A stretch of DNA of 64,000 bases, taken from contig NZ_PGEN01000001.1 of the NCBI RefSeq assembly GCF_002797435.1, forward strand, positions 3,532,501 through 3,596,500, in the 5' to 3' direction. Below the pieces are notes generated by a model that did no database searches, was not told where the DNA came from, and saw only the letters and a list, made by a program, of their open reading frames with translations. Every line of letters begins with the position of its first letter. Within the stretch, counting starts at the first letter, position 1. Shown here in pieces: positions 1 to 64,000 of this stretch. The translations under genes were made by a program, and so were the position numbers. Source of the DNA: Sphingomonas koreensis. Its GTDB lineage: Bacteria > Pseudomonadota > Alphaproteobacteria > Sphingomonadales > Sphingomonadaceae.

Positions 1-1412
1 TTCATCGTGCCGGTGCCGCTCGCATAAGCGGTCCAGTAGAGCAGGTAGACCGCCACCTGGTTGGGCAGCGCGGCACGCACCGTCTCGCCCTTCGCCAGCG
101 CACCGTCGATCGCCTCGGGGGTCCATTGCGTGCTGCCCTCGAGCAGCAGCCGCGCAAGGTCGGCGGGCCGCTCGAGCCGGATGCAGCCGTGCGAGGCGAG
201 CCGGTCGAAGCGCGAGAAGGTGCCCTTGCTCGGCGTATCGTGCAGATAGACCGCGAACGGGTTGTTGAAGTCGAACTTGTATTTGCCCAGCGCCGACTGC
301 GCGGGCGACTGCTGGAGCCGGCGGTTGGGACCGGTACCGATCACCTTGAACCCGTTGCGGGCGAGATAGGCCGCTCCCTTGGGGAACAGCTCGCGCTGGG
401 CGATGCCTGCGGGGACGTTCCATGGCGGGTTGAGTACGACCGAATGAATGCTCGACTGAAGCATCGGCGTCTCGCCGCCGCCGGGCTTGCCGGTCACCCC
501 GCGCATCGACATCACCGGGCGATCGCCCTCGAATACCGCGACCTGAGCGGCGGCGATGTTCACTTGAATGCGGTCGACCGGCATCTCCTTCGGCATCCAG
601 CGCCAGCGCTCCATGTTCGCCATGATCTGGCGGACGCGGCTGGAGACGGGGACGTTGAGCGCCGAAAGCGTACCGGTGGAGACGGTACCGGTCGGTGCCA
701 GGCCATAGCGGCGCTGGGCGCGGACGACGGCTTCCTTAAGCGCGGCGTCGAACTTGTCGCCGCTGCCGGTGACTTCGCCATCCTCGACCGCGAGGCGGGC
801 GCGCAGCGCGGCGACACGCGGGCCGCTCGACCCGGCAGACAGGTCCGGGCCGGCGGGAATGGTGCCCCATCCGCCCGCGGTCTCGATCCGGCGGTAGCGG
901 GCAAGGCCCTTGCGCAGATTGTCATAGCCTTCGTACTGCGGTGTCAGGCCCGCGAACCATTGGCCGATCCGGTTGTCCGCGACGGCCTTGGCAAAGCCGG
1001 GCAGCGGATCCCATGCGGCGGGGCGAAGGGCCCAATCCTCCTGGAAATCGGCGGTGTCGAGGCGGCCGATATGGATCGCGCGGGCATAGTCCAGCGCAGC
1101 GCGGACCAGACCCTGATCGTCGGCGGGCAGCACTTCGGCCTCGGCGGTCGAATAGCGCAGACCCTGCGCGATCCGGCCCTGCACGATCAACTGGCGCACC
1201 TGCTGCGCCTGCTCCGGGCTGAGCACGGGGAGCGGGATCTGGACCGGTGTGATCTGGACTGGCGCAGCCGGGGGCGCTGCCTGCGGAGATGTCGGGGTTG
1301 CCGTAGCGGCGGGCGGGCGCGGTGCACCCTGCTGCGCAAGCGCAGGCGCGCCGAGGGCAAGACCGAGCAAGGGCAGCGCCGCAACACCATGCGACCGCGA
1401 TCGTCCGAACAT
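1..1412 (-). CDS. Murein L,D-transpeptidase (YcbB/YkuD type), 3' end cut by the window edge
   Basis: Periplasmic enzyme that cross-links peptidoglycan (3-3 bonds) or attaches proteins to it. About 470 residues are visible; the C-terminus lies outside the window. An N-terminal signal-like segment ends near ALAQ, followed by a Pro/Ala-rich stretch, a helical scaffold region and a peptidoglycan-binding-like region. The YkuD catalytic domain carries LASHGCIRLERP, with the nucleophilic Cys near residue 407 and an upstream His in YLHDTPSKG. This order (scaffold, PG-binding, YkuD) is that of YcbB-like enzymes. The start was chosen at an ATG preceded by GAAAGGA about 11 bases upstream. Family assignment is firm; the exact reaction is inferred. 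Confidence 0.9.
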   Translation of the reverse strand, partial: MFGRSRSHGVAALPLLGLALGAPALAQQGAPRPPAATATPTSPQAAPPAAPVQITPVQIPLPVLSPEQAQQVRQLIVQGRIAQGLRYSTAEAEVLPADDQGLVRAALDYARAIHIGRLDTADFQEDWALRPAAWDPLPGFAKAVADNRIGQWFAGLTPQYEGYDNLRKGLARYRRIETAGGWGTIPAGPDLSAGSSGPRVAALRARLAVEDGEVTGSGDKFDAALKEAVVRAQRRYGLAPTGTVSTGTLSALNVPVSSRVRQIMANMERWRWMPKEMPVDRIQVNIAAAQVAVFEGDRPVMSMRGVTGKPGGGETPMLQSSIHSVVLNPPWNVPAGIAQRELFPKGAAYLARNGFKVIGTGPNRRLQQSPAQSALGKYKFDFNNPFAVYLHDTPSKGTFSRFDRLASHGCIRLERPADLARLLLEGSTQWTPEAIDGALAKGETVRAALPNQVAVYLLYWTAYASGTGTM

Positions 1413-1490
1413 CTAGAGCATCATCCTTTCACCGAAGCCCAATGATAGAGGCCGCGTCCGTGAAAGTCACCCGTCCCCAGCCCGGAATGC

Positions 1491-1811
1491 TCAAGCCGGA
1501 GAGAAGGCTTTTGTTCCCGCGACTCCGATAACAATCAACGCCATGAACCCGGCCTGCACCGGCGATACGCGATCGCCGAAGATCATGATGCCCATCAGGA
1601 TCACGCCGACGGCGCCGAGGCCGGTCCAGATCGCATAGGCGGTGCCGGCGGGCAGATCGCGCATCGCGAGGCCGAGCAGCGCCATGTTGACGAAGCTGAG
1701 CGTCACGGGGACCAGCGACGCGTGCCAGGTCGAGGCGCTCGCCGCCCATTTGAGGCTGAGCGCCCAGATGATTTCAGTAACAACGGCAATGCCGAGGATA
1801 ACCCACGCCAT
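1491..1811 (-). CDS. SMR-family small multidrug/guanidinium exporter (Gdx/SugE-like)
   Basis: A 106-residue inner-membrane protein with four predicted hydrophobic helices, the standard SMR size. The motif WALSLKW with the essential Glu of TEIIW in helix 1, and GTAYAIWTGLGAVG in helix 3, match the Gdx/SugE branch, which exports guanidinium and some quaternary ammonium ions by proton antiport. The reading frame continues upstream, but ATG at 1811 is chosen because it begins the conserved helix 1 and has GGAAATCTC in front of it. It is a single gene, although SMR proteins of the paired type need a partner; SugE-type proteins work as homodimers. No guanidine riboswitch was recognised upstream. 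Confidence 0.88.
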   Translation of the reverse strand: MAWVILGIAVVTEIIWALSLKWAASASTWHASLVPVTLSFVNMALLGLAMRDLPAGTAYAIWTGLGAVGVILMGIMIFGDRVSPVQAGFMALIVIGVAGTKAFSPA

Positions 1812-1952
1812 GAGATTTCCGGTCTGTCGCGGGCTCGAAACGTCATGCGCAGGCCGGAAACCCGAAAGAGGCGGCGCATGGCGCCGGTCGCGAACGAGCG
1901 GCGTTGCGTGGCGCATGTGGCCGCGCAACCTTCCCTAGTCAATGGCGGCGAT

Positions 1953-2774
1953 TCACACCCGCGCGTCGATCCATCCGCGAATATCCGCCATCACGCCTTC
2001 CTTGCCGGTGTCGGCTAGCAGGTCGTGATAATGGCCTTCGTACAGCTTGAGCGTCTTGTCCGCCGATCCGGCATTGTCGAAAAACATCTGACTGCCGGCG
2101 GGCAGGGTCGCATGATCCTGCGTCCCGTGGATGATCAGGACGGGGAGGGTGATCTTCGGGAAGGAGACCTCCAGCACCTTGTCCGCCTTCCACATCTCGC
2201 CGACCGTCTTGGCGGGCTGGTTCTCGTCATGGATCAGCGGATCGGCGTTCATCATCGCGACCCAGGCCGGATCGCGCGAGAAGTCGGCATTTTTGAGCTT
2301 GAGGACCTTGAGGCGCGGGAATGGCCCGCTCAGCCATTGCAGCAGGTTCAATACCAGCCGCGGCGCCGGCACGCGGAAGGCGAAGCTGTGGCAGATCAGG
2401 CCCTTGATTTCGCGCTGGTTGCGCAACGCGTAGCTGGTTGCGATCACGCCGCCGGCGCTGTGGCCCATCAGGAAGATCGGCAGCCCCGGATGCTCTGCAC
2501 GCGCCTTGTCGAAGGCGAGCTGGAGGTCTGAGAGATAGCTGTCGAAATCGTCGACATAGAAGCGCTCGCCGTCCGATTTCCCGCGTCCGCGCAGATCGAC
2601 CGCGTAGCAGGCATAGCCCGCTTCATTGAGCCGCCCGGCGGCCCAGCTCAGATGCGCGCCGTGCGCGTTGAAGCCGTGCTGGAGAATGACGACACCCTTG
2701 GCGGTGCCGTTCGCGGGCCAGGAGTGAAGGTTGATACCGGTGCCATCGGGGTGGGTGATCCGTTCTTCGGTCAT
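1953..2774 (-). CDS. Alpha/beta hydrolase (monoacylglycerol lipase-like)
   Basis: A 273-residue cytoplasmic serine hydrolase of the lysophospholipase/monoglyceride lipase group. The nucleophile elbow is GHSAGG (LMGHSAGGVIAT), the oxyanion region is LQHGFNAHGAHL, the acid lies in LIIHGTQDHATLP, and the catalytic His is in EGHYHDLL. The substrate is unknown; medium-chain acylglycerols or similar esters are the family norm. The start at 2774 has GGGAGG upstream, and an in-frame ATG at 2798 lacks such a site. No close operon partner is seen; the next gene upstream on this strand is about 75 bases away. Confidence 0.87.
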   Translation of the reverse strand: MTEERITHPDGTGINLHSWPANGTAKGVVILQHGFNAHGAHLSWAAGRLNEAGYACYAVDLRGRGKSDGERFYVDDFDSYLSDLQLAFDKARAEHPGLPIFLMGHSAGGVIATSYALRNQREIKGLICHSFAFRVPAPRLVLNLLQWLSGPFPRLKVLKLKNADFSRDPAWVAMMNADPLIHDENQPAKTVGEMWKADKVLEVSFPKITLPVLIIHGTQDHATLPAGSQMFFDNAGSADKTLKLYEGHYHDLLADTGKEGVMADIRGWIDARV

Positions 2775-2847
2775 GCGCGCCTCCCTGGAAGGAAGCATGA
2801 ACGTTATCACGCATCCGTAACGAGCGCGACTGCAATATGAGTACCCG

Positions 2848-3300
2848 TCAGCGGGCCAGCCGGACCAGTGCATCGTCGAGCGCGGAGAGGAAGCGCGAGC
2901 GATCCTCCTTGCGGAACGGCGGCGGGCCACCGAGCTGATCGCCGCCCGCGCGCAGGTCCGCCATGATCGCCCGCGTCGCGATCGCGGCGCCGATCGAGCT
3001 GGTCGTGAACGGCTTGCCGGCGGGCGAGAGCACGGTCGCCCCGGCCTTGAGGCAGCGGTCGGCGAGCAGGATATCCGCCGTCACCACCACCGTCTTCGGC
3101 CCGGCGCGCTCGGCGATCCAGTCGTCGGCCGCGTCGAACCCGTCCGATACGACCTCCCGTCCGATCAGCGGGTGATCGGGGATGCGGATGAAGGTGTTGG
3201 CGACGATGGTGACCGGCACCTCGCGCCGCCACGCGACCTTGTACACCTCGTCCTTCACCGGGCAGGCGTCAGCATCGACCAGGATGCGGAGGGCGCTCAC
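2848..3300 (-). CDS. DUF188 / YaiI-YqxD family protein
   Basis: A 150-residue protein of the UPF0178 family, which has a PIN-like fold and no established function. Hallmarks seen are ILVDADACPVKDEVYKVA at the N-terminus and VVVTADILLADRCLKAGA with SPAGKPFTTSSIGAAIA in the centre. The start is GTG and overlaps the stop of the upstream helicase gene by four bases (GTGA), so the two are probably co-translated. Family identity is certain from the motifs. Nuclease or RNA-related activity is only an inference from fold and from the helicase neighbour. Confidence 0.9.
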   Translation of the reverse strand: MSALRILVDADACPVKDEVYKVAWRREVPVTIVANTFIRIPDHPLIGREVVSDGFDAADDWIAERAGPKTVVVTADILLADRCLKAGATVLSPAGKPFTTSSIGAAIATRAIMADLRAGGDQLGGPPPFRKEDRSRFLSALDDALVRLAR

Positions 3301-5009
3301 TTCTTGGGCGGTTTGCCGCGATGATGGGGCTTGGCCGGACGGGCGCGGTGGACCGGGCGGTCATGGTTGCGCGGCTTGTGGTGACGTGGGGCATGGTCGC
3401 CGCGCGTTCCGGGCGGGGGTGGACCATCGGCCACTTCGATCAGCACGCCGTCCTCATCCTGCGCGGCGGTCTTGGCGACCTCCTTGGCGAAACGATCGGC
3501 GAGCTTGGTCGGAATCTGGAAGCGGGTCTCGCCAGCGCCGATGCGGATCGCGCCGATTTCCGACTTGGTGATATGGCCCCGGCGGCAGATCAGCGGCAGG
3601 ATCCAGCGCGGATCGGCGTTCTGGCGACGGCCGATGTTCATGCTGAACCAGACGACTTCGTCGAAGCCCGGACGATGGACCGGCGCGCTCCGTTCGGCCG
3701 GCGAACGGTCGATCAGCTCCTCGGGCGCGGGCATCGACGCGCGATGCGCCTGGACCAGCGCGGCGGCGATCTCGAGCGGGGACTTTTCCGCCAGCAGCGC
3801 CTCGGCGATCTCGCGATCCTCGTCCTCGATCTCGATCGGAGCGATGAGCTTGGTCATCAGCCGTTCGCGATCCTTGGCGCGGATATCCTCGGCGCCGGGG
3901 ACGGGCAGCCACTCGGCGGCGATCTTCGCCTGCTTGAGCGTCATCTCGACGCGGCGGCGGCGCGGATAGGGAACGATGAGCACCGCGGTGCCCTTCTTGC
4001 CCGCGCGGCCAGTGCGGCCCGAACGGTGCTGAAGCGTCTCGGCGTCGCGCGGCAGCTCGACATGGATGACCAGCGTTACGGTGGGCAGGTCGATCCCGCG
4101 CGCGGCGACGTCGGTGGCGACGCAGACGCGCGCACGGCGGTCGCGCAACGCCTGGAGCGCGGCGTTGCGCTCGTTCTGGCTATGCTCGCCCGACAACGCC
4201 ACGGCGGCAAAGCCGCGCTCGGTGAGGCCGGCATGGAGGTGGCGGACATTGTCGCGCGTCGCGCAGAACAGGATCGCGGTCTCCGCCTCGTGGAAGCGGA
4301 GCAGGTTGATCACGGCATGTTCGATGTCGGCGGGGGCGACGGCGATCGCCTGATAGGTGATGTCGCCATGACCGCGATCCTCGCCCACGGTCGAGATGCG
4401 GTGCGCGTCATTCTGGTAGCGACGGGCCAGCGCGACGATCGGCTTGGGCAGCGTCGCCGAGAACAGGAAGGTGCGGCGCTCGGGCGGGGTCGCGTCGAGC
4501 AGCGCCTCCAGCTCCTCGCGAAAGCCCATGTCGAGCATCTCGTCGGCCTCGTCGAGCACGGCGATGCGCGCCTGGCTCAAGTCGAGCGCGCCGCGCTCGA
4601 CATGGTCGCGCAGACGCCCCGGCGTGCCGACGACGATGTGCGTGCCATAGGACAGCGTGCGGCGCTCGCGCGACGCATCCATGCCGCCGACACAGGTCGC
4701 GATGCGTCCGCCGGCCGAGGCGTAGAGCCAGCTCAGTTCCTTGGCGACCTGAAGCGCCAGCTCGCGCGTCGGTGCGATCACCAGCGCGAGAGGCAGGCCG
4801 GGGGCGGGGAGCTTGCCGTCCTCGAGCAGCTCGTCGGCCATGGCGAGGCCGAAGGCGACGGTCTTGCCCGAGCCGGTCTGGGCGGAGACCAGCAGGTCGC
4901 GGCCTTTGGCGGCGTCTTCGGTGACGGCGGCCTGCACCGGAGTGAGGGCGGTATAGCCGCGCGCGGTCAGCGCCTCGGCGAGGCTGGCGGGGAGGTGGGT
5001 AAAGGTCAT
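3297..5009 (-). CDS. DEAD-box ATP-dependent RNA helicase (DbpA/CsdA-like)
   Basis: A 570-residue RNA helicase for ribosome assembly or RNA turnover. Motif I AQTGSGKT is at residues 43-50, Ia APTREL near 79-84, Ib GTPGR near 128-132, II DEAD at 153-156, III SAT at 184-186, and motifs V/VI are in ATDVAARGID and HRSGRTGRAGKKG. After the two RecA domains comes a DbpA-like RNA-binding domain (VVWFSMNIGRR ... RWILPLICRRGHITKSEIGAI ... FQIP), then a basic His/Pro/Lys-rich tail typical of proteobacterial members. The start is placed at MTFTHLPASL, the usual N-terminus of the family, rather than at far-upstream in-frame codons. It lies upstream of and overlaps the DUF188 gene. Confidence 0.93.
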   Translation of the reverse strand: MTFTHLPASLAEALTARGYTALTPVQAAVTEDAAKGRDLLVSAQTGSGKTVAFGLAMADELLEDGKLPAPGLPLALVIAPTRELALQVAKELSWLYASAGGRIATCVGGMDASRERRTLSYGTHIVVGTPGRLRDHVERGALDLSQARIAVLDEADEMLDMGFREELEALLDATPPERRTFLFSATLPKPIVALARRYQNDAHRISTVGEDRGHGDITYQAIAVAPADIEHAVINLLRFHEAETAILFCATRDNVRHLHAGLTERGFAAVALSGEHSQNERNAALQALRDRRARVCVATDVAARGIDLPTVTLVIHVELPRDAETLQHRSGRTGRAGKKGTAVLIVPYPRRRRVEMTLKQAKIAAEWLPVPGAEDIRAKDRERLMTKLIAPIEIEDEDREIAEALLAEKSPLEIAAALVQAHRASMPAPEELIDRSPAERSAPVHRPGFDEVVWFSMNIGRRQNADPRWILPLICRRGHITKSEIGAIRIGAGETRFQIPTKLADRFAKEVAKTAAQDEDGVLIEVADGPPPPGTRGDHAPRHHKPRNHDRPVHRARPAKPHHRGKPPKK

Positions 5010-5139
5010 GCAGCTCACAATGGTCGCGCGGCCAATGGGCAAGGCGCGGGTAAGCGCGGCCCCATAGCGCATATCGGAGGGTTTGGCGAGGGGGCGGGTT
5101 TGGGACGTCGCGCCGCCCGCAAATCCGCGCCCCTTACTG

Positions 5140-5168
5140 TTGACAATAAGTCGCAATAACATTTACCG
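5140..5168 (+). promoter_or_regulatory. Candidate promoter/operator of the receptor operon
   Basis: TTGACA at 5140-5145 could be a -35 element; no good -10 follows at 17 bases, where only TTACCG is found. Superimposed on it is a direct repeat, CAATAA at 5144-5149 and again at 5154-5159, exactly 10 bases apart, about 40 bases before the receptor start. A metal- or haem-responsive regulator is plausible for an iron receptor, but no Fur consensus is present, so this is a weak call. Confidence 0.25.
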
Positions 5169-5196
5169 CACCCGCGAAACGATCCAGGGAACCCCA

Positions 5197-7272
5197 ATGA
5201 AAACCGAAACCGCTTACGCGGCATTGCTGCTCGGCGCCTCAATGCTCGCGCTCACCTCTCAGGCCCATGCGCAGGAGGCAGTCGAGGCGCCCGCGACCGC
5301 CGAGAGCGATGACGTTGTGGTGGTGGTCGGTGCGCTGACCGATGTGGATCTGGATCGCAAGGCGATCCAGGCGATCCAGGCGAATGACCTGTCCGACCTG
5401 TTCCGCAACGTTCCCTCGGTCGCGGTGGGCGGCTCGCTCGGCATCGCGCAGAAAATCTATGTGCGCGGGCTCGAGGATTCGATGCTCAACGTCACCATCG
5501 ATGGCGCGCCGCAGCGCGGCACATTGTTCCACCATGTCGGCCGCGTCAGCATCGAGCCGGAGCTGCTCAAGAGCGTCCAGGTTCAGGCCGGCGCGGGTGA
5601 GGCGGATTCGGGCTTCGGCGCGATCGGCGGCGCGATCCGCTTCCGCACGGTCGATCCCACCGACCTGCTGCGCAACGGCCGCGATTTCGGCGTGATCGCC
5701 AAGGGCGGCTGGTTCAGCAATGACGGTTACAAGCTGTCTGGCACCGCCTTTGCGCGGCTGACGGGCGATATCGGCATCCTCGCTTCGTTCGTGCATGTCG
5801 ACCGCGAGAACTTCAAGGACGGCAACGGCACGACGCTGCGCGGCACCGCCGCCAAACAGCAGCTGGGCTTCGTCAAGATCGGCGGTGACCTCGGCGCCGG
5901 GCATCGCCTGACGCTGAGCTATGAACAGCGCAACGAAGAGGGCGATTTCGGCATGCGTCCGAACTGGCCGGTGCTGGCGAACGACCGGCTGTTCGCGGTC
6001 GAGGGCAAGCGCAAGACCGCGATCGCCAATTACGGCTTCGAGACGGCCGTGGGAATCGATCTGGAGGCGACGGGTTACTGGACCCGCACCGAGTTCACCC
6101 AGAACCGATCGGACCGCTGGGGCCTGTATGGTGCGAATATCGACAGCTGGGGTTTCGACGCACGCGCGCGCATCCGTCGCGGCGGGCATGACGTGACGGT
6201 CGGGTTCGAGCATCGCTCGGACCGCGTCGTCGGCCAGTATCTCGGTGCGCCGGCCCAGTGGCAGGCCTGGGCATGGGACCCCGCGGTCGGCCGGTTCGAA
6301 GAGAAGGGCGCACTGATGGGCGTCTATATCCAGGACCGCTGGCGCGTGGTCGAGCCGCTGCTGCTGAGCTTCGGCGCGCGCTACGACGCCTATGACCTCG
6401 ATCAGGTGACCTATCGCAAGGGCATCGACAGCGATGGCGTGAGCTTCAACGCGGGCGCCACGCTGGATGTTCTGCCGGGCCTGTCGCTCAATGCCGGCTA
6501 TGCCGAAGCGTTTCGCGGCAAGGAGATCGGTGACGGTTTCACGCTCGAGAAGCGGCCCGGCCGCATCTCGCTCGCGCCCGGCCTCAAGCCCGAACGAGTC
6601 GAGAATATCGAAGGTGGCGTGAAGTATGACCGCAACGGCATCACGGCATCGGCGGTCTATTACCGCACCAAGATCCGGGATGTCGTGCTCGACCAGCTCG
6701 GCGCGGTCCGGACGCCGGGTACCGTTCAGGACGCGGTCTATTACGAGAATGTCGGCAACTTCAAAGCCGAGGGCTTCGAGCTGCGCGCCGGTTATCGCAC
6801 CGGCCCCTTCTCGATCGAGGGCTATTTCAACCACTATGATTCGCGCCTCAACGACAAGCGGATCGAGGGGTATGAGCAGATTGCACTCGGCAATTCGGTG
6901 GGCGACAACTGGGCGGTGAGCGCTGCGTTCGAACCCTCGTCCGACCTCAGCCTGCGCGCGACGGTGACCCGCTATGAGGATCTGAACGATATCGAGGTGC
7001 TGTTCCGCGAAAAGCAGCTCGGCTTCTTCAACAAGACCTATTTCATCGACAAGCCGGGCTACACCGTGGTCGACATCTCCGGCACCTGGCGTCCGTTCGG
7101 CACCGACATGATCGAGCTGCAGGCCGCGGTCTATAATCTGCTCGACAAGCAGTATCGCGCGCATGCCAGCGTCGGCGACTATAGCCAGATCGGCGTGGCG
7201 GGGTATGAGATCGTGCGCGGCCTGCCCGAGCCGGGCCGTAATATCCGCCTCGGCGTCTCGTTCCGCTATTGA
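5197..7272 (+). CDS. TonB-dependent outer-membrane receptor
   Basis: A 691-residue receptor for energised uptake across the outer membrane. The signal peptide (about residues 1-25, cleaved after AHA) is followed by a TonB-box-like stretch DDVVVVVGA near 38-46. The plug domain holds DLSDLFRNVPSVAVGG, IYVRGLEDSMLNVTIDGAPQ and EADSGFGAIGGAIRFRT, and the beta-barrel ends in the terminal aromatic residue (GVSFRY). The plug resembles haem or ferric-siderophore receptors. The adjacent PepSY protein, overlapping by one base (TGATG), supports a role in iron acquisition. The start was chosen at the signal peptide; it is the first gene of a five-gene plus-strand run. Confidence 0.92.
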   Translation: MKTETAYAALLLGASMLALTSQAHAQEAVEAPATAESDDVVVVVGALTDVDLDRKAIQAIQANDLSDLFRNVPSVAVGGSLGIAQKIYVRGLEDSMLNVTIDGAPQRGTLFHHVGRVSIEPELLKSVQVQAGAGEADSGFGAIGGAIRFRTVDPTDLLRNGRDFGVIAKGGWFSNDGYKLSGTAFARLTGDIGILASFVHVDRENFKDGNGTTLRGTAAKQQLGFVKIGGDLGAGHRLTLSYEQRNEEGDFGMRPNWPVLANDRLFAVEGKRKTAIANYGFETAVGIDLEATGYWTRTEFTQNRSDRWGLYGANIDSWGFDARARIRRGGHDVTVGFEHRSDRVVGQYLGAPAQWQAWAWDPAVGRFEEKGALMGVYIQDRWRVVEPLLLSFGARYDAYDLDQVTYRKGIDSDGVSFNAGATLDVLPGLSLNAGYAEAFRGKEIGDGFTLEKRPGRISLAPGLKPERVENIEGGVKYDRNGITASAVYYRTKIRDVVLDQLGAVRTPGTVQDAVYYENVGNFKAEGFELRAGYRTGPFSIEGYFNHYDSRLNDKRIEGYEQIALGNSVGDNWAVSAAFEPSSDLSLRATVTRYEDLNDIEVLFREKQLGFFNKTYFIDKPGYTVVDISGTWRPFGTDMIELQAAVYNLLDKQYRAHASVGDYSQIGVAGYEIVRGLPEPGRNIRLGVSFRY

Positions 7273-8441
7273 TGGCGGAAGCGGTGAAGGGGCCGCCACC
7301 TGCCGCAAAGCGCCGGTGGCGGCCGTTCGCGCGGATCTGGCACCGCTGGTTCGGGATATTCGGCGGGCTGTGGCTGTTGCTGCTGGCCGTCACCGGATCG
7401 GCGGTGACCTTCTATGACGAGCTCGACAGCTGGCTGAATCCGGACCTGCGGACGATCCCTGCGGCGACACGGCAGCACGTGCCCATGGACCTTGCCGTCA
7501 ACCGGGCACAGGCGGCGCTTCCGGGGTTCGCGCCCAACAATATCCTGATGCCGTCGCATTCGCAGGGCACGATCTGGATGCTCGGCCGCGCGCCGCTGGG
7601 CGAGGGCAAGCCGCGCCCCGTCCAGCTCTTCGCCGATCCGCGCGACGGGCGCGTGCTCGGCTGGCGGGAGAGCGGCAAGGTCTCGCTCGACCGGCGGCAC
7701 CTGATGGACGTGCTCTACGGCCTGCATGTCGATCTGCTCGCGGGCGCCTGGATGACCTGGTTCTTCGGCCTCGTCTCGTTCGCCTGGCTGATCGATCACG
7801 CGATCGCGCTGTGGCTGGCGGTACCGGCGCTGGCCAAGTGGCGCAGTGCCTTCGCCGTCGCGGGACGGCCGGGCAGCCTCCGGCGATTGTTCGACTGGCA
7901 CCGCGCGCCGGGCATGTGGGCCTGGCCCGTCACCTTCGTCCTGGCTCTCACCGGCGTGACGCTCGCCTGGCCCGATGACAGCCGTAGCGCGGTGGCGCTG
8001 GTGTCGCCGGTCAACGAACGGCTTCACGAGCACTGGCCCGATGTCGAACCGCCCGCACGCCCGGTGGGGCTTGAGGCGGCGATGGCGGCGGTGGTTACCG
8101 ACCGTTCGCGCGTGCACAGCCTGCGCCTCCTGCCCGATCATGCCGCCTATGCCGTACGCACTTTCGACCCGCGCGACCGCGACGATCAGGGGCGGCTGTG
8201 GACCTATGTCGCGATGGCCGATGCGCGCATCCTCGCGACCCGCCACGACAATGGGGAAAGCGCGGGCGACCAGTTCTTCGCCTGGCAATATCCGCTGCAT
8301 TCGGGGAAGGCGTTCGGGGCTGTGGGACGGTGGATCGTCTTCGTCTCGGGTATCGTCACCATGGCACTTGTGGTCACTGGCTGGATGCTGTGGCTGCGTC
8401 GCCGTCGGCAGCATCGCGCATCGCCCGCCCGCAAACAGTAG
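7272..8441 (+). CDS. PepSY-associated transmembrane protein
   Basis: A 389-residue inner-membrane protein of the PepSY/iron-regulated membrane protein family. Helix 1 is near residues 25-50 (RIWHRWFGIFGGLWLLLLAVTGSAVTFYDELD). Paired helices include MTWFFGLVSFAWLIDHAIALWLAVPAL and WAWPVTFVLALTGVTLAW, and the last is VFVSGIVTMALVVTGWMLWL before a basic tail. Conserved His residues in LHVDLLAG and WHRAPGMWAW are candidate haem ligands. Such proteins accompany TonB receptors for siderophores and may reduce the imported ferric complex. ATG at 7272 overlaps the receptor stop; a TTG at 7269 is also possible. Confidence 0.85.
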   Translation: MAEAVKGPPPAAKRRWRPFARIWHRWFGIFGGLWLLLLAVTGSAVTFYDELDSWLNPDLRTIPAATRQHVPMDLAVNRAQAALPGFAPNNILMPSHSQGTIWMLGRAPLGEGKPRPVQLFADPRDGRVLGWRESGKVSLDRRHLMDVLYGLHVDLLAGAWMTWFFGLVSFAWLIDHAIALWLAVPALAKWRSAFAVAGRPGSLRRLFDWHRAPGMWAWPVTFVLALTGVTLAWPDDSRSAVALVSPVNERLHEHWPDVEPPARPVGLEAAMAAVVTDRSRVHSLRLLPDHAAYAVRTFDPRDRDDQGRLWTYVAMADARILATRHDNGESAGDQFFAWQYPLHSGKAFGAVGRWIVFVSGIVTMALVVTGWMLWLRRRRQHRASPARKQ

Positions 8442-8460
8442 GGAATAAACCGGCGCCGAC

Positions 8461-9720
8461 ATGCGTATGCCGGGCATGTCTGTATCCGCGTCCCCGCTTT
8501 TTCCGACCGGCACCGCGCGCGTCAGGTCCTCGGCACGCCCGACCCGCGTGGCCTTGTTCTCCGGCAATTACGATTGCGTGCGCGACGGCGCCAACCGCGC
8601 ACTCAACCGGCTGGTGGCGCACCTGCTCGACAAGGAGGGCGCCGAGGTTCGCGTCTTCTCCCCCCGCGCGCCCAAACCCGCCTTCGCCGCTGCGGGCAAC
8701 GTCCGCGCGGTGCGCTCGCTCGCACTGCCGGGGCGACCCGAATACCGGCTGGCGCTGGGCCTGACGCGCGCGGCAAGGATAGAGCTCGAGGCGTTCGCGC
8801 CGGACATCGTCCACCTTTCCGCGCCCGACCTGCTCGGCCGGCAGGCGCAGAAATGGGCGCGGGCGAGGGGGATCCCGGTGGTGGCGAGCCTGCATACCCG
8901 GTTCGAGACCTACCCCGCTTATTACGGGATGGGCTTTCTGCGTCCGGTGATCGAACGCTATCTCGACCGCTTCTATGGCGACAGCGACCTGATCCTTGCG
9001 CCGACCCGGCCGATCGCCGACGAGCTGGCCGCCAAACATGGCGCCGGCCGCGTGTCGGTCTGGAGCCGCGGGATCGATCCCGCGGCCTTTCACCCTTCGC
9101 TGCGCGACGAAGCGACCCGCGCCGCATTCGGCTATGCGCCCGGCGATATCGTTCCGCTCTTCTTCGGGCGGCTGGTGCAGGAGAAGGGCCTTGGCGTGTT
9201 CGCCGATACGATCGACGCGTTGCAGGCGTCGGGACATGCCGCGCGTCCGCTGATCGTCGGCGAGGGACCGGCGCGCGGCTGGTTCGAGAAACGGCTGCCC
9301 GGCGCGGTCTTTGCCGGGCATCTGGAAGGTGCGGCGCTGGGCCGCGCCGTGGCGAGCGCGGACATCCTGATCAACCCGAGCGTGACCGAGGCGTTCGGCA
9401 ACGTGAACCTGGAAGCGATGGCGAGCGGCCTCGCGGTGGTTTCCGCCGATGTGCCGAGCGCGTCGGCGCTGATCGCGGACGGCCGGACCGGCTGGCTGGT
9501 CTCCCCGCATGCCCCCGCTGCCTATGCGCGCGCCGTGCGGATGCTGATGCAGGAAGCGCCATTGCGCCGCGCCATGGGCGCTGCTGCGAGCATGGAGGCG
9601 CTGCGCTATCGCTGGGACGATGTGCTGGCGGGGGTTGCAGCGGATTATCGCCGCTGCCGCTCCCTTGACGCCGCGAAGGTGGACGCGACCCCGCGGTTGC
9701 TGCAGGAACTTGCGGCGTGA
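8461..9720 (+). CDS. Glycosyltransferase family 4 (GT-B fold)
   Basis: A 419-residue retaining glycosyltransferase. The N-terminal acceptor domain has LFSGNYDCVRDGANRALNRLVAHL and ASLHTRFETYPAYYG. The C-terminal nucleotide-sugar domain has FFGRLVQEKGL, ADILINPSVTEAFGNVNLEAMASGLAVV (the E-x7-E motif of GT4) and a final helical tail. It resembles alpha-mannosyltransferase, MgtA and sulfoquinovosyl-lipid synthase proteins, so a lipid or envelope acceptor is likely; donor and acceptor cannot be read from sequence. It follows the PepSY gene by about 20 bases and overlaps the next sigma-factor gene by GTGA. Starts at 8461 or 8476 are both possible, and neither has a strong ribosome site. Confidence 0.88.
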   Translation: MRMPGMSVSASPLFPTGTARVRSSARPTRVALFSGNYDCVRDGANRALNRLVAHLLDKEGAEVRVFSPRAPKPAFAAAGNVRAVRSLALPGRPEYRLALGLTRAARIELEAFAPDIVHLSAPDLLGRQAQKWARARGIPVVASLHTRFETYPAYYGMGFLRPVIERYLDRFYGDSDLILAPTRPIADELAAKHGAGRVSVWSRGIDPAAFHPSLRDEATRAAFGYAPGDIVPLFFGRLVQEKGLGVFADTIDALQASGHAARPLIVGEGPARGWFEKRLPGAVFAGHLEGAALGRAVASADILINPSVTEAFGNVNLEAMASGLAVVSADVPSASALIADGRTGWLVSPHAPAAYARAVRMLMQEAPLRRAMGAAASMEALRYRWDDVLAGVAADYRRCRSLDAAKVDATPRLLQELAA

Positions 9721-10229
9721 GCCCGGATGCCGACATCACCGGCGACCAGATCGCGATGCGCCGCTATGCGCGTGCGCTCACCCGTGACGATCCGGATGCC
9801 GACGATGTGGTGCAGGATGCGATCCTGCGGGCGATCGAGCGCAGGAAGAGTTTCAAGCCCGAATTCAGCCGCCGCCGCTGGCTGCTCGCGATCGTCCACA
9901 ATGTCTTCATCTCGGGCAAGCGCCGCGAGGCGGCCGAAACGCGCCGCAATGATCGCTTCGCCGAGACGCTGGAACGTAACCCCGATCTGGAGCAGGAACA
10001 GCGTGTGCGCCTGTCGCGCATCGCCAGCGCATATGCGAGCCTGCCCGAGCATCACCGCGCGGTGCTTCACCTGACCGCGGTTGAAGGGCTGACCTATCAG
10101 GAAGTAGCGGACGTGCTCGATATCCCGGTCGGCACGGTGATGTCGCGGCTGTCGCGTGCACGCGAAGCCTTGAAGCAACGGGAACAGGGGCCGTCCCCCT
10201 TGCGAATCGTGGGAGGGGAAAATGGCTGA
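9717..10229 (+). CDS. ECF-type RNA polymerase sigma factor
   Basis: A 170-residue sigma factor with only regions 2 and 4. Region 2 spans MRRYARALTRDDPDADDVVQDAILRAIE and RRRWLLAIVHNVFIS (about residues 14-65). Region 4 is ASLPEHHRAVLHLTAVEGLTYQEVADVLDIPVGTVMSRLSRAREAL (about 100-150), with the helix-turn-helix at the end. It redirects RNA polymerase to a small regulon. The GTG start overlaps the glycosyltransferase stop, and its end overlaps the next gene by eight bases, so it is almost certainly regulated by that anti-sigma protein. The promoter it recognises is unknown. Confidence 0.92.
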   Translation: MSPDADITGDQIAMRRYARALTRDDPDADDVVQDAILRAIERRKSFKPEFSRRRWLLAIVHNVFISGKRREAAETRRNDRFAETLERNPDLEQEQRVRLSRIASAYASLPEHHRAVLHLTAVEGLTYQEVADVLDIPVGTVMSRLSRAREALKQREQGPSPLRIVGGENG

Positions 10230-10944
10230 GCAACCATCTGAGTTCGAACTGCATGCCTATATCGACGGACAGCTCGATCCCGTGCGCCGCTTCGCGATCG
10301 AAGCACAGCTCGCGCAGGATCCCGAGCGGGCCGCATGGGTGATGGGGGAATTGAGCGATCGTACCGCGCTGCAGCTGCTGGCCGACGATCCGAGTCCCGC
10401 CCCATCCGCTGCGATCGAACAGATGGCGCGGCTGGCTGAGGCGCCGTCAAAGCGTTTCGTCCGCCGTGGCGCGATCTTCGGCGGACTCTCGCTGGCGGCG
10501 GCCGCGTCGCTGGTACTGGCCTGGCCGGCGGGCACGCCCGGCTATGTCGACTATGCGGTCAGCTCGCACCGCATCGCGATGATGCGCGCAAGCATGCCAT
10601 CGCAGATCGAGGCACCGACCCTGAACGCCAAGGAAATCCAGAGCAGCACCAGCATCGACTTGCCCGTCCTGCCTGCCGATTGGCAAGTGACCGACGTTCA
10701 GCTCTTTCCCACGGAGGAGGGGCCGGCGCTGCTGGTCGCGGTGACCGCGGGCGACGGACAGCGCATGTCGCTCTTTGCGCTCAAGTCGCGCAGCGATGCG
10801 CCCAAACGGCCGAGCGCGGTGCGTGAAGGGCCGCAGTCGGTGGCCTATTGGCGGCGCAATGACATGTCCTATGCGCTGACCGGCGATGGCGACCCCGGTG
10901 CGATGGACGCGCGTGCGGAAACGCTGGTGCAGACCCGCTCCTGA
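10222..10944 (+). CDS. Membrane anti-sigma factor
   Basis: A 240-residue protein with the standard layout: a cytoplasmic N-terminal anti-sigma domain (ELHAYIDGQLDPVRRFAIEAQLAQDPERAAWV), one membrane segment near residues 88-105 (GAIFGGLSLAAAASLVLAWPAG), and a periplasmic sensor part. No HxxxCxxC zinc motif is present, so it is not a ZAS-type member. It overlaps the ECF sigma gene by eight bases, which fixes the pairing. It should hold that sigma factor inactive until an envelope or periplasmic signal arrives. It is the last gene of the run and converges on trhO. Confidence 0.85.
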   Translation: MAEQPSEFELHAYIDGQLDPVRRFAIEAQLAQDPERAAWVMGELSDRTALQLLADDPSPAPSAAIEQMARLAEAPSKRFVRRGAIFGGLSLAAAASLVLAWPAGTPGYVDYAVSSHRIAMMRASMPSQIEAPTLNAKEIQSSTSIDLPVLPADWQVTDVQLFPTEEGPALLVAVTAGDGQRMSLFALKSRSDAPKRPSAVREGPQSVAYWRRNDMSYALTGDGDPGAMDARAETLVQTRS

Positions 10945-10972
10945 ACAAGAGCGGACGGGGCAGCGCGACGGT

Positions 10973-11914
10973 TCAGCCGTGGTCCGGATGGATCGCGCCC
11001 ACATGCGCTTCGCCGCGCGCCTCGGCCAGCATCGTCTGACGGTGGCGCTCGGCATAGCGCGCGCGCTGTTCGTCGGTGCGCTCTCCATGACAGGCCGGGC
11101 AACTGATGCCCTCGACAAACAGGGGCGAGTTGCGCTGTTCGGGCGTCACCGGCATGCGGCAGGCGCGGCAAAGCTGGTTGTCTCCAGGCGTAAGGCCGTG
11201 GCCGACCGATACCCGCTCGTCGAAGACGAAACACTCGCCCTCCCACCGGCTCTGTTCGGGCGGGATCGTCTCGAGATAGGCGAGGATGCCGCCTTTCAGA
11301 TGATAGACCTCGTCGAGCCCCTCGGCCTTGAGGAAAGCGGTGGATTTCTCGCAACGGATGCCGCCGGTGCAGAACATCGCGATCTTCGGCTTCACCTCGC
11401 CGTCCAGCAGCCGGTCCCGGTTGGCCTGGAACCATTCCGGGAAATCGCGAAAGCTGCGCGTTTGCGGATCGATCGCGCCGGCGAAGCTGCCCAGCGCGAC
11501 TTCATAGTCGTTGCGCGTATCGATCACGATCGTGTCGGGCCGGTCGATCAGCGCGTTCCAGTCCGCGGGCGCGACATAATGGCCGGTGTCGAGCGGATCG
11601 ATGTCGGGCTGACCCATCGTCACGATCTCCTGCTTGAGCCGAACCTTCATCCGGTGGAAGGGCATCGCCGGCGCGCGCGATTCCTTGACCTCGATGTCGG
11701 CGCAACCGGGCAGGGCACGGATATGGGCAAGCACCTGCTCGATGGCGTCGTCGCTGCCGGCGATCGTGCCGTTGATGCCCTCGCGGGCCAGCAGCAGCGT
11801 GCCCTTGACGCCCAGGCCACAGCAGGCCTGCGCCAGCGGCGCCTTGATCTGCTCAAGGTCCGCAAAGGGGGTGAACTGATACAGCGCGACGACGCGGATC
11901 GGGTGGTGGGTCAC
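10973..11914 (-). CDS. trhO: tRNA uridine(34) hydroxylase (rhodanese-family, TrhO/YceA)
   Basis: Oxygen-dependent hydroxylase that makes ho5U at the wobble position of several tRNAs. The acylphosphatase-like N-terminal domain contains [17 protein letters not shown], the central rhodanese domain carries [10 protein letters not shown] with its catalytic Cys, and a C-terminal CRACRMPV ... SCPACHGER segment looks like a zinc-binding pair of CxxC motifs. An ATG at 11926 is in frame but has no ribosome site. GTG at 11914 has GGAG six bases upstream, leaves the preceding terminator hairpin clear of the coding region, and is preferred. It stands downstream of rplA on the same strand but after a hairpin terminator. 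Confidence 0.92.
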
Positions 11915-11933
11915 GCCCAGCTCCATAAACGGA

Positions 11934-11963
11934 AAGGGGCCGGTGTTGCCACCGACCCCTTTG
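11934..11963 (-). terminator. Hairpin terminator after rplKA
   Basis: AAAGGGG at 11934-11940 pairs with CCCCTTT at 11957-11963 and CGGTG with CACCG inside it, around a TTGC loop and one mismatch. It lies just past the rplA stop in the direction of transcription, followed only by a short T-run on the minus strand. Confidence 0.7.
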
Positions 11964-11985
11964 CATTGTTCGGTCGAACCGAGGA

Positions 11986-12684
11986 TCAGACCGCCGAAAC
12001 CTCGGCGACGTCGATCTTCACGCCCGGGCCCATCGAGGACGAGACCGCGACCTTGCGCAGATACTTGCCCTTGGCGCCCGAAGGCTTGGCCTTGACCACC
12101 GCATCGACCAGCGCGTCGAAGTTCGAACGCAGGTCGGCGGCCGAGAACGACGCCTTGCCGATGCCCGAATGGATGATGCCGGCCTTTTCGACGCGATACT
12201 CGACCTGACCGCCCTTGGCGGCCTTGACCGCTTCCGCGACGTTCATGGTGACGGTGCCGAGCTTCGGGTTCGGCATCAGGCCCTTGGGGCCCAGAACCTT
12301 GCCGAGACGGCCGACCAGGCCCATCATGTCCGGGGTCGCGATGCAGCGATCGAACTCGATCTTGCCGCCCTGCACGATTTCGAGCAGGTCTTCGGCACCG
12401 ACCACGTCCGCACCGGCTTCACGGGCCTCGTCAGCCTTTGCGCCCTTGGCGAACACGCCCACGCGCACGGTCTTGCCGGTGCCGGCGGGCAGGGTGACGA
12501 CGCCACGGACCATCTGGTCGGCGTGACGCGGATCGACGCCCAGGTTCAGCGCGACTTCGATCGTCTCGTCGAACTTGGCGGTGGCGTTCTTCTGCGCCAG
12601 CGCGATCGCCTCGTCGATGCCGTAGAGCTTCTCGCGGTCAACCGCGGTCGCCATGGCCTTCGCCTTCTTCGTCAGCTTTGCCAT
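11986..12684 (-). CDS. rplA: 50S ribosomal protein L1
   Basis: A 232-residue protein of the large-subunit L1 stalk and usually the translational repressor of its own operon. The sequence starts [10 protein letters not shown], contains [31 protein letters not shown] and the signature [15 protein letters not shown], and ends [12 protein letters not shown], all diagnostic. The frame opens further upstream, but this start is the family norm and follows the rplK stop by only four bases, as in an rplK-rplA operon. Confidence 0.97.
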
Positions 12685-12688
12685 GTGA

Positions 12689-13120
12689 TCAGCCCTCCAC
12701 CACTTCGAGGCCCATCGCGCGGGCGGAGCCTTCAATGATCTTCGTCGCAGCGTCGATGTCGTTCGCGTTCAGATCCTTCATCTTCGCGGTCGCGATTTCG
12801 GCGAGCTGCGAGCGCTTGATCTTTCCGGCCGAAACCTTGCCCGGCTCCTTCGAACCCGACTTGAGGCCAACGGCCTTCTTGATCAGGTAGGTCGCGGGCG
12901 GCTGCTTCGTCTCGAACGAGAAGCTGCGGTCGGCATAGACGGTGATGATGGTGGGGAGGGGGGTGCCCTTCTCCTGGCCATCGGTCGCCGCGTTGAACGC
13001 CTTGCAGAATTCCATGATGTTGACGCCGCGCTGACCCAGTGCAGGGCCGATGGGCGGCGACGGATTGGCGGCGCCCGCAGGCACCTGGAGCTTGATATAG
13101 CCCGTAATCTTCTTAGCCAT
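12689..13120 (-). CDS. rplK: 50S ribosomal protein L11
   Basis: A 143-residue protein of the GTPase-associated centre of the large subunit. The N-terminus [46 protein letters not shown] and the C-terminal [13 protein letters not shown] are diagnostic. It is the first gene of a two-gene minus-strand operon with rplA. In many bacteria this pair directly follows secE-nusG on the same strand; here those two lie 2.2 kb away on the opposite strand. Confidence 0.98.
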
Positions 13121-13419
13121 GTTTCACTCTCTAGCTGGCCGGATTGCCCCGGCCGGTTCAAGTTTAGCGGTTCAGGCGAACGCCGAGACGCTCTCCCGCA
13201 GGTTTCCAATGCTGTCGCTCTGGAAGGCGGCGCGCATAGCGCCAGTGCGCTCCTAAAGCAAGGGTGAGCGATTGTCGGATACATGTTGGAACTGAAATGC
13301 CATGCATGGGCCGCGGGCGAATCATCCGTCCAGGCGGCTCTAGTGGGGCAGGCAAGTGAATATCCCCGCGCACGCCCCTTGCCTTCCCGCGCGGCAAACT
13401 TTAGGGGCGGTGGCCGCAC
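13121..13419. other. Divergent intergenic region between rplK and tRNA-Trp
   Basis: About 300 bases without a supportable gene. It must hold the promoter of rplKA (leftward) and of tRNA-Trp (rightward), but no convincing -35/-10 pair can be assigned by eye. Short open frames here have the arginine/proline-rich composition of chance frames. Confidence 0.6.
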
Positions 13420-13496
13420 AGGGGTGTAGCTCAGCTGGTTAGAGCGTCGGTCTCCAAAACCGAAGGCCCTCGGTTCGAATCCGAGCTCCCCTGCCA
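13420..13496 (+). tRNA. tRNA-Trp (CCA anticodon)
   Basis: A 77-base cloverleaf with encoded CCA end. The D-stem is GCTC/GAGC, the anticodon stem TCGGT/ACCGA encloses loop CTCCAAA with anticodon CCA, and the T-stem CTCGG/CCGAG encloses TTCGAAT. The acceptor stem AGGGGTG/CTCCCCT pairs at six of seven positions, with a T-T opposition at the 6-67 pair. In alphaproteobacteria tRNA-Trp commonly precedes secE; here about 1.8 kb and three genes separate them. Confidence 0.96.
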
Positions 13497-13522
13497 TCCT
13501 TTGCCAAGGATATTCCCCTCCA

Positions 13523-14095
13523 ATGTTCCGCGCGCTGTACGACTGGACGCTCAGGCTTGCCGGTCATCGCCACGCCGATCGCTATCTGGCGACGGTATCG
13601 TTCGCCGAATCGAGCTTCTTCCCGATCCCGCCCGACGTGATGCTGGTGCCGATGGTGCTGGCGCGACGCGACCAGGCGTACCGGATCGCGACGATCTGTA
13701 CGATCGCGTCGGTGCTGGGCGGGCTGTTCGGCTACGCGATCGGCTATTTCCTCACCGGCTTCGCGCATCAGGTGCTCGAATTCTTCCGTCACGGCGCGTT
13801 CGAGGACTTCACTGCGGCCTACCAGAAATATGGCGCGGCGCTGATCCTGGTGAAGGGCCTGACGCCAATCCCGTTCAAGCTGGTGACGATCGCCAGCGGC
13901 CTGTCGCACTATCCGCTGGGCATCTTCATACTGCTCTGCACCATCACCCGCGGTGCCCGATTCTTTCTCGTTGCGTTCCTGCTCAAGAAATATGGCGAGC
14001 CGGTTCAGAAGGTGATCGAGGAACGGCTGAACCTGATCGGCTGGATCGTTCTTGCGGCGCTGATCGGCGGATTTGCGGTGGTGGCACTGGTCTAG
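13523..14095 (+). CDS. YqaA family membrane protein (SNARE-associated/DedA-like)
   Basis: A 190-residue inner-membrane protein with about four hydrophobic helices. The family segment FAESSFFPIPPDVMLVPMVLARRDQAYRIATICT at the N-terminus and KGLTPIPFKLVTIASGLSHYPLGIFILLC in the middle mark the YqaA branch of the SNARE-associated/DedA-like superfamily. Its substrate is not established; relatives move lipids such as undecaprenyl phosphate. It follows tRNA-Trp by 26 bases and may share its promoter. Confidence 0.87.
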   Translation: MFRALYDWTLRLAGHRHADRYLATVSFAESSFFPIPPDVMLVPMVLARRDQAYRIATICTIASVLGGLFGYAIGYFLTGFAHQVLEFFRHGAFEDFTAAYQKYGAALILVKGLTPIPFKLVTIASGLSHYPLGIFILLCTITRGARFFLVAFLLKKYGEPVQKVIEERLNLIGWIVLAALIGGFAVVALV

Positions 14096-14280
14096 GGGGC
14101 TGCGGCGGGGCGGAGTAGTGGCGCTGTTTGCGCTAACTGCATCCGGAATAGTATCTGATGTGAATATTCCATTACATTTTCAGCAGTTTTCTGCGCGCTG
14201 TTGGAAATTATTGCGCTTGCGAACTTTGGGAAATGCCCCTAGCGAGCAAATGCCTTTGCGCAAATCGAAGGGGAAATAAC

Positions 14281-14535
14281 GTGTTTAAGAAGATTGCCCT
14301 TGCAGTGGCAGCTTCGACGATGGCGCTGAGCGGTGTTGCTCACGCTTCGGCGGCGCAGTCGCTCAGCCTGAAGAACGTTCCGGCACGTGCCGCGACCGTT
14401 GATTCGAAGTCGAACAAGCAGCTTGGTCCGGTGAACCCGCTGTTCATCGTCCTCGGTATCGTTGCGATCGTTGGTGTTCTCGAGATCACCGGCGCGATCA
14501 ACATCTTCGGTGACGACACTCCCGACAGCCCGTAA
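14281..14535 (+). CDS. 84-residue secretory membrane protein, GDDTPDSP C-terminus (paralogue A)
   Basis: Small protein of unknown function. The signal peptide covers about residues 1-23 (FKKIALAVAASTMALSGVAHA) and is followed by AAQSLSLKNVPARA. A hydrophobic helix spans about 54-76 (LFIVLGIVAIVGVLEITGAINIF) and the protein ends GDDTPDSP. The GTG start has AAGGGGA eight bases upstream. It has its own strong terminator and is followed by a paralogue of identical length and layout. Codon use is that of a real gene. It is probably anchored in the inner membrane with the processed N-terminus outside and the acidic tail inside; that topology is inference. Confidence 0.8.
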   Translation: MFKKIALAVAASTMALSGVAHASAAQSLSLKNVPARAATVDSKSNKQLGPVNPLFIVLGIVAIVGVLEITGAINIFGDDTPDSP

Positions 14536-14562
14536 TCGGGCCTAAGGATCGTACCGATTCGG

Positions 14563-14592
14563 AAAATGGCGGCTTCGGCCGCCATTTTTTTT
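14563..14592 (+). terminator. Rho-independent terminator
   Basis: The arm AAAATGGCGGC (14563-14573) pairs with GCCGCCATTTT (14578-14588) around a TTCG tetraloop, followed by T residues to 14592. It closes the first small secretory-protein gene and is the clearest terminator in the window. Confidence 0.95.
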
Positions 14593-14765
14593 GTTCTGCA
14601 GCGCTGACTGTCCGGGCGGGCAACGCTTCGCCCCGCCTCTCCCGCAATTCGCCCCGCTCGATGGCTCCCGACCGGAACGCGCTTGCCTGCCGCCGGTTCA
14701 ATTTCCTCCTGACAGATCGCATCCCGAGGCAATGGCCGGCACGGATCAACCGAAGGAGGACCAAC

Positions 14766-15020
14766 ATGTTCAAATCACTTTCGACGCTGCTCGCATCGCT
14801 GTCGCTGCTGGCGGCAGGCGCGGTTCAGGCGTCGCCCGCGCAATCGCTGAGCCTGGCGCATGCGCCGGAGATCGGCCGCGCATCCACTGCCGCGGGCGCG
14901 AGCAACGCGCAGAGCGAGACTGGCGCCGGGATCTATGTGATCGGCGCGATCGTCGCGGGGCTGATGATCTGGGGCATCGTCGAACTCGCGAGCGGCGACG
15001 ACGATCCCGACAGCCCCTGA
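14766..15020 (+). CDS. 84-residue secretory membrane protein, GDDDPDSP C-terminus (paralogue B)
   Basis: Small protein of unknown function, paralogous to the gene just upstream. The signal peptide is about residues 1-22 (ending VQA), then SPAQSLSLAHAPEIGRA. A hydrophobic helix at about 54-75 (GIYVIGAIVAGLMIWGIVELA) precedes GDDDPDSP. AQSLSL falls at residues 25-30 and the GDDxPDSP tail at 77-84 in both proteins, while the linker between has diverged freely. The ATG is preceded by AAGGAGG. The pair looks like an old tandem duplication with separate promoters, since a terminator lies between them. Confidence 0.8.
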   Translation: MFKSLSTLLASLSLLAAGAVQASPAQSLSLAHAPEIGRASTAAGASNAQSETGAGIYVIGAIVAGLMIWGIVELASGDDDPDSP

Positions 15021-15038
15021 TCCTGCGTCGATCTTGCG

Positions 15039-15073
15039 ACCCGGCAAGACCGGTACGGGCGCCCTTGCCGGGT
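15039..15073 (+). terminator. Possible hairpin terminator
   Basis: ACCCGGCAAG (15039-15048) is complementary to CTTGCCGGGT (15064-15073) across a 15-base loop, 18 bases past the stop of the second small gene. Only a weak T-rich stretch follows, so termination is likely but not certain. Confidence 0.5.
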
Positions 15074-15255
15074 GCCCGTTCTTCAAGGAAGCGCCGCCGC
15101 CGTGGCAGGGGCATCACAGCTCTTGCCCCGCCGCGCCCAAGTCGCTAGATACCAGCCCCAATCCGACAGCGTGATGGGTGTTCGCCGGGTCTCTCGAGAG
15201 GGGCCGGGCGGCGGACCCTGTCCCGAAGCCGGGCAACCAATTTGCGAGGCAACAG

Positions 15256-15453
15256 GTGGCCAAGACCAGTCCGCTCGAATTCATGCGCCAGGTTCAGGCA
15301 GAGACCAAGAAGGTCGTCTGGCCGACCCGCAAGGAAACCGTGATGACCGCCGTGATGGTGCTGATCATGGCGACGTTGCTCGGCCTGTTCTTCTTCGGCG
15401 TTGACCGCGCCTTCGGTGCGATCGTCAACTTCCTGCTCAGCCTGGCTGAGTAA
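15256..15453 (+). CDS. secE: Preprotein translocase subunit SecE
   Basis: A 65-residue inner-membrane protein that clamps SecY in the translocon. The sequence AKTSPLEFMRQVQAETKKVVWPTRKETVMTAVMVLIMATLLGLFFFGVD has the amphipathic helix with the conserved VVWP and one membrane helix, the short SecE form usual outside enterobacteria. The GTG start was chosen with GAGG about 10 bases upstream, giving the standard length; the longer upstream frame is not conserved-looking. nusG follows 23 bases later. Confidence 0.95.
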   Translation: MAKTSPLEFMRQVQAETKKVVWPTRKETVMTAVMVLIMATLLGLFFFGVDRAFGAIVNFLLSLAE

Positions 15454-15476
15454 CTGAGCCAATAACGGGAAAACCA

Positions 15477-16013
15477 ATGGCGCGCTGGTACATCATTCAC
15501 GCCTATTCGGGCTTCGAGAACAAGGTGCGGGACCAGATCCTGTCCGATGCGACGCGGCTCGGCCTCGACGCGCTGGTCGAGGCGGTCGAGGTTCCGGTCG
15601 AGACCGTGACCGAGGTCCGCCGCGGCAAGAAGGTGCAGTCGGAGCGCAAGTTCTTTCCCGGCTACGTCCTCGCCAAGCTGGCGATGAACGACGACGTCTA
15701 TCACCTCGTCAAGAACACGCCCAAGGTCACCGGCTTCCTTGGCAGTTCGGGCAAGCCCCAGCCGATCAGTGAGGCCGAGGCCGCGCGCATCCTCAACACC
15801 AAGGAGGAAGCCGCCGCCGCGCCCAAGACGCAGATCAAGGTCGATTACGAGATCGGCGACGCGGTCAAGGTCCTGGAAGGCCCGTTCGCGAGCTTCAACG
15901 GCGTGGTCGAGGAACTCGATTTCGACAAGTCCAAGGTCAAGGTCAGTGTGTCGATCTTCGGTCGCGCGACCCCGGTGGAGCTGGACTTCGACCAGGTGGA
16001 ACGGTCGAAGTAA
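15477..16013 (+). CDS. nusG: Transcription termination/antitermination factor NusG
   Basis: A 178-residue protein that binds RNA polymerase and couples it to Rho or the ribosome. The NGN domain begins MARWYIIHAYSGFENKVRDQI and includes KKVQSERKFFPGYVLAKLAMNDDVYHLVKNTPKVTGFLG. The C-terminal KOW domain is VKVLEGPFASFNGVVEELDFDKSKVKVSVSIFGRATPVELDF. Length and motifs are standard. It forms a two-gene unit with secE and is closed by a hairpin terminator. Confidence 0.98.
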   Translation: MARWYIIHAYSGFENKVRDQILSDATRLGLDALVEAVEVPVETVTEVRRGKKVQSERKFFPGYVLAKLAMNDDVYHLVKNTPKVTGFLGSSGKPQPISEAEAARILNTKEEAAAAPKTQIKVDYEIGDAVKVLEGPFASFNGVVEELDFDKSKVKVSVSIFGRATPVELDFDQVERSK

Positions 16014-16040
16014 GCGCAGTTACAGCGATGAGATTGTGAG

Positions 16041-16070
16041 AGGCCGGGGCGGAAACGTTCCGGCCTTTTC
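16041..16070 (+). terminator. Rho-independent terminator after nusG
   Basis: AGGCCGG (16041-16047) pairs with CCGGCCT (16060-16066), followed by TTTTC. It lies 28 bases past the nusG stop. Confidence 0.8.
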
Positions 16071-16544
16071 GTTTATTGCTCGCTGTATCAAGTGCGTCGC
16101 TGACTGCCACCTATTGCCGCCGCTCCCGGCACGGGCGGAACGGCCGAGATGGGAGTGGCGGATATCGTCGGCGCGCAGCAAGCTGCCGCGAAGTTGACAT
16201 AGTTCCGGGAAGCGCGATTCATTCTGTCAACTTTGTCGCCTTTGTCCGCGGCGGTTCGGGGATCTCGTTCAACCGGGCGAATCACGCAATCAAAGAGCGG
16301 CCACCATGCGGCCCGCCGATGCAAGCAAACCAATTCCAACCTTGCAAGCGTCATTCGATGCAGGCCTGCAACTAGCGATGCTATGCAAGACGGCAGTTCA
16401 TTTTGCGATACTGGTTCAGTTTATCGGCAGTTTACTATCGGAAACAGAAAGATCGCTCGAAGCCTGGATGGTGATTTGGAGTGAATCCGGTCTTCATGCC
16501 TTGATAACAAGATGATACTATCTGTTCGTCTTTTGGGAGGGGCC
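16071..16544. other. Gene-poor, relatively AT-richer gap with an inverted repeat
   Basis: About 470 bases between nusG and the MHYT gene. A short frame at 16306-16515 (69 codons) ends in an ATGA overlap with an in-frame ATG at 16512, but its third positions are far less G/C-rich than in real genes here, so it is not called. A perfect 9-base inverted repeat sits at 16191-16233 (listed separately). Nothing else is recognised. Confidence 0.55.
16191..16233. repeat. 9-base perfect inverted repeat with two outward TTGACA-like elements
   Basis: AAGTTGACA at 16191-16199 and its exact complement TGTCAACTT at 16225-16233, separated by 25 bases. Each arm contains TTGACA, a -35 consensus, one per strand. 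It could be an operator or a pair of opposed promoters. No good -10 element follows on the plus strand, so function is uncertain. Confidence 0.4.
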
Positions 16545-19001
16545 GTGCTTCGTGTGCTTTCCTGCCTGACGACAGAGCATGACTTCGGACTCGTCATCGT
16601 GGCGGGGCTCGTCTGCCTGTTGTCGATGGTAACCGCATTCCTGCTCGCTGCGCAGATCGGGGAGATGCGCGCCCGGCAGCGACTGCGCTGGCTCGCTGCG
16701 CTCGGCTTCGTTTCCGGCGGCGGGATCTGGGCGACGCATTTCATCGCGATGCTTGCCTATCAGCCGCACTTGCCGACGGCGTACGATCCATTGCGCACGA
16801 TCCTGTCGGTCGGGGTCGGCGTGGCGGCATCGACCCTGGCATGGCGTGCCTTCTTCGCGAAACGTGCGATCTGGCGGCTGGCGGCGCCGGCGGTGTTCGC
16901 GATCGGCGTCGCGGCGATGCACAAGACCGGGATGACCGCGCTCCAGACCACCGGTCGCATCACCTATGACGGTACGATGATCGCCGCCTCGGTCGCGGTC
17001 GGGGTGGTGCTGAGCTATGCCGGATTCCATATCGTGAAGCTGCGCTGGCGGCGGATCCCGATATTGCCGGCGCTCGGCCTGGTGCTGGCGATCTGCGCCA
17101 TCCATTTCGGCGCGATGGCGGCGGTGACGATCTACCCCGAAGCGGGGCGGACGATCGACCCCGGCACGATCGAATCGGGGACGCTGGCATTGCTGATCGC
17201 GACGCTGGCGGCGGCGATCCTGGGGGTCGGCCTGGTGACGGCGATGGCCGAAGCGCGCATCGCTCGGCATACCCGGCACGAGACCGATCGCCTGAAGAGC
17301 TTCAGCGAAAGCGCGCTGGAGGCGCTGGCGATCCTGGAGAACGACGTGATCGTCGATGCCAACACCACCTTCTGGGGGCTGGCGGGCTATGATCCGGTTC
17401 ACCCGCCCGAAGGACTGAATCTCGCCGAGCTGTTGCCCGATCTGGCCGGCGACACGCCGCAGCGGCGCGGCCCCGGCTTCTTCAATGCCCGGCTGCGCGC
17501 CCGCGATGGCGAGCGGATCGATGTCGAGATGGCGTTCCGGCGCGGGCAGTTGCTGGGGGTCGACCGCGACCTGGTGGTGCTGCGCGACGTTTCTGAGCAG
17601 ACCGCGGCGGCGGCCCGGATCGCGCACCTTGCCGCACACGACCCGCTGACCGGCGCGGCCAACCGGCTGAGCCTCAGCCATCTGCTCGCCGACGCGCTGA
17701 GCCGCTCTACCGAGCAGGCGCCGGTCGCGCTGCTCTGCCTCGACCTCGACCGGTTCAAGGCGGTCAACGACATTCACGGCCACGGTACCGGCGATGCGCT
17801 GCTGGTCGAGGTGACGCGGCGCATCCGCGAGTGCATGACCGGCAACGAGGCGCTGGCGCGGCTGGGCGGGGACGAGTTCGCCATCGTTCAGCCCGGCGGC
17901 GACCAGCCGCATCGCGCCGCGTCGCTTGCGCTGCGGATCCTCGATGCCCTGGCGGTGCCGATGCAGGTCGCGGGGCGATCGATCCGCACGGGGGCGAGCA
18001 TCGGCATCGCCATCCATCCCGATCACGCCGCCACCGCGGAGGAGCTGCATACCAAGGCGGACCTCGCGCTCTACCGGGCCAAGGCGCATGGGCGGGGCAC
18101 GATGCGCTTCTTCGACGCGACGATGGACGCGCAGCTGGTGCGGCGGCTGGAGCTGGAGCATGATCTGCAATTCGCGCTCCAGCGCGGCGAACTGAGCCTC
18201 GTCTACCAGCCCTTTGCGTGCCTGGTGACGGGCGCGGTCATCGGGTTCGAGGCGCTGTTGCGCTGGACCCATCCCCAACATGGCGAGATCCCGCCCGCCG
18301 AGTTCATCCCGCTTGCCGAGGACGGCGGGATGATCGTGCCGATCGGCGAGTGGGTGCTGCGCAGCGCATGCCGCGAGGCGGGACGCTGGCGGCAGCCGCT
18401 CAAGCTGTCGGTGAACCTTTCGCCCGCGCAGATCGCCCAGGCGGACATCACCGAGGTGATCGCGTCGGCGCTGGCGGATGCGAAGCTCGATCCGCGACGG
18501 CTCGATCTCGAGGTGACCGAGGGGCTGCTGGTCGGCGATCCTGACGGGACGTTGGCGGCGCTGCGCCGGATCAAGGCGCTGGGCGTCGGGATCGCGATGG
18601 ACGATTTCGGGACCGGCTTCTCCTCGCTCGCCTATTTCCGCGTCTTCCCGTTCGACGAGGTCAAGATCGACCGCTCGTTCATCGAACAGGTGACGGTGAG
18701 CCGCGAATCGCTCGCGATCGTCCGGGCGGTGATCGGACTGGGCAAGGGCCTTGGGATGTCGATCATCGCCGAGGGAGTGGAGACCGAAGCGCAGATGCAG
18801 CTTCTGCTGGCCGAGGGCTGCGACAAGATTCAGGGCTTTCTGGTCGGGAGGCCGAGGCCGATCGGCGACTATCGGCGCAATGTGCTGATCCAGCCCCAGG
18901 CACCCGCCGCAAACCCGCCCGGCTGGGTCGGCGACTGGGCGCGGCTGGCACTGCACCAGAACACCGCGGTTCAGCCTGCCGCCCGTTCCGCCGCAGCCTG
19001 A
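16545..19001 (+). CDS. MHYT-sensor diguanylate cyclase/phosphodiesterase (GGDEF-EAL)
   Basis: Inner-membrane cyclic-di-GMP enzyme of about 818 residues. An N-terminal MHYT-type seven-helix sensor is recognisable by three repeats (WATHFIAM, AMHKTGM, AIHFGAM) thought to bind copper or a gas ligand. A PAS-like region (ESALEALAILENDVIVDANTTFWGLAGYDPV) follows. The GGDEF domain is intact (ARLGGDEFAIV), and the EAL domain is complete (GFEALLRWTHP, VNLSPAQ, EVTEGLL, MDDFGTGFSSL, KIDRSF, EGVETEAQ). No RxxD inhibitory site precedes GGDEF. GTG at 16545 behind GGGAGG fits the family N-terminus (VLRVLSCLTTEHDFGLV); ATG at 16512 is an in-frame alternative without a ribosome site. Confidence 0.9.
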   Translation: MLRVLSCLTTEHDFGLVIVAGLVCLLSMVTAFLLAAQIGEMRARQRLRWLAALGFVSGGGIWATHFIAMLAYQPHLPTAYDPLRTILSVGVGVAASTLAWRAFFAKRAIWRLAAPAVFAIGVAAMHKTGMTALQTTGRITYDGTMIAASVAVGVVLSYAGFHIVKLRWRRIPILPALGLVLAICAIHFGAMAAVTIYPEAGRTIDPGTIESGTLALLIATLAAAILGVGLVTAMAEARIARHTRHETDRLKSFSESALEALAILENDVIVDANTTFWGLAGYDPVHPPEGLNLAELLPDLAGDTPQRRGPGFFNARLRARDGERIDVEMAFRRGQLLGVDRDLVVLRDVSEQTAAAARIAHLAAHDPLTGAANRLSLSHLLADALSRSTEQAPVALLCLDLDRFKAVNDIHGHGTGDALLVEVTRRIRECMTGNEALARLGGDEFAIVQPGGDQPHRAASLALRILDALAVPMQVAGRSIRTGASIGIAIHPDHAATAEELHTKADLALYRAKAHGRGTMRFFDATMDAQLVRRLELEHDLQFALQRGELSLVYQPFACLVTGAVIGFEALLRWTHPQHGEIPPAEFIPLAEDGGMIVPIGEWVLRSACREAGRWRQPLKLSVNLSPAQIAQADITEVIASALADAKLDPRRLDLEVTEGLLVGDPDGTLAALRRIKALGVGIAMDDFGTGFSSLAYFRVFPFDEVKIDRSFIEQVTVSRESLAIVRAVIGLGKGLGMSIIAEGVETEAQMQLLLAEGCDKIQGFLVGRPRPIGDYRRNVLIQPQAPAANPPGWVGDWARLALHQNTAVQPAARSAAA

Positions 19002-19094
19002 GGGGGTTCGAGGCTACCAGCGCCAGCCGCGCCGGGTTGAACAGCCGTGCGGAGAATGCACTTGCGGTAAAGGGCAGGACGAAGCCCGTCCGGA

Positions 19095-21458
19095 TCAGGC
19101 GGCGACGCTGGCGCTGCTGCTGGCGCCGCGGATGGCGAGGCCGCGGGCTTCGACGACGGGGAGCGGGCGGCCGAAATAGTAGCCTTGCACCTTGGTGCAG
19201 CCCAGCGCCTGGATCAGGCGGTGCTCGTCCTCGGTCTCGACACCCTCGGCGGTGGTCGCCATGCCGAGGCTGTCGGCAAGCGCGACGACGGCGCGGATGA
19301 TCGCGATCGCTTCCTTGCTCCCCTTGGATGCGCCCTGCACGAAGCTGCGATCGACCTTGATCGACGAGAAGCGCGTGCGGCTGAGATAGCCGAGCGAGGA
19401 ATAGCCGGTTCCGAAATCGTCGAGGCTGAGGCGCACCCCCATGTCGAGGATCGTCTCGAGCGTGCTCACCGCGGCGGTGCCCTCGCGCATGAACACGCTT
19501 TCGGTCACTTCGAGCTCGAGCCGGTCGGGGCGCAACCCGCTGTCGCGCAGCGCGGCCGCGACGAAAGAGGCGAAGGCGGGATTGTGAAGCTGATCGGGGC
19601 TGACGTTCACCGCGACGCGGATCGGGTCGTCCCAGGACGCGGCTTCCATGCAGGCGGCGCGCAGCACCCATTCACCGATCGGCGCGATCAGCCGCGCTTC
19701 CTCGGCCAGCGGCACGAACTTGGCGGGAGAGATGTTGCCGAGTTCCGGATGCGTCCAGCGCAGCAGCGCCTCGAACCCGGTCAGCTGTCCGCTGCCCGCC
19801 TGGACCACAGGCTGGTAGAGGAGATGGAACTGGTCATTCTCGAGCGCGGCGCGCAGCGCCATTTCGAGGACGCGGCGTTCCTCGGCCTGGACATGCAGCT
19901 CGGGCTCATAGGCGTGATAGACGCCGCCGCCCGCATCCTTGGACCGGTAGAGCGCGAGATCCGCCGAACGGATCAGCATCTCTGCGGTTCGCCCGTCGCG
20001 CGGGCCGATCGCCAGGCCGACGCTGGCGCCGATGAACAGCGTGTGCTGATCGACGTCATAGGGCTGGGAGAGCACGTCGATGATCGTGCGGGCAAGCCGC
20101 TCGACCGCGGCACTGTCGGTCGCGTCGCGGACCACCACGGCGAACTCGTCGCCGCCCAGCCGCCCGATCACGTCGTTGGCGGTCATCAGCTGCTTGAGCC
20201 GCTCCGACACGCGCATCAGGAGCCGGTCGCCGACCGGATGGCCGAGCGTGTCGTTCACCGCCTTGAAGCGATCGAGGTCGATCATCATGAAGGCGCAGCG
20301 CGAGCCCCATTTGTCGGCCTCCCCCATCGCCACGCTCAGTGCTTCGTTGATCAGCAGGCGGTTGGGCAGTCCGGTGAGCGGGTCGTAGCGCGCCATGCGG
20401 CTGATCTGGTCGGCCGTTTTGCGGGCCTCGGTCACGTCGGAGCCGACGCCGCGGAAGCCGACATAGCCGCCTTCCTCGTTGAACCGCGGCGACCCGGTCA
20501 TCTCCCACCAGCGTTCGGCGCCATCGACATAGACCGGGAGCAGCAGGTCGCGGAACGGCTCGCGCAGCTTGAGGCGCTCGGCCATCTCGCGCAGCCCCTG
20601 CGAGAAATTGCCGCTCTCCCACGCGGTGCCGGCCAGCACCTGGAGGAAGGGCATTCCATTGATCGCCTTGGGATCGACCCCCAGCGAGACCGCGAAGCGC
20701 GGATTGGCGCGAACCACCCGGCGCTGCGCGTCGGTTTCCCAGAGCCAGTCGGAGCCCTTGTCCTCGAACTCGCGCAGCAGCAGGCTGACGGTCTCGTCAC
20801 GCTCGGCAAGAGCGATCTCGTTCGCGCGGATCACCACCAGCGCCTTGCCGCGCGAGAAGCAGGCAATGATGAGCAGCGCCGTGAACAGCAGGGATGCCGC
20901 ACCCAGCGCAGGTGCGGTGGTGAGCGCGAGCGACACCGCGGCAGATCCGCCCAGAACGGCGAGGAACGCGATCGTCGCAAGCGGCAGTGCTGCCATTGCG
21001 ACCGCGGAGGCGGCCATCAGGATCGACAGGATGATCCAGAGCGCCGCTGCCTGATCGGCAGTGGAAGACGGGCCGAAGAACAGGGGGGCGATTGACCAGA
21101 CCGCGCCGAGTGAAATGCCGTCGAGCGCGGTCTCGCGCACGTCCTTGAGGCTGGCGGTCCGTTCGGTCCGGTGGCGCACGGCGAGCCGGCGGAAGGCGAC
21201 GGTCACGCCGACGGCGGCGACCAGCGCGCTCCAGCTTGCAAGCTTCCATAGCGGGAAGCTGGGTGCGAAATTGAGGGTGACAAGGGCGGCGCCCATCACA
21301 TTTGCGGCCAGCATGAACAATGCAAGCTGGCTGCCCACGTTCATCTGCGCTGCACGAATGGGCCCCCAGTCGGTGGTGTCCGCGGGGTCGTACAAACCGA
21401 GCAACGCGCGCACATCGATGCGCGGTCTCGCGAATTGAGAGGTTGTCTGGCTCGTCAC
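19095..21458 (-). CDS. Membrane-bound PAS-GGDEF-EAL protein
   Basis: A 787-residue cyclic-di-GMP turnover protein. The N-terminal part holds several hydrophobic helices (about residues 45-200). A PAS domain follows near 225-340 (SDWLWETDAQRRVVRANPRFAVSLG ... GFRGVGSDVTE). GGDEF is intact (GRLGGDEFAVV), and the EAL domain is complete (GFEALLRWTHP, VNVSPDQ, EVTESVF, LDDFGTGYSSLG, KVDRSF, AEGVETEDE). It converges on the MHYT-GGDEF-EAL gene with 93 bases between stops. The start is GTG; an inverted repeat ATAACC-N6-GGTTAT lies at 21469-21486 just upstream and could be its operator. Confidence 0.9.
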   Translation of the reverse strand: MTSQTTSQFARPRIDVRALLGLYDPADTTDWGPIRAAQMNVGSQLALFMLAANVMGAALVTLNFAPSFPLWKLASWSALVAAVGVTVAFRRLAVRHRTERTASLKDVRETALDGISLGAVWSIAPLFFGPSSTADQAAALWIILSILMAASAVAMAALPLATIAFLAVLGGSAAVSLALTTAPALGAASLLFTALLIIACFSRGKALVVIRANEIALAERDETVSLLLREFEDKGSDWLWETDAQRRVVRANPRFAVSLGVDPKAINGMPFLQVLAGTAWESGNFSQGLREMAERLKLREPFRDLLLPVYVDGAERWWEMTGSPRFNEEGGYVGFRGVGSDVTEARKTADQISRMARYDPLTGLPNRLLINEALSVAMGEADKWGSRCAFMMIDLDRFKAVNDTLGHPVGDRLLMRVSERLKQLMTANDVIGRLGGDEFAVVVRDATDSAAVERLARTIIDVLSQPYDVDQHTLFIGASVGLAIGPRDGRTAEMLIRSADLALYRSKDAGGGVYHAYEPELHVQAEERRVLEMALRAALENDQFHLLYQPVVQAGSGQLTGFEALLRWTHPELGNISPAKFVPLAEEARLIAPIGEWVLRAACMEAASWDDPIRVAVNVSPDQLHNPAFASFVAAALRDSGLRPDRLELEVTESVFMREGTAAVSTLETILDMGVRLSLDDFGTGYSSLGYLSRTRFSSIKVDRSFVQGASKGSKEAIAIIRAVVALADSLGMATTAEGVETEDEHRLIQALGCTKVQGYYFGRPLPVVEARGLAIRGASSSASVAA

Positions 21459-21506
21459 CCGCTCATCAATAACCGGATTGGGTTATCGAGAGGTTAGGTG
21501 TCCGGC

Positions 21507-21533
21507 GGGGCGGCGAAATTTTTCCACCGCCCC
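21507..21533. repeat. GC-rich hairpin between the acyl-AMP ligase and the GGDEF-EAL gene
   Basis: GGGGCGG (21507-21513) is complementary to CCGCCCC (21527-21533). It lies about 50 bases past the stop of the acyl-AMP ligase gene in its direction of transcription. No T-run follows, so it may be a weak terminator or a leader structure of the next gene. Confidence 0.4.
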
Positions 21534-21582
21534 GGAGTGTGCTCTATCGAGCAGGCTGGCGCAGTCTTCCCCGAATGAAGAC

Positions 21583-23346
21583 TCAGGCGGCGATGCTGTA
21601 GGGCTTGATCTCGCCGTTGAGGTAGAGATTGCGCGCCTTGGCCCGCGACAGCTTGCCCGAGCTGGTGCGCGGCAGCGTACGCGGCGGGATCAGCTCGATC
21701 ACGCAGTTCATGCCGGTAACGGTGCGCACGCGCTCGCGGATTTCCTCGCGCAGCTTGATGCGTTCGGCTTCGTCGCTGGTGCGGCACTGGACCAGCACGG
21801 CAGGGGTTTCCTCACCGCCCGGCGTGGTGATCGCAAAGGCGGCGATGTCGCCCTGCTTGAAGCCGGGGAGCTGCTCCACCGCCCATTCGATGTCCTGCGG
21901 CCAGTGGTTGCGGCCGTTGACGATGATCATGTCCTTCGCCCGGCCGACGATGTAGATATAGCCGTCGGACATATAGCCCATGTCGCCGGTGTCCAGCCAG
22001 CCGTCGTGCATGCAGGCGTCGGTCGATGCCTGGTCGCGGAAATAGCCGACCATCACGCTGGGGCCGCGACACCAGACCTTGCCGATCGCGCGTTCCGGCA
22101 ACGGGGTGCCGTCTTCCTCGCGGATCTCGACGTCCATGTCCTTGACCGGCTTGCCGCAGTTGACGATCGCGCGGAAGCGCTGCGGGCGATCGGCGCCGTG
22201 TGCGCCTCCCGAAAGCTGGGTTTCCTCGACCAGCTCGACCACGATGCCCTCGCCCGGCGGCATGATCGAGACGGCCAGCGTCGCCTCGGCCAGCCCGTAG
22301 CTGGGCAGGAAGGCGCTGGCCTTGAACCCGGCATCGGCGAAGGCATCGACGAACGCCTGCATTACATCGGGACGGATCATGTCCGCGCCATTGCCGGCGA
22401 CGCGCCAGCGCGACAGGTCGAACCGTTCCGACGCCTTGGTCTGGCTCGACATGCGGCGTGCGCAGATATCGTAGCCGAAGGTCGGCGAATAGGAGAGGGT
22501 CGTGCCCTGATTGCGGGTGATGAGGTCAAGCCATGCCAGCGGACGGCGGGCGAAATCCTCGGTCTTCAAATAGTCGGTCGAGACCTGGTTGGCGACCACC
22601 GAAAGGAAGCAGCCGACCAGGCCCATGTCGTGATACCAGGGCAGCCACGAGACGCAGCGGTCGCTGTCCTGCAGCTTCATGCCATGGCTGTGCGCCGAGA
22701 GATTGTTGAGCAGCGCGTGGTGCGTGATCGCGACGCCGTGCGGGAAGCGCGTCGAGCCGCTGCTGTACTGGAGGTAGGCGATGTCGTCGGTCTTCGCCTG
22801 GGGCAGCTCGGTCTCGGGCGCATCGCGCTCGGTGAAGCTTTCCCAGTCGATGCCCTCGACACCCTTGAGGCGTGCTGCCTCACCCGCCATCGCCGACAGC
22901 TCGGCCGGATAGAACAGCATCGTGGGGTCGCAGCTTTCGAGCTGGACGGCGAGCTGGTCGATATAATGCTGGCTGCCGCCGAAGCTGGTGGGCAGCGGCA
23001 GCGGCACCGGCCAGGCGCCGGCATAGACGACGCCGAAGAACAGGGCCGCGAAATCAGGGCCGGTTTCGGCGATCAGGGCGATCCGGTCCTCGGGCTTCAC
23101 GCCGGCGGCGATCAGACGGCGCGCCTGCGTCAGCGCGTCCGCCCGCATCTCGCGGAACGGATAGGCGCGCGTCAGCGTGCCGCGCGCATCGTGGAAGTTC
23201 AATCCGCGCTGTCCCTCTGCGGCATAGTCGAGCGCATCGCCCAGCGTCGCGAAGTCCGCGAGCCGGCGGGGAAGTGCATCTTCACTTGGGGTCGGAAGCA
23301 GCGGTGCGCCGCCCGCATCGACCATGTTCTTGACGTCCAAAACCAT
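21583..23346 (-). CDS. Fatty acyl-AMP ligase (FAAL-type adenylate-forming enzyme)
   Basis: A 587-residue ANL-superfamily enzyme that activates fatty acids as acyl-adenylates, usually for transfer to an acyl carrier protein rather than to CoA. Motifs are the phosphate loop YLQYSSGSTRFPHGV, the WLPWYHDMGLVG segment typical of FAALs, YGLAEATLAV, DGWLDTGDMGY, GRAKDMIIVNGRNHWPQDIE and the C-terminal Lys region PRTSSGKLSRAKAR. No ACP, PKS or sphingolipid gene is adjacent, so its acceptor is unknown. In sphingomonads and Caulobacter related ligases serve sphingolipid synthesis; that is a possibility, not shown here. Confidence 0.88.
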   Translation of the reverse strand: MVLDVKNMVDAGGAPLLPTPSEDALPRRLADFATLGDALDYAAEGQRGLNFHDARGTLTRAYPFREMRADALTQARRLIAAGVKPEDRIALIAETGPDFAALFFGVVYAGAWPVPLPLPTSFGGSQHYIDQLAVQLESCDPTMLFYPAELSAMAGEAARLKGVEGIDWESFTERDAPETELPQAKTDDIAYLQYSSGSTRFPHGVAITHHALLNNLSAHSHGMKLQDSDRCVSWLPWYHDMGLVGCFLSVVANQVSTDYLKTEDFARRPLAWLDLITRNQGTTLSYSPTFGYDICARRMSSQTKASERFDLSRWRVAGNGADMIRPDVMQAFVDAFADAGFKASAFLPSYGLAEATLAVSIMPPGEGIVVELVEETQLSGGAHGADRPQRFRAIVNCGKPVKDMDVEIREEDGTPLPERAIGKVWCRGPSVMVGYFRDQASTDACMHDGWLDTGDMGYMSDGYIYIVGRAKDMIIVNGRNHWPQDIEWAVEQLPGFKQGDIAAFAITTPGGEETPAVLVQCRTSDEAERIKLREEIRERVRTVTGMNCVIELIPPRTLPRTSSGKLSRAKARNLYLNGEIKPYSIAA

Positions 23347-23481
23347 ATCCTAAAATCCGTGCCCCTGATCGTGGCAGGCCGCCGGTCAATTTGCTGACTC
23401 TGGCTCCACATCAGAAATGCGGATCGCCCTGCTACGCACTGGCGTTCAAATTCGGTTGGTACTGTGGCACAAACAAGGCGC

Positions 23482-24027
23482 ATGCGCCGTGACACCCGCC
23501 CCGAACGCCGCTCTCCGCCCCCGCTTGACCCTGCCGCGCTCGAGCGGCTGGCGCTGCGCTATGTCGAGCGGTTCGCGACGACCCGGGGAAAACTGGCAGT
23601 TTACCTCGCGCGCAAGGTGCGCGAGCGGGGGTGGGAGGGCGCGCCTGCGGACCCCGTCGCGATTGCGGAACGGTTCGCCGAATTGGGGTATGTCAACGAC
23701 CGGATCTACGCCGAATCAAAGGCTTCGGCGATGGCACGGCGAGGACTCGGGGCGCGGCGCGTGAGCGAGGCGCTGCGTCACGCGGGGGTGCAGGACGGGG
23801 ACGCCGAGGCCGTCGCACAGCAGGTCGAGGAGCGGACGAACGAAACCGCCATCGCCTTTGCGCGCAAGCGGCGCTTCGGACCCTTCGCCGAAGCGGAAGC
23901 CGATCGGGACCGTCGCGCCAAGCAGGTCGCGGCGATGGTGCGCGCCGGCCATGCCCCCGAACTGGCATGGAAAATCGTGCGAATGTCTCCCGGCGAAAGC
24001 GTCAAGCCGTTGCTGGACGACGATTAG
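23482..24027 (+). CDS. recX: Regulatory protein RecX
   Basis: A RecA modulator of about 181 residues built from three-helix repeats. Family features are LERLALRYVERFATTRGKLAVYLARKVRERGW, the FAELGYVNDRIYAESKA segment and RRGLGARRVSEALRHAGV, followed by AIAFARKRRFGPFAEAEADRDRRAKQVAAMVRAGH. It binds RecA filaments and limits strand exchange. ATG at 23482 has AAGG closely upstream; an in-frame GTG at 23464 would add six residues. recA is not in the window, so the gene is separate from its usual partner. Confidence 0.88.
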   Translation: MRRDTRPERRSPPPLDPAALERLALRYVERFATTRGKLAVYLARKVRERGWEGAPADPVAIAERFAELGYVNDRIYAESKASAMARRGLGARRVSEALRHAGVQDGDAEAVAQQVEERTNETAIAFARKRRFGPFAEAEADRDRRAKQVAAMVRAGHAPELAWKIVRMSPGESVKPLLDDD

Positions 24028-24092
24028 TAACAAAGGATTCGCATCTGCCGGAAATGCTGTGTTAATATTGCCGGTCAGGGGGAAGTGTCTGG

Positions 24093-24701
24093 ATGCGTAT
24101 CGACCCGCAACGAGCGTCGAACGAGTTTGTGCCCGTGCCGGCTGGCGCGGCATTGCCGCTCGGCGAGGACAGCGCGCAGAACGAAGATTGTTCGGGGGAG
24201 CAATATTCGGGCGCGGTCAAATGGTTCGACGTGACTCGTGGTTTCGGATTCCTGGTCGCCGACGATCCGGCGGCGGGCGATATCCTGATCCATTTTTCGG
24301 TGTTGCAGCCCCATGGCCGCCGCAGCCTGCCCGAGGGCGCACGGGTGGTGTGCACCGTGGTGCGCCGCGAGCGCGGTCTTCAGGCGCGTGAGGTCCTGTC
24401 GATCGACCTGACCGACGCGGTCGAGCCGGTCAAGCCGCGGGGCGGCGGGGCCGATCGCGCGGACCGGCTGCAGCTGATCGAATCCGCCGGTCCGTTCGAA
24501 CCGGTGGCGGTCAAGTGGTTCAACCGGCTTAAAGGCTATGGCTTTCTGGTGCGCGAAGGCGATTCGGCCGATATATTCGTGCATATGGAAACCCTTCGCC
24601 GAGCGGAGATTTATGACGTTGAACCCGATCAGCCGCTTCGTGCCCGCATTGTCGAAGGCGACAAGGGGCCGCTCGCGGTCGTCGTGGAGCCGGCGGACTA
24701 G
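24093..24701 (+). CDS. Two-domain cold-shock (CspA-type) protein
   Basis: A 202-residue nucleic-acid-binding protein with two cold-shock domains. Domain 1 (about residues 36-105) has GAVKWFDVTRGFGFLVADD and DILIHFSVL. Domain 2 (about 136-200) has AVKWFNRLKGYGFLVRE and DIFVHMETL. These are RNP1/RNP2 motifs; in domain 1 the usual FVH is replaced by LIH. Alphaproteobacteria often carry such double-domain proteins, some growth-phase rather than cold regulated. Its 3' end overlaps the next lipoprotein gene by 89 bases in another frame. Confidence 0.9.
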   Translation: MRIDPQRASNEFVPVPAGAALPLGEDSAQNEDCSGEQYSGAVKWFDVTRGFGFLVADDPAAGDILIHFSVLQPHGRRSLPEGARVVCTVVRRERGLQAREVLSIDLTDAVEPVKPRGGGADRADRLQLIESAGPFEPVAVKWFNRLKGYGFLVREGDSADIFVHMETLRRAEIYDVEPDQPLRARIVEGDKGPLAVVVEPAD

Positions 24702-25173
24702 CTCGCCGCTGCTGGCGCTCGCCGCGCTGGCGCTGGTTTCCGGATGCAAGGGCGGCGAGGCGGGGAACGCCTCCGCCCCCGCGCAGCAGGCCGCGAAGGC
24801 GATCGTCACGGTCGAAAGCGGCGGGACGAAGCACGTCTTCAAGGTCGATGTCGCGCGCACCCCGGCCGAGCAGCAGCAGGGTCTCATGTACCGCACCGAC
24901 ATTCCGGCCGATGGCGGCATGCTGTTCGCGCCCTATCCCGCAGACGGCAGCGGCCCCCGTGAGGCGAGCTTCTGGATGAAGGATACGCCGACCGCGCTCG
25001 ATATCGTGTTCATCCGTCCCGACGGGACGATCGCGCGAATCGCGGAGAATACGGTGCCGCTGTCCGAGGATCAGGTCCGCTCGGGCGAGCCGGTCTCGGC
25101 GGTGCTCGAAATCCTCGGCGGCAAGGCGGCCGAGCTGGGCATCTCGCCCGGCGACAAGGTGAGCTGGCGCTAG
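24613..25173 (+). CDS. DUF192 family lipoprotein
   Basis: A 186-residue putative lipoprotein: a basic N-terminus, hydrophobic run LLALAALALVSG and lipobox Cys at residue 45. The DUF192 domain follows (VDVARTPAEQQQGLMYRTDIPADGGMLFAPYP ... FWMKDTPTALDIVFIRPDGTIARI). The family function is unknown. The start, with CGGAG six bases upstream, lies inside the end of the cold-shock gene, and the two are in different frames. The stop codon is shared with the convergent map gene in the palindromic CTAG at 25170-25173. Confidence 0.85.
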   Translation: MTLNPISRFVPALSKATRGRSRSSWSRRTSSPLLALAALALVSGCKGGEAGNASAPAQQAAKAIVTVESGGTKHVFKVDVARTPAEQQQGLMYRTDIPADGGMLFAPYPADGSGPREASFWMKDTPTALDIVFIRPDGTIARIAENTVPLSEDQVRSGEPVSAVLEILGGKAAELGISPGDKVSWR

Positions 25174-25940
25174 GCGGCGCGCAGCGTCTCGTCGCGGCGC
25201 AGGGTCAGGACCTCGACGCCGGTCGCGGTGACCGCGACGGTATGTTCGAACTGGGCGGAGAGCTTGCCGTCATCGGTCACGACGGTCCATTCGTCGTCCA
25301 GCGTCGAAACCTTGCGGCTGCCCTGGTTCACCATCGGCTCGACGGTGAAGGTCATCCCCTCGCGCAGTTGCATGCCCGTTCCCCGCCGTCCGAAATTGAG
25401 CACCGACGGCTCCTCGTGCATCTCGCGGCCGATGCCATGCCCGCAATAGTCGCGCACGACCGAATAGCCGTTCTGCTTCGCATGACGCTCGATCGCGAAG
25501 CCGATGTCGCCGAGATAGGCGCCGGGACGCACCTGCGCGATGCCCTTCCACATCGCTTCCTGCGCTACGCGCACCAGCCGCCGGGCGGCGGGCGTGACAT
25601 TGCCGATCATGTAGGTCTTGCTCGAATCGGCGATGAAGCCATTCTTCTCGAGCGTGATGTCGAGGTTGATGATGTCGCCATCGCGGATGATCGTATCGGG
25701 ATCGGGCACGCCGTGGCAGACCACCTGATTGATCGAGCAGTTCAGCACATATTTGAAGCCATATTGGCCCTTGCTGGCGGGGCGGGCGGCGAGGTCGACG
25801 GTGATGAAGCGCTCGACCAGATCGTTGACCTGCATCGTCGACATGCCGGCGAGCTGCTGTTCGTCGAGCATCTCGAAGACCGAGGCGAGCAGCCTGCCCG
25901 AAATGCGCATGAGCGTGAGCTCGTCCGGCGACTTCACCAT
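25170..25940 (-). CDS. map: Type I methionine aminopeptidase
   Basis: A 256-residue metalloenzyme that removes the initiator Met from nascent proteins. The metal ligands are visible in DIINLDITLEKNGFIADSSKTY (two Asp), GHGIGREMHEEP (His) and the Glu residues of FTVEPMVN and QFEHTVAVT. The start at MVKSPDELTLM follows the stop of the ParD-like gene by one base, so the two genes are one transcription unit. Length is normal for the short type I enzyme. Confidence 0.95.
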   Translation of the reverse strand: MVKSPDELTLMRISGRLLASVFEMLDEQQLAGMSTMQVNDLVERFITVDLAARPASKGQYGFKYVLNCSINQVVCHGVPDPDTIIRDGDIINLDITLEKNGFIADSSKTYMIGNVTPAARRLVRVAQEAMWKGIAQVRPGAYLGDIGFAIERHAKQNGYSVVRDYCGHGIGREMHEEPSVLNFGRRGTGMQLREGMTFTVEPMVNQGSRKVSTLDDEWTVVTDDGKLSAQFEHTVAVTATGVEVLTLRRDETLRAA

Positions 25941-25941
25941 G

Positions 25942-26148
25942 TCAGGCGGCCTCGCGTTGCGCGGGCGCCGCCTCGGCGGCCGCGAGCTGCATCCGGACGA
26001 TCTCGGTGAAGGACAGACCCGGATTGGCTTCGGCAAGCATGCCGATCTTCATCCAGAATTCGGCCTGCGCATTGATCGAGCGGCACATCACCGCGCTCGC
26101 CCGGCGGAGCTCCTCGTGCATCTCCTCGCCGATCTTCACGATACCCAT
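25942..26148 (-). CDS. Orphan ParD-like antitoxin family protein
   Basis: A 68-residue ribbon-helix-helix-type protein of the ParD-like family. MGIVKIGEEMHEELRRASAVMCRSINAQAEFWMKIGMLAEANP is the family signature. No RelE/ParE-type toxin gene lies on either side; the next gene downstream is map, one base away. GGAAGG precedes the ATG. Three 11-base repeats directly upstream are a likely operator for this protein, so it may autoregulate and thereby control map. DNA binding is inferred from the family; no toxin partner is claimed. Confidence 0.85.
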   Translation of the reverse strand: MGIVKIGEEMHEELRRASAVMCRSINAQAEFWMKIGMLAEANPGLSFTEIVRMQLAAAEAAPAQREAA

Positions 26149-26164
26149 CGCATGGCCTTCCACG

Positions 26165-26197
26165 TTCGAATATATGAATCGTATATGGTTCGTATAT
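26165..26197 (-). promoter_or_regulatory. Triple 11-base operator candidate upstream of the ParD-like gene and map
   Basis: On the plus strand three consecutive 11-mers read TTCGAATATAT, GAATCGTATAT and GGTTCGTATAT, sharing a T-C-G-TATAT core. They lie 17-49 bases upstream of the antitoxin ATG, and minus-strand ATATAC elements could serve as a -10. The one-turn spacing and position are those of ribbon-helix-helix operators. The same 118-base gap also serves the divergent NDUFA12 gene. Confidence 0.65.
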
Positions 26198-26266
26198 CGC
26201 CGGGTCAATGCGCAACCCGTCCAACCCCCGTTGCCGCCGCCGCGCTTGGCGCGTAAAGCGCGATCC

Positions 26267-26659
26267 ATGGGTATCTTCGCGAACATCTTCACCTGGTGGA
26301 ACGGCTCCACCTTCGGCACCTGGGTCGGCTTGCGCGGCAAGCAACAGGTCGGCGAGGACGCGCTGGGCAATGTCTATTATGAAGGCGGCGCGAACATGCA
26401 CGGCATGACTCGCCGCTGGGTGATCTACAAGGGGTCGAACGATTCGAGCCGCGTGCCGCCCGAATGGTTCAGCTGGCTGCATCACCAGATCGATGACGTG
26501 CCCGACCGCGCACTGCCGCCCGTCCGCCAGTGGGAAAAGCCCGCGGTCCCCAATCTGACCGGCACCGCCCAGGCCTATCGCCCGGCCGGCGCGCTCGACA
26601 TGGGCGGCAAGCGGATCGGCGCGACCGGCGACTACGAAGCCTGGACGCCCGGCGCCTGA
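26267..26659 (+). CDS. NDUFA12 family NADH:ubiquinone oxidoreductase accessory subunit
   Basis: A 130-residue homologue of the mitochondrial complex I accessory subunit B17.2/NDUFA12. FTWWNGSTFGTWVGLRGKQQVGEDALGNVYYEG at the N-terminus and RRWVIYKGSNDSSRVPPEWFSWLHHQIDD in the centre are characteristic. Alphaproteobacteria carry it away from the nuo operon. It overlaps the DUF2155 gene by one base (TGATG), and aat converges after that, a gene grouping repeated across this class. It binds the peripheral arm of complex I or helps assemble it, by analogy. Confidence 0.93.
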   Translation: MGIFANIFTWWNGSTFGTWVGLRGKQQVGEDALGNVYYEGGANMHGMTRRWVIYKGSNDSSRVPPEWFSWLHHQIDDVPDRALPPVRQWEKPAVPNLTGTAQAYRPAGALDMGGKRIGATGDYEAWTPGA

Positions 26660-27312
26660 TGCACCTGCTCCGTCCCGCTGCGTTCGTGCTGGCGCCGCTC
26701 GCGCTGGCGGGCTGCGGCTGGTTCGGCGGAGACGCGCCGCAGAACAAGACCGCCGCCGCGGACACGGTCGAGGTCGCGCCCAAGGCGGGACCGGGTGAAG
26801 AGGTGGTGACGACCGACACCGCGAACGCCGCCGCGCTCACCGCGGGTGCGACGCCGATGGCGGAACGGGTCGCGGTGCTGGGCCTGCTCAACAAGCGCAA
26901 CGGACAGGCGCGTGACATTACCCTCAAGCCCGGACAGGCGGTGCGTGCGGGGGACGTGATTCTGCGGCTGCGCGCGTGCGAGAAGACTGCGCCGTGGGAG
27001 AGTGAACCCTATACCGGCGCCTTCGCGCAGGTGGATGTGCGCGAGAGCGATGGCAAGTGGAAGCGCGCTTTTTCGGGCTGGCTCTACAAGGAGCGGCCGG
27101 CGCTCAACGTGGTCCAGCACCCCGTCTACGACGTCTGGGTCAAGAGCTGCGCGATGACCTTCCCGGAGACGGGCGGCGAGGAAGTCCGCCCGTCCGGCAA
27201 CGGTGGCGCGGCCAAGGCGTCGAGCGCGCCGAAATCGGCGGAGACTCCCGCCACGCCCGAAGCGAGCCCTGCCGAGCCTTCGCCGAGCGCGTCGGAGAGC
27301 ATCGAGAGATAG
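26659..27312 (+). CDS. DUF2155 domain lipoprotein
   Basis: A 217-residue putative lipoprotein with lipobox LALAGC (Cys 19). After a low-complexity linker the DUF2155 domain spans about residues 68-165 (AVLGLLNKRNGQARDITLKPGQAVRAGDVILRLRACEKTAPWESEPYTGAFAQV ... SGWLYKERPALNVVQHPVYDVWVKSCAM). The last 50 residues are Ala/Pro/Ser/Glu-rich and are encoded opposite the end of aat, a 187-base antisense overlap. The function of the domain is unknown; its constant place beside NDUFA12 suggests an envelope or respiratory role. Confidence 0.87.
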   Translation: MHLLRPAAFVLAPLALAGCGWFGGDAPQNKTAAADTVEVAPKAGPGEEVVTTDTANAAALTAGATPMAERVAVLGLLNKRNGQARDITLKPGQAVRAGDVILRLRACEKTAPWESEPYTGAFAQVDVRESDGKWKRAFSGWLYKERPALNVVQHPVYDVWVKSCAMTFPETGGEEVRPSGNGGAAKASSAPKSAETPATPEASPAEPSPSASESIER

Positions 27313-27875
27313 GTCTCGCGCGGGACCTCCACCGCGCCCAGCGAGGCGAGGTGGTCGGTCATGAACTGGCAATCGAGCAGTTGGAACTCACCCGCGCGCA
27401 GCCGCGCGACGAGCGCCGCGATCGCGACCTTCGATGCATCGCGCATGCGGCTGAACATCGATTCGCCGAAAAAGGCGCGTCCGAGCGCGAGGCCGTAGAG
27501 TCCGCCGACCAGCCGGTCGCCGTCCCAGGTCTCGATCGAATGCGCAAAGCCGCGGCGGTGCAGCTCGGCGAACACCTTCTCGATCGCGGGATTGATCCAG
27601 GTGTCGGGCCGATCCGGGGCGGATTCGGCGCAGAGCGCGATCACCTGTTCGAACGCGGCGTCGGCGGTGACGCGGAATCGGTCCGACATGATCGTCTTGC
27701 GAAGCGAGCGCGAGAGATGGAAGCCGTCGAGCGGCAGGATCGCGCGCTGGCGCGGTTCGACCCAGAAGACGCTGTCCTCGTCGCGATGCTCGGCCATCGG
27801 GAACACGCCCATCGCATAGGCGCGTAGCACCAGATCGGGATCGAGATCGGACGAGCGGCGCGTGGGACGGGTCAT
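27126..27875 (-). CDS. aat: Leucyl/phenylalanyl-tRNA-protein transferase
   Basis: A 249-residue enzyme of the N-end rule pathway that adds Leu or Phe to proteins beginning with Lys or Arg, marking them for ClpAP. Motifs are LRAYAMGVFPMAE, DSVFWVEPRQRAILPLDGFHLSRSLRK, HRRGFAHSIETWDGDRLVGGLYGLALGRAFFGESMFS and QLLDCQFMTDHLASLGAVEVPR. About 45 residues past the usual end (SAGLASGVAGVSADFG and on) are Ala/Pro-rich and antisense to DUF2155. The ATG overlaps the stop of the upstream ParA-like gene by four bases. Confidence 0.94.
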   Translation of the reverse strand: MTRPTRRSSDLDPDLVLRAYAMGVFPMAEHRDEDSVFWVEPRQRAILPLDGFHLSRSLRKTIMSDRFRVTADAAFEQVIALCAESAPDRPDTWINPAIEKVFAELHRRGFAHSIETWDGDRLVGGLYGLALGRAFFGESMFSRMRDASKVAIAALVARLRAGEFQLLDCQFMTDHLASLGAVEVPRETYLSMLSDALGEGSAGLASGVAGVSADFGALDALAAPPLPDGRTSSPPVSGKVIAQLLTQTS

Positions 27876-28660
27876 GTCTTTCTTTTCGGTTTGGCAAGGC
27901 GCTTCTCGATCGCCTGCCACAGGCTGGCGAACGCTTGCCCGCCGGCGGTGCGGGCGGCGAACGCGCCGACCGGGGCACGGCGCGCGGCCATCGATTCGAC
28001 GATGCTGGCCATCGGGATGACCGGCCAGCTCGGATGCTTCTCCAGCGCCTCGGCATGCAGTTTGCGGCGGCGATCGACCATCGAATGCACGGGCATCAGC
28101 GGCACTTTCCCCTTGCCCAGATGCGCTTCGACCTCGGCCAGCGCGCGCTCCGACAAGGGGGACGGGATGACCGGGACGACGATCAGATCGGCGGCGCGCA
28201 TCACCTGCTCGCTGGTTTCGGTAAGACCCGGCGGGCAATCGAGCAGCATCCGGTCATAGGCCTTGTCGAGTTGGCCGAGCAATTTGGCGAGGCGCTTCTT
28301 CTTGTCGAGTTCATGGAAGAGAAGGTCGAGACCGCGCAGCGAAGCGTCCGCGCCGATCAGGTCGAGCCGTTCGACGCCTGTGGCGTGGGCGAGCTTCGAA
28401 GGCTCGACGTCCCGGGTGAACACGGCCTGCGCCTGTGCCTTGCCCCTGGCACCGCCGAGCAGGAAGGTGGACGCCGCCTGCGGATCGAGATCCCAGAGCA
28501 GCGTGCGCCGGGCCGAAAGCGTCGCAGCGCACCAGCCGAGATTGACCGCGAGCGTGGTTTTGCCGACGCCACCCTTCAGGCTGTAGATCGCGATCGTCGC
28601 CAAGCCTTGCCTCCGCCCGAGAAATCGATCCGCCGGACGATGTTCCGGCGCGTCCATCAT
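27872..28660 (-). CDS. ParA/MinD-family ATPase
   Basis: A 262-residue P-loop ATPase of the ParA superfamily. The deviant Walker A KGGVGKTT is near residues 29-36, switch II is LLDCPPGLTE, and the Walker-A' Asp lies in LLWDLDPQAASTFLLGG. It is a chromosomal orphan without a ParB partner, and no conserved cargo gene is adjacent; it is translationally coupled to aat. It could position a protein complex or plasmid-like cargo; which one is unknown. The start was chosen at a tandem ATG behind AGGA. The upstream frame is probably not translated. Confidence 0.83.
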   Translation of the reverse strand: MMDAPEHRPADRFLGRRQGLATIAIYSLKGGVGKTTLAVNLGWCAATLSARRTLLWDLDPQAASTFLLGGARGKAQAQAVFTRDVEPSKLAHATGVERLDLIGADASLRGLDLLFHELDKKKRLAKLLGQLDKAYDRMLLDCPPGLTETSEQVMRAADLIVVPVIPSPLSERALAEVEAHLGKGKVPLMPVHSMVDRRRKLHAEALEKHPSWPVIPMASIVESMAARRAPVGAFAARTAGGQAFASLWQAIEKRLAKPKRKT

Positions 28661-28685
28661 CAATGTTCCTGAAGGAGATAACAAG

Positions 28686-29228
28686 ATGACGACGGACCAT
28701 CTGTTCGTGATCACCGGCGGGCCGGGGTCCGGCAAATCGAGCCTGATCGCGGCGCTGGCCGCGCAGGGGATTGCGACGATGCCGGAAGCGGGACGGGCGA
28801 TCATCCAGGATCAGGTCGCGATCGGCGGCGACGCGCTGCCCTGGGCGGATCGTGCCTCCTTTGCGGAGCAGATGCTGGGGTGGGAATTGCGGTCGCATCG
28901 TGAGGCGCGGGAACGCGCAGGGCCGGTCCTGCTCGATCGTGGGATCCCGGACGTGATCGGCTATCTGCTGCTGTGCGGGCTGCCGGTACCTGAACGTGTC
29001 GAACGGGCCGCTACGGCGTTCCGCTACAACCGTACGGTGTTCATCGCGCCGCACTGGCCGGCGATCTATGCGAAGGATGCCGAGCGGAAACAGGATGAAG
29101 CCGAAGCCGCGGCAACCCACGACATGATGGCGCGGGTTTATGCCGGGCTGGGCTACGATCTGGTACCGCTGCCGTTCGCCAGGGTGGCGGAGCGGGCGCG
29201 GTTCGTGATGGAACGGATCCGTGCCTAG
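28686..29228 (+). CDS. AAA-family ATPase / kinase-like protein
   Basis: A 180-residue P-loop protein with Walker A GGPGSGKSS at residues 11-19 and a Walker B-like VLLDRGIPDVIGY. Its layout resembles the AAA_28 group, whose members look like small-molecule kinases. The substrate is unknown. GAAGGAG precedes the ATG. It is transcribed away from the ParA-like gene and converges on the ECF41 sigma gene, sharing the CTAG at 29225-29228 as overlapping stop codons. Confidence 0.75.
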   Translation: MTTDHLFVITGGPGSGKSSLIAALAAQGIATMPEAGRAIIQDQVAIGGDALPWADRASFAEQMLGWELRSHREARERAGPVLLDRGIPDVIGYLLLCGLPVPERVERAATAFRYNRTVFIAPHWPAIYAKDAERKQDEAEAAATHDMMARVYAGLGYDLVPLPFARVAERARFVMERIRA

Positions 29229-30082
29229 TGTAGGTGCTGCAACTTGTCCGGATTGCGGGTGACGTAGATCGCGACGACACGGCCATCCTCGATCTCCAGC
29301 GCAGTGGTCTGGATCTCGCCGTCCGATTCCAGAGTCACGAAACCGGGCAGGCCGTTGACAAAGCCGGTCCGTACCAGCTTCGAGCCATATTTGCCGAACA
29401 GCACCGCGAGCGACTTGTGCAGCTTCATCACATGCTTGAAGCCGAGCACCAGCTGCATCGCCGCCGCTCGCTTGCCGCCACCGTCCGAATGCATGCTGAC
29501 ATCCGCTGCGAGCATGGTGCCGAGCGCGGCCATGTCGCCGGTCCGGGAAGCGTTGAAAAAGGCTTCGGCGATTTCCAGTCCGCGCTTCTGCTCGACCGCA
29601 AAGCGCGGGCGTGCCTCGCGGACGTGCGTGCGAGCGCGCGCCGCGAGCTGCCGGCAGGCCGGAGCATCGCGGTCGAGCGTTGTTGCAATCTCCTCGAACG
29701 ATACGCCGAACACGTCGTGGAGGAGGAATGCGGCGCGTTCCAGCGGCGAGAGGCGTTCGAGCGCGAGCATCAGCGGGAGGGTAACGTCCTCCTCGGGCTC
29801 TTCCTCGACCACCGGGTCGGGGAGCCAGGGTCCGATATAGGTCTCGCGCTGGTGGCGCGCCGACTTGAGCTGGTCGAGGCACAGGCGGGTGACGGTACGG
29901 CGCAGGAACGCTTCGGGCTCGCGCACCGCCCCACGATCGGTCCCCATCCAGCGCACGAACGCCTCCTGCACTGCATCCTCGGCATCGGCGACCGAGCCGA
30001 GCATGCGGTAGGCGACGCGGATGAGCTTCGGGCGCAGCGGGTCGAAACTCGCCGCCGCGCCCTCATGATCGCTCGGTGTCAC
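29225..30082 (-). CDS. ECF41-group RNA polymerase sigma factor with SnoaL-like C-terminal domain
   Basis: A 285-residue extracytoplasmic-function sigma factor. Regions 2 and 4 span about residues 15-160. The hallmarks of ECF41 are all present: WLPDP in the linker at 86-90, DGGGK in the C-terminal domain at 200-204, and NPDKL near the end at 277-281. In this group the fused SnoaL-like domain replaces a separate anti-sigma factor. The GTG start overlaps the stop of the upstream carboxymuconolactone-decarboxylase gene by four bases, the usual regulated partner of this group. Confidence 0.93.
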   Translation of the reverse strand: MTPSDHEGAAASFDPLRPKLIRVAYRMLGSVADAEDAVQEAFVRWMGTDRGAVREPEAFLRRTVTRLCLDQLKSARHQRETYIGPWLPDPVVEEEPEEDVTLPLMLALERLSPLERAAFLLHDVFGVSFEEIATTLDRDAPACRQLAARARTHVREARPRFAVEQKRGLEIAEAFFNASRTGDMAALGTMLAADVSMHSDGGGKRAAAMQLVLGFKHVMKLHKSLAVLFGKYGSKLVRTGFVNGLPGFVTLESDGEIQTTALEIEDGRVVAIYVTRNPDKLQHLH

Positions 30083-30546
30083 GCGGTGTGGGCCACGGTC
30101 TTGGCCGCTGCTGGCTCAAGCCACAGATCGAAACCGACCGCGAGGCGGTTCCAGCCATTGATGATGTTGATCATCAGGGTCAGCTTCACCTGTTCCTCCT
30201 GCGTAAATTCGGCGGCGAGCGCCTCATAGGCCTCACGCTGGGTGTGGCCTTCCGAGAGCCGCGTCAAGGCGTCGGTCCAGCCGAGCGCGGCGCGCTCGCG
30301 CGGGCTGAAGACGGGCGCCTCGCGCCACGCGGAGAGGAGGTAGATGCGCTGCTCGGTCTCGCCCTGCGCGCGCGCCTCGGCGGTGTGCATGTTCAGACAG
30401 TTGGCGCACTGGTTGATCTGCGATGCGCGGATCTTGACCAGTTCGATCAGCGAGGGTTCGAGGCTGTTCTGGATCGCGGTGGAGGCCGCGAACCAGGGCT
30501 TCATGACGCTGGGGGCGGCGGCGAACGGATCGAGCTTGGGGGTCAT
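30079..30546 (-). CDS. Carboxymuconolactone decarboxylase/AhpD-family protein
   Basis: A 155-residue all-helical protein with redox motif CANC at residues 47-50 and a following His in NMHT. These are the catalytic elements of AhpD-like alkylhydroperoxidases rather than of true carboxymuconolactone decarboxylase. It lies directly upstream of, and overlaps, the ECF41 sigma gene; in studied ECF41 systems this gene is the sigma factor's own target. The real substrate is unknown; protection against an oxidant is plausible. Confidence 0.88.
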   Translation of the reverse strand: MTPKLDPFAAAPSVMKPWFAASTAIQNSLEPSLIELVKIRASQINQCANCLNMHTAEARAQGETEQRIYLLSAWREAPVFSPRERAALGWTDALTRLSEGHTQREAYEALAAEFTQEEQVKLTLMINIINGWNRLAVGFDLWLEPAAAKTVAHTA

Positions 30547-30634
30547 GGCATGTGCTCCTTCTTGGGTTGCACTGTCATGACGAGCGACGCGCGGCGGATG
30601 TGACATGGACCGCGAAAAAAGTGCTGCGGGCATG

Positions 30635-30663
30635 AAAAAGGCCGGCGGTTTGTGCCGCCGGCC
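30635..30663 (-). terminator. Rho-independent terminator of the small lipoprotein gene
   Basis: On the minus strand GGCCGGCGG (complement of 30655-30663) pairs with CCGCCGGCC (complement of 30640-30648) around a 6-base loop and is followed by TTTTT. It lies about 27 bases past the stop at 30690. Confidence 0.88.
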
Positions 30664-30689
30664 CCTTGAACTGGAGAATGGCTGGAAGA

Positions 30690-31076
30690 TCAGCCCTTGC
30701 AGCTGAGCGAGCCCTTGCCGGGAAGCTCGACGGTCGCCGACTTCTCGTTGCCGGTGAGCTTGTAGCCGCCCTCTGCGGTGAAGGGCTGGCCCGCTTCGGG
30801 CGCCTTGAGATCGGTCGGCTTGCCATTCTTCTCGGTGCGCAGCTTGACCAGCTTGTCGCCCTGGAAGAACTCGGCGAACACCAGCGCGTTGCCCGGCTGG
30901 CAGCGCATCGAAACGGTTGCCTTGATCGCCGGCGGCAGCTCGACGGCGGGCGCGTTCTTCAGCGCGGTCGCCATGGGATCGGGCGCGGTGTCGGTGACGA
31001 CTTCGGGTTCGGGTTTGCAGGCAGCGAGCGGCAGAAGCGCGATCGCGACGGCAGCGGGGAGGAGGCGCATCTTCAT
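30690..31076 (-). CDS. Small lipoprotein of unknown function
   Basis: A 128-residue protein with a lipoprotein signal (MKMRLLPAAVAIALLPLAAC, Cys 20). The mature part includes VSMRCQPGNALVFAEFFQGDKLVKLRTEKNGKPTDLKAPEAGQPFTAEGGYKLTGNEKSATV and a second Cys near the C-terminus (LSCKG), so a disulfide between Cys 59 and Cys 126 is possible. It resembles membrane-bound lysozyme-inhibitor (MliC-type) folds only in general design, which is not enough to name it. GGAGC precedes the start, and the gene has its own terminator. Confidence 0.8.
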   Translation of the reverse strand: MKMRLLPAAVAIALLPLAACKPEPEVVTDTAPDPMATALKNAPAVELPPAIKATVSMRCQPGNALVFAEFFQGDKLVKLRTEKNGKPTDLKAPEAGQPFTAEGGYKLTGNEKSATVELPGKGSLSCKG

Positions 31077-31173
31077 AGCGCGCGCTCCTTTGCTTATGCG
31101 GCAATTAAGGTCAAGGGATACATCATCGCCGCGCTGAAAGCGTTTTCCGGTGCAATCGCGAAAGGCTTCGGAT

Positions 31174-32478
31174 TCATTCGTGAAATTCGTCGAGGTCGGG
31201 GATGCGGCCGAACGCAATTTTCGTTCCGACGCGGTCGATCCGGCTGCCGTCCATCGGCCCGACCGAAACCGCGTGGCGCCCGAACTTCTCGTTGATTCTG
31301 TCCATCGCCTTGCTGAGCGAGAGCGTGCGGGTCTCCCGCGCGAGCGGATCATTGGGGTCGAGCGCCGCGAACAGCGATTCCTGCTCGCCCTCCAGCGGCG
31401 CGATTTCGGCGAGCGTCACGCCGATCATGCGGATCGCGAACCCGTGCGTGCGGGCGCGGCCGGCTTCGGCGAGGCGGGGGAAGATCGAGTCGAGCGCGTG
31501 GAGGACGGTGAAGCTGTCCTGCGTCGAGGGAAGCTTGATCGAGGTCCGCCAGGTCGACTTGTCGTCCTCGAACCGGGCGTGGAGGACGAGCAGCCGGCTG
31601 ACATAGCCCTTTCGGCGCAGCCGGCTGGCCGATTTGAGCGCGAGGCGGCGCGCGGTGAGGCGGGTCGGCTCCAGCCCGCGCTTGCGGGGGCTGAGGACGT
31701 GGCTGTGGCCGATGGTACGGTTCTGTGTCGGCTTTTCGGGCAGGTCGAAGCCGTGGAGCAGATACCAGAGCCGGTCGCCATTGACCCCGCCCCAGGCCGA
31801 GCCGGCATCGCGTGGCCGCCGCTCACACAGCTGGCCGATGTCGAGGATGCCCTGCTGCGCCAGGCGCTTCTCCATCTTCGCGCCGATCCCGGCGATGTCG
31901 CGCAGCTTGAGGGCGAACAGCCGGTGGGGGAGCATGTCCTGGGTCAGGACGGTGAGACCGTCGGGCTTCTGCATGTCCGACGCCAGCTTGGCAAGCAGGC
32001 GGTTGGGGGCGATGCCGACCGATGAGGTCAGGCATTCGCCGACATTGGCGCGGATGCCCGCCTTGATCCGTCTCGCCAGCGCGATCGCCGTCTCCGGATC
32101 ATTCTCATTGTCGAGCAAGCGGCAGGCGACCTCGTCGATCGATCCGATCGAGGTGACCGGGATATGCTTCCAGATCTCGTCCACGATCAGATTGTGGAAC
32201 TCGACATATTTCTCATGCTGGCCGGGCGTCACGATCAGGTCGCGGCACAGCCGCTTCGCCTCCCAGACGGGGGTGCCGGTGCCGATGCCGAATTTCTTGG
32301 CCTGAACCGATGCGGCGATGGCGACGGTGGTGTCGCTGTTGACCGGCGCGACGATGATCGGCTTGCCGCGCAGATCGGGGTTCAGCTGCTGCTCGACCGC
32401 CGCGAAGAAGCTGTTCAAGTCGAGATACAGCCAGCGCAGCGGGCGCGGGGGCAGGTCGAGAAGCGGGGCCGTGGCCAT
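31174..32478 (-). CDS. Y-family DNA polymerase (DinB/Pol IV-like)
   Basis: A 434-residue translesion polymerase. The catalytic acid of motif I is in LYLDLNSFFAAVEQQ, and the Asp-Glu pair is in GSIDEVACRLL, where most Pol IV proteins have SIDEAYLD. NRLLAKLASDMQKPDGL and IAGIGAKMEKRL (helix-hairpin-helix) follow, then the little-finger domain. The divergence after SIDE and the extended C-terminus (LFAALDPNDPLARE...) place it in the DinP/ImuB-adjacent group of proteobacterial Y-family enzymes, but the catalytic residues are intact. No imuA or dnaE2 neighbour is present. Confidence 0.9.
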   Translation of the reverse strand: MATAPLLDLPPRPLRWLYLDLNSFFAAVEQQLNPDLRGKPIIVAPVNSDTTVAIAASVQAKKFGIGTGTPVWEAKRLCRDLIVTPGQHEKYVEFHNLIVDEIWKHIPVTSIGSIDEVACRLLDNENDPETAIALARRIKAGIRANVGECLTSSVGIAPNRLLAKLASDMQKPDGLTVLTQDMLPHRLFALKLRDIAGIGAKMEKRLAQQGILDIGQLCERRPRDAGSAWGGVNGDRLWYLLHGFDLPEKPTQNRTIGHSHVLSPRKRGLEPTRLTARRLALKSASRLRRKGYVSRLLVLHARFEDDKSTWRTSIKLPSTQDSFTVLHALDSIFPRLAEAGRARTHGFAIRMIGVTLAEIAPLEGEQESLFAALDPNDPLARETRTLSLSKAMDRINEKFGRHAVSVGPMDGSRIDRVGTKIAFGRIPDLDEFHE

Positions 32479-32562
32479 GCCGGAACAATAAAGGAACGGT
32501 GCAGGAGAGTCACGCGTGGCGGGTGGGCCGGTCGCCGCAGCGACCGGCCCGGGGGGCGGTGG

Positions 32563-33510
32563 TCAGAGATGCGGTTCCGCCACCAGCATGATGTGCGCGG
32601 CGCTGTCGATCAGCACCTCGTCCGCGGCGCAGAGCTGTTCGAGCCGGGCCAGCCGCTCGGCGGTCTCGGCGCCGTTCGCGCCCGCCGGGTTCCAGGCCGG
32701 GTTACAGGCGAAGCGGCTGTGGAACAGGTCGAGGCCCGTCAGCTCGCGGACGGGGCAGTGCGGACTGAACAGTGCGGCAAGCTCGCTCGCGCGGAACAGA
32801 TGCGAGTCGAAGGCCAGATGCGTGCCGTCGGTGAGATCGACTTCCATCCGGTCGGCGTCATTGTCCTGAACATAATGCGCGGCCTGCTCGATCCCCGCGA
32901 CATAGATGGTCGGCAGGCTGCCGACGCTGCGCGCGGTGACGATCAGCGTGCCGCCATTGACCCGCGCCAGCGCCTGCGCCGCCGATGCGCGGAGCGGCGC
33001 GGCAAGGTGGTTGAAGACGCCATAGAGGCACAGCACCAGATCGGCGCCATGATCGTCCTCCGACGCGAGGGCGCCGTGCAGGTCGGCGACCTCGAAGCTC
33101 AGGCCGATCGCGGCGCTTTCGACTTCGGCCGCTGCCTGCTTTGCCAGCGCGATCATGCCCGGCGACGGATCGATGCCGCGGCATTCGATCCCGGTAAAGC
33201 CGAGCTGTGCGGCGCGGCGCGCGGTGCGCATCGTCCAGGTGCCCGGCCCGCAGCCGATGTCGAGGATGCGGATCGCACGGCGCCCGCTGGCATGGAGCGC
33301 GATCAGGCTCGCCTCGATCCGGCTCCACAGCGTGCGATCGGCGAAGGCGTAGCGGCTGGAGAAATGGCGCTGCGGGTCGCTCACGCCGTCGGCATAGTGA
33401 AGATAGGCGGTGCCGGTCGCGTCATAGGCGTCGGCGGCGTGGCGTGCGCTGAGCGGGCGCGGGTCGGTGGAGCCCTGACCGGCGAGCGGCGGGGCGAAGC
33501 GGAACGACAT
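32563..33510 (-). CDS. Class I SAM-dependent methyltransferase
   Basis: A 315-residue Rossmann-fold methyltransferase. Motif I is ILDIGCGPGTWTMRTA, motif II has GIDPSPGMIALAKQ, and the post-I acid is in FEVADLHGAL followed by ADLVLCLYGVFNHL. The N-terminal part carries YDATGTAYLHYADGV. The substrate is unknown. The start at 33510 has GGAGTC upstream and precedes the compact fold; an upstream in-frame GTG-type extension is less likely. Flanking genes give no pathway clue. Confidence 0.85.
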   Translation of the reverse strand: MSFRFAPPLAGQGSTDPRPLSARHAADAYDATGTAYLHYADGVSDPQRHFSSRYAFADRTLWSRIEASLIALHASGRRAIRILDIGCGPGTWTMRTARRAAQLGFTGIECRGIDPSPGMIALAKQAAAEVESAAIGLSFEVADLHGALASEDDHGADLVLCLYGVFNHLAAPLRASAAQALARVNGGTLIVTARSVGSLPTIYVAGIEQAAHYVQDNDADRMEVDLTDGTHLAFDSHLFRASELAALFSPHCPVRELTGLDLFHSRFACNPAWNPAGANGAETAERLARLEQLCAADEVLIDSAAHIMLVAEPHL

Positions 33511-33582
33511 GGATGTGACTCCGATGGAGTGGAGATCAGGAGCGGGGGGTGACGTCGCCATCGACGGCGCGCCAGAAGCTGG

Positions 33583-33765
33583 TCAGCGAAAGCGGCCCGG
33601 AAAGGCGTCGTCGCGGGATAGCCGCGACCGGCGGCGCAGCAGCCGTTCGACCAGCGCGGCGTGGTTCCGCGCCTGCCGCCGCTGTCGCTGACTGAGCCGG
33701 AACAGCAGCCCGAGGTTGACGATGCCGAGCGCCAGTAGCGCCAGCTGGAGGAGTGCGACATTCAT
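33583..33765 (-). CDS. Possible small membrane protein
   Basis: A 60-residue frame with one hydrophobic N-terminal helix (MNVALLQLALLALGIVNLGLLFRLS) followed by a strongly basic tail. Helix plus basic tail is a plausible single-pass protein. The ribosome site is weak (GAGCGACG), and no relative is recognised, so it could still be a chance frame. Confidence 0.4.
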   Translation of the reverse strand: MNVALLQLALLALGIVNLGLLFRLSQRQRRQARNHAALVERLLRRRSRLSRDDAFPGRFR

Positions 33766-33831
33766 GGTCGTCGCTCATGGGGTTGGAGTCCTGCGGCGCG
33801 AGGCCGGCCGCGTGGCGCGAGCGCACCATGC

Positions 33832-33857
33832 GCCGCCCGCTTCAGATAGCGGGCGGC
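33832..33857 (-). terminator. GC-rich hairpin past the beta-propeller gene
   Basis: GCCGCCCGCT (33832-33841) is the exact complement of AGCGGGCGGC (33848-33857) across a 6-base loop, about 60 bases past the stop at 33917 on the minus strand. No T-run follows. Confidence 0.45.
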
Positions 33858-33916
33858 GGCATTAGCTTTCGACGGCGATTGGCCGGCTTTGGCATTAGCA
33901 AAGCAGGAAGACGGGT

Positions 33917-34555
33917 TCAGGCGGCGGCGGCATGACCCGGACGGCGCACCGCGCGGACCTTTCCGGTCCCGCCGCCCCCGCAGAAGAACCGGCCGGCGCC
34001 GTCGGATTCGAGGCCGGAGATACCTGCCCCTGCGGGCATGCCGAGCTGTTCGAGCACCCTGCCGCTGTCGGGATCGATCCGGCGCAGATCGCTTGCGTCA
34101 TCCTGCCAGGTGGCATGCCACAGCTCGCCATCGACCCAGGTGACGCCGGTGACGAACCGGTCCGAGTGGATCGTGCGCAGGATCGCGCCGGTCTCGGGGT
34201 CGATGCGGTGGATGCGGGCGGCGCGATACTCGCCGACCCACAGCGACCCTTCCGCCCAGGTGAGGCCCGAATCGCCGCCATTGCCGGGCGCGGGGATGGT
34301 GGCGAGGACGTTCCCCGTCGCGGGATCGACCTTGCGGATCACCGCCTCGGCGATCTGCCAGAGATGGGTGCCGTCGAATGCGGTGCCGGCATCGGCAGGC
34401 ACGTCGAGTGCGCCGGTGATCTCCCCGCTGTCGGGGTCGAGCATGTTGATCCGGCCATCGGCGGCGAACCAGATCCGGCTGCCGTCGAAGCTGACGCCGC
34501 CGACATCGCCGGGAAAGGGGCCGTATTCGCGGAGGATTTCGGCTGCTTCGGTCAT
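33917..34555 (-). CDS. Vgb-like beta-propeller protein
   Basis: A 212-residue protein built of repeated beta-blades of the virginiamycin-B-lyase/NHL type. Recurrent units read SRIWFAADGRINMLDPDSGEITGALDVP, THLWQIAEAVIRKVDPATGNVLATIPAP, GSLWVGEYRAARIHRIDPETGAILRTI and GELWHATWQDDASDLRRIDPDSGRVLEQL. It has no signal peptide. True lyase function is not implied, since the catalytic His/Glu set cannot be confirmed. AGGAGC precedes the start. It lies 29 bases after the HTH regulator gene on the same strand and is probably co-transcribed with it. Confidence 0.8.
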   Translation of the reverse strand: MTEAAEILREYGPFPGDVGGVSFDGSRIWFAADGRINMLDPDSGEITGALDVPADAGTAFDGTHLWQIAEAVIRKVDPATGNVLATIPAPGNGGDSGLTWAEGSLWVGEYRAARIHRIDPETGAILRTIHSDRFVTGVTWVDGELWHATWQDDASDLRRIDPDSGRVLEQLGMPAGAGISGLESDGAGRFFCGGGGTGKVRAVRRPGHAAAA

Positions 34556-34584
34556 GTCTTCGCTCCTTGGTTGCGGAGGCAAAT

Positions 34585-35805
34585 CTATGCGCCGGGCAAA
34601 CCGGCCGGGAGTAACAAGCTTGTCGGGAAACCGGGCACCTGCCGCGCCGTCCAGCGGCAGGCGCGGCCACGGCCGAAGCGGTCGGCCTTGCCGATTGCCG
34701 CGAGCCCTTCGAGCGCGCGCTGGACGGTCCGCGGGCTGACGTCGAGTGCGAGCGCGAGCGCCGAGCTCGACCATGCCTCGCCATCGGCGAGCAGCGCGAG
34801 GATGTCGGCATGCGGCTCTTCCCGTGGCGGGATCAGGATGGCGATCGGGCGGTCGTCGCGGGGATGCAGGATGAAGCCGTCCTCGGTGGCGCGGATGTCG
34901 GCCAGCGGATCGAGCTCGGCGCGCAGCCGGCCGATCTCGACGCGCAGCCGTGCGCGATGCGATTCATCGGCCTCGCGCGCGCGGAACGCCCGTTGCAGGA
35001 GAGCGAGGCGGGCGACGTCGTGCGGCCACGCGTCTGCAAGGCCACGGGCGAGGGCGAAGAGGACCGGGCGATTGCCGAGCGGTACGGTCGTTCCGCCCGC
35101 GCGAATGGCGTTGCGGCAGGCATCGACGACCAGCGTGTTCGAAGCCAGCAGGGCTTCGACGCCGGCGAGATCGACCTGTGTTTCCCCTTGAGGCGTGCGC
35201 AACCGGGCGGCCGGTGCGGCAAGACTGTCGATGGCGCGCTCGACCTCGGCCGTCAGCCCGGGGATGCCGGCTTGCTTCGCCGCCGCCGCCGCGCGGGCGA
35301 GCGCCGCGCTTGCCGGGGCGGCTTCGATACGGCGCATGGCGATGCCGGCCGCGACCAGCCAGGCGGCAGCGCGCGAGGCGGGGGGCAGGGAAACGGGATC
35401 GATCGCCTCGAGCGTGCGTGCGGCGGGGTCGAGTTGGCCGATCAGCAGCAGCCGTCGTGCCTTGAGATAGGCGGCATGGGCGGCGTTGGCGCGATCGCCA
35501 TGGGCTTCGAGCGTTGCCCGCGCATCGTCCAGCGGTTGCGCCCCCTCGCCGAGATCGCGGGAGACGAGGGCGATCTCTGCCTCCGCGACGATGCAGCGGG
35601 CGCGGGCGACCGGCTCGCGGCTGCCGAAGGCGCGCGCGGCGCGGCGCAGCAGAGCGCGCGCGAGCGCGAGGTCGCCGAGCTGGGCCATGGCGATGCCGCG
35701 CAGTGCCAGGGCGGACGGATCCTCGCGCAGCGCGACGCGGTCGAGCGCGGCGAGCGCATCCCCCGCGGCGAGCGCGCGGGCGGCGGCGTTGATCAGCGAG
35801 TCCAT
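34585..35805 (-). CDS. Helix-turn-helix regulator with long alpha-helical N-terminal region
   Basis: A 406-residue protein. The first two thirds are Ala/Arg-rich helices resembling TPR-like repeats (ALRGIAMAQLGDLALARALLRRAARAF ... AAYLKARRLLLIGQLDPAARTLEAI). The middle resembles OmpR/SARP-type activator domains. The C-terminus has a winged helix (DILALLADGEAWSSSALALALDVSPRTVQRALEGLAAIGKADRFGRGRACRW). ATG at 35805 begins MDSLINAAARALAAGD. It is divergent from the small membrane protein/DUF899 genes and upstream of the beta-propeller gene, so it probably controls both sides. Confidence 0.75.
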   Translation of the reverse strand: MDSLINAAARALAAGDALAALDRVALREDPSALALRGIAMAQLGDLALARALLRRAARAFGSREPVARARCIVAEAEIALVSRDLGEGAQPLDDARATLEAHGDRANAAHAAYLKARRLLLIGQLDPAARTLEAIDPVSLPPASRAAAWLVAAGIAMRRIEAAPASAALARAAAAAKQAGIPGLTAEVERAIDSLAAPAARLRTPQGETQVDLAGVEALLASNTLVVDACRNAIRAGGTTVPLGNRPVLFALARGLADAWPHDVARLALLQRAFRAREADESHRARLRVEIGRLRAELDPLADIRATEDGFILHPRDDRPIAILIPPREEPHADILALLADGEAWSSSALALALDVSPRTVQRALEGLAAIGKADRFGRGRACRWTARQVPGFPTSLLLPAGLPGA

Positions 35806-35851
35806 AATCGCGTCACACTTGTAACTCTCACCCGCGCGCGGCCCGTCCCTA

Positions 35852-35864
35852 GGTTCATCGAACC
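35852..35864. promoter_or_regulatory. Inverted-repeat operator candidate between divergent genes
   Basis: GGTTCATCGAACC is a perfect inverted repeat (5-base arms, 3-base spacer) in the 79-base gap between the HTH regulator and the small membrane-protein gene, 21-33 bases before the latter's start. It is a likely binding site for the neighbouring regulator. Confidence 0.4.
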
Positions 35865-35884
35865 AACCACGACGGAGCATGGCG

Positions 35885-36106
35885 ATGTCCGCAGCAGCAA
35901 ACAAGGCGACCGGGAAGCCGGCATGGCTCGCGCTTGCGGCGGCGCCGGTATTCGCCGCGATGGCGCTGATCTCCGCCACCGACGCGCCGCCGCTGTCGAT
36001 GTGCGCGGCGGGCAGCACGCTGCTGCCGGTCGACGGCATGACCGCGATGTACTTGCTGATGAGCCTGTTTCACCTACCGCCCTGGCTGACGCTGGCCGGG
36101 CGATGA
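35885..36106 (+). CDS. Small membrane protein of the DUF899 group
   Basis: A 73-residue protein with two hydrophobic segments (WLALAAAPVFAAMALISA and MTAMYLLMSLFHLPPWLTLAG). No family is recognised. ATG at 35885 is preferred over the one at 35879 because the ribosome site ACGGAG has a workable spacing only to the former. It is followed after 20 bases by the DUF899 gene and is divergent from the HTH regulator. Confidence 0.6.
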   Translation: MSAAANKATGKPAWLALAAAPVFAAMALISATDAPPLSMCAAGSTLLPVDGMTAMYLLMSLFHLPPWLTLAGR

Positions 36107-36126
36107 ACCCCGGAAGGAGAAGAGAG

Positions 36127-36822
36127 ATGCACCATGAAATCGTATCGCGCGAGGAATGGATGTCGGCGCGCAAGGCGTTGTTCGAGAAGGAGCGCGCGAT
36201 GACTCACGCGCTTGACGCGCTACGCGTCGAGCGGCGCGGATTGCCCTGGGTGAAGGTCGAGAAACGCTATGTGTTCGAGGGGCCGGACGGGCCGCGATCG
36301 CTCAGCGATCTGTTCGGGGAGCGCAGCCAGCTCGCCGTCTATCACTTCATGCTGACGCCGGGGAAGGATCACCTCTGCCCGGGCTGCTCCTACACGATGG
36401 ACCATGTCGATCCGGCGCGGCAGCATTTCGAGCATGCCGACCTGGCCTTCGCGGCGGTCTCACGCGCGCCGATCGCGCAGATCGAGGCGGCGAGGGCGCG
36501 GATGGGGTGGACTTTTCCCTGGGTGTCGTCGGGCGAGAGCGACTTCAACTATGATTTCTGCGTCTCGTTCACCGAAGAGGAGCGCGAGGCGGGGACGGCG
36601 CTCTACAATTACGGTCTGACGACGATCCAGCGCAGCGCCGACATGTTCGGAGTCAGCGTGTTCGCGAAGAACGAGGCGGGCGAGATCTTCCACAGCTATT
36701 CGACCTATCACCGCGGCACCGAGCTGCTGATGGGGGCGATGAACTGGCTCGACCTCGCCCCCAAGGGCCGCAACGAAACCGGCGGCACGATGAGCTGGGT
36801 GCGGCTGCACGACGAATATTGA
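36127..36822 (+). CDS. DUF899 family thioredoxin-like protein
   Basis: A 231-residue protein of the DUF899 family, which has a thioredoxin-like fold. The segment HEIVSREEWMSARKALFEKERAMTHALDALRVERRGLPWVKVEKRYVFEGPDG is characteristic. A CPGC motif at residues 84-87 (LCPGCSYTMDHVD) stands where thioredoxins carry CxxC, and the C-terminal STYHRGTELLMGAMNWLDLAPKGRNE is conserved. The activity is unknown; a redox role is inferred. GGAAGGAG precedes the start. Confidence 0.88.
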   Translation: MHHEIVSREEWMSARKALFEKERAMTHALDALRVERRGLPWVKVEKRYVFEGPDGPRSLSDLFGERSQLAVYHFMLTPGKDHLCPGCSYTMDHVDPARQHFEHADLAFAAVSRAPIAQIEAARARMGWTFPWVSSGESDFNYDFCVSFTEEEREAGTALYNYGLTTIQRSADMFGVSVFAKNEAGEIFHSYSTYHRGTELLMGAMNWLDLAPKGRNETGGTMSWVRLHDEY

Positions 36823-36842
36823 CGCGCTGCGGCGTTCCGGCC

Positions 36843-38303
36843 TCAGCGCCGGGGCGCCGCCTTGCACTGGATATAGACCGGGTTGCCGATCAGCAGCTTG
36901 CGGTCCTCGGGGCCCAAGACATTGACCGCGATCCAGCCGCAGGCGGCGGTGCGGGGGATGTCGAAACGGGTCGCGGGCGCGAGCGGCGCCCGTGCATGCT
37001 CCTTGCCGTTGGCGATGAGTTGCACGGTTCCGGCCTCGACGCCGGTGACGAGAGCCTCGACCTGGATGGTCGCGGCGGGTGCGGTGATGGTCTCGCCCAT
37101 CGCTACGCGCGCCTTGCCCGATACGGCCGTGACCTCGAGCATCCGGTCGCGCGTCCCCTGGACATCGATGAAGACATTGCCCGCGCGGATGCCGTCGAGG
37201 ATCGCGGGCTGGGAAAGCTCGCGGGCGCGGACGACGGTGGAGGGACGACCGATCGGCGCGCTGCCCGGACGAGCGGTGTCGGGATCGTGATTGTCGCTGC
37301 TGCCAATGCCGGTGATGCGGAACCCGCGGTTGAGCTTGTCGTACCAGAAGTCGAGCCCGGCGAGCGGCGGCTGGGTGGTGAGGCCGTTGATCGCCTCGAT
37401 CGCCGTCACCTTGCTCCAGTCCGTATCCGGCCAGACCCAGCCGCAGCCCATGCACGCCTCGCCCGAGGGGAGCGCAGGGTGATTGACCGAGAGGATCGCG
37501 CCCGCCGCGGCGACATCCTTCTGCAGCGCGGAGACATTCGGCACGCTGGGGCTGCCGACGCGGAAGTCGACCCAGCGCGACTGGCCAAAGATGTTGGCAT
37601 GGCCGCCAAAGGTGGTGATCTCCGCGCCCGGGATCAGCAGCAGCTTGTCGTGGAAGGGCTGGAGCTCACGCAGCGCGGAGAAGTGCGAGCTGGTGTTGTG
37701 ATCGGTGACCGCTATGAAATCGAGGCCCGCTTGTGCCGCGGTTTCAACGGTGCGGTAGAGCGGGCAGGGGACGCGCTTGCCCTGCTGGCTGGCGCAGCTG
37801 CCGTCCGAATGCGCGTCGTGCATGTGCAGGTCGCCGCGATACCAGCCGGGGCCGGCCCTGAGCGGCGCGTCGGCGATGGCGGCGCTGGCGTTGAGGGCGG
37901 TGCCGCGGTCGAAGAAGACCTCGACGCGGTACGCGCTGCGGGCGTCCTTGCGGGCGTTGGGGACGCCGAACTGGACGTGCCAGCGGCCGGCGGGCAGCGC
38001 GCCGGGGAGGTAACCCGGCGTGGCATCGCTTTCGCTCAGGGTGAAGCGGTCGCGCGTGCCCCCGCTCCAGCCGCGGAAGCGCTGGGGATCGAAGATGCCC
38101 AGATCGACCACGGTCCTGTTCGCCTTGTCATAGGTCAGACGGACGGTGATCCGTTCGACGCCCGCGGGGACGTCGAACGGGATCGCCTTGTAGGTCTGAT
38201 GATCGGCGCCGGTGATCTCGCCGGTGACGGTATGGTCCGCCTCCTGCGCCGCGGCGGGCGTGGCGAGACATGCAAGTGCCGCGAGCAGGAGACGGACGCG
38301 CAT
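36843..38303 (-). CDS. CehA/McbA family periplasmic metallohydrolase (PHP domain)
   Basis: A 486-residue exported hydrolase. The signal peptide covers residues 1-19 (ending AAA before QEADH). An N-terminal beta domain is followed by the PHP fold: RGDLHMHDAHSDG with metal ligands at H160 and H162, FIAVTDHNTSSHF, IPGAEITTFGGHANIF, ILSVNHPALPSGE and GIGSSDNHDPDT. CehA/McbA relatives cleave carbaryl and other esters or phosphoesters. Its start overlaps the upstream TonB-receptor stop by one base (TGATG), so the two are coupled: the receptor may import what this enzyme splits. The substrate is unknown. Confidence 0.87.
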   Translation of the reverse strand: MRVRLLLAALACLATPAAAQEADHTVTGEITGADHQTYKAIPFDVPAGVERITVRLTYDKANRTVVDLGIFDPQRFRGWSGGTRDRFTLSESDATPGYLPGALPAGRWHVQFGVPNARKDARSAYRVEVFFDRGTALNASAAIADAPLRAGPGWYRGDLHMHDAHSDGSCASQQGKRVPCPLYRTVETAAQAGLDFIAVTDHNTSSHFSALRELQPFHDKLLLIPGAEITTFGGHANIFGQSRWVDFRVGSPSVPNVSALQKDVAAAGAILSVNHPALPSGEACMGCGWVWPDTDWSKVTAIEAINGLTTQPPLAGLDFWYDKLNRGFRITGIGSSDNHDPDTARPGSAPIGRPSTVVRARELSQPAILDGIRAGNVFIDVQGTRDRMLEVTAVSGKARVAMGETITAPAATIQVEALVTGVEAGTVQLIANGKEHARAPLAPATRFDIPRTAACGWIAVNVLGPEDRKLLIGNPVYIQCKAAPRR

Positions 38304-40813
38304 CAGAACTTGAAGTCCACGGCGAAGCGGAAGTTGCGGCCGAGGATCGGGCGGCCGATGAACAACAGGTCATTGGCCTGGCCGCTGGTCAGCTCGCCCG
38401 CGCGCGGATTGCCTTCGGTGAGGCCGATGGTGTTGGTGAGGTTGTCGCCATAGGCCCAGAGCTGGATGTTCTCGGTCACCTTGAAGCGCACGCTGGCGTT
38501 GACCACGGTGTAGGCGGGCAGCTCCGACGTGTTCGCCGCATCGGCATAGCGCTTGGTGTAGTGCTCGACATCGGCCTGCGCGCGGAAACGGTCGCCGAGC
38601 AGCGTGACCGCCGGGGTTGCACGCAACGCGAGCTTGGGCACGCGCAGCAGCTGGTTACCCGAATAGTCGCGGTTGATCAGCGTCGGCTGGCCGTTGGCAG
38701 TGCCGAGCTCGGCATAGCGCAGGTTGCGGAAGGTCGGCTCCTGCCAGGTCGCGTTGAGCGTGAAGTCGAACCACGGCGCGGGGCGCACCGTGCCCTCGAA
38801 CTCGACGCCATAGGCGCGGGTGTCGGTATAGACGGTCTGGCTGACATAGCCGTTGGTCGCCGTGTCGAATCGCGTATTGCCGATGCCGTAGGAATCGAAA
38901 TCGGTGAGGAACGCGGTGGCGTAGAGGCTGAGGAAGCGCGAACCGTATTTGAGGCCCGCTTCCCACATGTCGATGCCCTGCGTGACCGGCTGGGCGGTGG
39001 CGCTGGTGATGAAGCTGCCGACGCTGGGCAGGCGGAAGGCCGAGGTGTAGCGCGCGAAGACGCCGGCATTGTCCATGAACTTCCAGTCGGCGCCGAGCGT
39101 CCAGCCGAGCTTGTCGAACTTGCGGTCGAAGGGGGTGAACGCGCCGTTGCCGGTGAGTACGCTGTCGTCGGCGAGGATCGCGGCATTGCCGAGATTGACG
39201 GTGCGGCTGCCTTCCTGCGCGCCGCGCGTGGTCACTTCTTCGTACCGCAGGCCGCCGTCGATGCGCAGCGCCGGGGTGATCTGCCACTCGTCAGACGCGT
39301 AGATGGCGAAGGTGCTCTGCGAGCCATAGCCGTTGGCGAATTCGGAGCCGTAGCGCGCGACGCCATTCTCGGTGAGCGAGCCGACAACCTGACCCGCCGC
39401 GTTGAGCGCGACGAGGTTGAGCAGGCGGCTGTTGTTCGACACGTCCTGAACGGTCGAGGCCGAGTAGCGGCGGAAGGTCTCGTCGATATGCGCGTAGTAG
39501 ATGCCGACCGCGACGTCGTGCGTGCCCGCCGCCTCGAACCGCCGCGCGATCCGCACATCGTTGAGCAGTTCGCTTTCCTCGATCGTCACCGGGCGCGCGG
39601 CGTTGATGAACACGTCGCCATTGCCGTTCTGGCCGGTGACGTTGAAGGCGGTGCCGTCATCGACATAGCGCAGCTGGACGCTGGTCGCGCCCGGGAACGC
39701 CGTCAGGACCTGCGGGCGATAGGTGTTGAGGAACGCCGTCGCGGTGCTGATCGAGGCGGGGTAGACGCCGTTGCGCACGGTGTTCGAATCCCGGTAGCGC
39801 AGCTTGTGGCTGAGCTTCCAGCCGTCGCCGAACTCCCAGTCGGTGATCCAGCTGAGCTGGTCGAGCCGGATGCGCGAGCCTTCTTCCTGGCGGAAATCGA
39901 CCGGGCCGGTCGCGCTCCTGAGCGTCAGGCGGCGGGTCTGGCGGCTGGCGGTGGTGCCGTAATGCGGGTCGAAACCCGGCAGGCCGACGATGTCGCCGTC
40001 CGAATCCTTGGTCAGCGGGATGCCGGTGTAGAAGATCGCGTTGTCGGCGAGGTGCTTGTAGCTGATCGAGGTGCGGCCGCCGGCGAATTCGCCATGCACC
40101 GCGGCGCGGATCTGGCCGCCCTTGTTGCCGGCATAGCCCGGATCGCGCACGCCGCGCTCGTTGCGATAGAAGCCGCCGACATCGACCGACCAGCCTTCGG
40201 CCACCGGCATGCCGACCCACGCATCGAAGCGGTAGAGATCGGCGGTCGGGCCATAGAGCAGGCGGGCATTGCCCTTGAGTTCGGTCATCGCGCGGCGGGT
40301 GATGTAATTGACCACGCCGCCCGGCGCGTTGGAGTAGAACACCGAGGACGGGCCGCCGCGCACCACTTCGATCCGGTCGATCGATTCATCGATGCGGAAG
40401 GCCTGATCGGCGTTCAAATAGCCGAGCGCGGGATCGTGCTGAACGGGCAGGCCGTCCTCGAGCAGGTTGATCGACCCGAAGCCGTCGACCGGGATGCCGC
40501 GCGCGCGGATATTGCCCGATCCTTCGCCGCCCGACGCCTCGACCCAGAAGCCGGGAACCGACTTCAGTGTCTCGGTCACGCTCGACGGCGCGCGCGAGCG
40601 CAGCATGTCGTTCGACAGCGTGGTGATCGCATAGCTGGTGTCGAGCTTGGTGCGCTCGCCCGCGCCTGCGCGGCCGGTGACGATGATCTCGCCATCCTGG
40701 CTGTCGGCTTCGGACTCGGCGCCGGTTGCCTGATCCTGCGCCAGCGCGGGCAGGCTGACGGAGAGCAGAAGCGCGGAAACGCTGGCGCGGGCGAGCGCCT
40801 TGCGGATGATCAT
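38303..40813 (-). CDS. TonB-dependent outer-membrane receptor
   Basis: An 836-residue receptor. The signal peptide ends near LPALA-Q (residue 25), and a TonB-box-like EIIVTG lies near 42-47. The plug spans about 55-175 (YAITTLSNDMLRSRAPSSVTETLKSVPGFWVEASGG, IRARGIPVDGFGSINLLEDGLPVQ, EVVRGGPSSVFYSNAPGGVVNYITR), and the barrel ends in FAVDFKF with a terminal Phe. Its length is that of large sphingomonad receptors rather than the roughly 600-residue BtuB. It lies downstream of a cobalamin riboswitch and a thioesterase gene and is coupled to a PHP-type hydrolase. The transported ligand is unknown; cobalamin or another B12-dependent nutrient is worth testing. Confidence 0.92.
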   Translation of the reverse strand: MIIRKALARASVSALLLSVSLPALAQDQATGAESEADSQDGEIIVTGRAGAGERTKLDTSYAITTLSNDMLRSRAPSSVTETLKSVPGFWVEASGGEGSGNIRARGIPVDGFGSINLLEDGLPVQHDPALGYLNADQAFRIDESIDRIEVVRGGPSSVFYSNAPGGVVNYITRRAMTELKGNARLLYGPTADLYRFDAWVGMPVAEGWSVDVGGFYRNERGVRDPGYAGNKGGQIRAAVHGEFAGGRTSISYKHLADNAIFYTGIPLTKDSDGDIVGLPGFDPHYGTTASRQTRRLTLRSATGPVDFRQEEGSRIRLDQLSWITDWEFGDGWKLSHKLRYRDSNTVRNGVYPASISTATAFLNTYRPQVLTAFPGATSVQLRYVDDGTAFNVTGQNGNGDVFINAARPVTIEESELLNDVRIARRFEAAGTHDVAVGIYYAHIDETFRRYSASTVQDVSNNSRLLNLVALNAAGQVVGSLTENGVARYGSEFANGYGSQSTFAIYASDEWQITPALRIDGGLRYEEVTTRGAQEGSRTVNLGNAAILADDSVLTGNGAFTPFDRKFDKLGWTLGADWKFMDNAGVFARYTSAFRLPSVGSFITSATAQPVTQGIDMWEAGLKYGSRFLSLYATAFLTDFDSYGIGNTRFDTATNGYVSQTVYTDTRAYGVEFEGTVRPAPWFDFTLNATWQEPTFRNLRYAELGTANGQPTLINRDYSGNQLLRVPKLALRATPAVTLLGDRFRAQADVEHYTKRYADAANTSELPAYTVVNASVRFKVTENIQLWAYGDNLTNTIGLTEGNPRAGELTSGQANDLLFIGRPILGRNFRFAVDFKF

Positions 40814-40892
40814 GGTCGTCCCCTTTGGATGTTACGGGCAGCAGGACTGCCGGGGCGCCCTAGGGGTAACCGGTTTCACATTGGCGGCGGGT

Positions 40893-40924
40893 CGATGACC
40901 GGGCGGTTACAGCACGATGACCGG
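40893..40924 (-). promoter_or_regulatory. Direct repeat upstream of the receptor gene
   Basis: CGATGACCGG occurs at 40893-40902 and again at 40915-40924, start to start 22 bases, i.e. two helical turns. It lies 80-111 bases upstream of the receptor start. It could be an activator site, which would give the receptor its own promoter besides read-through from the thioesterase gene. Confidence 0.3.
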
Positions 40925-40933
40925 TTGGCGACG

Positions 40934-41698
40934 TCAGCCGGGAATCGGGGTCGACCTTCCATCCGGCCCGACTGCGACCATGGTGAAGGTGGCGGCGGCG
41001 GAGCGGCGGCGCTCGCCGGTGAGCAGGTCCTCCGCCCACAGCTCGACCGCGACCGCGACCGAGCTGCGGCCCTGCATGCGGATGCGCGAGACCAGTTCGA
41101 CCATCTCCCCCGCGCGGATCGGGGAGGTGAAGTCGATCCGGTCGGACGCGGCCATCACCATCACCGCGCGGGCATGGCGGGTGGCGGCGATGAAGGCGGC
41201 CTTGCCCATCATCCTGAGCGCGTCGCCGCCATAGAGGGTGCCGTAATGGTTGGTCTGGGGCGGGAAGACCATCTCGGCCATGCGCAGCACGCCGGGCTCG
41301 GGTTCCGAGGCAGGCGCGATTGGAGGCAGGGGCAGGCGGGTGCCCGGTCCCTTGACCGCGACGAGGGTGAAGACCCCGCGCGTACACAGCCGCCGCTCGC
41401 CGCTGACCGGCGCTTCGGCGACCAATGTGATCTCGGCATCGAGCGAAGCGGTGCCGACGCGGACGATGCGACCCGACGCCTCGACCATCTCGCCGGCGCG
41501 CGCCGGGGCGGCGAAATCGATGCGCTGCGAGGCGGCGGTGACGAAGGGCGCGCGGCCATGGCGGCTGGCGGCAAGGAACGCGACCTTGTCCATATGCGCG
41601 AGCGCCACGCCGCCGAACAAGGTGCCGTGGTGATTGGTGTCACCCGGAAAGACCATGTCGATCAGGCGGACGATCGGTTCTGCGGTGGCTTCAGTCAT
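40934..41698 (-). CDS. Acyl-CoA thioesterase with two fused hotdog domains
   Basis: A 254-residue protein in which the YciA/BACH-type hotdog unit is duplicated. Unit 1 (about residues 10-115) has DTNHHGTLFGGVALAHMDKVAFLAASRH, and unit 2 (about 140-245) has QTNHYGTLYGGDALRMMGKAAFIAATRH. Each ends with FTLVAV or FTMVAV. The Asn-His-x-Gly-Thr-Leu motif with a following Asp is the thioesterase active-site signature; unit 2 lacks the HMDK Asp (it has MMGK), so unit 1 is probably the catalytic half, as in other double-hotdog enzymes. It is the first gene downstream of the cobalamin riboswitch. Confidence 0.88.
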   Translation of the reverse strand: MTEATAEPIVRLIDMVFPGDTNHHGTLFGGVALAHMDKVAFLAASRHGRAPFVTAASQRIDFAAPARAGEMVEASGRIVRVGTASLDAEITLVAEAPVSGERRLCTRGVFTLVAVKGPGTRLPLPPIAPASEPEPGVLRMAEMVFPPQTNHYGTLYGGDALRMMGKAAFIAATRHARAVMVMAASDRIDFTSPIRAGEMVELVSRIRMQGRSSVAVAVELWAEDLLTGERRRSAAATFTMVAVGPDGRSTPIPG

Positions 41699-41707
41699 CG
41701 TTCTCAA

Positions 41708-41726
41708 ATCCCGAATGGGGCGGGAT
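41708..41726 (-). promoter_or_regulatory. Hairpin covering the thioesterase ribosome-binding region
   Basis: ATCCCG and CGGGAT form 6-base arms with a 7-base loop. On the minus strand the 3' arm CGGGAT is the best ribosome-site candidate and lies nine bases before the ATG. The hairpin could be the translation-controlling part of the riboswitch upstream. Confidence 0.4.
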
Positions 41727-41818
41727 GACGACCGGGCATGCACGATTGCGCGCCGGCGCAAGGCCGGCGGCGCGTGCAAGCGGCCAGACCGGGCACCCCG
41801 CCGGTGGACGTTATGGCG

Positions 41819-42006
41819 TCGCGGGCAGGTCTCCTGGCTTGCGGGTCAATGCGGACGGCCCGGCCTTCCCGGAGCACGCTCCAGTGACACATGGAAGGCC
41901 GCCGCTCACCGCTTACAGTTGCGGGGGCAGCACCGGGCTCGCACCGGTTTCCCGTCTTAGCTCCGGCGCGGACGGACCGGCCGGAGAACCTTCGACCCCG
42001 CCAGCA
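41819..42006 (-). promoter_or_regulatory. Cobalamin (adenosylcobalamin-class) riboswitch
   Basis: Read on the minus strand, the element has the conserved order of a B12 riboswitch: GGGAAACCGGTGCGAGCCCGG, then the B12 box CCCCCGCAACTGTAAGCGG (about 41912-41928), CACTGG, CCGGGAAGGCC and the closing GCAAGCCAGGAGACCTGCC (41824-41842). The 5' arm of P1 lies near 41990-42006. It points at the thioesterase gene whose start is about 120 bases downstream, then the TonB receptor and PHP hydrolase. Exact ends are approximate. When bound by cobalamin such RNAs switch expression off. Confidence 0.93.
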
Positions 42007-42034
42007 TCGCGCCGGTGGGATCGAACGTCAATAG

Positions 42035-42058
42035 AGATATAAAGAATTCTTTATATCT
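42035..42058. repeat. 24-base perfect AT-rich palindrome
   Basis: A perfect dyad centred on the GAATTC at 42044-42049, with arms extending to AGATATAAA on the left and TTTATATCT on the right. It begins one base past the VOC gene stop (42059) and lies about 30 bases upstream of the riboswitch. In a GC-rich genome this is exceptional. A promoter/operator for the riboswitch transcript is the favoured reading; an AT-rich terminator of the VOC gene is the alternative. Confidence 0.7.
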
Positions 42059-42472
42059 TCAGCCGGGAGGTCCTTTGAGTTCGACCACATTGCCCTCGGG
42101 ATCGCGGATATAGAAGGAGGGGCCTTCTCCCTCGGCGCCGTAGCGCGGGCCTTCTTCGATGATCGCGACATCGTGCGCGGCAAGGTGCGCGCGCAACGCG
42201 GGATCGTCGAACGGCTCGATCGCGAGCGCGAAATGATCGAGGTTGCGTCCCTCCTTGCCCGGAGCGGCGCCGCCGCGCGCGCCGAGCTGGCCGTCAAGGG
42301 TGACGAGGTCGATCAGCGAGGCGCCGGCACGGAGCTGGTAGAGGCCGAGCTCGGGCTGCGCGCGCTCGTCCGTGCAGCCGAGAACCGCGTGGTAGAAGGC
42401 CAGCATGCGCGGCAGATCGGCGACGCGCAGCACGATATGGTCGAGTCCGCGCATCGCGAAGGGTTGGGTCAT
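42059..42472 (-). CDS. VOC-family (glyoxalase/bleomycin-resistance fold) protein
   Basis: A 137-residue protein with paired beta-alpha-beta-beta-beta units. MRGLDHIVLRVADLPRMLAFYHAVLGC, the middle NLDHFALAI and the C-terminal SFYIRDPEGNVVELKGPP carry the metal-ligand positions His, His and Glu. The reaction is unknown, since the family includes glyoxalases, dioxygenases, epimerases and drug-binding proteins. It lies upstream of the cobalamin riboswitch on the same strand, so it is not under its control. ATG at 42472 follows AGGAGAG. Confidence 0.87.
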   Translation of the reverse strand: MTQPFAMRGLDHIVLRVADLPRMLAFYHAVLGCTDERAQPELGLYQLRAGASLIDLVTLDGQLGARGGAAPGKEGRNLDHFALAIEPFDDPALRAHLAAHDVAIIEEGPRYGAEGEGPSFYIRDPEGNVVELKGPPG

Positions 42473-42509
42473 GGCTCTCTCCTGCTGGGGCGGCAGCGGC
42501 CGCCCCCGC

Positions 42510-43013
42510 TCAATGACGGAGATGATCGCGCAGTTCCACCCAGGCGGGCAGCTTCCTGTCGAAGCCGACGGTATGCAGCGGGCTGGACGAGGGAAGGGCG
42601 ACGGTCGCATAGCGGGTTGCGCCCAGTTGCTTCAGCCCGTGTTTCAGCGCGGTGCCGCCGTTGAAGGCGATGGCACGCAGATCCGGGAGTGTCGCGGCAA
42701 GCGCGGCGATGTCGTTGGGCGCGATCCCGCTAAGTGCGGCGTCGGTGCTGCCCGGCCGATGGGCGTTGGCGACGACGTCCCACAGTCCGACATGCGCCTC
42801 GAGCAACGCGGCGAGACGTTCGGGATAGGCGAGGGCGGCGAGGTCGCGATCGACCACCGCCGACATCAGCCGCCAGAACTGGTTCTGCGGATGGGCGTAA
42901 TATTGCTGCGCGGCGAGCGAACGATCGCCGGGCAGGCTGCCGCAGATCAGCACGCGCACAGCGCTATCGACGACGGGCGGGAAGCTGGACTTGCGGGGAG
43001 TTGATTGCGACAC
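42510..43013 (-). CDS. DNA-deoxyinosine glycosylase (uracil-DNA glycosylase superfamily)
   Basis: A 167-residue repair enzyme that removes hypoxanthine from DNA. RVLICGSLPGDRSLAAQQYYAHPQNQFWRLMSAVV and VGLWDVVANAHRPGSTDAALSG are characteristic of the hypoxanthine-DNA glycosylase subgroup, and LPSSSPLHTVGFDRKLPAW is the C-terminal DNA-binding loop. The GTG start gives the normal length and has AGGACGG upstream. It lies upstream of the VOC gene on the same strand. Confidence 0.83.
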   Translation of the reverse strand: MSQSTPRKSSFPPVVDSAVRVLICGSLPGDRSLAAQQYYAHPQNQFWRLMSAVVDRDLAALAYPERLAALLEAHVGLWDVVANAHRPGSTDAALSGIAPNDIAALAATLPDLRAIAFNGGTALKHGLKQLGATRYATVALPSSSPLHTVGFDRKLPAWVELRDHLRH

Positions 43014-43035
43014 GCCGCCGTCCTAGCATCCGGCC

Positions 43036-43362
43036 ATGGCGCGCGCGATCACCCGCTATGCCGATTTCTGGCCCTATTATCTTCGCGAACATGCGAAGGC
43101 GCAGACGCGGGCGCTGCATTATGCCGGGACGATGCTGACCTTCGCGGCGCTGGCGGCGGGAATCTGGCTCAGCAGCTGGTGGTTCCTCGCCATTCCGCTG
43201 GCCGGCTACGGCTTTGCCTGGGCCGCGCATTTCGGGGTGGAGAAGAACCGTCCGGCGACCTTCACCTATCCGCTCTGGTCGCTGGTCAGCGACTATCGCA
43301 TGTTCTTCCTTTGGCTCGGCGGGCGGCTCGGCCCGCACCTGCAGCGGGCCGGGGTCGCTTAG
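43036..43362 (+). CDS. DUF962 / Mpo1-like membrane protein
   Basis: A 108-residue protein of the Mpo1-like family; the yeast member is a dioxygenase that alpha-oxidises 2-hydroxy fatty acids of sphingolipid origin. FWPYYLREHAKAQTRALHYAGTMLTF holds the conserved His residues, and AWAAHFGVEKNRPATFTYPLWSLVSDYRMF the second set, with membrane helices between. The bacterial substrate is unproven; a sphingolipid link would fit a sphingomonad. The stop is shared with the convergent gene in TTAG at 43359-43362. Confidence 0.88.
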   Translation: MARAITRYADFWPYYLREHAKAQTRALHYAGTMLTFAALAAGIWLSSWWFLAIPLAGYGFAWAAHFGVEKNRPATFTYPLWSLVSDYRMFFLWLGGRLGPHLQRAGVA

Positions 43363-43781
43363 CGCTGCTTCAGCGACCGGCGCATTTCCTTCAGCGCGCG
43401 TTCCGTGGCCTCCCGCGCGACCTGGGAGGTGGCACGGGCGACTTTCGCACTCTTCATCGCACGCTCGACATGCCGGTTCGCGCGTTCCGAGATGCGGCCC
43501 GACATTGCGTGCAGCTCGTCATCCATCGGGATGCGCTTGCCGTTGGCGCAATGCAGCGTGTGGTTGCCGATATTGACGTTGTCGCTCCAGGTCTCATTCT
43601 CTCCATAGCCGCATTTCCGTGCGATCAGCGCCCGGTCCTCCGCGGTGACGATCGGGCCCTGGGCAGCCATTTCGCTCTCCACCGCCGCGGACAATCTCTT
43701 CTCGGCGGTTTCGCGGGCGCTACCCGGAGCGGCGGCGAATGCCGCGACAGAGAGGATCGCAAGATACGCAATACGAGGCAT
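43359..43781 (-). CDS. Exported protein of unknown function
   Basis: A 140-residue protein with a signal peptide (about residues 1-22, ending GSA). The mature part has two Cys residues (near 57 and 78, in RKCGYGENETW and LHCANGKRI) that may form a disulfide, and a long amphipathic Arg/Ala/Lys-rich helix at the C-terminus (VERAMKSAKVARATSQVAREATERALKEMRRSLKQ). No family was recognised. GGGAG precedes the start. It is divergent from cysK. Confidence 0.75.
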   Translation of the reverse strand: MPRIAYLAILSVAAFAAAPGSARETAEKRLSAAVESEMAAQGPIVTAEDRALIARKCGYGENETWSDNVNIGNHTLHCANGKRIPMDDELHAMSGRISERANRHVERAMKSAKVARATSQVAREATERALKEMRRSLKQR

Positions 43782-43915
43782 TCGTCGTCTCCCAACCTTA
43801 TGACTACAGTTGTAGTCAACGGCCGGGAGCGGGTCAAGCGGCTGCGTCAGGATGTTGCCCCGCGCCAAGCATCGCTTGCTTGCCGTACACGGCAGGCCGT
43901 GCAAATGGTCGCGCC

Positions 43916-44908
43916 ATGCAAGTCGCAAACGATACAATCGCGCTGATCGGCAACACCCCGCTGGTGCGGCTCAAGGGCCCCAGCACAGCGGCAGGCTGCG
44001 ACATCTACGGCAAGTGCGAGTTCGCCAATCCGGGCGCCAGCGTGAAGGATCGCGCGGCGCTGTTCATCGTGCAGGATGCCGAGGCGCGCGGCCTGCTCGC
44101 TCCGGGCGGCACGATCGTCGAGGGGACGGCCGGCAATACCGGCATCGGGCTGGCGCTGGTCGGCAATGCCAAGGGCTACAAGACGATCATCGTCATGCCC
44201 GAGACGCAGAGCCGCGAGAAGATGGACACGCTGCGCGCGCTCGGCGCCGAACTCGTCCTCGTCCCCGCCGCGCCCTATTCGAACCCCGGCCATTTCGTGC
44301 ACACCAGCCGCCGCATCGCCGAGGAAACGCCCAACGCGATCTGGGCGAACCAGTTCGACAATATCGCCAACCGCAAGGCGCATATTGTCGGCACCGCCGA
44401 AGAGATCTGGACTCAGATGGAGGGCCGGATCGACGGCTTCACCTGTGCGGCCGGCACCGGCGGGACGATCGCGGGTGTCGGTCTGGGCCTCAAGGAAAAG
44501 GACGAGCGTGTGACGATCGCGCTGTCCGACCCGCACGGCGCCGCACTCTACGAATATTACGCCCATGGCGAGCTCAAGGCCGAGGGCAGCTCGGTCGCCG
44601 AGGGAATCGGGCAGGGACGAATTACCGCCAATCTCGAGGGCGCGCCGATCGACACCCAGTTTCGCATCTCCGACGAGGAGGGGCTCGAATGGGTCGAGCG
44701 GCTGCTGGCGGAGGAGGGGCTGTGCCTTGGCCTGTCCTCGGGCATCAACGTTGCGGGTGCGGTGCGCCTGGGCCGTGAGCTGGGGCCGGGCAAGCGAATC
44801 GCGACCATCCTGTGCGACACGGGTTTTCGTTATCTTTCAACGCTCTACAATCGCGATTGGCTGCAGTCCAAGGGGCTGCCGGTGCCGGCCTGGCTCGCCG
44901 GAGCCTGA
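43916..44908 (+). CDS. cysK: Cysteine synthase A (O-acetylserine sulfhydrylase)
   Basis: A 330-residue PLP enzyme that makes cysteine from O-acetylserine and sulfide. The PLP Lys is K44 in NPGASVKDR, the substrate/phosphate loop is EGTAGNTGIGLAL, the Gly-rich cofactor loop is AGTGGTIAGVG, and the C-terminal SSGINVAGAVRLGREL is conserved. ATG at 43916 begins MQVANDTIALIGNTPLV, the standard N-terminus. The coding sequence contains only typical codons. A small membrane protein follows 63 bases downstream. Confidence 0.94.
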   Translation: MQVANDTIALIGNTPLVRLKGPSTAAGCDIYGKCEFANPGASVKDRAALFIVQDAEARGLLAPGGTIVEGTAGNTGIGLALVGNAKGYKTIIVMPETQSREKMDTLRALGAELVLVPAAPYSNPGHFVHTSRRIAEETPNAIWANQFDNIANRKAHIVGTAEEIWTQMEGRIDGFTCAAGTGGTIAGVGLGLKEKDERVTIALSDPHGAALYEYYAHGELKAEGSSVAEGIGQGRITANLEGAPIDTQFRISDEEGLEWVERLLAEEGLCLGLSSGINVAGAVRLGRELGPGKRIATILCDTGFRYLSTLYNRDWLQSKGLPVPAWLAGA

Positions 44909-44971
44909 CGCAAGCGTAAAACAGGGGCTTCGCAAAGCGCGCAAAGGGCGTTACATTTATGCCACACCGCT

Positions 44972-45277
44972 ATGAAGTCGCTTCCGACCGATCCCAAGCA
45001 AAGCATGATGCGCGTCATCGTCGGCGTGACCGGTCTCGCGACCGTGCTGCTGCTGATCGGCGTGGCAAGCGCGATCTTCTCGCTGGCCAATAACGAGGAT
45101 CCGGTCGTTGCGGAGGGCGGCGCCAAGCCGGAGGTGGTCGCCAACATGACCGACGGCGTCATCGTCAACGATGCCGGCCTCGAAAAGGACGAGCCGATCG
45201 CGGAACTGGGCATCGCGCCGCGTACCGCCGAGACGCCGGCGCCGGCGATCACGCCCTATCCCATTCCCGAGAAGTGA
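44972..45277 (+). CDS. Single-pass membrane protein of unknown function
   Basis: A 101-residue protein with one membrane helix at about residues 14-37 (RVIVGVTGLATVLLLIGVASAIFSL), an acidic middle part and a Pro-rich end (AETPAPAITPYPIPEK). No family was recognised. Its placement between cysK and the dcw cluster gives no function. Starts at residue 12 or 13 (tandem ATG) are possible; no strong ribosome site precedes any of them. Confidence 0.7.
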   Translation: MKSLPTDPKQSMMRVIVGVTGLATVLLLIGVASAIFSLANNEDPVVAEGGAKPEVVANMTDGVIVNDAGLEKDEPIAELGIAPRTAETPAPAITPYPIPEK

Positions 45278-45627
45278 CGGGCCGGGCTGCCTCGCCGCGG
45301 CCGTCTGACGGGAAATTGCCCCACCGCACTCCACACGCTGCCCGTCCGCTCCGCGCGGCGCGATCTCGCGCGCGTCGTCCGGCTGGATCTATTTGGAACA
45401 GAGCAAGTCCAAAGATCGAATAGCCTGGGTACAGCCCCGATTTGAGGCAGAAAGTGGGGCTGATTACCGGAGATTCCCGCGTTCAGGCATTGAAAACCAT
45501 TGGCGCTTAAGATACGCCGCTGGTTAACAGGGCAACCTTATCGTCAGCCGGAATCGGGTCCGGGGCGCGCGACGTCGTGCGCTTCCGGAGACGGGAAAGG
45601 TTTGCCCGCCGCAAGCGAGGGCGGGGA
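45278..45627. other. mraZ leader and promoter region
   Basis: About 350 bases with no gene. Two inverted repeats are visible: TTTGGA/TCCAAA at 45392-45397 and 45408-45413, and CAGCCCC/GGGGCTG at 45432-45438 and 45456-45462. A GTTAAC lies at 45523-45528. The dcw promoter must be here. The triplet of spaced TGGG boxes bound by MraZ in other bacteria is not evident. TTAA at 45507 and 45524 are 13 bases apart, not the 7 of a CtrA site. Confidence 0.5.
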
Positions 45628-46137
45628 GTGAACCGAACGGGGTACAGAGGCGTGGGGCTGCAGCTGGTGGACGACAAGGGTCGTGTCGCCATCCCCTCTG
45701 CCCTGCGCGCTACCCTCGAAAAGAACAGCGGCTTTCCTGCCGACACCAAGGATGCCCGCGTCGCCATCCTCTCCAGCCACGAGAGCGACCGCTGCCTGAT
45801 CGCCTATGACGAGCCCTACTTCGATGCCCTGATGGAGCGGCTCAACGCGCGTTCGCTGGAATATGCCGGCGATCGCGGGCGTGCGGATTCGAACATCTGG
45901 CGCGAAGGCGTCGGGCCGAGCGAGAATATCGCCTTCGATCCGTCGGGCCGCTTCGTCATGCCGGGGATGCTGTGCCAGCATGCCGGCATCCGCAAGTCGG
46001 GCTATGCCTTCTTCTATGGCGTCGGCCCGGTGATCGAGATCTGGGATCCCGCCACGCTGCTCGCGCACCCGTCGCTGCCCGAGAGCATGAAGGCGGCGTG
46101 CCGTTATCACCTCGAAGAGAAGAAGGTGACGCTGTGA
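45628..46137 (+). CDS. mraZ: MraZ transcriptional regulator of the dcw operon
   Basis: A 169-residue DNA-binding protein of the AbrB-like MraZ family. [23 protein letters not shown] and the second unit [39 protein letters not shown] are the two swapped-hairpin repeats (the DxxGRxxxP motif appears in both). It is the first gene of the dcw operon and its usual repressor. GTG at 45628 behind GAGGGCGG is preferred to upstream codons, which give an Arg-rich tail not seen in the family. It overlaps rsmH by GTGA. Confidence 0.94.
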
Positions 46138-47084
46138 GCGCCGCTCTGCCCGGCACGCGCCCGCACGTCTCGGTGCTCCTCGACGAGACCGTCGATGCGC
46201 TCGCGATCCAGCCCGGTTCGCGCATCGTCGACGCGACCTTTGGTGCCGGTGGCTACAGTTTGGCGTTCCTCGAGCGGGGAGCCGAGGTGGCCGCCTTTGA
46301 CCGCGATCCGGACGCGATCGAAGGCGGCCAATCCATCGTCACGGCCAGCGGCGGCCGGCTGGTGCTGATCGAGGCGCCCTTTTCGGCGCTCGACAGCGAA
46401 CTGGAGGCGCGCGGTCTCGTGCCCGTGGATGGCGTCGCCATGGATATCGGCGTCTCGTCGATGCAGCTCGATCAGGCCGAGCGCGGCTTCAGCTTCCAGC
46501 AGGACGGGCCGCTGTCGATGCGTATGGCGGGTGAGGGGATGACCGCCGCCGACTTCGTCAACGAAGCGGACGAGGCGGAGATCGCCGACGTCCTTTTCCA
46601 CTATGGCGAGGAGCCGCGTTCGCGCCGCGTCGCAAAGGCGATCGTCGCCGCGCGCCCGCTGACGCGCACCGGCGAGCTGGCGAACGTCGTGCGCAAGGCG
46701 CTGGGCTACAAGCCGCACGACAAGAAGGACCCGGCGACGCGGACCTTCCAGGCGATCCGCATCCATGTGAATCGCGAGCTCGACGAGCTGGCAGAAGGGC
46801 TGGCCGCGGCGGAGCGGGTGCTCAAGCCCGGCGGGCGGCTGGCGGTGGTGACCTTCCACAGCCTCGAAGACCGGATGGTCAAGAAATTCCTGCGCGAGCG
46901 CTCTGGCAGCGAGCCTGCCGGTTCGCGGCATCGCCCGGCAACGGCGGCGGCGCGCGCGCCGAGCTTCGAGACCCCGGCCAAGGCAGTGCGTCCGAGCGAG
47001 GAAGAAATTGCGGCGAACCCGCGTGCCCGGTCCGCGACGCTCCGCGTCGCGCGGCGCACCGCGGCTCCGGCGTGGGTGAGTTGA
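46134..47084 (+). CDS. rsmH: 16S rRNA (cytosine(1402)-N(4))-methyltransferase RsmH
   Basis: A 316-residue methyltransferase acting on C1402 of 16S rRNA (former MraW). [36 protein letters not shown] opens the SAM domain, [23 protein letters not shown] and [17 protein letters not shown] are conserved, and [19 protein letters not shown] closes it. GTG overlaps the mraZ stop. The C-terminal 40 residues are Arg/Ala-rich, ending [16 protein letters not shown]. Confidence 0.96.
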
Positions 47085-47094
47085 GGAGGCGGAG

Positions 47095-47748
47095 ATGGCG
47101 ATCAAGGCATTGAACGGACTGGGCTGGTACGCCGCGGGGCTGATCGTGGCGCCGGGCTGTTACCTCGTCTCGTCGATGGTTGCGGCCGAGCGGACGCATG
47201 TCGAGTCCGTCGAACGCGCCATCGCCAAGGCGAAGAAGGACATTCGCCAGCTCGAAACCGAATTCGACACGCGCGCCAACCTTGCCCAGCTCGAGCGCTG
47301 GAACGGTGAGGTGATGCGCTACACCGCGCCGACCCCGCAGCAGTTCCTCGCCAGCGACACCGCGCTGGCGTCGATGCGCGCGCTCGAGACCGAGGGCGTG
47401 GCAGAGCGCTATGCGGCGATGGTGGTTCCGGAAGGGGTTCCCGACGCGATCGCCGGCTCCGCGCCGACCGCGAGCGACGCCGTCGCCGCCGTGGCGTCCG
47501 CGCCGGCCAAGCCTGTGCCGCTCAAGGCGGTGGCCGAAAAGGCCGTCGCGCCGAAGGTCGCTGCGGTGAAGGCGCCGGCCGCGACGCCGCCCGCACGGCA
47601 GCAGGCCGCAGCGGCCAAGCCGCCCAGGCCCGCGCCGAAGACCGCCCGTGAACAGGCGGTGGCTTCGCTCGATCGCAGCCTGCTTCGCGATTCGAGCTTC
47701 GGCGACCTGATGAAGGGCGTCCGTGCCGAGGCGCGACGCGCGCGGTGA
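47095..47748 (+). CDS. ftsL: Divisome protein FtsL with Ala/Pro-rich C-terminal extension
   Basis: A 217-residue bitopic membrane protein that bridges FtsQ/FtsB to FtsWI. The membrane helix lies at about residues 9-30 (GLGWYAAGLIVAPGCYLVSSMVAAE), followed by a coiled-coil segment (VESVERAIAKAKKDIRQLETEFDTRANLAQLERWNGEV), the alphaproteobacterial FtsL pattern. Position between rsmH and ftsI supports the name. After residue 110 a long Ala/Pro/Lys-rich linker and a conserved-looking end (LDRSLLRDSSFGDLMKGV) roughly double the usual length. It overlaps ftsI by GTGA. Confidence 0.82.
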   Translation: MAIKALNGLGWYAAGLIVAPGCYLVSSMVAAERTHVESVERAIAKAKKDIRQLETEFDTRANLAQLERWNGEVMRYTAPTPQQFLASDTALASMRALETEGVAERYAAMVVPEGVPDAIAGSAPTASDAVAAVASAPAKPVPLKAVAEKAVAPKVAAVKAPAATPPARQQAAAAKPPRPAPKTAREQAVASLDRSLLRDSSFGDLMKGVRAEARRAR

Positions 47749-49499
47749 CCGTTCTCGTCGCCCCTGCGCCCCGCAATCGCACGCGGCCGGGAAACCGGCA
47801 GGCGAGCCTTGCTGTCGCGCATGTGCGGCTGATGATCCTGGCGCTGGTGTTCGCGGCGGGCATTGCGGTGATCGTCGGGCGGCTGACGCTGCTCGCGCTG
47901 TTCGCCGAACCGGCCGCGGCGACCAGCGTCAATGCGATGCTGGTGCCGCTGCGCGGCGATCTGGTCGACCGCAACGGCGCGCCGCTCGCGCGGACCATCG
48001 ATGCCTGGTCGATCGGCGTGCGGCCCGACAAGGTGATCGGCGACAAGCGCGAGCTGGCGCGGATGCTCGCAGCGGCGCTGCCCGGCAAGAGCGAGGGCGA
48101 CTATGCCAAGCTGCTGGGCAGCGATTCGCGCTTCACCTACCTTCAGCGGCGCGCGGTGCCCGAACTCGTCGCGGCGGTGCATGCGCTGGGCGAGCCGGGG
48201 ATCGAGTTCGCGCGCGAACCGCAGCGCCTCTATCCGCAGGCCAGCCTCGGCGCGCATGTGCTCGGCTATCTCGACTTCGACGGCAACGGCGTCACCGGCA
48301 TGGAGCTGGCGCTGAACAAGCAGCTTACCGATCCGGCGCGGCGCGGCCAGCCGGTCGCGCTCTCGCTCGACCTGCGCGCACAGGCGGCGCTGGAGAGCGA
48401 GCTGGGCGCGGCGATGACCACGTTCCAGGCCCGAGGGGCAGCTGGCGTGATCCTCGACGTCGCGAGCGGCGAAGTGATGGCGATGGCATCGCTCCCGACG
48501 TTCAATCCCAACAACATCAAGGGGTCGAACCCCGAGAGCTTCCGCAACAACGTGACGCAGAGCGTCTATGAGCTCGGCTCCAGCTTCAAGCCGCTGACCA
48601 TGGCGTTCGCGATCGAGAGCGGCATCGCGACGTCGATGGCCAAGCGCTACGACGCCACCGTGCCGCTCCAGGTCGGGGGCTTCCGCATCCGCGACGATCA
48701 TGCCCAGAAGCGGTGGCTCAACATCCCCGAGACGCTGATCCATTCGTCGAACATCGCGACCGCGCGCATCGCCGACGAGCTGGGGCAGCAGCGGATGGAA
48801 AGCATGTTCCGCAAGCTCGGCTTCGATCAGCGTCCGGACATCGAGCTGGGCGGCAAGGCCGCGCCGCTCTGGCCCAAATACTGGGCGCGCACGACGGTGA
48901 TGACGACCGCTTATGGCCATGGCATCGCGGTGACGCCGCTCCACCTCGCCAGCGCCTATGCGGCGATGGTCAATGGCGGGGTATGGCGTCCGGCGACGCT
49001 GCGCCGGATCGAGCCGGGCAAGGCGCCCGCGGGCCGGCGTGTCGTCTCCGAGGCGACGAGCGCGCGGATGCGCCAGCTGCTGCGCCTGGTCGTGACCTAC
49101 GGCACCGGCCGCAAGGCCGACGCTCCCGGCTATCGTGTCGGCGGCAAGACGGGTACCGCCGAGGTGCCCGGCGCGGGCGGTTACAAGCGCAACCAGAACG
49201 TCTCGACCTTCGCGGCGGCTTTCCCGATGGACGCACCGCGCTATGTGGTGCTGGTGATGCTCGATTCGCCTGTCGGAAATGCTCAGACCCATGGCTTCTC
49301 GACCGCGGGCTGGACCGCCGCCCCTGTCGTTAGCCGCGTCATCATGCGCACTGGCGCGATGCTCGGCGTGGTGCCCGACGAGACGCGCGACGTGAATGTC
49401 TCGGACCTGACGCCGCTGCTGTGGAAGGCCGAGCCGAAGAACAAGCCCAAGGGCGCCGCAGCTGCGACCCCGATCGTCGCACCGGGAGCCGGCGAGTGA
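47745..49499 (+). CDS. ftsI: Peptidoglycan D,D-transpeptidase FtsI (PBP3)
   Basis: A 584-residue division-specific class B penicillin-binding protein. One membrane helix lies at about residues 27-52. The catalytic motifs are SSFK (S279-K282), SSN (334-336) and KTG (468-470), all intact. The dimerisation domain begins VPLRGDLVDRNGAPLARTI. It crosslinks septal peptidoglycan made by FtsW. The GTG start overlaps the ftsL stop. Confidence 0.96.
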   Translation: MTVLVAPAPRNRTRPGNRQASLAVAHVRLMILALVFAAGIAVIVGRLTLLALFAEPAAATSVNAMLVPLRGDLVDRNGAPLARTIDAWSIGVRPDKVIGDKRELARMLAAALPGKSEGDYAKLLGSDSRFTYLQRRAVPELVAAVHALGEPGIEFAREPQRLYPQASLGAHVLGYLDFDGNGVTGMELALNKQLTDPARRGQPVALSLDLRAQAALESELGAAMTTFQARGAAGVILDVASGEVMAMASLPTFNPNNIKGSNPESFRNNVTQSVYELGSSFKPLTMAFAIESGIATSMAKRYDATVPLQVGGFRIRDDHAQKRWLNIPETLIHSSNIATARIADELGQQRMESMFRKLGFDQRPDIELGGKAAPLWPKYWARTTVMTTAYGHGIAVTPLHLASAYAAMVNGGVWRPATLRRIEPGKAPAGRRVVSEATSARMRQLLRLVVTYGTGRKADAPGYRVGGKTGTAEVPGAGGYKRNQNVSTFAAAFPMDAPRYVVLVMLDSPVGNAQTHGFSTAGWTAAPVVSRVIMRTGAMLGVVPDETRDVNVSDLTPLLWKAEPKNKPKGAAAATPIVAPGAGE

Positions 49500-49509
49500 G
49501 GCGCGGTAC

Positions 49510-50925
49510 ATGAGACTGGGCGAGCTGACCGGCGGCACCGAAGACACGATCGTCACCGGCTTCGCGATCGATCATCGCAAGGTTGCGCCCGGCACGGTCT
49601 TCGGCGCCTTCCGCGGCGCGCGCTTCAACGGGGAGGACTTCATCCCGCAGGCGGTGGCGAGCGGCGCGATCGCGGTGATCGCGCGGCCCGAGACGCGCGT
49701 CGAGGGCGCGGTCCATATCGCGACCGATCATCCGCGCACCGAATTCGCGCGGATCGCGGCCAGGTTCTTCGCGCCCTTCCCCGAAACCGCAGTCGCCGTC
49801 ACCGGCACCAACGGCAAGACATCGACGGTCGAGATGGTCCGTCAGCTCTGGCGCATGGCCGGGTTCAACGCCGCGTCGATCGGAACGCTGGGGGTGACCA
49901 CCGCGGACGAGGCGGTATCGACGGGGCTTACAACCCCCGATGTCGTGACCTTTCTTTCCAATGTCGCGGGGCTCGCACGCGAGGGCGTGACGCATCTTTC
50001 CTTCGAGGCATCGAGCCACGGCCTGTCGCAATACCGGACCGAGGGATTGCCGGTGGCGGCTGCGGCGTTCACCAATCTCTCGCGCGACCATCTCGACTAT
50101 CATGCCGACATGGCGGAGTATCTCACCGCCAAGCTGCGGTTGTTCGCCGATGTGCTCGATCCCGACGGAACCGCGGTGGTCTGGGCCGACGATCCCCATT
50201 CCGAACGCGTGATCGACATCGCGCGGATGCGCGGCAACCGGGTGATGACGGTGGGCGAGCATGGCAGCGCGATCCGGCTGGTCTCGCGTGAGCCAACCCT
50301 GCTCGACCAGAAGCTGGTGGTCGCCGTGGACGGCCAGGAGCATCGCGTCAGCCTGCCGCTGATCGGCGGCTATCAGGCGGCCAATGCACTGATCGCCGCC
50401 GGGCTGGTGATCGCCACCGGCGGCGATAGTGCGACCACGCTTTCCAATCTCTCGCGGCTGCAGCCGGTGCGCGGCCGGCTTGAACGCGCGGCGATCAGCC
50501 GGACCGGCGCCCCCATCTATGTCGATTATGCCCATACCCCCGACGCGCTCGAGGCCGCGATCGCGGCGCTGAAGCCGCACACCGTGGGGCGGCTGATCCT
50601 CGTCTTCGGCGCAGGTGGCGACCGCGATCCGGGCAAGCGCGAGCCGATGGGGCTGGCGGCGGCTGCGGGTGCCGATCTGGCGATCGTGACCGACGACAAT
50701 CCGCGCGGCGAGGATCCCGCGGCGATCCGTGCCGAAATCCTGAAGGGGTGTCCGGCCGCGCTCGAAGTGGGTGATCGGCGCGGCGCGATCTTCCTCGCGG
50801 TAGGCAAGGCCGGGCCGGAGGATATCGTGCTGATCGCGGGCAAGGGGCATGAACAGGGGCAGATCGTCGGCGATCTGGTGCTGCCCTTCGACGATGTCTC
50901 GGTGGCGCGGGAGGCGGCCGCGTGA
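49510..50925 (+). CDS. murE: UDP-MurNAc-tripeptide ligase MurE (meso-diaminopimelate adding)
   Basis: A 471-residue ATP-dependent ligase of the cytoplasmic murein pathway. The ATP loop TGTNGKTST is at residues 98-106, the carbamoylated-Lys region follows, and DNPRGEDP near residue 398 is the meso-diaminopimelate specificity motif. IDYAHTPDALEAAI-type (here VDYAHTPDALEAAIAAL) and AGKGHEQGQ are conserved. It is 10 bases after ftsI. Confidence 0.96.
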   Translation: MRLGELTGGTEDTIVTGFAIDHRKVAPGTVFGAFRGARFNGEDFIPQAVASGAIAVIARPETRVEGAVHIATDHPRTEFARIAARFFAPFPETAVAVTGTNGKTSTVEMVRQLWRMAGFNAASIGTLGVTTADEAVSTGLTTPDVVTFLSNVAGLAREGVTHLSFEASSHGLSQYRTEGLPVAAAAFTNLSRDHLDYHADMAEYLTAKLRLFADVLDPDGTAVVWADDPHSERVIDIARMRGNRVMTVGEHGSAIRLVSREPTLLDQKLVVAVDGQEHRVSLPLIGGYQAANALIAAGLVIATGGDSATTLSNLSRLQPVRGRLERAAISRTGAPIYVDYAHTPDALEAAIAALKPHTVGRLILVFGAGGDRDPGKREPMGLAAAAGADLAIVTDDNPRGEDPAAIRAEILKGCPAALEVGDRRGAIFLAVGKAGPEDIVLIAGKGHEQGQIVGDLVLPFDDVSVAREAAA

Positions 50926-50962
50926 CCTGGCTTGCCATCCGCAGGGAAACGGGTGGTCGCGC

Positions 50963-52342
50963 ATGACCGAAGCCCTGTGGACCTCGGCCGAAATCGCCGC
51001 AGCGACCGGCGGCGCCGCCTCCGCCGAGTTCGATGCGGGCGCAGTGGCGTTCGACAGCCGCGAGGTCGGGCCCGGCGCGCTGTTCGTGGCGCTGTCGGGC
51101 GAGACCACCGACGGGCACAACTTCCTCGATCAGGCTTTTGCGAGCGGGGCCGCGGGCGCGATCGTCTCCTCCGCGACGCCGCATCCCCATATCCTGGTCG
51201 GCGACACGATGGTCGCGCTGGAGAATCTTGCCCGCGCCGGCCGCAAGCGAATGGCAGGCGTGGTGATCGGCGTCACCGGCTCGGTCGGCAAGACCGGCAC
51301 CAAGGAAGCGTTGTTCGAGTGCCTCGACCGGATGGCGCCGGGCTTCGCGCATCGCTCGGTCAAGAGCTACAACAACCATACCGGCGTGCCGCTCAGCCTT
51401 GCCCGGATGCCACGCGACGCGAAGTTCGGCGTGTTCGAGATGGGCATGAACCATGCCGGCGAGCTGCTTGCGCTCACCCATATGGTCCGCCCGCATATCG
51501 CGCTGGTGACGACGATCGCACCCGCGCACACCGAATTCTTCGCGAGCGAGGCGGCGATCGCCGACGCCAAGGGCGAGATCTTCCAGGGGCTCGAGCCCGG
51601 CGGCACTGCGATCGTGCCGTTCGACAGCCCACACCGCGACCGGCTGATCGCTGCGGCCGAAGGGCATGCTGCGCGCATCGTCACGTTCGGCCTGGGCGAG
51701 GGCGCCGATGTCCGTGCGCTGGAGATCGTGCCGGGGCAGGCGGGCGGCACCTATGTGACCGCGCAGATCGGGCCGGATCGCACCCTCGGCTTCACGCTGT
51801 CGCAGCCGGGCGACCACTGGGTCGCCAATGCGATGGCGGTGCTGGCGGCGGTCAATGCCGCGGGCGGCGACCTGGAGCAGGCGGGGCTGGCGCTGGCCGA
51901 GATGGGCGGCCTCGCGGGGCGCGGCGCGCGCTTCAAGACGTCGGTTTCCGGCGGCGAGGCGCTGGTGATCGACGAGAGCTACAACGCCAACCCGGCATCG
52001 ATGCGCGCGACGCTGGCCGTGCTCGCCGCGACCCCCGCGGCGCGACGGCTGGCGGTGCTGGGCGAGATGCGTGAGCTGGGCGACCAGTCGGCCGATTTCC
52101 ATGCCGGGCTTGCCGGGCCGATCAGGGATGCGAACGTCGAAGCGTTGCTCCTCGTCGGTGAGGGGATGGCGCCGCTCGCCCGCGCGCTTGAGGGGCAGGT
52201 CGATTTGGTCCATGTGCCCGACGCCGCGACTGCCCGTGAGCGCATCGAGACGATGCTCCGCCCGGGCGACGTGGTTCTCATCAAGGGTTCGAACGGGGTC
52301 GGGCTGTCGCGGGTCGTCGCGGCGCTGGCGGGAAGGCAATAG
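50963..52342 (+). CDS. murF: UDP-MurNAc-tripeptide--D-alanyl-D-alanine ligase MurF
   Basis: A 459-residue Mur ligase that adds D-Ala-D-Ala to the tripeptide. The ATP loop is VTGSVGKTGTKEAL (MurF-type SVGKT variant), with MNHAGELLALTHMVRPHIALVTTIAPAH, DESYNANPASMRATL and KGSNGVGL characteristic of MurF. The start at MTEALWTSAEIAAATGG is chosen over longer in-frame starts that overlap murE. Gap to murE is 37 bases; mraY follows after three bases. Confidence 0.95.
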   Translation: MTEALWTSAEIAAATGGAASAEFDAGAVAFDSREVGPGALFVALSGETTDGHNFLDQAFASGAAGAIVSSATPHPHILVGDTMVALENLARAGRKRMAGVVIGVTGSVGKTGTKEALFECLDRMAPGFAHRSVKSYNNHTGVPLSLARMPRDAKFGVFEMGMNHAGELLALTHMVRPHIALVTTIAPAHTEFFASEAAIADAKGEIFQGLEPGGTAIVPFDSPHRDRLIAAAEGHAARIVTFGLGEGADVRALEIVPGQAGGTYVTAQIGPDRTLGFTLSQPGDHWVANAMAVLAAVNAAGGDLEQAGLALAEMGGLAGRGARFKTSVSGGEALVIDESYNANPASMRATLAVLAATPAARRLAVLGEMRELGDQSADFHAGLAGPIRDANVEALLLVGEGMAPLARALEGQVDLVHVPDAATARERIETMLRPGDVVLIKGSNGVGLSRVVAALAGRQ

Positions 52343-52345
52343 CAA

Positions 52346-53416
52346 GTGCTGTACGAAATCGCAGAGTGGCTGGGCTTCCCGAGCATCCTCAACCTGGTCC
52401 GCTACCTCTCGTTCCGGATTGGCGCGGCGGTGGCGACGGCGCTGATCATCGGCCTGATCATCGGCCCGCGCTTCATCGGCTGGCTGCGCGTCCGTCAGGG
52501 CAAGGGACAGCCGATCCGCAGCGACGGGCCGCAGAGCCACCTCGCCAAGCGCGGCACGCCGACCATGGGCGGGCTGATGATTCTCACCAGCCTGGCGTTG
52601 TCGGTCTTCCTGTGGATGGACCTCAACAACCCTTATGTCTGGGCGTGCATGTTCGTGACGCTCGGCTTCGGGATGATCGGGTTCCTCGACGACTATGACA
52701 AGGTTCGCAAGGCGAGCACCGCGGGTGTGTCCGGGCGGGTCCGCCTGCTCGGCGAGTTCGTCATTGCAGGCGCCGCGGCCTGGGTGATCACCCAGCAGAA
52801 CGGCACCGTGCTGTATGTGCCCTTCTTCAGCCAGTTCAGCGTCGATCTCGGCTATTTCTACATCGCCTTCGCCGCGTTCACGATCGTGGCGTTCGGCAAT
52901 GCCGTGAACCTGACCGACGGGCTCGACGGACTTGCCACCATGCCGGTGATCATCGCCAGCATGGCCTTCCTGCTGATCGTCTATCTCGCCGGCAACGCGA
53001 TCTACGCCAACTATCTCGGCATCCCGCACGTGCCGGGGGCGGGCGACCTTGCCATCTTCTGCGGCGCGATTGTGGGCGCGGGCCTAGCGTTCCTGTGGTT
53101 CAACGCGCCTCCCGCGGCGGTGTTCATGGGCGACACCGGCAGCCTCGCGCTCGGCGGCGCGCTCGGCACCATCGCGGTGGTCGCGCATCACGAGCTGGTG
53201 CTGGGCATCATCGGCGGCCTGTTCGTGGTCGAGGCGATGAGCGTGATCATCCAGGTGTTCGTCTACAAGCGCACCGGCAAGCGCGTGTTCAAGATGGCGC
53301 CGATCCACCATCATTTCGAGCAGATGGGATGGAGCGAGCCGACCGTTGTGATCCGCTTCTGGATCATCGCCTTCGTGCTGGCGCTGGCCGGCCTGTCGAC
53401 GCTGAAGCTGCGATGA
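52346..53416 (+). CDS. mraY: Phospho-MurNAc-pentapeptide transferase MraY
   Basis: A 356-residue polytopic membrane enzyme that transfers phospho-MurNAc-pentapeptide to undecaprenyl phosphate, giving lipid I. Signature segments are [23 protein letters not shown] (DDxxK), [26 protein letters not shown] and PIHHHFE(Q)MGWSE. The GTG start is three bases after the murF stop. It overlaps murD by ATGA. Confidence 0.97.
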
Positions 53417-54753
53417 TCGTCAGCACATCCTGGCGCGGCAAACGCTATGCGGTGCTGGGGCTGGCGCGGTCCGGGCTGGCGACGATGCGCGCGTTGCTGG
53501 CAGCGCAGTCTCGAACCGTGAGCGCATGGGATATGAGCGAGGAGAGGCGCGACGCCGCCTTCGAGTTGGCGGGAAAAACGATCGCGGATCTCCCGATCGG
53601 CGAGGCTCACTCCTTCCTCCTGCAAGACCCACTCGAAACCGACCTCACCGGCTTTGCGGGCGTGGCGGTCTCGCCGGGCGTGCCGATCAACCATCACCCG
53701 ATCGCTGCAAGGGCGCGCGCGGCAGGCGTGCCGCTGATCGGCGATATCGAGCTGTTCGCGCAGGCGCGCGCCGAACTGCCGGCGCACAAGGTGGTCGGCA
53801 TCACCGGCACCAACGGCAAGTCGACCACGACTGCGCTGATCCACCACATCCTCGAGACCGCGGGCATCCCCGCCCGGCTCGGCGGCAATATCGGCCTCCC
53901 GATCCTCGGGCAGGAGCCGCTGCCGGAGGGCGGCATCTATGTGCTCGAGCTGTCGAGCTACCAGATTGACCTGACGCAGACGCTCGACTGCGACGTCGCG
54001 GTGCTGCTCAACATCACCCCCGATCATCTCGACCGCTACGACGGGTTCGAGAGCTATGCCGCGTCCAAGGCCGAGTTGTTCGAAATGCAGTCGAAAGGCC
54101 ATGCCGCGATCATCGGGATCGGCGACGAAGCCTCGCAGGCGATCGCCAAGCAGGTGTCGCGCGCGGGCCGCGCCGAGGATCTGACCAGGATCGCGCCGGG
54201 CGTGTGCATGGACCAGTCGCGCTGGCCCGCCTTGCAGGGGCCGCACAACGCCCAGAACGCGCTCGCCGCCATCGCCGCGTGCGAGGCGTTGGGAGTCGCG
54301 CAGACCATGATCGAAGCGGGGCTGCGCAGCTTTCCCGGACTGCCGCACCGGATGGAGCGTGTCGCGACCGTAAACGGCGTGCTGTTCGTCAATGACAGCA
54401 AGGCGACCAACCCGACATCGACCGCACCCGCGCTTGAGGCGTTCGACCGGATCCACTGGATCCTGGGCGGCCTCGCCAAGACCGATGATCTCGACGCGTG
54501 CCGCCCGGGCTTCGGCCATGTCGTGCGCGCCTACACGATCGGTGATGCGACCGAGTTGTTCGCAGGCCTGCTCAAGGATGAATTTCCGGTCGAGGAGAGC
54601 GGCACGCTTTCTGCCGCAGTGAAGGCCGCGGCCGCTCGGGCGCAGCCGGGGGAGACGGTGCTGCTGTCGCCCGCCTGCGCATCCTTCGACCAGTTCCGGG
54701 ATTTCGAGGATCGCGGGGCGCAATTCCGTGAAGCGGTAGGGGCGCTGCGATGA
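53413..54753 (+). CDS. murD: UDP-MurNAc-L-alanine--D-glutamate ligase MurD
   Basis: A 446-residue ligase that adds D-Glu. The ATP loop is [12 protein letters not shown], with [17 protein letters not shown] and [11 protein letters not shown] typical of MurD, and [12 protein letters not shown] at the C-terminus. The start overlaps the mraY stop (ATGA) and the end overlaps ftsW (ATGA), so the three are translated in step. Confidence 0.96.
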
Positions 54754-55982
54754 CCGATGTGAGGCGCAACCTTCCCGTCGTGCGCAGCAAGGGCTGGCGC
54801 GCGCGGGTCGAGGACAAGCTGAGCCGCGGAAGCAATTCGAGCTTCGGCCTGTGGTTCTGGGAAATCGACCGTATCCTGCTGCTGCTCGCGGTGCTGCTGA
54901 TCGGTATCGGGCTGGTCGCGGTCGCCGCCGCATCGCCTGCTTCGGCGGTGCGCTATTCGGACGGAACCACCCAGTTCGCCTCGATGCATTATTTCTGGCG
55001 CCAGGCGGTCTGGGTCGGTCTTTCGGTGCCGGTGCTGCTCGTCGTCTCGATGCTGCCGGTCGCCTATGCGCGGCGCATGGCGATCCTGGGCACCGCGGTG
55101 TGCATCGTGCTGGTCGCCGTCGCGGCCTTCTTCGGCGCGGAGATCAACGGTGCGCGGCGCTGGATCGGCTTCGGCTTTGCGAGCGTGCAGCCGTCCGAGT
55201 TCCTCAAGCCCTTCTTCATCGTCACCATCGCCTGGCTGCTCTCGATGCGGTCGAAGGATGCCGACCTGCCCGTGATCCCGCTGACCGGCGTGCTGACCGC
55301 GATCGTCGCGGCGCTGCTGATGAAGCAGCCCGATTTCGGGCAGACGATGGTGTTCGGCCTGGTGTGGATCGTGCTGCTGATGCTCGCGGGCATCTCCACC
55401 CGCGCGATGGGCGTGCTCGGCGGTGGCGCCATCGCCGGCGTGATCGCGGCCTATCTCTTCTACGATACTGCGCGCACCCGCATCGACAGCTTCCTGTTCC
55501 CCGATCCCGAAAAGGCGGCGGCGGAGCATTATCAGACCGATATGGCGCATGCGGTGCTCACCGGCGGCGGCGCGACCGGTACCGGGCCGGGCGGCGGCAC
55601 CGTCAAGTTCAAGCTGCCCGAGGCGCATACCGACTATATCTTCTCGGTCGTGGGCGAGGAATTCGGGCTGATCGCGTGCATCGGCATCGCGATCCTCTAT
55701 CTCGCGATCATCCTGCGCGTGCTGATCAGGCTGCTCGACGAGGAGGACAGTTTCCGCATGCTCGCGGCGGCGGGGCTGGCGGCCCAATTCGGGATTCAGG
55801 CGCTGATCAACATGGCGGTGAACACCGGGCTTGCGCCGTCCAAGGGCATGACCTTGCCGTTCATTTCCTATGGCGGTTCGTCGATGGTCGCGCTGTCGAT
55901 CGGGATGGGACTATTGCTCGCCTTCACGCGGCGGAATCCGTATCTCAAGCGTTCGCCTTATACGGTTCGGGGAAGCGGTTGA
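54750..55982 (+). CDS. ftsW: Septal peptidoglycan polymerase FtsW
   Basis: A 410-residue SEDS-family glycosyltransferase that polymerises lipid II at the septum together with FtsI. Ten membrane helices are predicted. NGARRWIGFGFASVQPSEFLKPFFI is the SEDS signature containing the region of the catalytic Asp neighbourhood, and AHTDYIFSVVGEEFGLIAC and GMTLPFISYGGSSMVALSIGMGLLLAF are conserved. The stop overlaps murG by TGATG. Confidence 0.95.
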   Translation: MTDVRRNLPVVRSKGWRARVEDKLSRGSNSSFGLWFWEIDRILLLLAVLLIGIGLVAVAAASPASAVRYSDGTTQFASMHYFWRQAVWVGLSVPVLLVVSMLPVAYARRMAILGTAVCIVLVAVAAFFGAEINGARRWIGFGFASVQPSEFLKPFFIVTIAWLLSMRSKDADLPVIPLTGVLTAIVAALLMKQPDFGQTMVFGLVWIVLLMLAGISTRAMGVLGGGAIAGVIAAYLFYDTARTRIDSFLFPDPEKAAAEHYQTDMAHAVLTGGGATGTGPGGGTVKFKLPEAHTDYIFSVVGEEFGLIACIGIAILYLAIILRVLIRLLDEEDSFRMLAAAGLAAQFGIQALINMAVNTGLAPSKGMTLPFISYGGSSMVALSIGMGLLLAFTRRNPYLKRSPYTVRGSG

Positions 55983-57139
55983 TGAGTTCGGGAAAGCGTT
56001 ACGTTCTGGCAGCCGGGGGCACGGGCGGGCACATGGTCCCGGCGGCGGCGCTGGCGACCGAGCTGATGCGGCGCGGCCACAAGGTCGCCTTGGTGTCGGA
56101 CGAGCGCGGGGTGCGCTTTCCGGACCTGTTCGACGGGATCGAGACGCGCGTCGTTCCGGCTTCGCGCTTCTCGGGCGGCCCGATCGGCTGGCTGCGCGCC
56201 GCCAATGCGATGCGCAAGGGGCGGGCGCAGGCGCGCGCGCTCTATCGCGAGTTCCGGCCCTCGGCGGTGATCGCGTTCGGCGGCTATGCCTCGCTTCCCG
56301 CGCTGATGGCGGCCTTCTCGGCGAAGGTGCCGGCGGTGATCCATGAACAGAACGCCGTGCTCGGCCGGGTCAACCGGTTGGTCGCGGGCAAGGTCGCGGC
56401 GATCGCGACGAGCTATGCCGATGTCGAGCGGCTGAAACCCGCCTACGAGGCCAAGACCCATCTGGTCGGCAATCCGGTGCGGCAGGCGGTGCTCGACCTG
56501 CGCCTGCGCCCCTATCCACCGCTGGACGAGGACAGCATCTTCCGCGTGCTCGTCACCGGCGGCAGCCAGGGCGCGTCGGTCCTGTCGCAGGTCGTGCCCG
56601 ATGGCCTCGCGCTGCTCCCCGTCCATTTCCGGCGGCGGCTTCAGGTGACGCATCAGGCGCGCGTCGAGGATATCGACGAAGTGCGCCGTAAATATGCCGA
56701 TCACGGCATTCCGGCGGAGATCGCGACCTATCTGCCCGACCTGCCCGAACGTCTCGCCTGGGCGCATCTGGTGATCGCGCGCGCAGGTGCCTCGACCATT
56801 GCCGAGCTGACCGCGGCGGGCCGCCCGGCGATCCTCGTGCCCTTGCCCTCGGCGACCGACGACCACCAGACCGCCAATGCGCGCGAGATCAGCGAGGCGG
56901 GCGGGGCGCGGACGATTCCCCAGCGCGCCTTCACCGCGTCGGAACTCGCCAAGCAGATGCAGAAACTGGGGCTTGAGCCGGACGCGCTCGCCAATGCCGC
57001 GGCCTGCGCGCGCAGCGTCGGCCGGCCCGATGCGGTACGCGACCTGGCGGACCTGGTTGAATCGATCGACGCCGACTGGGCTTCGGCGGGACAGGGGCAC
57101 GCGAAACCTATCACCATCGAGAAAGCAGCGTATGCGTAA
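55982..57139 (+). CDS. murG: UDP-GlcNAc--lipid I N-acetylglucosaminyltransferase MurG
   Basis: A 385-residue GT28 enzyme that converts lipid I to lipid II at the inner face of the membrane. LAAGGTGGHMVPAAALATEL, IAFGGYASLPALMAA, HEQNAVLGRVNRL, VTGGSQGASVLSQVVP, ARAGASTIAELTAAGRPAILVPLPSATDDHQTANA are the conserved MurG segments, including the second Gly-rich loop. The start overlaps the ftsW stop by one base. Confidence 0.96.
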   Translation: MSSGKRYVLAAGGTGGHMVPAAALATELMRRGHKVALVSDERGVRFPDLFDGIETRVVPASRFSGGPIGWLRAANAMRKGRAQARALYREFRPSAVIAFGGYASLPALMAAFSAKVPAVIHEQNAVLGRVNRLVAGKVAAIATSYADVERLKPAYEAKTHLVGNPVRQAVLDLRLRPYPPLDEDSIFRVLVTGGSQGASVLSQVVPDGLALLPVHFRRRLQVTHQARVEDIDEVRRKYADHGIPAEIATYLPDLPERLAWAHLVIARAGASTIAELTAAGRPAILVPLPSATDDHQTANAREISEAGGARTIPQRAFTASELAKQMQKLGLEPDALANAAACARSVGRPDAVRDLADLVESIDADWASAGQGHAKPITIEKAAYA

Positions 57140-57166
57140 GGGACGCCTCCTGCGAGGCTTGGGCGC

Positions 57167-58597
57167 ATGAAGGGCGTCGCCAAGGATATCGGCACCATCC
57201 ATTTCGTCGGCATCGGCGGGATCGGCATGTCCGGCATCGCCGAGGTGATGCACAATCTCGGCTACAAGGTTCAGGGTAGCGACAGCGCCGAGGGCTATGT
57301 CGTCGAGGGGCTGCGCAAGCGCGGCATCGCGATCGCGATCGGCCAGTCCGCCGACAATCTGGGCGACGCGGCCGTCGTCGTCACCTCGACCGCGATCAAG
57401 CGCGACAATCCCGAGGTCCAGGCCGCCTATGCCCGCCGCATCCCCGTGGTGCGCCGCGCGGAGATGCTGGCCGAACTGATGCGCCTCAAGTCCACCGTCG
57501 CGGTGGCGGGCACGCATGGCAAGACCACGACGACGAGCATGATCGCGGCGTTGCTGGACGCGGGCGGGATCGATCCGACCGTGATCAACGGCGGCATCAT
57601 CAACCAGTATGGCTCCAACGCGCGCCTCGGCGACAGCGAGTGGATGGTGGTCGAGGCCGATGAGAGCGACGGCAGCTTCCTGCGGCTCGACGGCACGATC
57701 GCGGTCGTCACCAACATCGATCCCGAGCATCTCGATCACTATGGCAGCTTCGAGAAGGCGAAGGACGCCTATGTCGAGTTCGTCGAGAATGTGCCCTTCT
57801 ACGGCGCGGCGCTGCTGTGCCTCGACCATCCCGAAGTGCAGGCGATCATTCCGCGCGTGCGCGACCGGCGCATCGTGACCTATGGCTTCGCGGCGTCTGC
57901 AGACGTGCGCGGGGTCAATGTCCAGCCCTATCCGGGCGGCAACCGGTTCGAGGCGATCATCCGCAGCCGCGACGGGACGACGCGCTCGATCGAGGGGATC
58001 GACCTGCCGATGCCCGGCCGGCACAATGTCCAGAACGCGCTCGCCGCGATCGGCGTGGCGCTGGAGATGGGCATCGACGACGCGACCATCCAGAACGGCT
58101 TCGCCAAGTTCGGCGGGGTCAAGCGCCGCTTCACCAAGGTCGGCGAAATCGCGTTCGCGGGTGCGACCCCGGCGATCGTGATCGACGATTACGGCCACCA
58201 CCCGGTCGAGATCCGCGCGGTGCTGGCGGCGGCGCGCGAGAGTGTCGAGGGCAGGGTGATCGCGGTCGTACAGCCGCACCGCTATTCGCGGCTCGGCAAC
58301 CTGATGGATGACTTCGCCCAGGCGTTCAACGACGCAGACATGGTGTTCGTCACCCCGGTCTATGCCGCGGGCGAGGCACCGGTCGAGGGCGTCGACGCCG
58401 ACGCGCTGGTCGCGCGCACCAGCGAGCGTGGGCACCGGTCGGCCGCGACCATCGCCGATGCGGCGGCGCTGGCGAGCAAGATCGCCGAGATCGCGCAGCC
58501 GGGTGACCTGATCGTCTGCCTCGGCGCGGGCGACATCACCAAATGGGCCGCGGGCCTTGCGGACGCCGTCAACGAACAGCGGAGCATCATCGCATGA
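57167..58597 (+). CDS. murC: UDP-N-acetylmuramate--L-alanine ligase MurC
   Basis: A 476-residue Mur ligase that adds L-Ala to UDP-MurNAc. [29 protein letters not shown] is the N-terminal nucleotide-binding segment, [14 protein letters not shown] the ATP loop, [13 protein letters not shown] the metal-binding segment, and [19 protein letters not shown] and QPHRYSR are typical of MurC. It follows murG after 27 bases and overlaps the next small gene by ATGA. Confidence 0.97.
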
Positions 58598-58788
58598 GCG
58601 ACTGGTTCACCCTCGCCACCGACATGCAGCGCGAGATCATCCGCGCGCAGAAGGCGCATCTCGACGCAGCCCAGCGGCTGCTCGATGCGGGGCAGCAGGT
58701 GAACGACCTCCAGCAGGCCGGGCAGAAGGCGGCCGAGGCGAACCTCAAATACTGGAAGCAATGGGCGAAATTGTGGGGGATGAAGTGA
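58594..58788 (+). CDS. 64-residue helical protein embedded between murC and murB
   Basis: A 64-residue protein with no signal peptide, predicted to be almost wholly alpha-helical: [41 protein letters not shown], then [23 protein letters not shown]. The heptad-like Leu/Ala/Gln pattern recalls phasin-type helices and short coiled coils. It overlaps murC (ATGA) and murB (GTGA), the tight coupling of the whole operon, so it is translated. No classical dcw gene occupies this place. Function unknown. Confidence 0.75.
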
Positions 58789-59696
58789 GCGTATCGCTGC
58801 TCCCCAAGGTTCGCGGCAAGCTCACCGCCGATGCGCCGCTGGCCCCGCTCGTCTGGTTCAAGAGCGGCGGCAATGCGCAATGGCTGTTCGAGCCGGCGGA
58901 TATCGATGACCTCGCCGATTTTCTGCGCGAGCTAGATGCGGACGTGCCGGTGATGGCGCTCGGCCTCGGCTCCAACCTCATCGTGCGCGACGGCGGCGTG
59001 CCCGGCGTGGTGGTGCGGCTGGGCAAGCCCTTCGCCAAGGTCGAACAGCTTGATGCCACCACCCTCAAATGCGGCGGCGGGGCGAGCGGCATCCTCGTCT
59101 CCTCTTCGGCGCGCGATGCGGGAATCACCGGCGTCGAATTCCTGCGTTCGATTCCCGGCACGGTCGGCGGCTTCGTGCGGATGAACGGCGGCGCCTATGG
59201 CCGCGAGACCGCGGATATCATGGTCGAGTGCGAGGTGGTGCTGCGCTCGGGCGAGCGGCGGACGCTGGCGGCCGGCGCGCTCGGCTATGCCTATCGCCAT
59301 TCCGAACTGCCCGAGGGCGCCGTGGTCGTGAGCGCGACCTTCCGCGGCGAGCCAGGCGATCCGGCTGCCATCCAGGCCGAGATGGACCGCATCGCCGCCG
59401 CGCGCGAGGAATCGCAGCCGCTGCGCAGCAAGACCGGCGGATCGACCTTCAAGAACCCGCCCGGCGACAAGGCGTGGCGGCTGGTCGACGCGGCGGGCTG
59501 CCGCGGCCTGCGCAAGGGCGGCGCACAGGTGAGCGAGAAGCACACCAACTTCCTCCTCAACACCGGCGACGCGACCAGCGCGGATATCGAGGGGCTGGGC
59601 GAAGAGGTGCGGGCGAAGGTCAAGGCGCAGTCAGGCGTCGAGCTGGAATGGGAAATCCAGCGTGTGGGGATCACGGTCACGGAAGGGGACCGCTGA
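58785..59696 (+). CDS. murB: UDP-N-acetylenolpyruvoylglucosamine reductase MurB
   Basis: A 303-residue FAD enzyme that completes UDP-MurNAc. ALGLGSNLIVRDGGVPGVVVRL binds FAD, SIPGTVGGFVRMNGGAYG is the second FAD segment, YRHSEL carries the Tyr-Arg pair, GSTFKNPPGDKAWRLVDAAGCRG holds the substrate region (a Ser/Phe-Lys-Asn-Pro motif of type II MurB), and the catalytic Ser/Glu lie nearby. The GTG start overlaps the small helical gene. Confidence 0.95.
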   Translation: MSVSLLPKVRGKLTADAPLAPLVWFKSGGNAQWLFEPADIDDLADFLRELDADVPVMALGLGSNLIVRDGGVPGVVVRLGKPFAKVEQLDATTLKCGGGASGILVSSSARDAGITGVEFLRSIPGTVGGFVRMNGGAYGRETADIMVECEVVLRSGERRTLAAGALGYAYRHSELPEGAVVVSATFRGEPGDPAAIQAEMDRIAAAREESQPLRSKTGGSTFKNPPGDKAWRLVDAAGCRGLRKGGAQVSEKHTNFLLNTGDATSADIEGLGEEVRAKVKAQSGVELEWEIQRVGITVTEGDR

Positions 59697-60196
59697 TGCA
59701 GGCGCAATTCGATGGGACGATGAACGACTTCGAGCAGAAGATCGTCCAGAACGTCGACCGGCATGGCTGTCACATCAACTGGATTTTCGATCCCGACGAG
59801 CCCGCTCCATCGTTTGCCTATTCGATCGGTTTCACGAAGACGCTCGGCGTTCCCGAGGTCATCCTGTTCGGCCTTCCGCAGGATACATGCGGCCCGGCGA
59901 TCAATGCGTTGCTGAAGATGTGTGCGGCGGGCATGCCCCTTGCCGAAGGGGAGGTCATTCCCGAATTTTTCGGCGCATATGATTGCGCTATCCGCCTCGT
60001 CCATGAAAGCTGGCTGACCGAAGAGTATTTCGCCTCGGCGCTATGGTATCACCGGACGCAGATGGGCCAGCCATTGCGGCATGTTGCCATGATTGTCTGG
60101 CCGGACAAGAGTCACCGCTTTCCCTGGGACGATGGCTGCGCGGATTGGGTCCGCGTTGATCAACCCGCCTTGTACAATCCGAAAGTTCTGTCGTGA
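59696..60196 (+). CDS. DUF4262 domain protein inserted in the dcw operon
   Basis: A 166-residue cytoplasmic protein of the DUF4262 family. GCHINWIFDPDEPAPSFAYSIGFTKTLGVPEVILFGLPQDTCGPAINALLKMCAAG is the family core, and FFGAYDCAIRLVHESWLTEEYFASALWYHRT the second half. The family is found in many bacteria without known function. It has no known part in wall synthesis. Third positions are slightly less GC-rich than its neighbours. It is coupled to murB (TGATG) and to ddl (GTGA), so it is fully integrated in the transcript. Confidence 0.88.
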   Translation: MQAQFDGTMNDFEQKIVQNVDRHGCHINWIFDPDEPAPSFAYSIGFTKTLGVPEVILFGLPQDTCGPAINALLKMCAAGMPLAEGEVIPEFFGAYDCAIRLVHESWLTEEYFASALWYHRTQMGQPLRHVAMIVWPDKSHRFPWDDGCADWVRVDQPALYNPKVLS

Positions 60197-61149
60197 GCGT
60201 AACCCCCCTCCATATCGTGGTCCTCATGGGCGGCTGGTCGGCGGAGCGTCCGGTGTCGCTGATGTCGGGCTCCGGCATCGCCGATGCGCTGGAATCGCTC
60301 GGCCACACCGTCACGCGGATCGACATGGGCCGCGATGTCGCGGCGAAGCTCGCCGCGGCCAATCCCGATCTCGTCTTCAACGCGCTGCACGGCACGCCTG
60401 GCGAGGACGGCACGGTACAGGGGATGCTCGACCTGATGGGCCTGCGCTACACGCATAGCGGCATGGTCACCTCGGTTATCGCGATCGACAAGGTGCTGAC
60501 CAAACAGGCGCTGGTGCCGCAGGGCATCCCGATGCCGGGCGGGCGCATCGTCCGCACCGAGGAACTCTACCGCCGCGATCCCATGCCGCGGCCTTATGTG
60601 CTGAAGCCCGTCAACGAAGGGTCGTCGGTCGGCGTGGCGATCGTCACCGCCGAGGGCAACACCGGCAACCCGATCTCGCCCCAGGCGACCGGGCCATGGC
60701 AGGAGTTCGACGAACTGCTCGCCGAGCCGTTCATCCGCGGGCGCGAGCTGACCACCGCAGTGCTCGGCGACCAGGCGCTGCTGGTGACCGAGCTCAGGCC
60801 GAAGAGCGGCTTCTACGATTTCGACGCCAAATACACCGACGGCATGACCGACCATATCTGTCCGGCGGAGATCCCCGACGAGATCACTGAGGCGTGCAAG
60901 CGCCTCGCGCTAGAGGCGCACCGCCTGCTCGGCTGCAAGGGCTGTTCGCGCTCGGACTTCCGCTGGGACGACAATCTGGGCGTCGAGGGGCTGTTCCTGC
61001 TCGAGGTGAACACGCAGCCGGGGATGACCCCGCTGAGCCTCGTCCCCGAACAGGCGAAGCATCTGGGCATGAGCTATGCGCAGCTGGTGCAGGCGATCGT
61101 CGACGAGGCGATGGCCGATGCGCCGGCAATGGCGGAGGCGGCCGGATGA
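60193..61149 (+). CDS. ddl: D-alanine--D-alanine ligase
   Basis: A 318-residue ATP-grasp enzyme that joins two D-Ala residues for MurF. VLMGGWSAERPVSLMSG, NALHGTPGEDGTVQGMLDLMGLRYTHSG, KPVNEGSSVGV, KYTDG and LEVNTQPGMTPLSLVPEQAKHLGMSY are diagnostic. GTG overlaps the DUF4262 stop; ATGA joins it to ftsQ. Confidence 0.95.
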   Translation: MSVTPLHIVVLMGGWSAERPVSLMSGSGIADALESLGHTVTRIDMGRDVAAKLAAANPDLVFNALHGTPGEDGTVQGMLDLMGLRYTHSGMVTSVIAIDKVLTKQALVPQGIPMPGGRIVRTEELYRRDPMPRPYVLKPVNEGSSVGVAIVTAEGNTGNPISPQATGPWQEFDELLAEPFIRGRELTTAVLGDQALLVTELRPKSGFYDFDAKYTDGMTDHICPAEIPDEITEACKRLALEAHRLLGCKGCSRSDFRWDDNLGVEGLFLLEVNTQPGMTPLSLVPEQAKHLGMSYAQLVQAIVDEAMADAPAMAEAAG

Positions 61150-62042
61150 GCCGCAAACCCAGCCCGGCCCGGCGCCCCGCGGTCAAGCCCAAGCGGCGCG
61201 CGCAGCAGCCGAAGAAGAAGCAGGCGAACGTGCTCGACCTGGCGGTCGCGGCGCTGCCGGTCAGCGAGGCGACGCTCCACAAGATCACGGTCTGGGGCAT
61301 TACCGGCCTCGCGGTCGCGTCCGCGCTTGGCGTCGCGACCCTGTTCGGCGTGCCCGGCATCATCGGCACCGCGGTGGCAGAGGGGATCGGCCGCGCCGGC
61401 TTCCGCGTCGAGAATGTCGAAGTCGGCGGGATCAAGCGCGCCGACAAGGAAACCGTGTTCGATTATGCGTTCGGCCCGAAATCTCAGGCAATGCCGCTGG
61501 TCGATCTGGAGGAAGTGCGCGGCAAGCTGATGACGATCGGCTGGGTGGCCGATGCCCGCGTCTCGCGCCGCATGCCCGACACGCTGGTCGTCCAGATCGT
61601 CGAGCGCAAGGCGGCGGCGGTCTGGCAGCACCAGGGCCAGCTGATGCTGATCGACAGCGAGGGCGTGTTGCTCGAACCCGTCTCGGCCGAGGCGATGCCC
61701 GATCTCCCGCTGGTCATCGGCGACGGCGCCTATGCGCAGCAGCCGGCCTATCAGCAGCTGCTCGACGCGGCGCCTGCGCTCAAGCCCTTGGTCAAGGCGG
61801 CGACCTGGATCGGCAACCGGCGCTGGGACCTGTCGTTCAACACCGGCGAGCGGCTGGCGCTGCCCGAGGGCGAGGCGGCGGCCGCAAAGGCGCTCAAGAA
61901 GTTCGCTGAGCTGGACGGGGCGGACCGGCTGCTCGGCCGGGGATATCTGAAGTTCGACATGCGCGATCCTTCGCGGCTGGTGGTGCGGATGCCGGGACAG
62001 GCGGCACCCAGGCAGATCGAAACCGCGAGCGTGAGTGAGTAG
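61146..62042 (+). CDS. ftsQ: Cell division protein FtsQ
   Basis: A 298-residue bitopic protein of the divisome. The basic N-terminus (SRKPSPARRPAVKPKRRAQQPKKK) is followed by a membrane helix at about residues 45-72 (VWGITGLAVASALGVATLFGVPGIIGTAV). The POTRA domain comes next (GFRVENVEVGGIKRADKETVF), then the FtsQ beta domain (WVADARVSRRMPDTLVVQIVERKAAAVWQHQGQLMLIDSEGVLL). It overlaps ddl by ATGA; ftsA follows after 13 bases. Confidence 0.93.
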   Translation: MSRKPSPARRPAVKPKRRAQQPKKKQANVLDLAVAALPVSEATLHKITVWGITGLAVASALGVATLFGVPGIIGTAVAEGIGRAGFRVENVEVGGIKRADKETVFDYAFGPKSQAMPLVDLEEVRGKLMTIGWVADARVSRRMPDTLVVQIVERKAAAVWQHQGQLMLIDSEGVLLEPVSAEAMPDLPLVIGDGAYAQQPAYQQLLDAAPALKPLVKAATWIGNRRWDLSFNTGERLALPEGEAAAAKALKKFAELDGADRLLGRGYLKFDMRDPSRLVVRMPGQAAPRQIETASVSE

Positions 62043-62055
62043 GGGGGTAGGGACA

Positions 62056-63318
62056 ATGGCAAAGACGGCGCCCGAGGGATTGATCACCGCACTGGACATC
62101 GGCTCGTCCAAGGTGTCGGCGCTGATCGCGCAAAAGGGGGACGGCGGCGAACTGGTGGTGCTCGGCACCGGCCAGCGCGAGAGCCGCGGCGTCCAGCGCG
62201 GTTATGTCGCCGATATGCACGCCACCGAAATCGCGGTGCGCGAAGCCGTCGAGCAGGCCGAACGGATTGCCGGCACCAATATCGAGGATGTCTGGGTCAG
62301 CTTCTCGGCCGGCGGTCTTGTGTCCGACATTCTGCGGCTTGAAGTCGATCTCGGCGGCCATCGCGTCGAACAGTCGGATATCGACGATCTGCTGCGCGCA
62401 GGCCGGGAGTCGATCAATCCGGGCGGGCGAATGGTGCTCCATGCCCAGCCGACGCGCTACACGCTGGATGGCCTTGCCGGGGTCAAGCAGCCGATCGGCC
62501 TGCACGCCGAACGGCTGGGGGTCGACATCCATGTCGTCTCGACAGAGGGCGCGCCGGTGCGCAACCTCGACCTGTGCGTCCGGTCCGCGCATCTCGAGGT
62601 CAAGTCGATCATCGCCGCGCCGGTTGCGACCGGCCTTGCCTGCCTGTCCGAAGAAGAGCGCGAACTGGGCGTCGCGCTGGTCGAGATCGGCGCGGGCGTG
62701 ACCAACGTCTCGGTGTACAAGGACGGCGTGCTGACCGGCCTGTCGTCGATCCCCAGCGGATCGGCCGACATCACCGACGATATCGCCAGCGCCTTCGGCA
62801 CGCGGCGCGGCCAGGCCGAGCGGATGAAGTGCTTCTACGGCAGCGCCAACATGACGCCGCGCGACAATCACGACATGATCGATGTCGCGCCGATCGCTGC
62901 CGACGAGGAGACCGCCGAGGGCGGGCGCATCACCCGCGCGCAACTGATCGCGGTGATCCGCCAGCGTCTCGACCGGTTGATGGCGGAGATCCGCAACGAA
63001 CTCGCCAAGTTGAATTTCGAAGATCCCGTCGGCCGCCAAATCGTGCTGACCGGCGGCGGCGCCGAACTCAAAGGTATCGCCGACTATGCGCAGCAGGCGC
63101 TTGGCCGGTCGGTGCGGGTCGGTCGTCCGCGCGGACTTTCGGCGCTGCCCGAGGCGCATGCCGGACCGGCCTTTGCCACGCTTGCCGGGCTGGCGAGCTT
63201 CGCCGCGGCCGATCCGGTCGATCTACGCGCGCTGCAACAGAACCATCAACTCGTTACGCGAGCGACACCAAAGGCGATGTTCCAGCGGATGATCGCCGCA
63301 TTTCGGGCCAATTACTGA
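62056..63318 (+). CDS. ftsA: Cell division protein FtsA
   Basis: A 420-residue actin-like protein that anchors FtsZ to the membrane. LITALDIGSSKVSALIAQ is phosphate loop 1, the 1C (SHS2) domain follows (RESRGVQRGYVADM ... AVREAVEQAERIAG), VGIGAGVTNVSVYK (here EIGAGVTNVSVYKDGVL) is phosphate loop 2, and IVLTGGGAELKGIADYAQ the adenosine segment. The C-terminal amphipathic helix is AMFQRMIAAFRANY. GGGTAGGGACA precedes the ATG. Confidence 0.96.
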   Translation: MAKTAPEGLITALDIGSSKVSALIAQKGDGGELVVLGTGQRESRGVQRGYVADMHATEIAVREAVEQAERIAGTNIEDVWVSFSAGGLVSDILRLEVDLGGHRVEQSDIDDLLRAGRESINPGGRMVLHAQPTRYTLDGLAGVKQPIGLHAERLGVDIHVVSTEGAPVRNLDLCVRSAHLEVKSIIAAPVATGLACLSEEERELGVALVEIGAGVTNVSVYKDGVLTGLSSIPSGSADITDDIASAFGTRRGQAERMKCFYGSANMTPRDNHDMIDVAPIAADEETAEGGRITRAQLIAVIRQRLDRLMAEIRNELAKLNFEDPVGRQIVLTGGGAELKGIADYAQQALGRSVRVGRPRGLSALPEAHAGPAFATLAGLASFAAADPVDLRALQQNHQLVTRATPKAMFQRMIAAFRANY

Positions 63319-63433
63319 ATAAATGTTGTTGATGACTGGTGAAATACGCTGGCACCGCTCATCGGCATCGTGCAGAAACAGGGATTAAGCAGGCGCCGCT
63401 CGTGGGGCGTGGGGCCTGAGGAGACTAGGTAAG

Positions 63434-64000
63434 ATGAGCATCGATTTCCTCCCGCCCGACCTGGACGAGCTGACTCCGCGGATCACGGTGATCGGCGTAG
63501 GCGGTGCCGGCGGCAACGCGATCGCCAACATGATCAACGCGGAAGTGCAGGGCGTCGAATTCCTCGTCGCCAACACCGACGCGCAGGCGCTCAAATCCTC
63601 GACTGCGGCTCACCGCATCCAGCTTGGCGCGAAGATCACGCAGGGCCTCGGCGCCGGCTCGCGGCCCGAGATCGGCCGTGCCGCGGCGGAAGAGACGATC
63701 GAGCAGGTGCAGGAAGCGCTCAACGGCGCACACATGTGCTTCATCGCGGCCGGCATGGGCGGCGGCACGGGCACGGGCGCGGCGCCGGTGATCGCCAAGG
63801 CCGCGCGCGACATGGGCATCCTCACCGTCGGTGTGGTGACCAAGCCTTTCGCCTTCGAGGGCAAGAAGCGCGCTCAGTCGGCCGACGCCGGCATCGAGGA
63901 GCTTCAGAAGTACGTCGATACGCTGATCGTCATCCCCAACCAGAACCTCTTCCTGGTCGCCAATGCGAATACGACCTTCAAGGAAGCGTTCCAGATGGCG
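63434..64000 (+). CDS. ftsZ: Cell division protein FtsZ, 3' end cut by the window edge
   Basis: The first 189 residues of the tubulin-like GTPase that forms the Z ring. [34 protein letters not shown] is the N-terminus, [17 protein letters not shown] holds the GTP signature GGGTGTG, and [39 protein letters not shown] is conserved. The C-terminal polymerising half is outside the window. About 115 bases separate it from ftsA, with no clear promoter seen by eye. Confidence 0.97.

Follow-up and report, generated by a model that had tools for sequence, protein, structure and literature searches.

The window we have analyzed is a stretch of 64,000 nucleotides from Sphingomonas koreensis. The locus of interest is found on its minus strand. 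It begins with a cobalamin riboswitch aptamer of the RF00174 family (41807..42008), followed by a leader (41692..41806) which reaches the start codon of a double-hotdog acyl-CoA thioesterase of 254 amino acids (40934..41698). Behind a gap at 40814..40933 there is a large TonB-dependent receptor with a Plug and a barrel (38303..40813), which is paired with a CehA/McbA-type metallohydrolase (36843..38303). Both are neighbours of the thioesterase which probably fall outside the B12 unit.

A covariance-model search of the 64-kb window gives a complete match to RF00174 (model positions 1-189) with 116.5 bits, far above the gathering score of 31.5 (E = 1.6e-28). A tRNA is the only other RNA found above its gathering threshold. 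The original prediction of a cobalamin riboswitch, which had named this search as its check, is thus borne out. The motifs it quoted are also present, GCAAGCCAGGAGACC at the 3' end of the aptamer and CACTG in its 3' domain. The span it gave, 41698..42006, requires a small correction: The aptamer proper corresponds to 41807-42008, while 41698-41806 is the leader up to the start codon. The same aptamer (locus L089) was recovered again in a second Rfam search.

In a minimum-energy fold prediction, a hairpin at 41692-41734 encloses the AUG and may constitute a translational expression platform. No intrinsic-terminator-like sites are found from 40700 to 42100. The predicted position of the start codon and the lack of a visible intrinsic terminator make translational control of the thioesterase likely. 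A promoter-like site, TTGACG-17-GATGCT, can be read by eye on the minus strand at 42003..42031, and its counterpart in G274, the genome with the closest thioesterase, is TTGACG-17-GATATT, also read by eye. We infer that this site could be the promoter of the riboswitch; a strict consensus scan of the locus finds no promoter, 42003..42031 included. Just upstream of the promoter-like site, at 42036..42057, there is a 22-bp A+T-rich perfect palindrome, GATATAAAGAATTCTTTATATC, again read by eye. G274 has a similar but imperfect palindrome at the same position.

The first gene behind the riboswitch had been predicted to code for a fused acyl-CoA thioesterase, outside the usual list of cobalamin genes, and both claims hold. 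PF03061 matches the protein in two stretches with 106.7 bits, over a gathering score of 20.6, which places it in the hotdog superfamily. Its best solved relative is AGR_L_2016p (2gvh, E 8.8e-72), a tandem hotdog. It is related to YciA, of which it is no equivalog: The YciA model NF007970 gives 86.1 bits, below its cut-off of 162. Its halves are in swapped order with respect to the cytosolic acyl-CoA hydrolase 6vfy/4zv3, which we take to be ACOT7: In 6vfy, the first half finds its match in domain 2, and the second half in domain 1. When both halves are matched by motif, Asp37 in the first half falls at the place of YciA D44, the catalytic Asp according to PMC10560148. An Asp is found at this place in all 68 readable rows of the 71 thioesterases we have compared. 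In the second half, the 52 rows which can be read by motif all have Gly or Ala there, the other 19 being unreadable. In summary, the protein has the fold family, the tandem hotdog arrangement and the Asp at the D44 place in common with thioesterases of the YciA/ACOT7 type. On the other hand, it has the Asp in the first half only, and its gene is linked to a riboswitch.

The distribution of the thioesterase in the genus shows how constant this linkage is. The gene is present in 40 of the 295 genomes, that of S. koreensis included, and absent from the other 255. All 40 loci were fetched, and a profile made from the 31 usable riboswitch sequences served to locate riboswitches in them. A riboswitch is found upstream on the same strand in 37 cases, with three different arrangements. 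The most frequent one is riboswitch-metE-thioesterase (19 loci), where metE often overlaps or abuts the thioesterase. Seven loci have the order riboswitch-mesX-mesD-(...)-thioesterase. In the remaining 11 the riboswitch directly precedes the thioesterase, and five of these have a divergent riboswitch alongside, with mesX-mesD behind it. The loci of G052 and G142 have no upstream riboswitch, and that of G109 is cut at a contig edge and reads metE-thioesterase. As a rough estimate, about 0.1% of genes would be expected to lie behind one of three riboswitches at a distance of up to 4 kb. With 37 of 40 loci linked, the thioesterase is a conserved gene of the cobalamin-riboswitch regulon.

A scan extending beyond the genus gave 53 loci, which become 31 when the 26 with a protein identical to one from the genus are removed and four further loci are added. 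A same-strand upstream riboswitch is found in 15 of them (nine with metE, six direct). It is missing in the other 16, one of which (L183) has a divergent riboswitch. Considering all thioesterases together, 18 of 71 do not have an upstream riboswitch on the same strand. The riboswitch-metE-thioesterase order is found in Methylopila, Blastochloris, Ferrovibrio, Geminicoccus (where about 1.1 kb separates metE and the thioesterase) and a MAG labelled Thiohalocapsa. When nine loci were rechecked with Rfam, including L089, L182, L185 and L192, RF00174 was over threshold in all nine. The locus of the Ferrovibrio MAG (L182) also contains a SAM-I/IV riboswitch (RF01725, 49.4 bits) at 8744-8883, on the other strand, about 1 kb downstream of the thioesterase.

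We have also built a quick tree of the 71 thioesterase proteins, with weak support at 22 of its 66 inner forks. Along this tree, 11 changes of the direct arrangement are counted among 53 rows, the 52 linked to a riboswitch and the one at a contig edge. Thus the partner gene changes, while the riboswitch tends to remain linked to the thioesterase. In other words, the thioesterase is a recurrent cobalamin-riboswitch gene. It is also associated with MetE, which is found in 22 of the 40 thioesterase genomes and in 36 of the 255 others (p = 6e-8, two weak matches not counted).

The genome of S. koreensis, a single contig of 4.40 Mb, contains three RF00174 matches, including the one in the window. 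The second riboswitch precedes MesX (PF08908), MesD, an SBF-like transporter and a flavin reductase; mesX-mesD is a B12-independent methionine synthase. The third one (L003/L005) precedes a receptor and further genes. The start of this receptor and its context allow us to read it as a probable BtuB, and the genes after it as a probable B12-salvage run.

The history of the locus may be traced by comparison with G274, whose thioesterase is 89% identical and appears as sister in the quick tree (SH-aLRT 96). The order in G274 is VOC, riboswitch, metE, thioesterase, receptor, hydrolase. The leader in the window can be aligned with that of metE in G274 as far as the metE start codon and slightly beyond: The alignment continues for 5 nt into the reading frames, and resumes 18 nt inside the thioesterase. 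No match to the N-terminal domain of MetE is found in the genome of S. koreensis. Since G274 has metE between riboswitch and thioesterase, the locus in the window more likely arose by remodelling of a metE operon than as a new assembly. It is probably an older riboswitch-metE-thioesterase operon minus metE, in which the metE leader now heads the thioesterase. As distant genera also have the order with metE, a late insertion of this gene in G274 is less likely. Loss is the simplest history and would fit these data, the tree itself being equally compatible with gain. B12-free methionine synthesis would be covered by mesX-mesD behind the second riboswitch.

What the thioesterase might act upon is suggested by its single-hotdog kin. 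The neighbourhoods of three such genes were read, at L208 of G046 (4513-4941), L209 of G193 (4312-4731) and L222 of G467 (6928-7296), and all three genes head prpD-prpC-prpB runs. A search of the genus with the hotdog of G193 (E <= 1e-30) finds only those of G193 and G046 besides the double-hotdog thioesterase. Both show the run hotdog-prpD-prpC-prpB-queH; the gene families have been checked in G193, while in G046 a PrpD-like frame overlaps prpC, as read by eye. A sample of 190 genomes of the class (E <= 1e-38) adds one more genome, G467, which belongs to another family and reads hotdog-prpD-prpC-prpB, also by eye. The position of these genes at the head of prp runs ties this type of thioesterase to propionyl-CoA. 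The link is suggested on thin numbers: three neighbourhoods read, two of them from close kin, for a hotdog which has 1255 matching proteins in the database (E <= 1e-20). The hotdog of G193 has Gly in place of the catalytic Asp of YciA, as in the second half of the thioesterase, so its reaction may differ from that of the thioesterase.

The genome of S. koreensis contains a methylmalonyl-CoA mutase, near a VOC gene which may be read as an epimerase, and no prpB match at E <= 1e-60. From these two features, the B12-dependent mutase route seems to be its main outlet for propionyl-CoA. The mutase is found in all 40 thioesterase genomes. One of them (G175) only has a fragment at a contig end; it looked like a counterexample without mutase, a reading which was dropped because the fragment stops close to the edge of a contig of 4403 bp. 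As nearly every genome of the genus has the mutase (278 of 295), its presence is uninformative as a test of function (p = 0.14 against the thioesterase). A prpB over the cut-off is present in 21 of the 295 genomes: eight of the 16 without mutase and 13 of the 279 others, counting G175 among those with mutase. The other eight genomes without mutase, which do not have a prpB over the cut-off either, are 81-96% complete. Thioesterase genomes are not depleted in prpB (3 of 40, against 18 of 255), and an exclusion of prpB by the thioesterase was rejected for this reason. No prp operon under a riboswitch is seen at 20 prpB loci or at the G467 locus.

Four loci, L202 (G249), L203 (G047), L204 (G045) and L207 (G232), have a riboswitch after prpB and before metE or mesX. 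Their genes have the size and place expected for acnD-prpF-prpC-prpB, with a queH-sized gene in three of the four, and then comes riboswitch-metE or riboswitch-mesX-mesD. AcnD and QueH are confirmed in L202 only. These loci could be B12-independence islands.

Our preferred explanation, which we consider reasonably probable, is that the riboswitch controls the thioesterase, that the enzyme would be made when B12 is scarce and would unload propionyl-CoA and methylmalonyl-CoA, that the locus would derive from an older metE operon which no longer has metE, and that receptor and hydrolase would be separate from it. It starts from the complete aptamer, the identities of the genes, the conserved linkage, the absence of metE by comparison, the presence of the mutase and the lack of MetE and prpB matches. 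The response to the ligand would be as follows: When B12 is present, the aptamer would be closed and thioesterase levels low. The ON state would be that without B12, when the leader would open and the thioesterase would be made, together with MetE or MesD where these are present. When B12 is short, methylmalonyl-CoA mutase would stall, and propionyl-CoA and methylmalonyl-CoA would build up and tie up CoA. As its physiological role, the thioesterase would hydrolyse these two substrates, setting CoA free and allowing the acid to leave.

A more general version of this explanation is that Alphaproteobacteria run a damage control for B12 shortage. The riboswitch would turn on B12-free enzymes and, along with them, a dedicated propionyl-/methylmalonyl-CoA thioesterase which rescues CoA while the mutase is idle, and the switch would have been kept after metE loss. 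We propose it tentatively, at somewhat less than even chances.

A less specific role is unlikely. In this case the enzyme would be a short-chain acyl-CoA thioesterase of general use which recycles CoA, under B12 control on account of the many CoA esters that accumulate once B12 enzymes are idle, and with no preference for propionyl-CoA or methylmalonyl-CoA. Its relative YciA from Haemophilus influenzae is reported to act on the CoA esters of mesaconic and 2-methylsuccinic acid, releasing both acids (PMC10560148). Two double-hotdog thioesterases, in Woodsholea (L187) and Glycocaulis (L191), have no cobalamin riboswitch and are found, as read by eye, among apparent pyruvate dehydrogenase genes, a place which fits a general role in CoA recycling. 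On the other hand, the presence of the three single-hotdog kin in prp operons points more narrowly to propionyl-CoA.

It is still less likely that the thioesterase, under B12 regulation, assists methionine synthesis itself and is unrelated to propionyl-CoA, for example by supplying or clearing a metabolite of MetE or MesD-MesX. This would explain its position on the same strand behind metE or mesX-mesD in 27 of the 40 genus loci (19 with metE, seven with mes genes, and G109). Nevertheless, the 11 loci with a direct riboswitch and the 11 changes of arrangement on the tree argue against such a partnership, as does the presence of MetE without the thioesterase in 36 of 58 MetE genomes. In addition, the fold family of the thioesterase acts on acyl-CoA.

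Returning to our preferred explanation, the separation of receptor and hydrolase is suggested by their distribution. Their identities are those originally described: The metallohydrolase belongs to the CehA/McbA family (261.1 bits with NF038032, whose cut-off is 80), and the receptor has the Plug and barrel domains. We have rejected the receptor as a B12 transporter, since its score with the BtuB model TIGR01779 is 51.4 bits, for a cut-off of 599.7. The hydrolase has matches in 17 of 100 genomes, S. koreensis included. Eight loci from the 16 other genomes were read (L081-L088, 8.5-9 kb each), and all eight have a receptor, 49-81% identical to that of the window, directly before the hydrolase; in none of them is there a riboswitch near the pair. 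Among 97 thioesterase loci (40 from the genus and 57 others, 26 of which repeat a genus locus), the pair is present only in the window and in G274. The gene-order comparison in other sphingomonads, which the original prediction had proposed, thus speaks against it, with the pair absent from the other 38 thioesterase loci of the genus in the stretches fetched. Receptor and hydrolase do not behave as genes of the cobalamin-riboswitch regulon: Apart from the window, only G274 has this order.

The gap before the receptor contains the motif CCTAG (40860-40864). The same motif is found 45-57 nt before the called start of the receptor in six of ten loci (L081-L084, L089, which is the window, and L114), and in L085 it lies before an alternative GTG start. 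In the window, this receptor is the only one of 63 gene starts with CCTAG between -75 and -30. From such a distribution, a promoter specific to the pair is most likely, and the gap is its probable place. Neither a terminator-like nor a consensus promoter site is found at 40814..40933. As there is no terminator-like site from 40700 to 42100, there is room for partial read-through into the receptor. The gap also contains three 11-bp repeats, GGTCATCGTGC, TGTAACCGCCC and GGTCATCGACC, in addition to CCTAG and AAACCGGTT. The repeats presumably resemble the 11-bp repeats of PhoB, and together with CCTAG and AAACCGGTT they may form a control site of PhoB or LacI type for the pair. The score as a Pho-box merely ties for first with one other of 63 upstream regions, so it was rejected as a result and kept as a lead.

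Receptor and hydrolase are probably a module of their own, found by chance downstream of the thioesterase. That the three genes form a B12-repressed uptake-and-processing unit of new composition, as originally predicted, is highly improbable and was rejected as a conserved unit: They share the strand, a gap of only 120 nt without any terminator-like site and their order with G274, but there is no riboswitch at eight of eight other loci of the pair, the pair occurs at two of 97 thioesterase loci, and the receptor is no BtuB and is preceded by its own upstream element.

Four classes of genes are recognized in cobalamin regulons: B12 synthesis, transport of B12 or its precursors, cobalt transport, and isozymes of B12-dependent enzymes (Sun et al. 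2013, PMC3766115). The thioesterase resembles the riboswitch-controlled B12-independent isozymes, such as metE, in its aptamer family, in having metE or mesX-mesD as neighbours in relatives and in its expected expression at low B12. It differs from them in that it fits none of the four classes as given there: It would handle the consequence of the failure of a B12 enzyme, and would replace none.

The MesD-MesX system, a folate-independent methionine synthase (Price et al. 2021, PMC7857596), is the second riboswitch-linked operon of S. koreensis and a frequent neighbour of the thioesterase. The words thioesterase and riboswitch do not occur in the main text of that paper. Addition of B12 lowers the transcript of DUF1852, the MesX family, by about 8 log2 units in two strains of Acinetobacter baumannii, as reported in PMC12892962. 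In Sphingomonas haloaromaticamans, which bears the same genus name, three cobalamin riboswitches have been described near btuB and bluB (PMC6970198), in a main text which does not mention any thioesterase. In the open literature we have found, supplements such as that of PMC3766115 aside, no thioesterase is described behind a cobalamin riboswitch. Texts which join metE, riboswitch, thioesterase and cobalamin use these words apart, and the accessible parts of PMC6759758, PMC8123684 and PMC6970198 likewise contain no such thioesterase.

There is nothing unusual about the riboswitch itself, which belongs to a known family, while its thioesterase target and the logic behind it appear to be a new variation. 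If our explanation is correct, the retention of a thioesterase under a cobalamin riboswitch across many lineages would extend the known targets by a fifth kind, metabolic damage control, and the scarcity of a vitamin would be linked to the coenzyme A pool. The thioesterase is an easily testable gene for how B12-dependent bacteria without the methylcitrate cycle may handle the build-up of propionyl-CoA.
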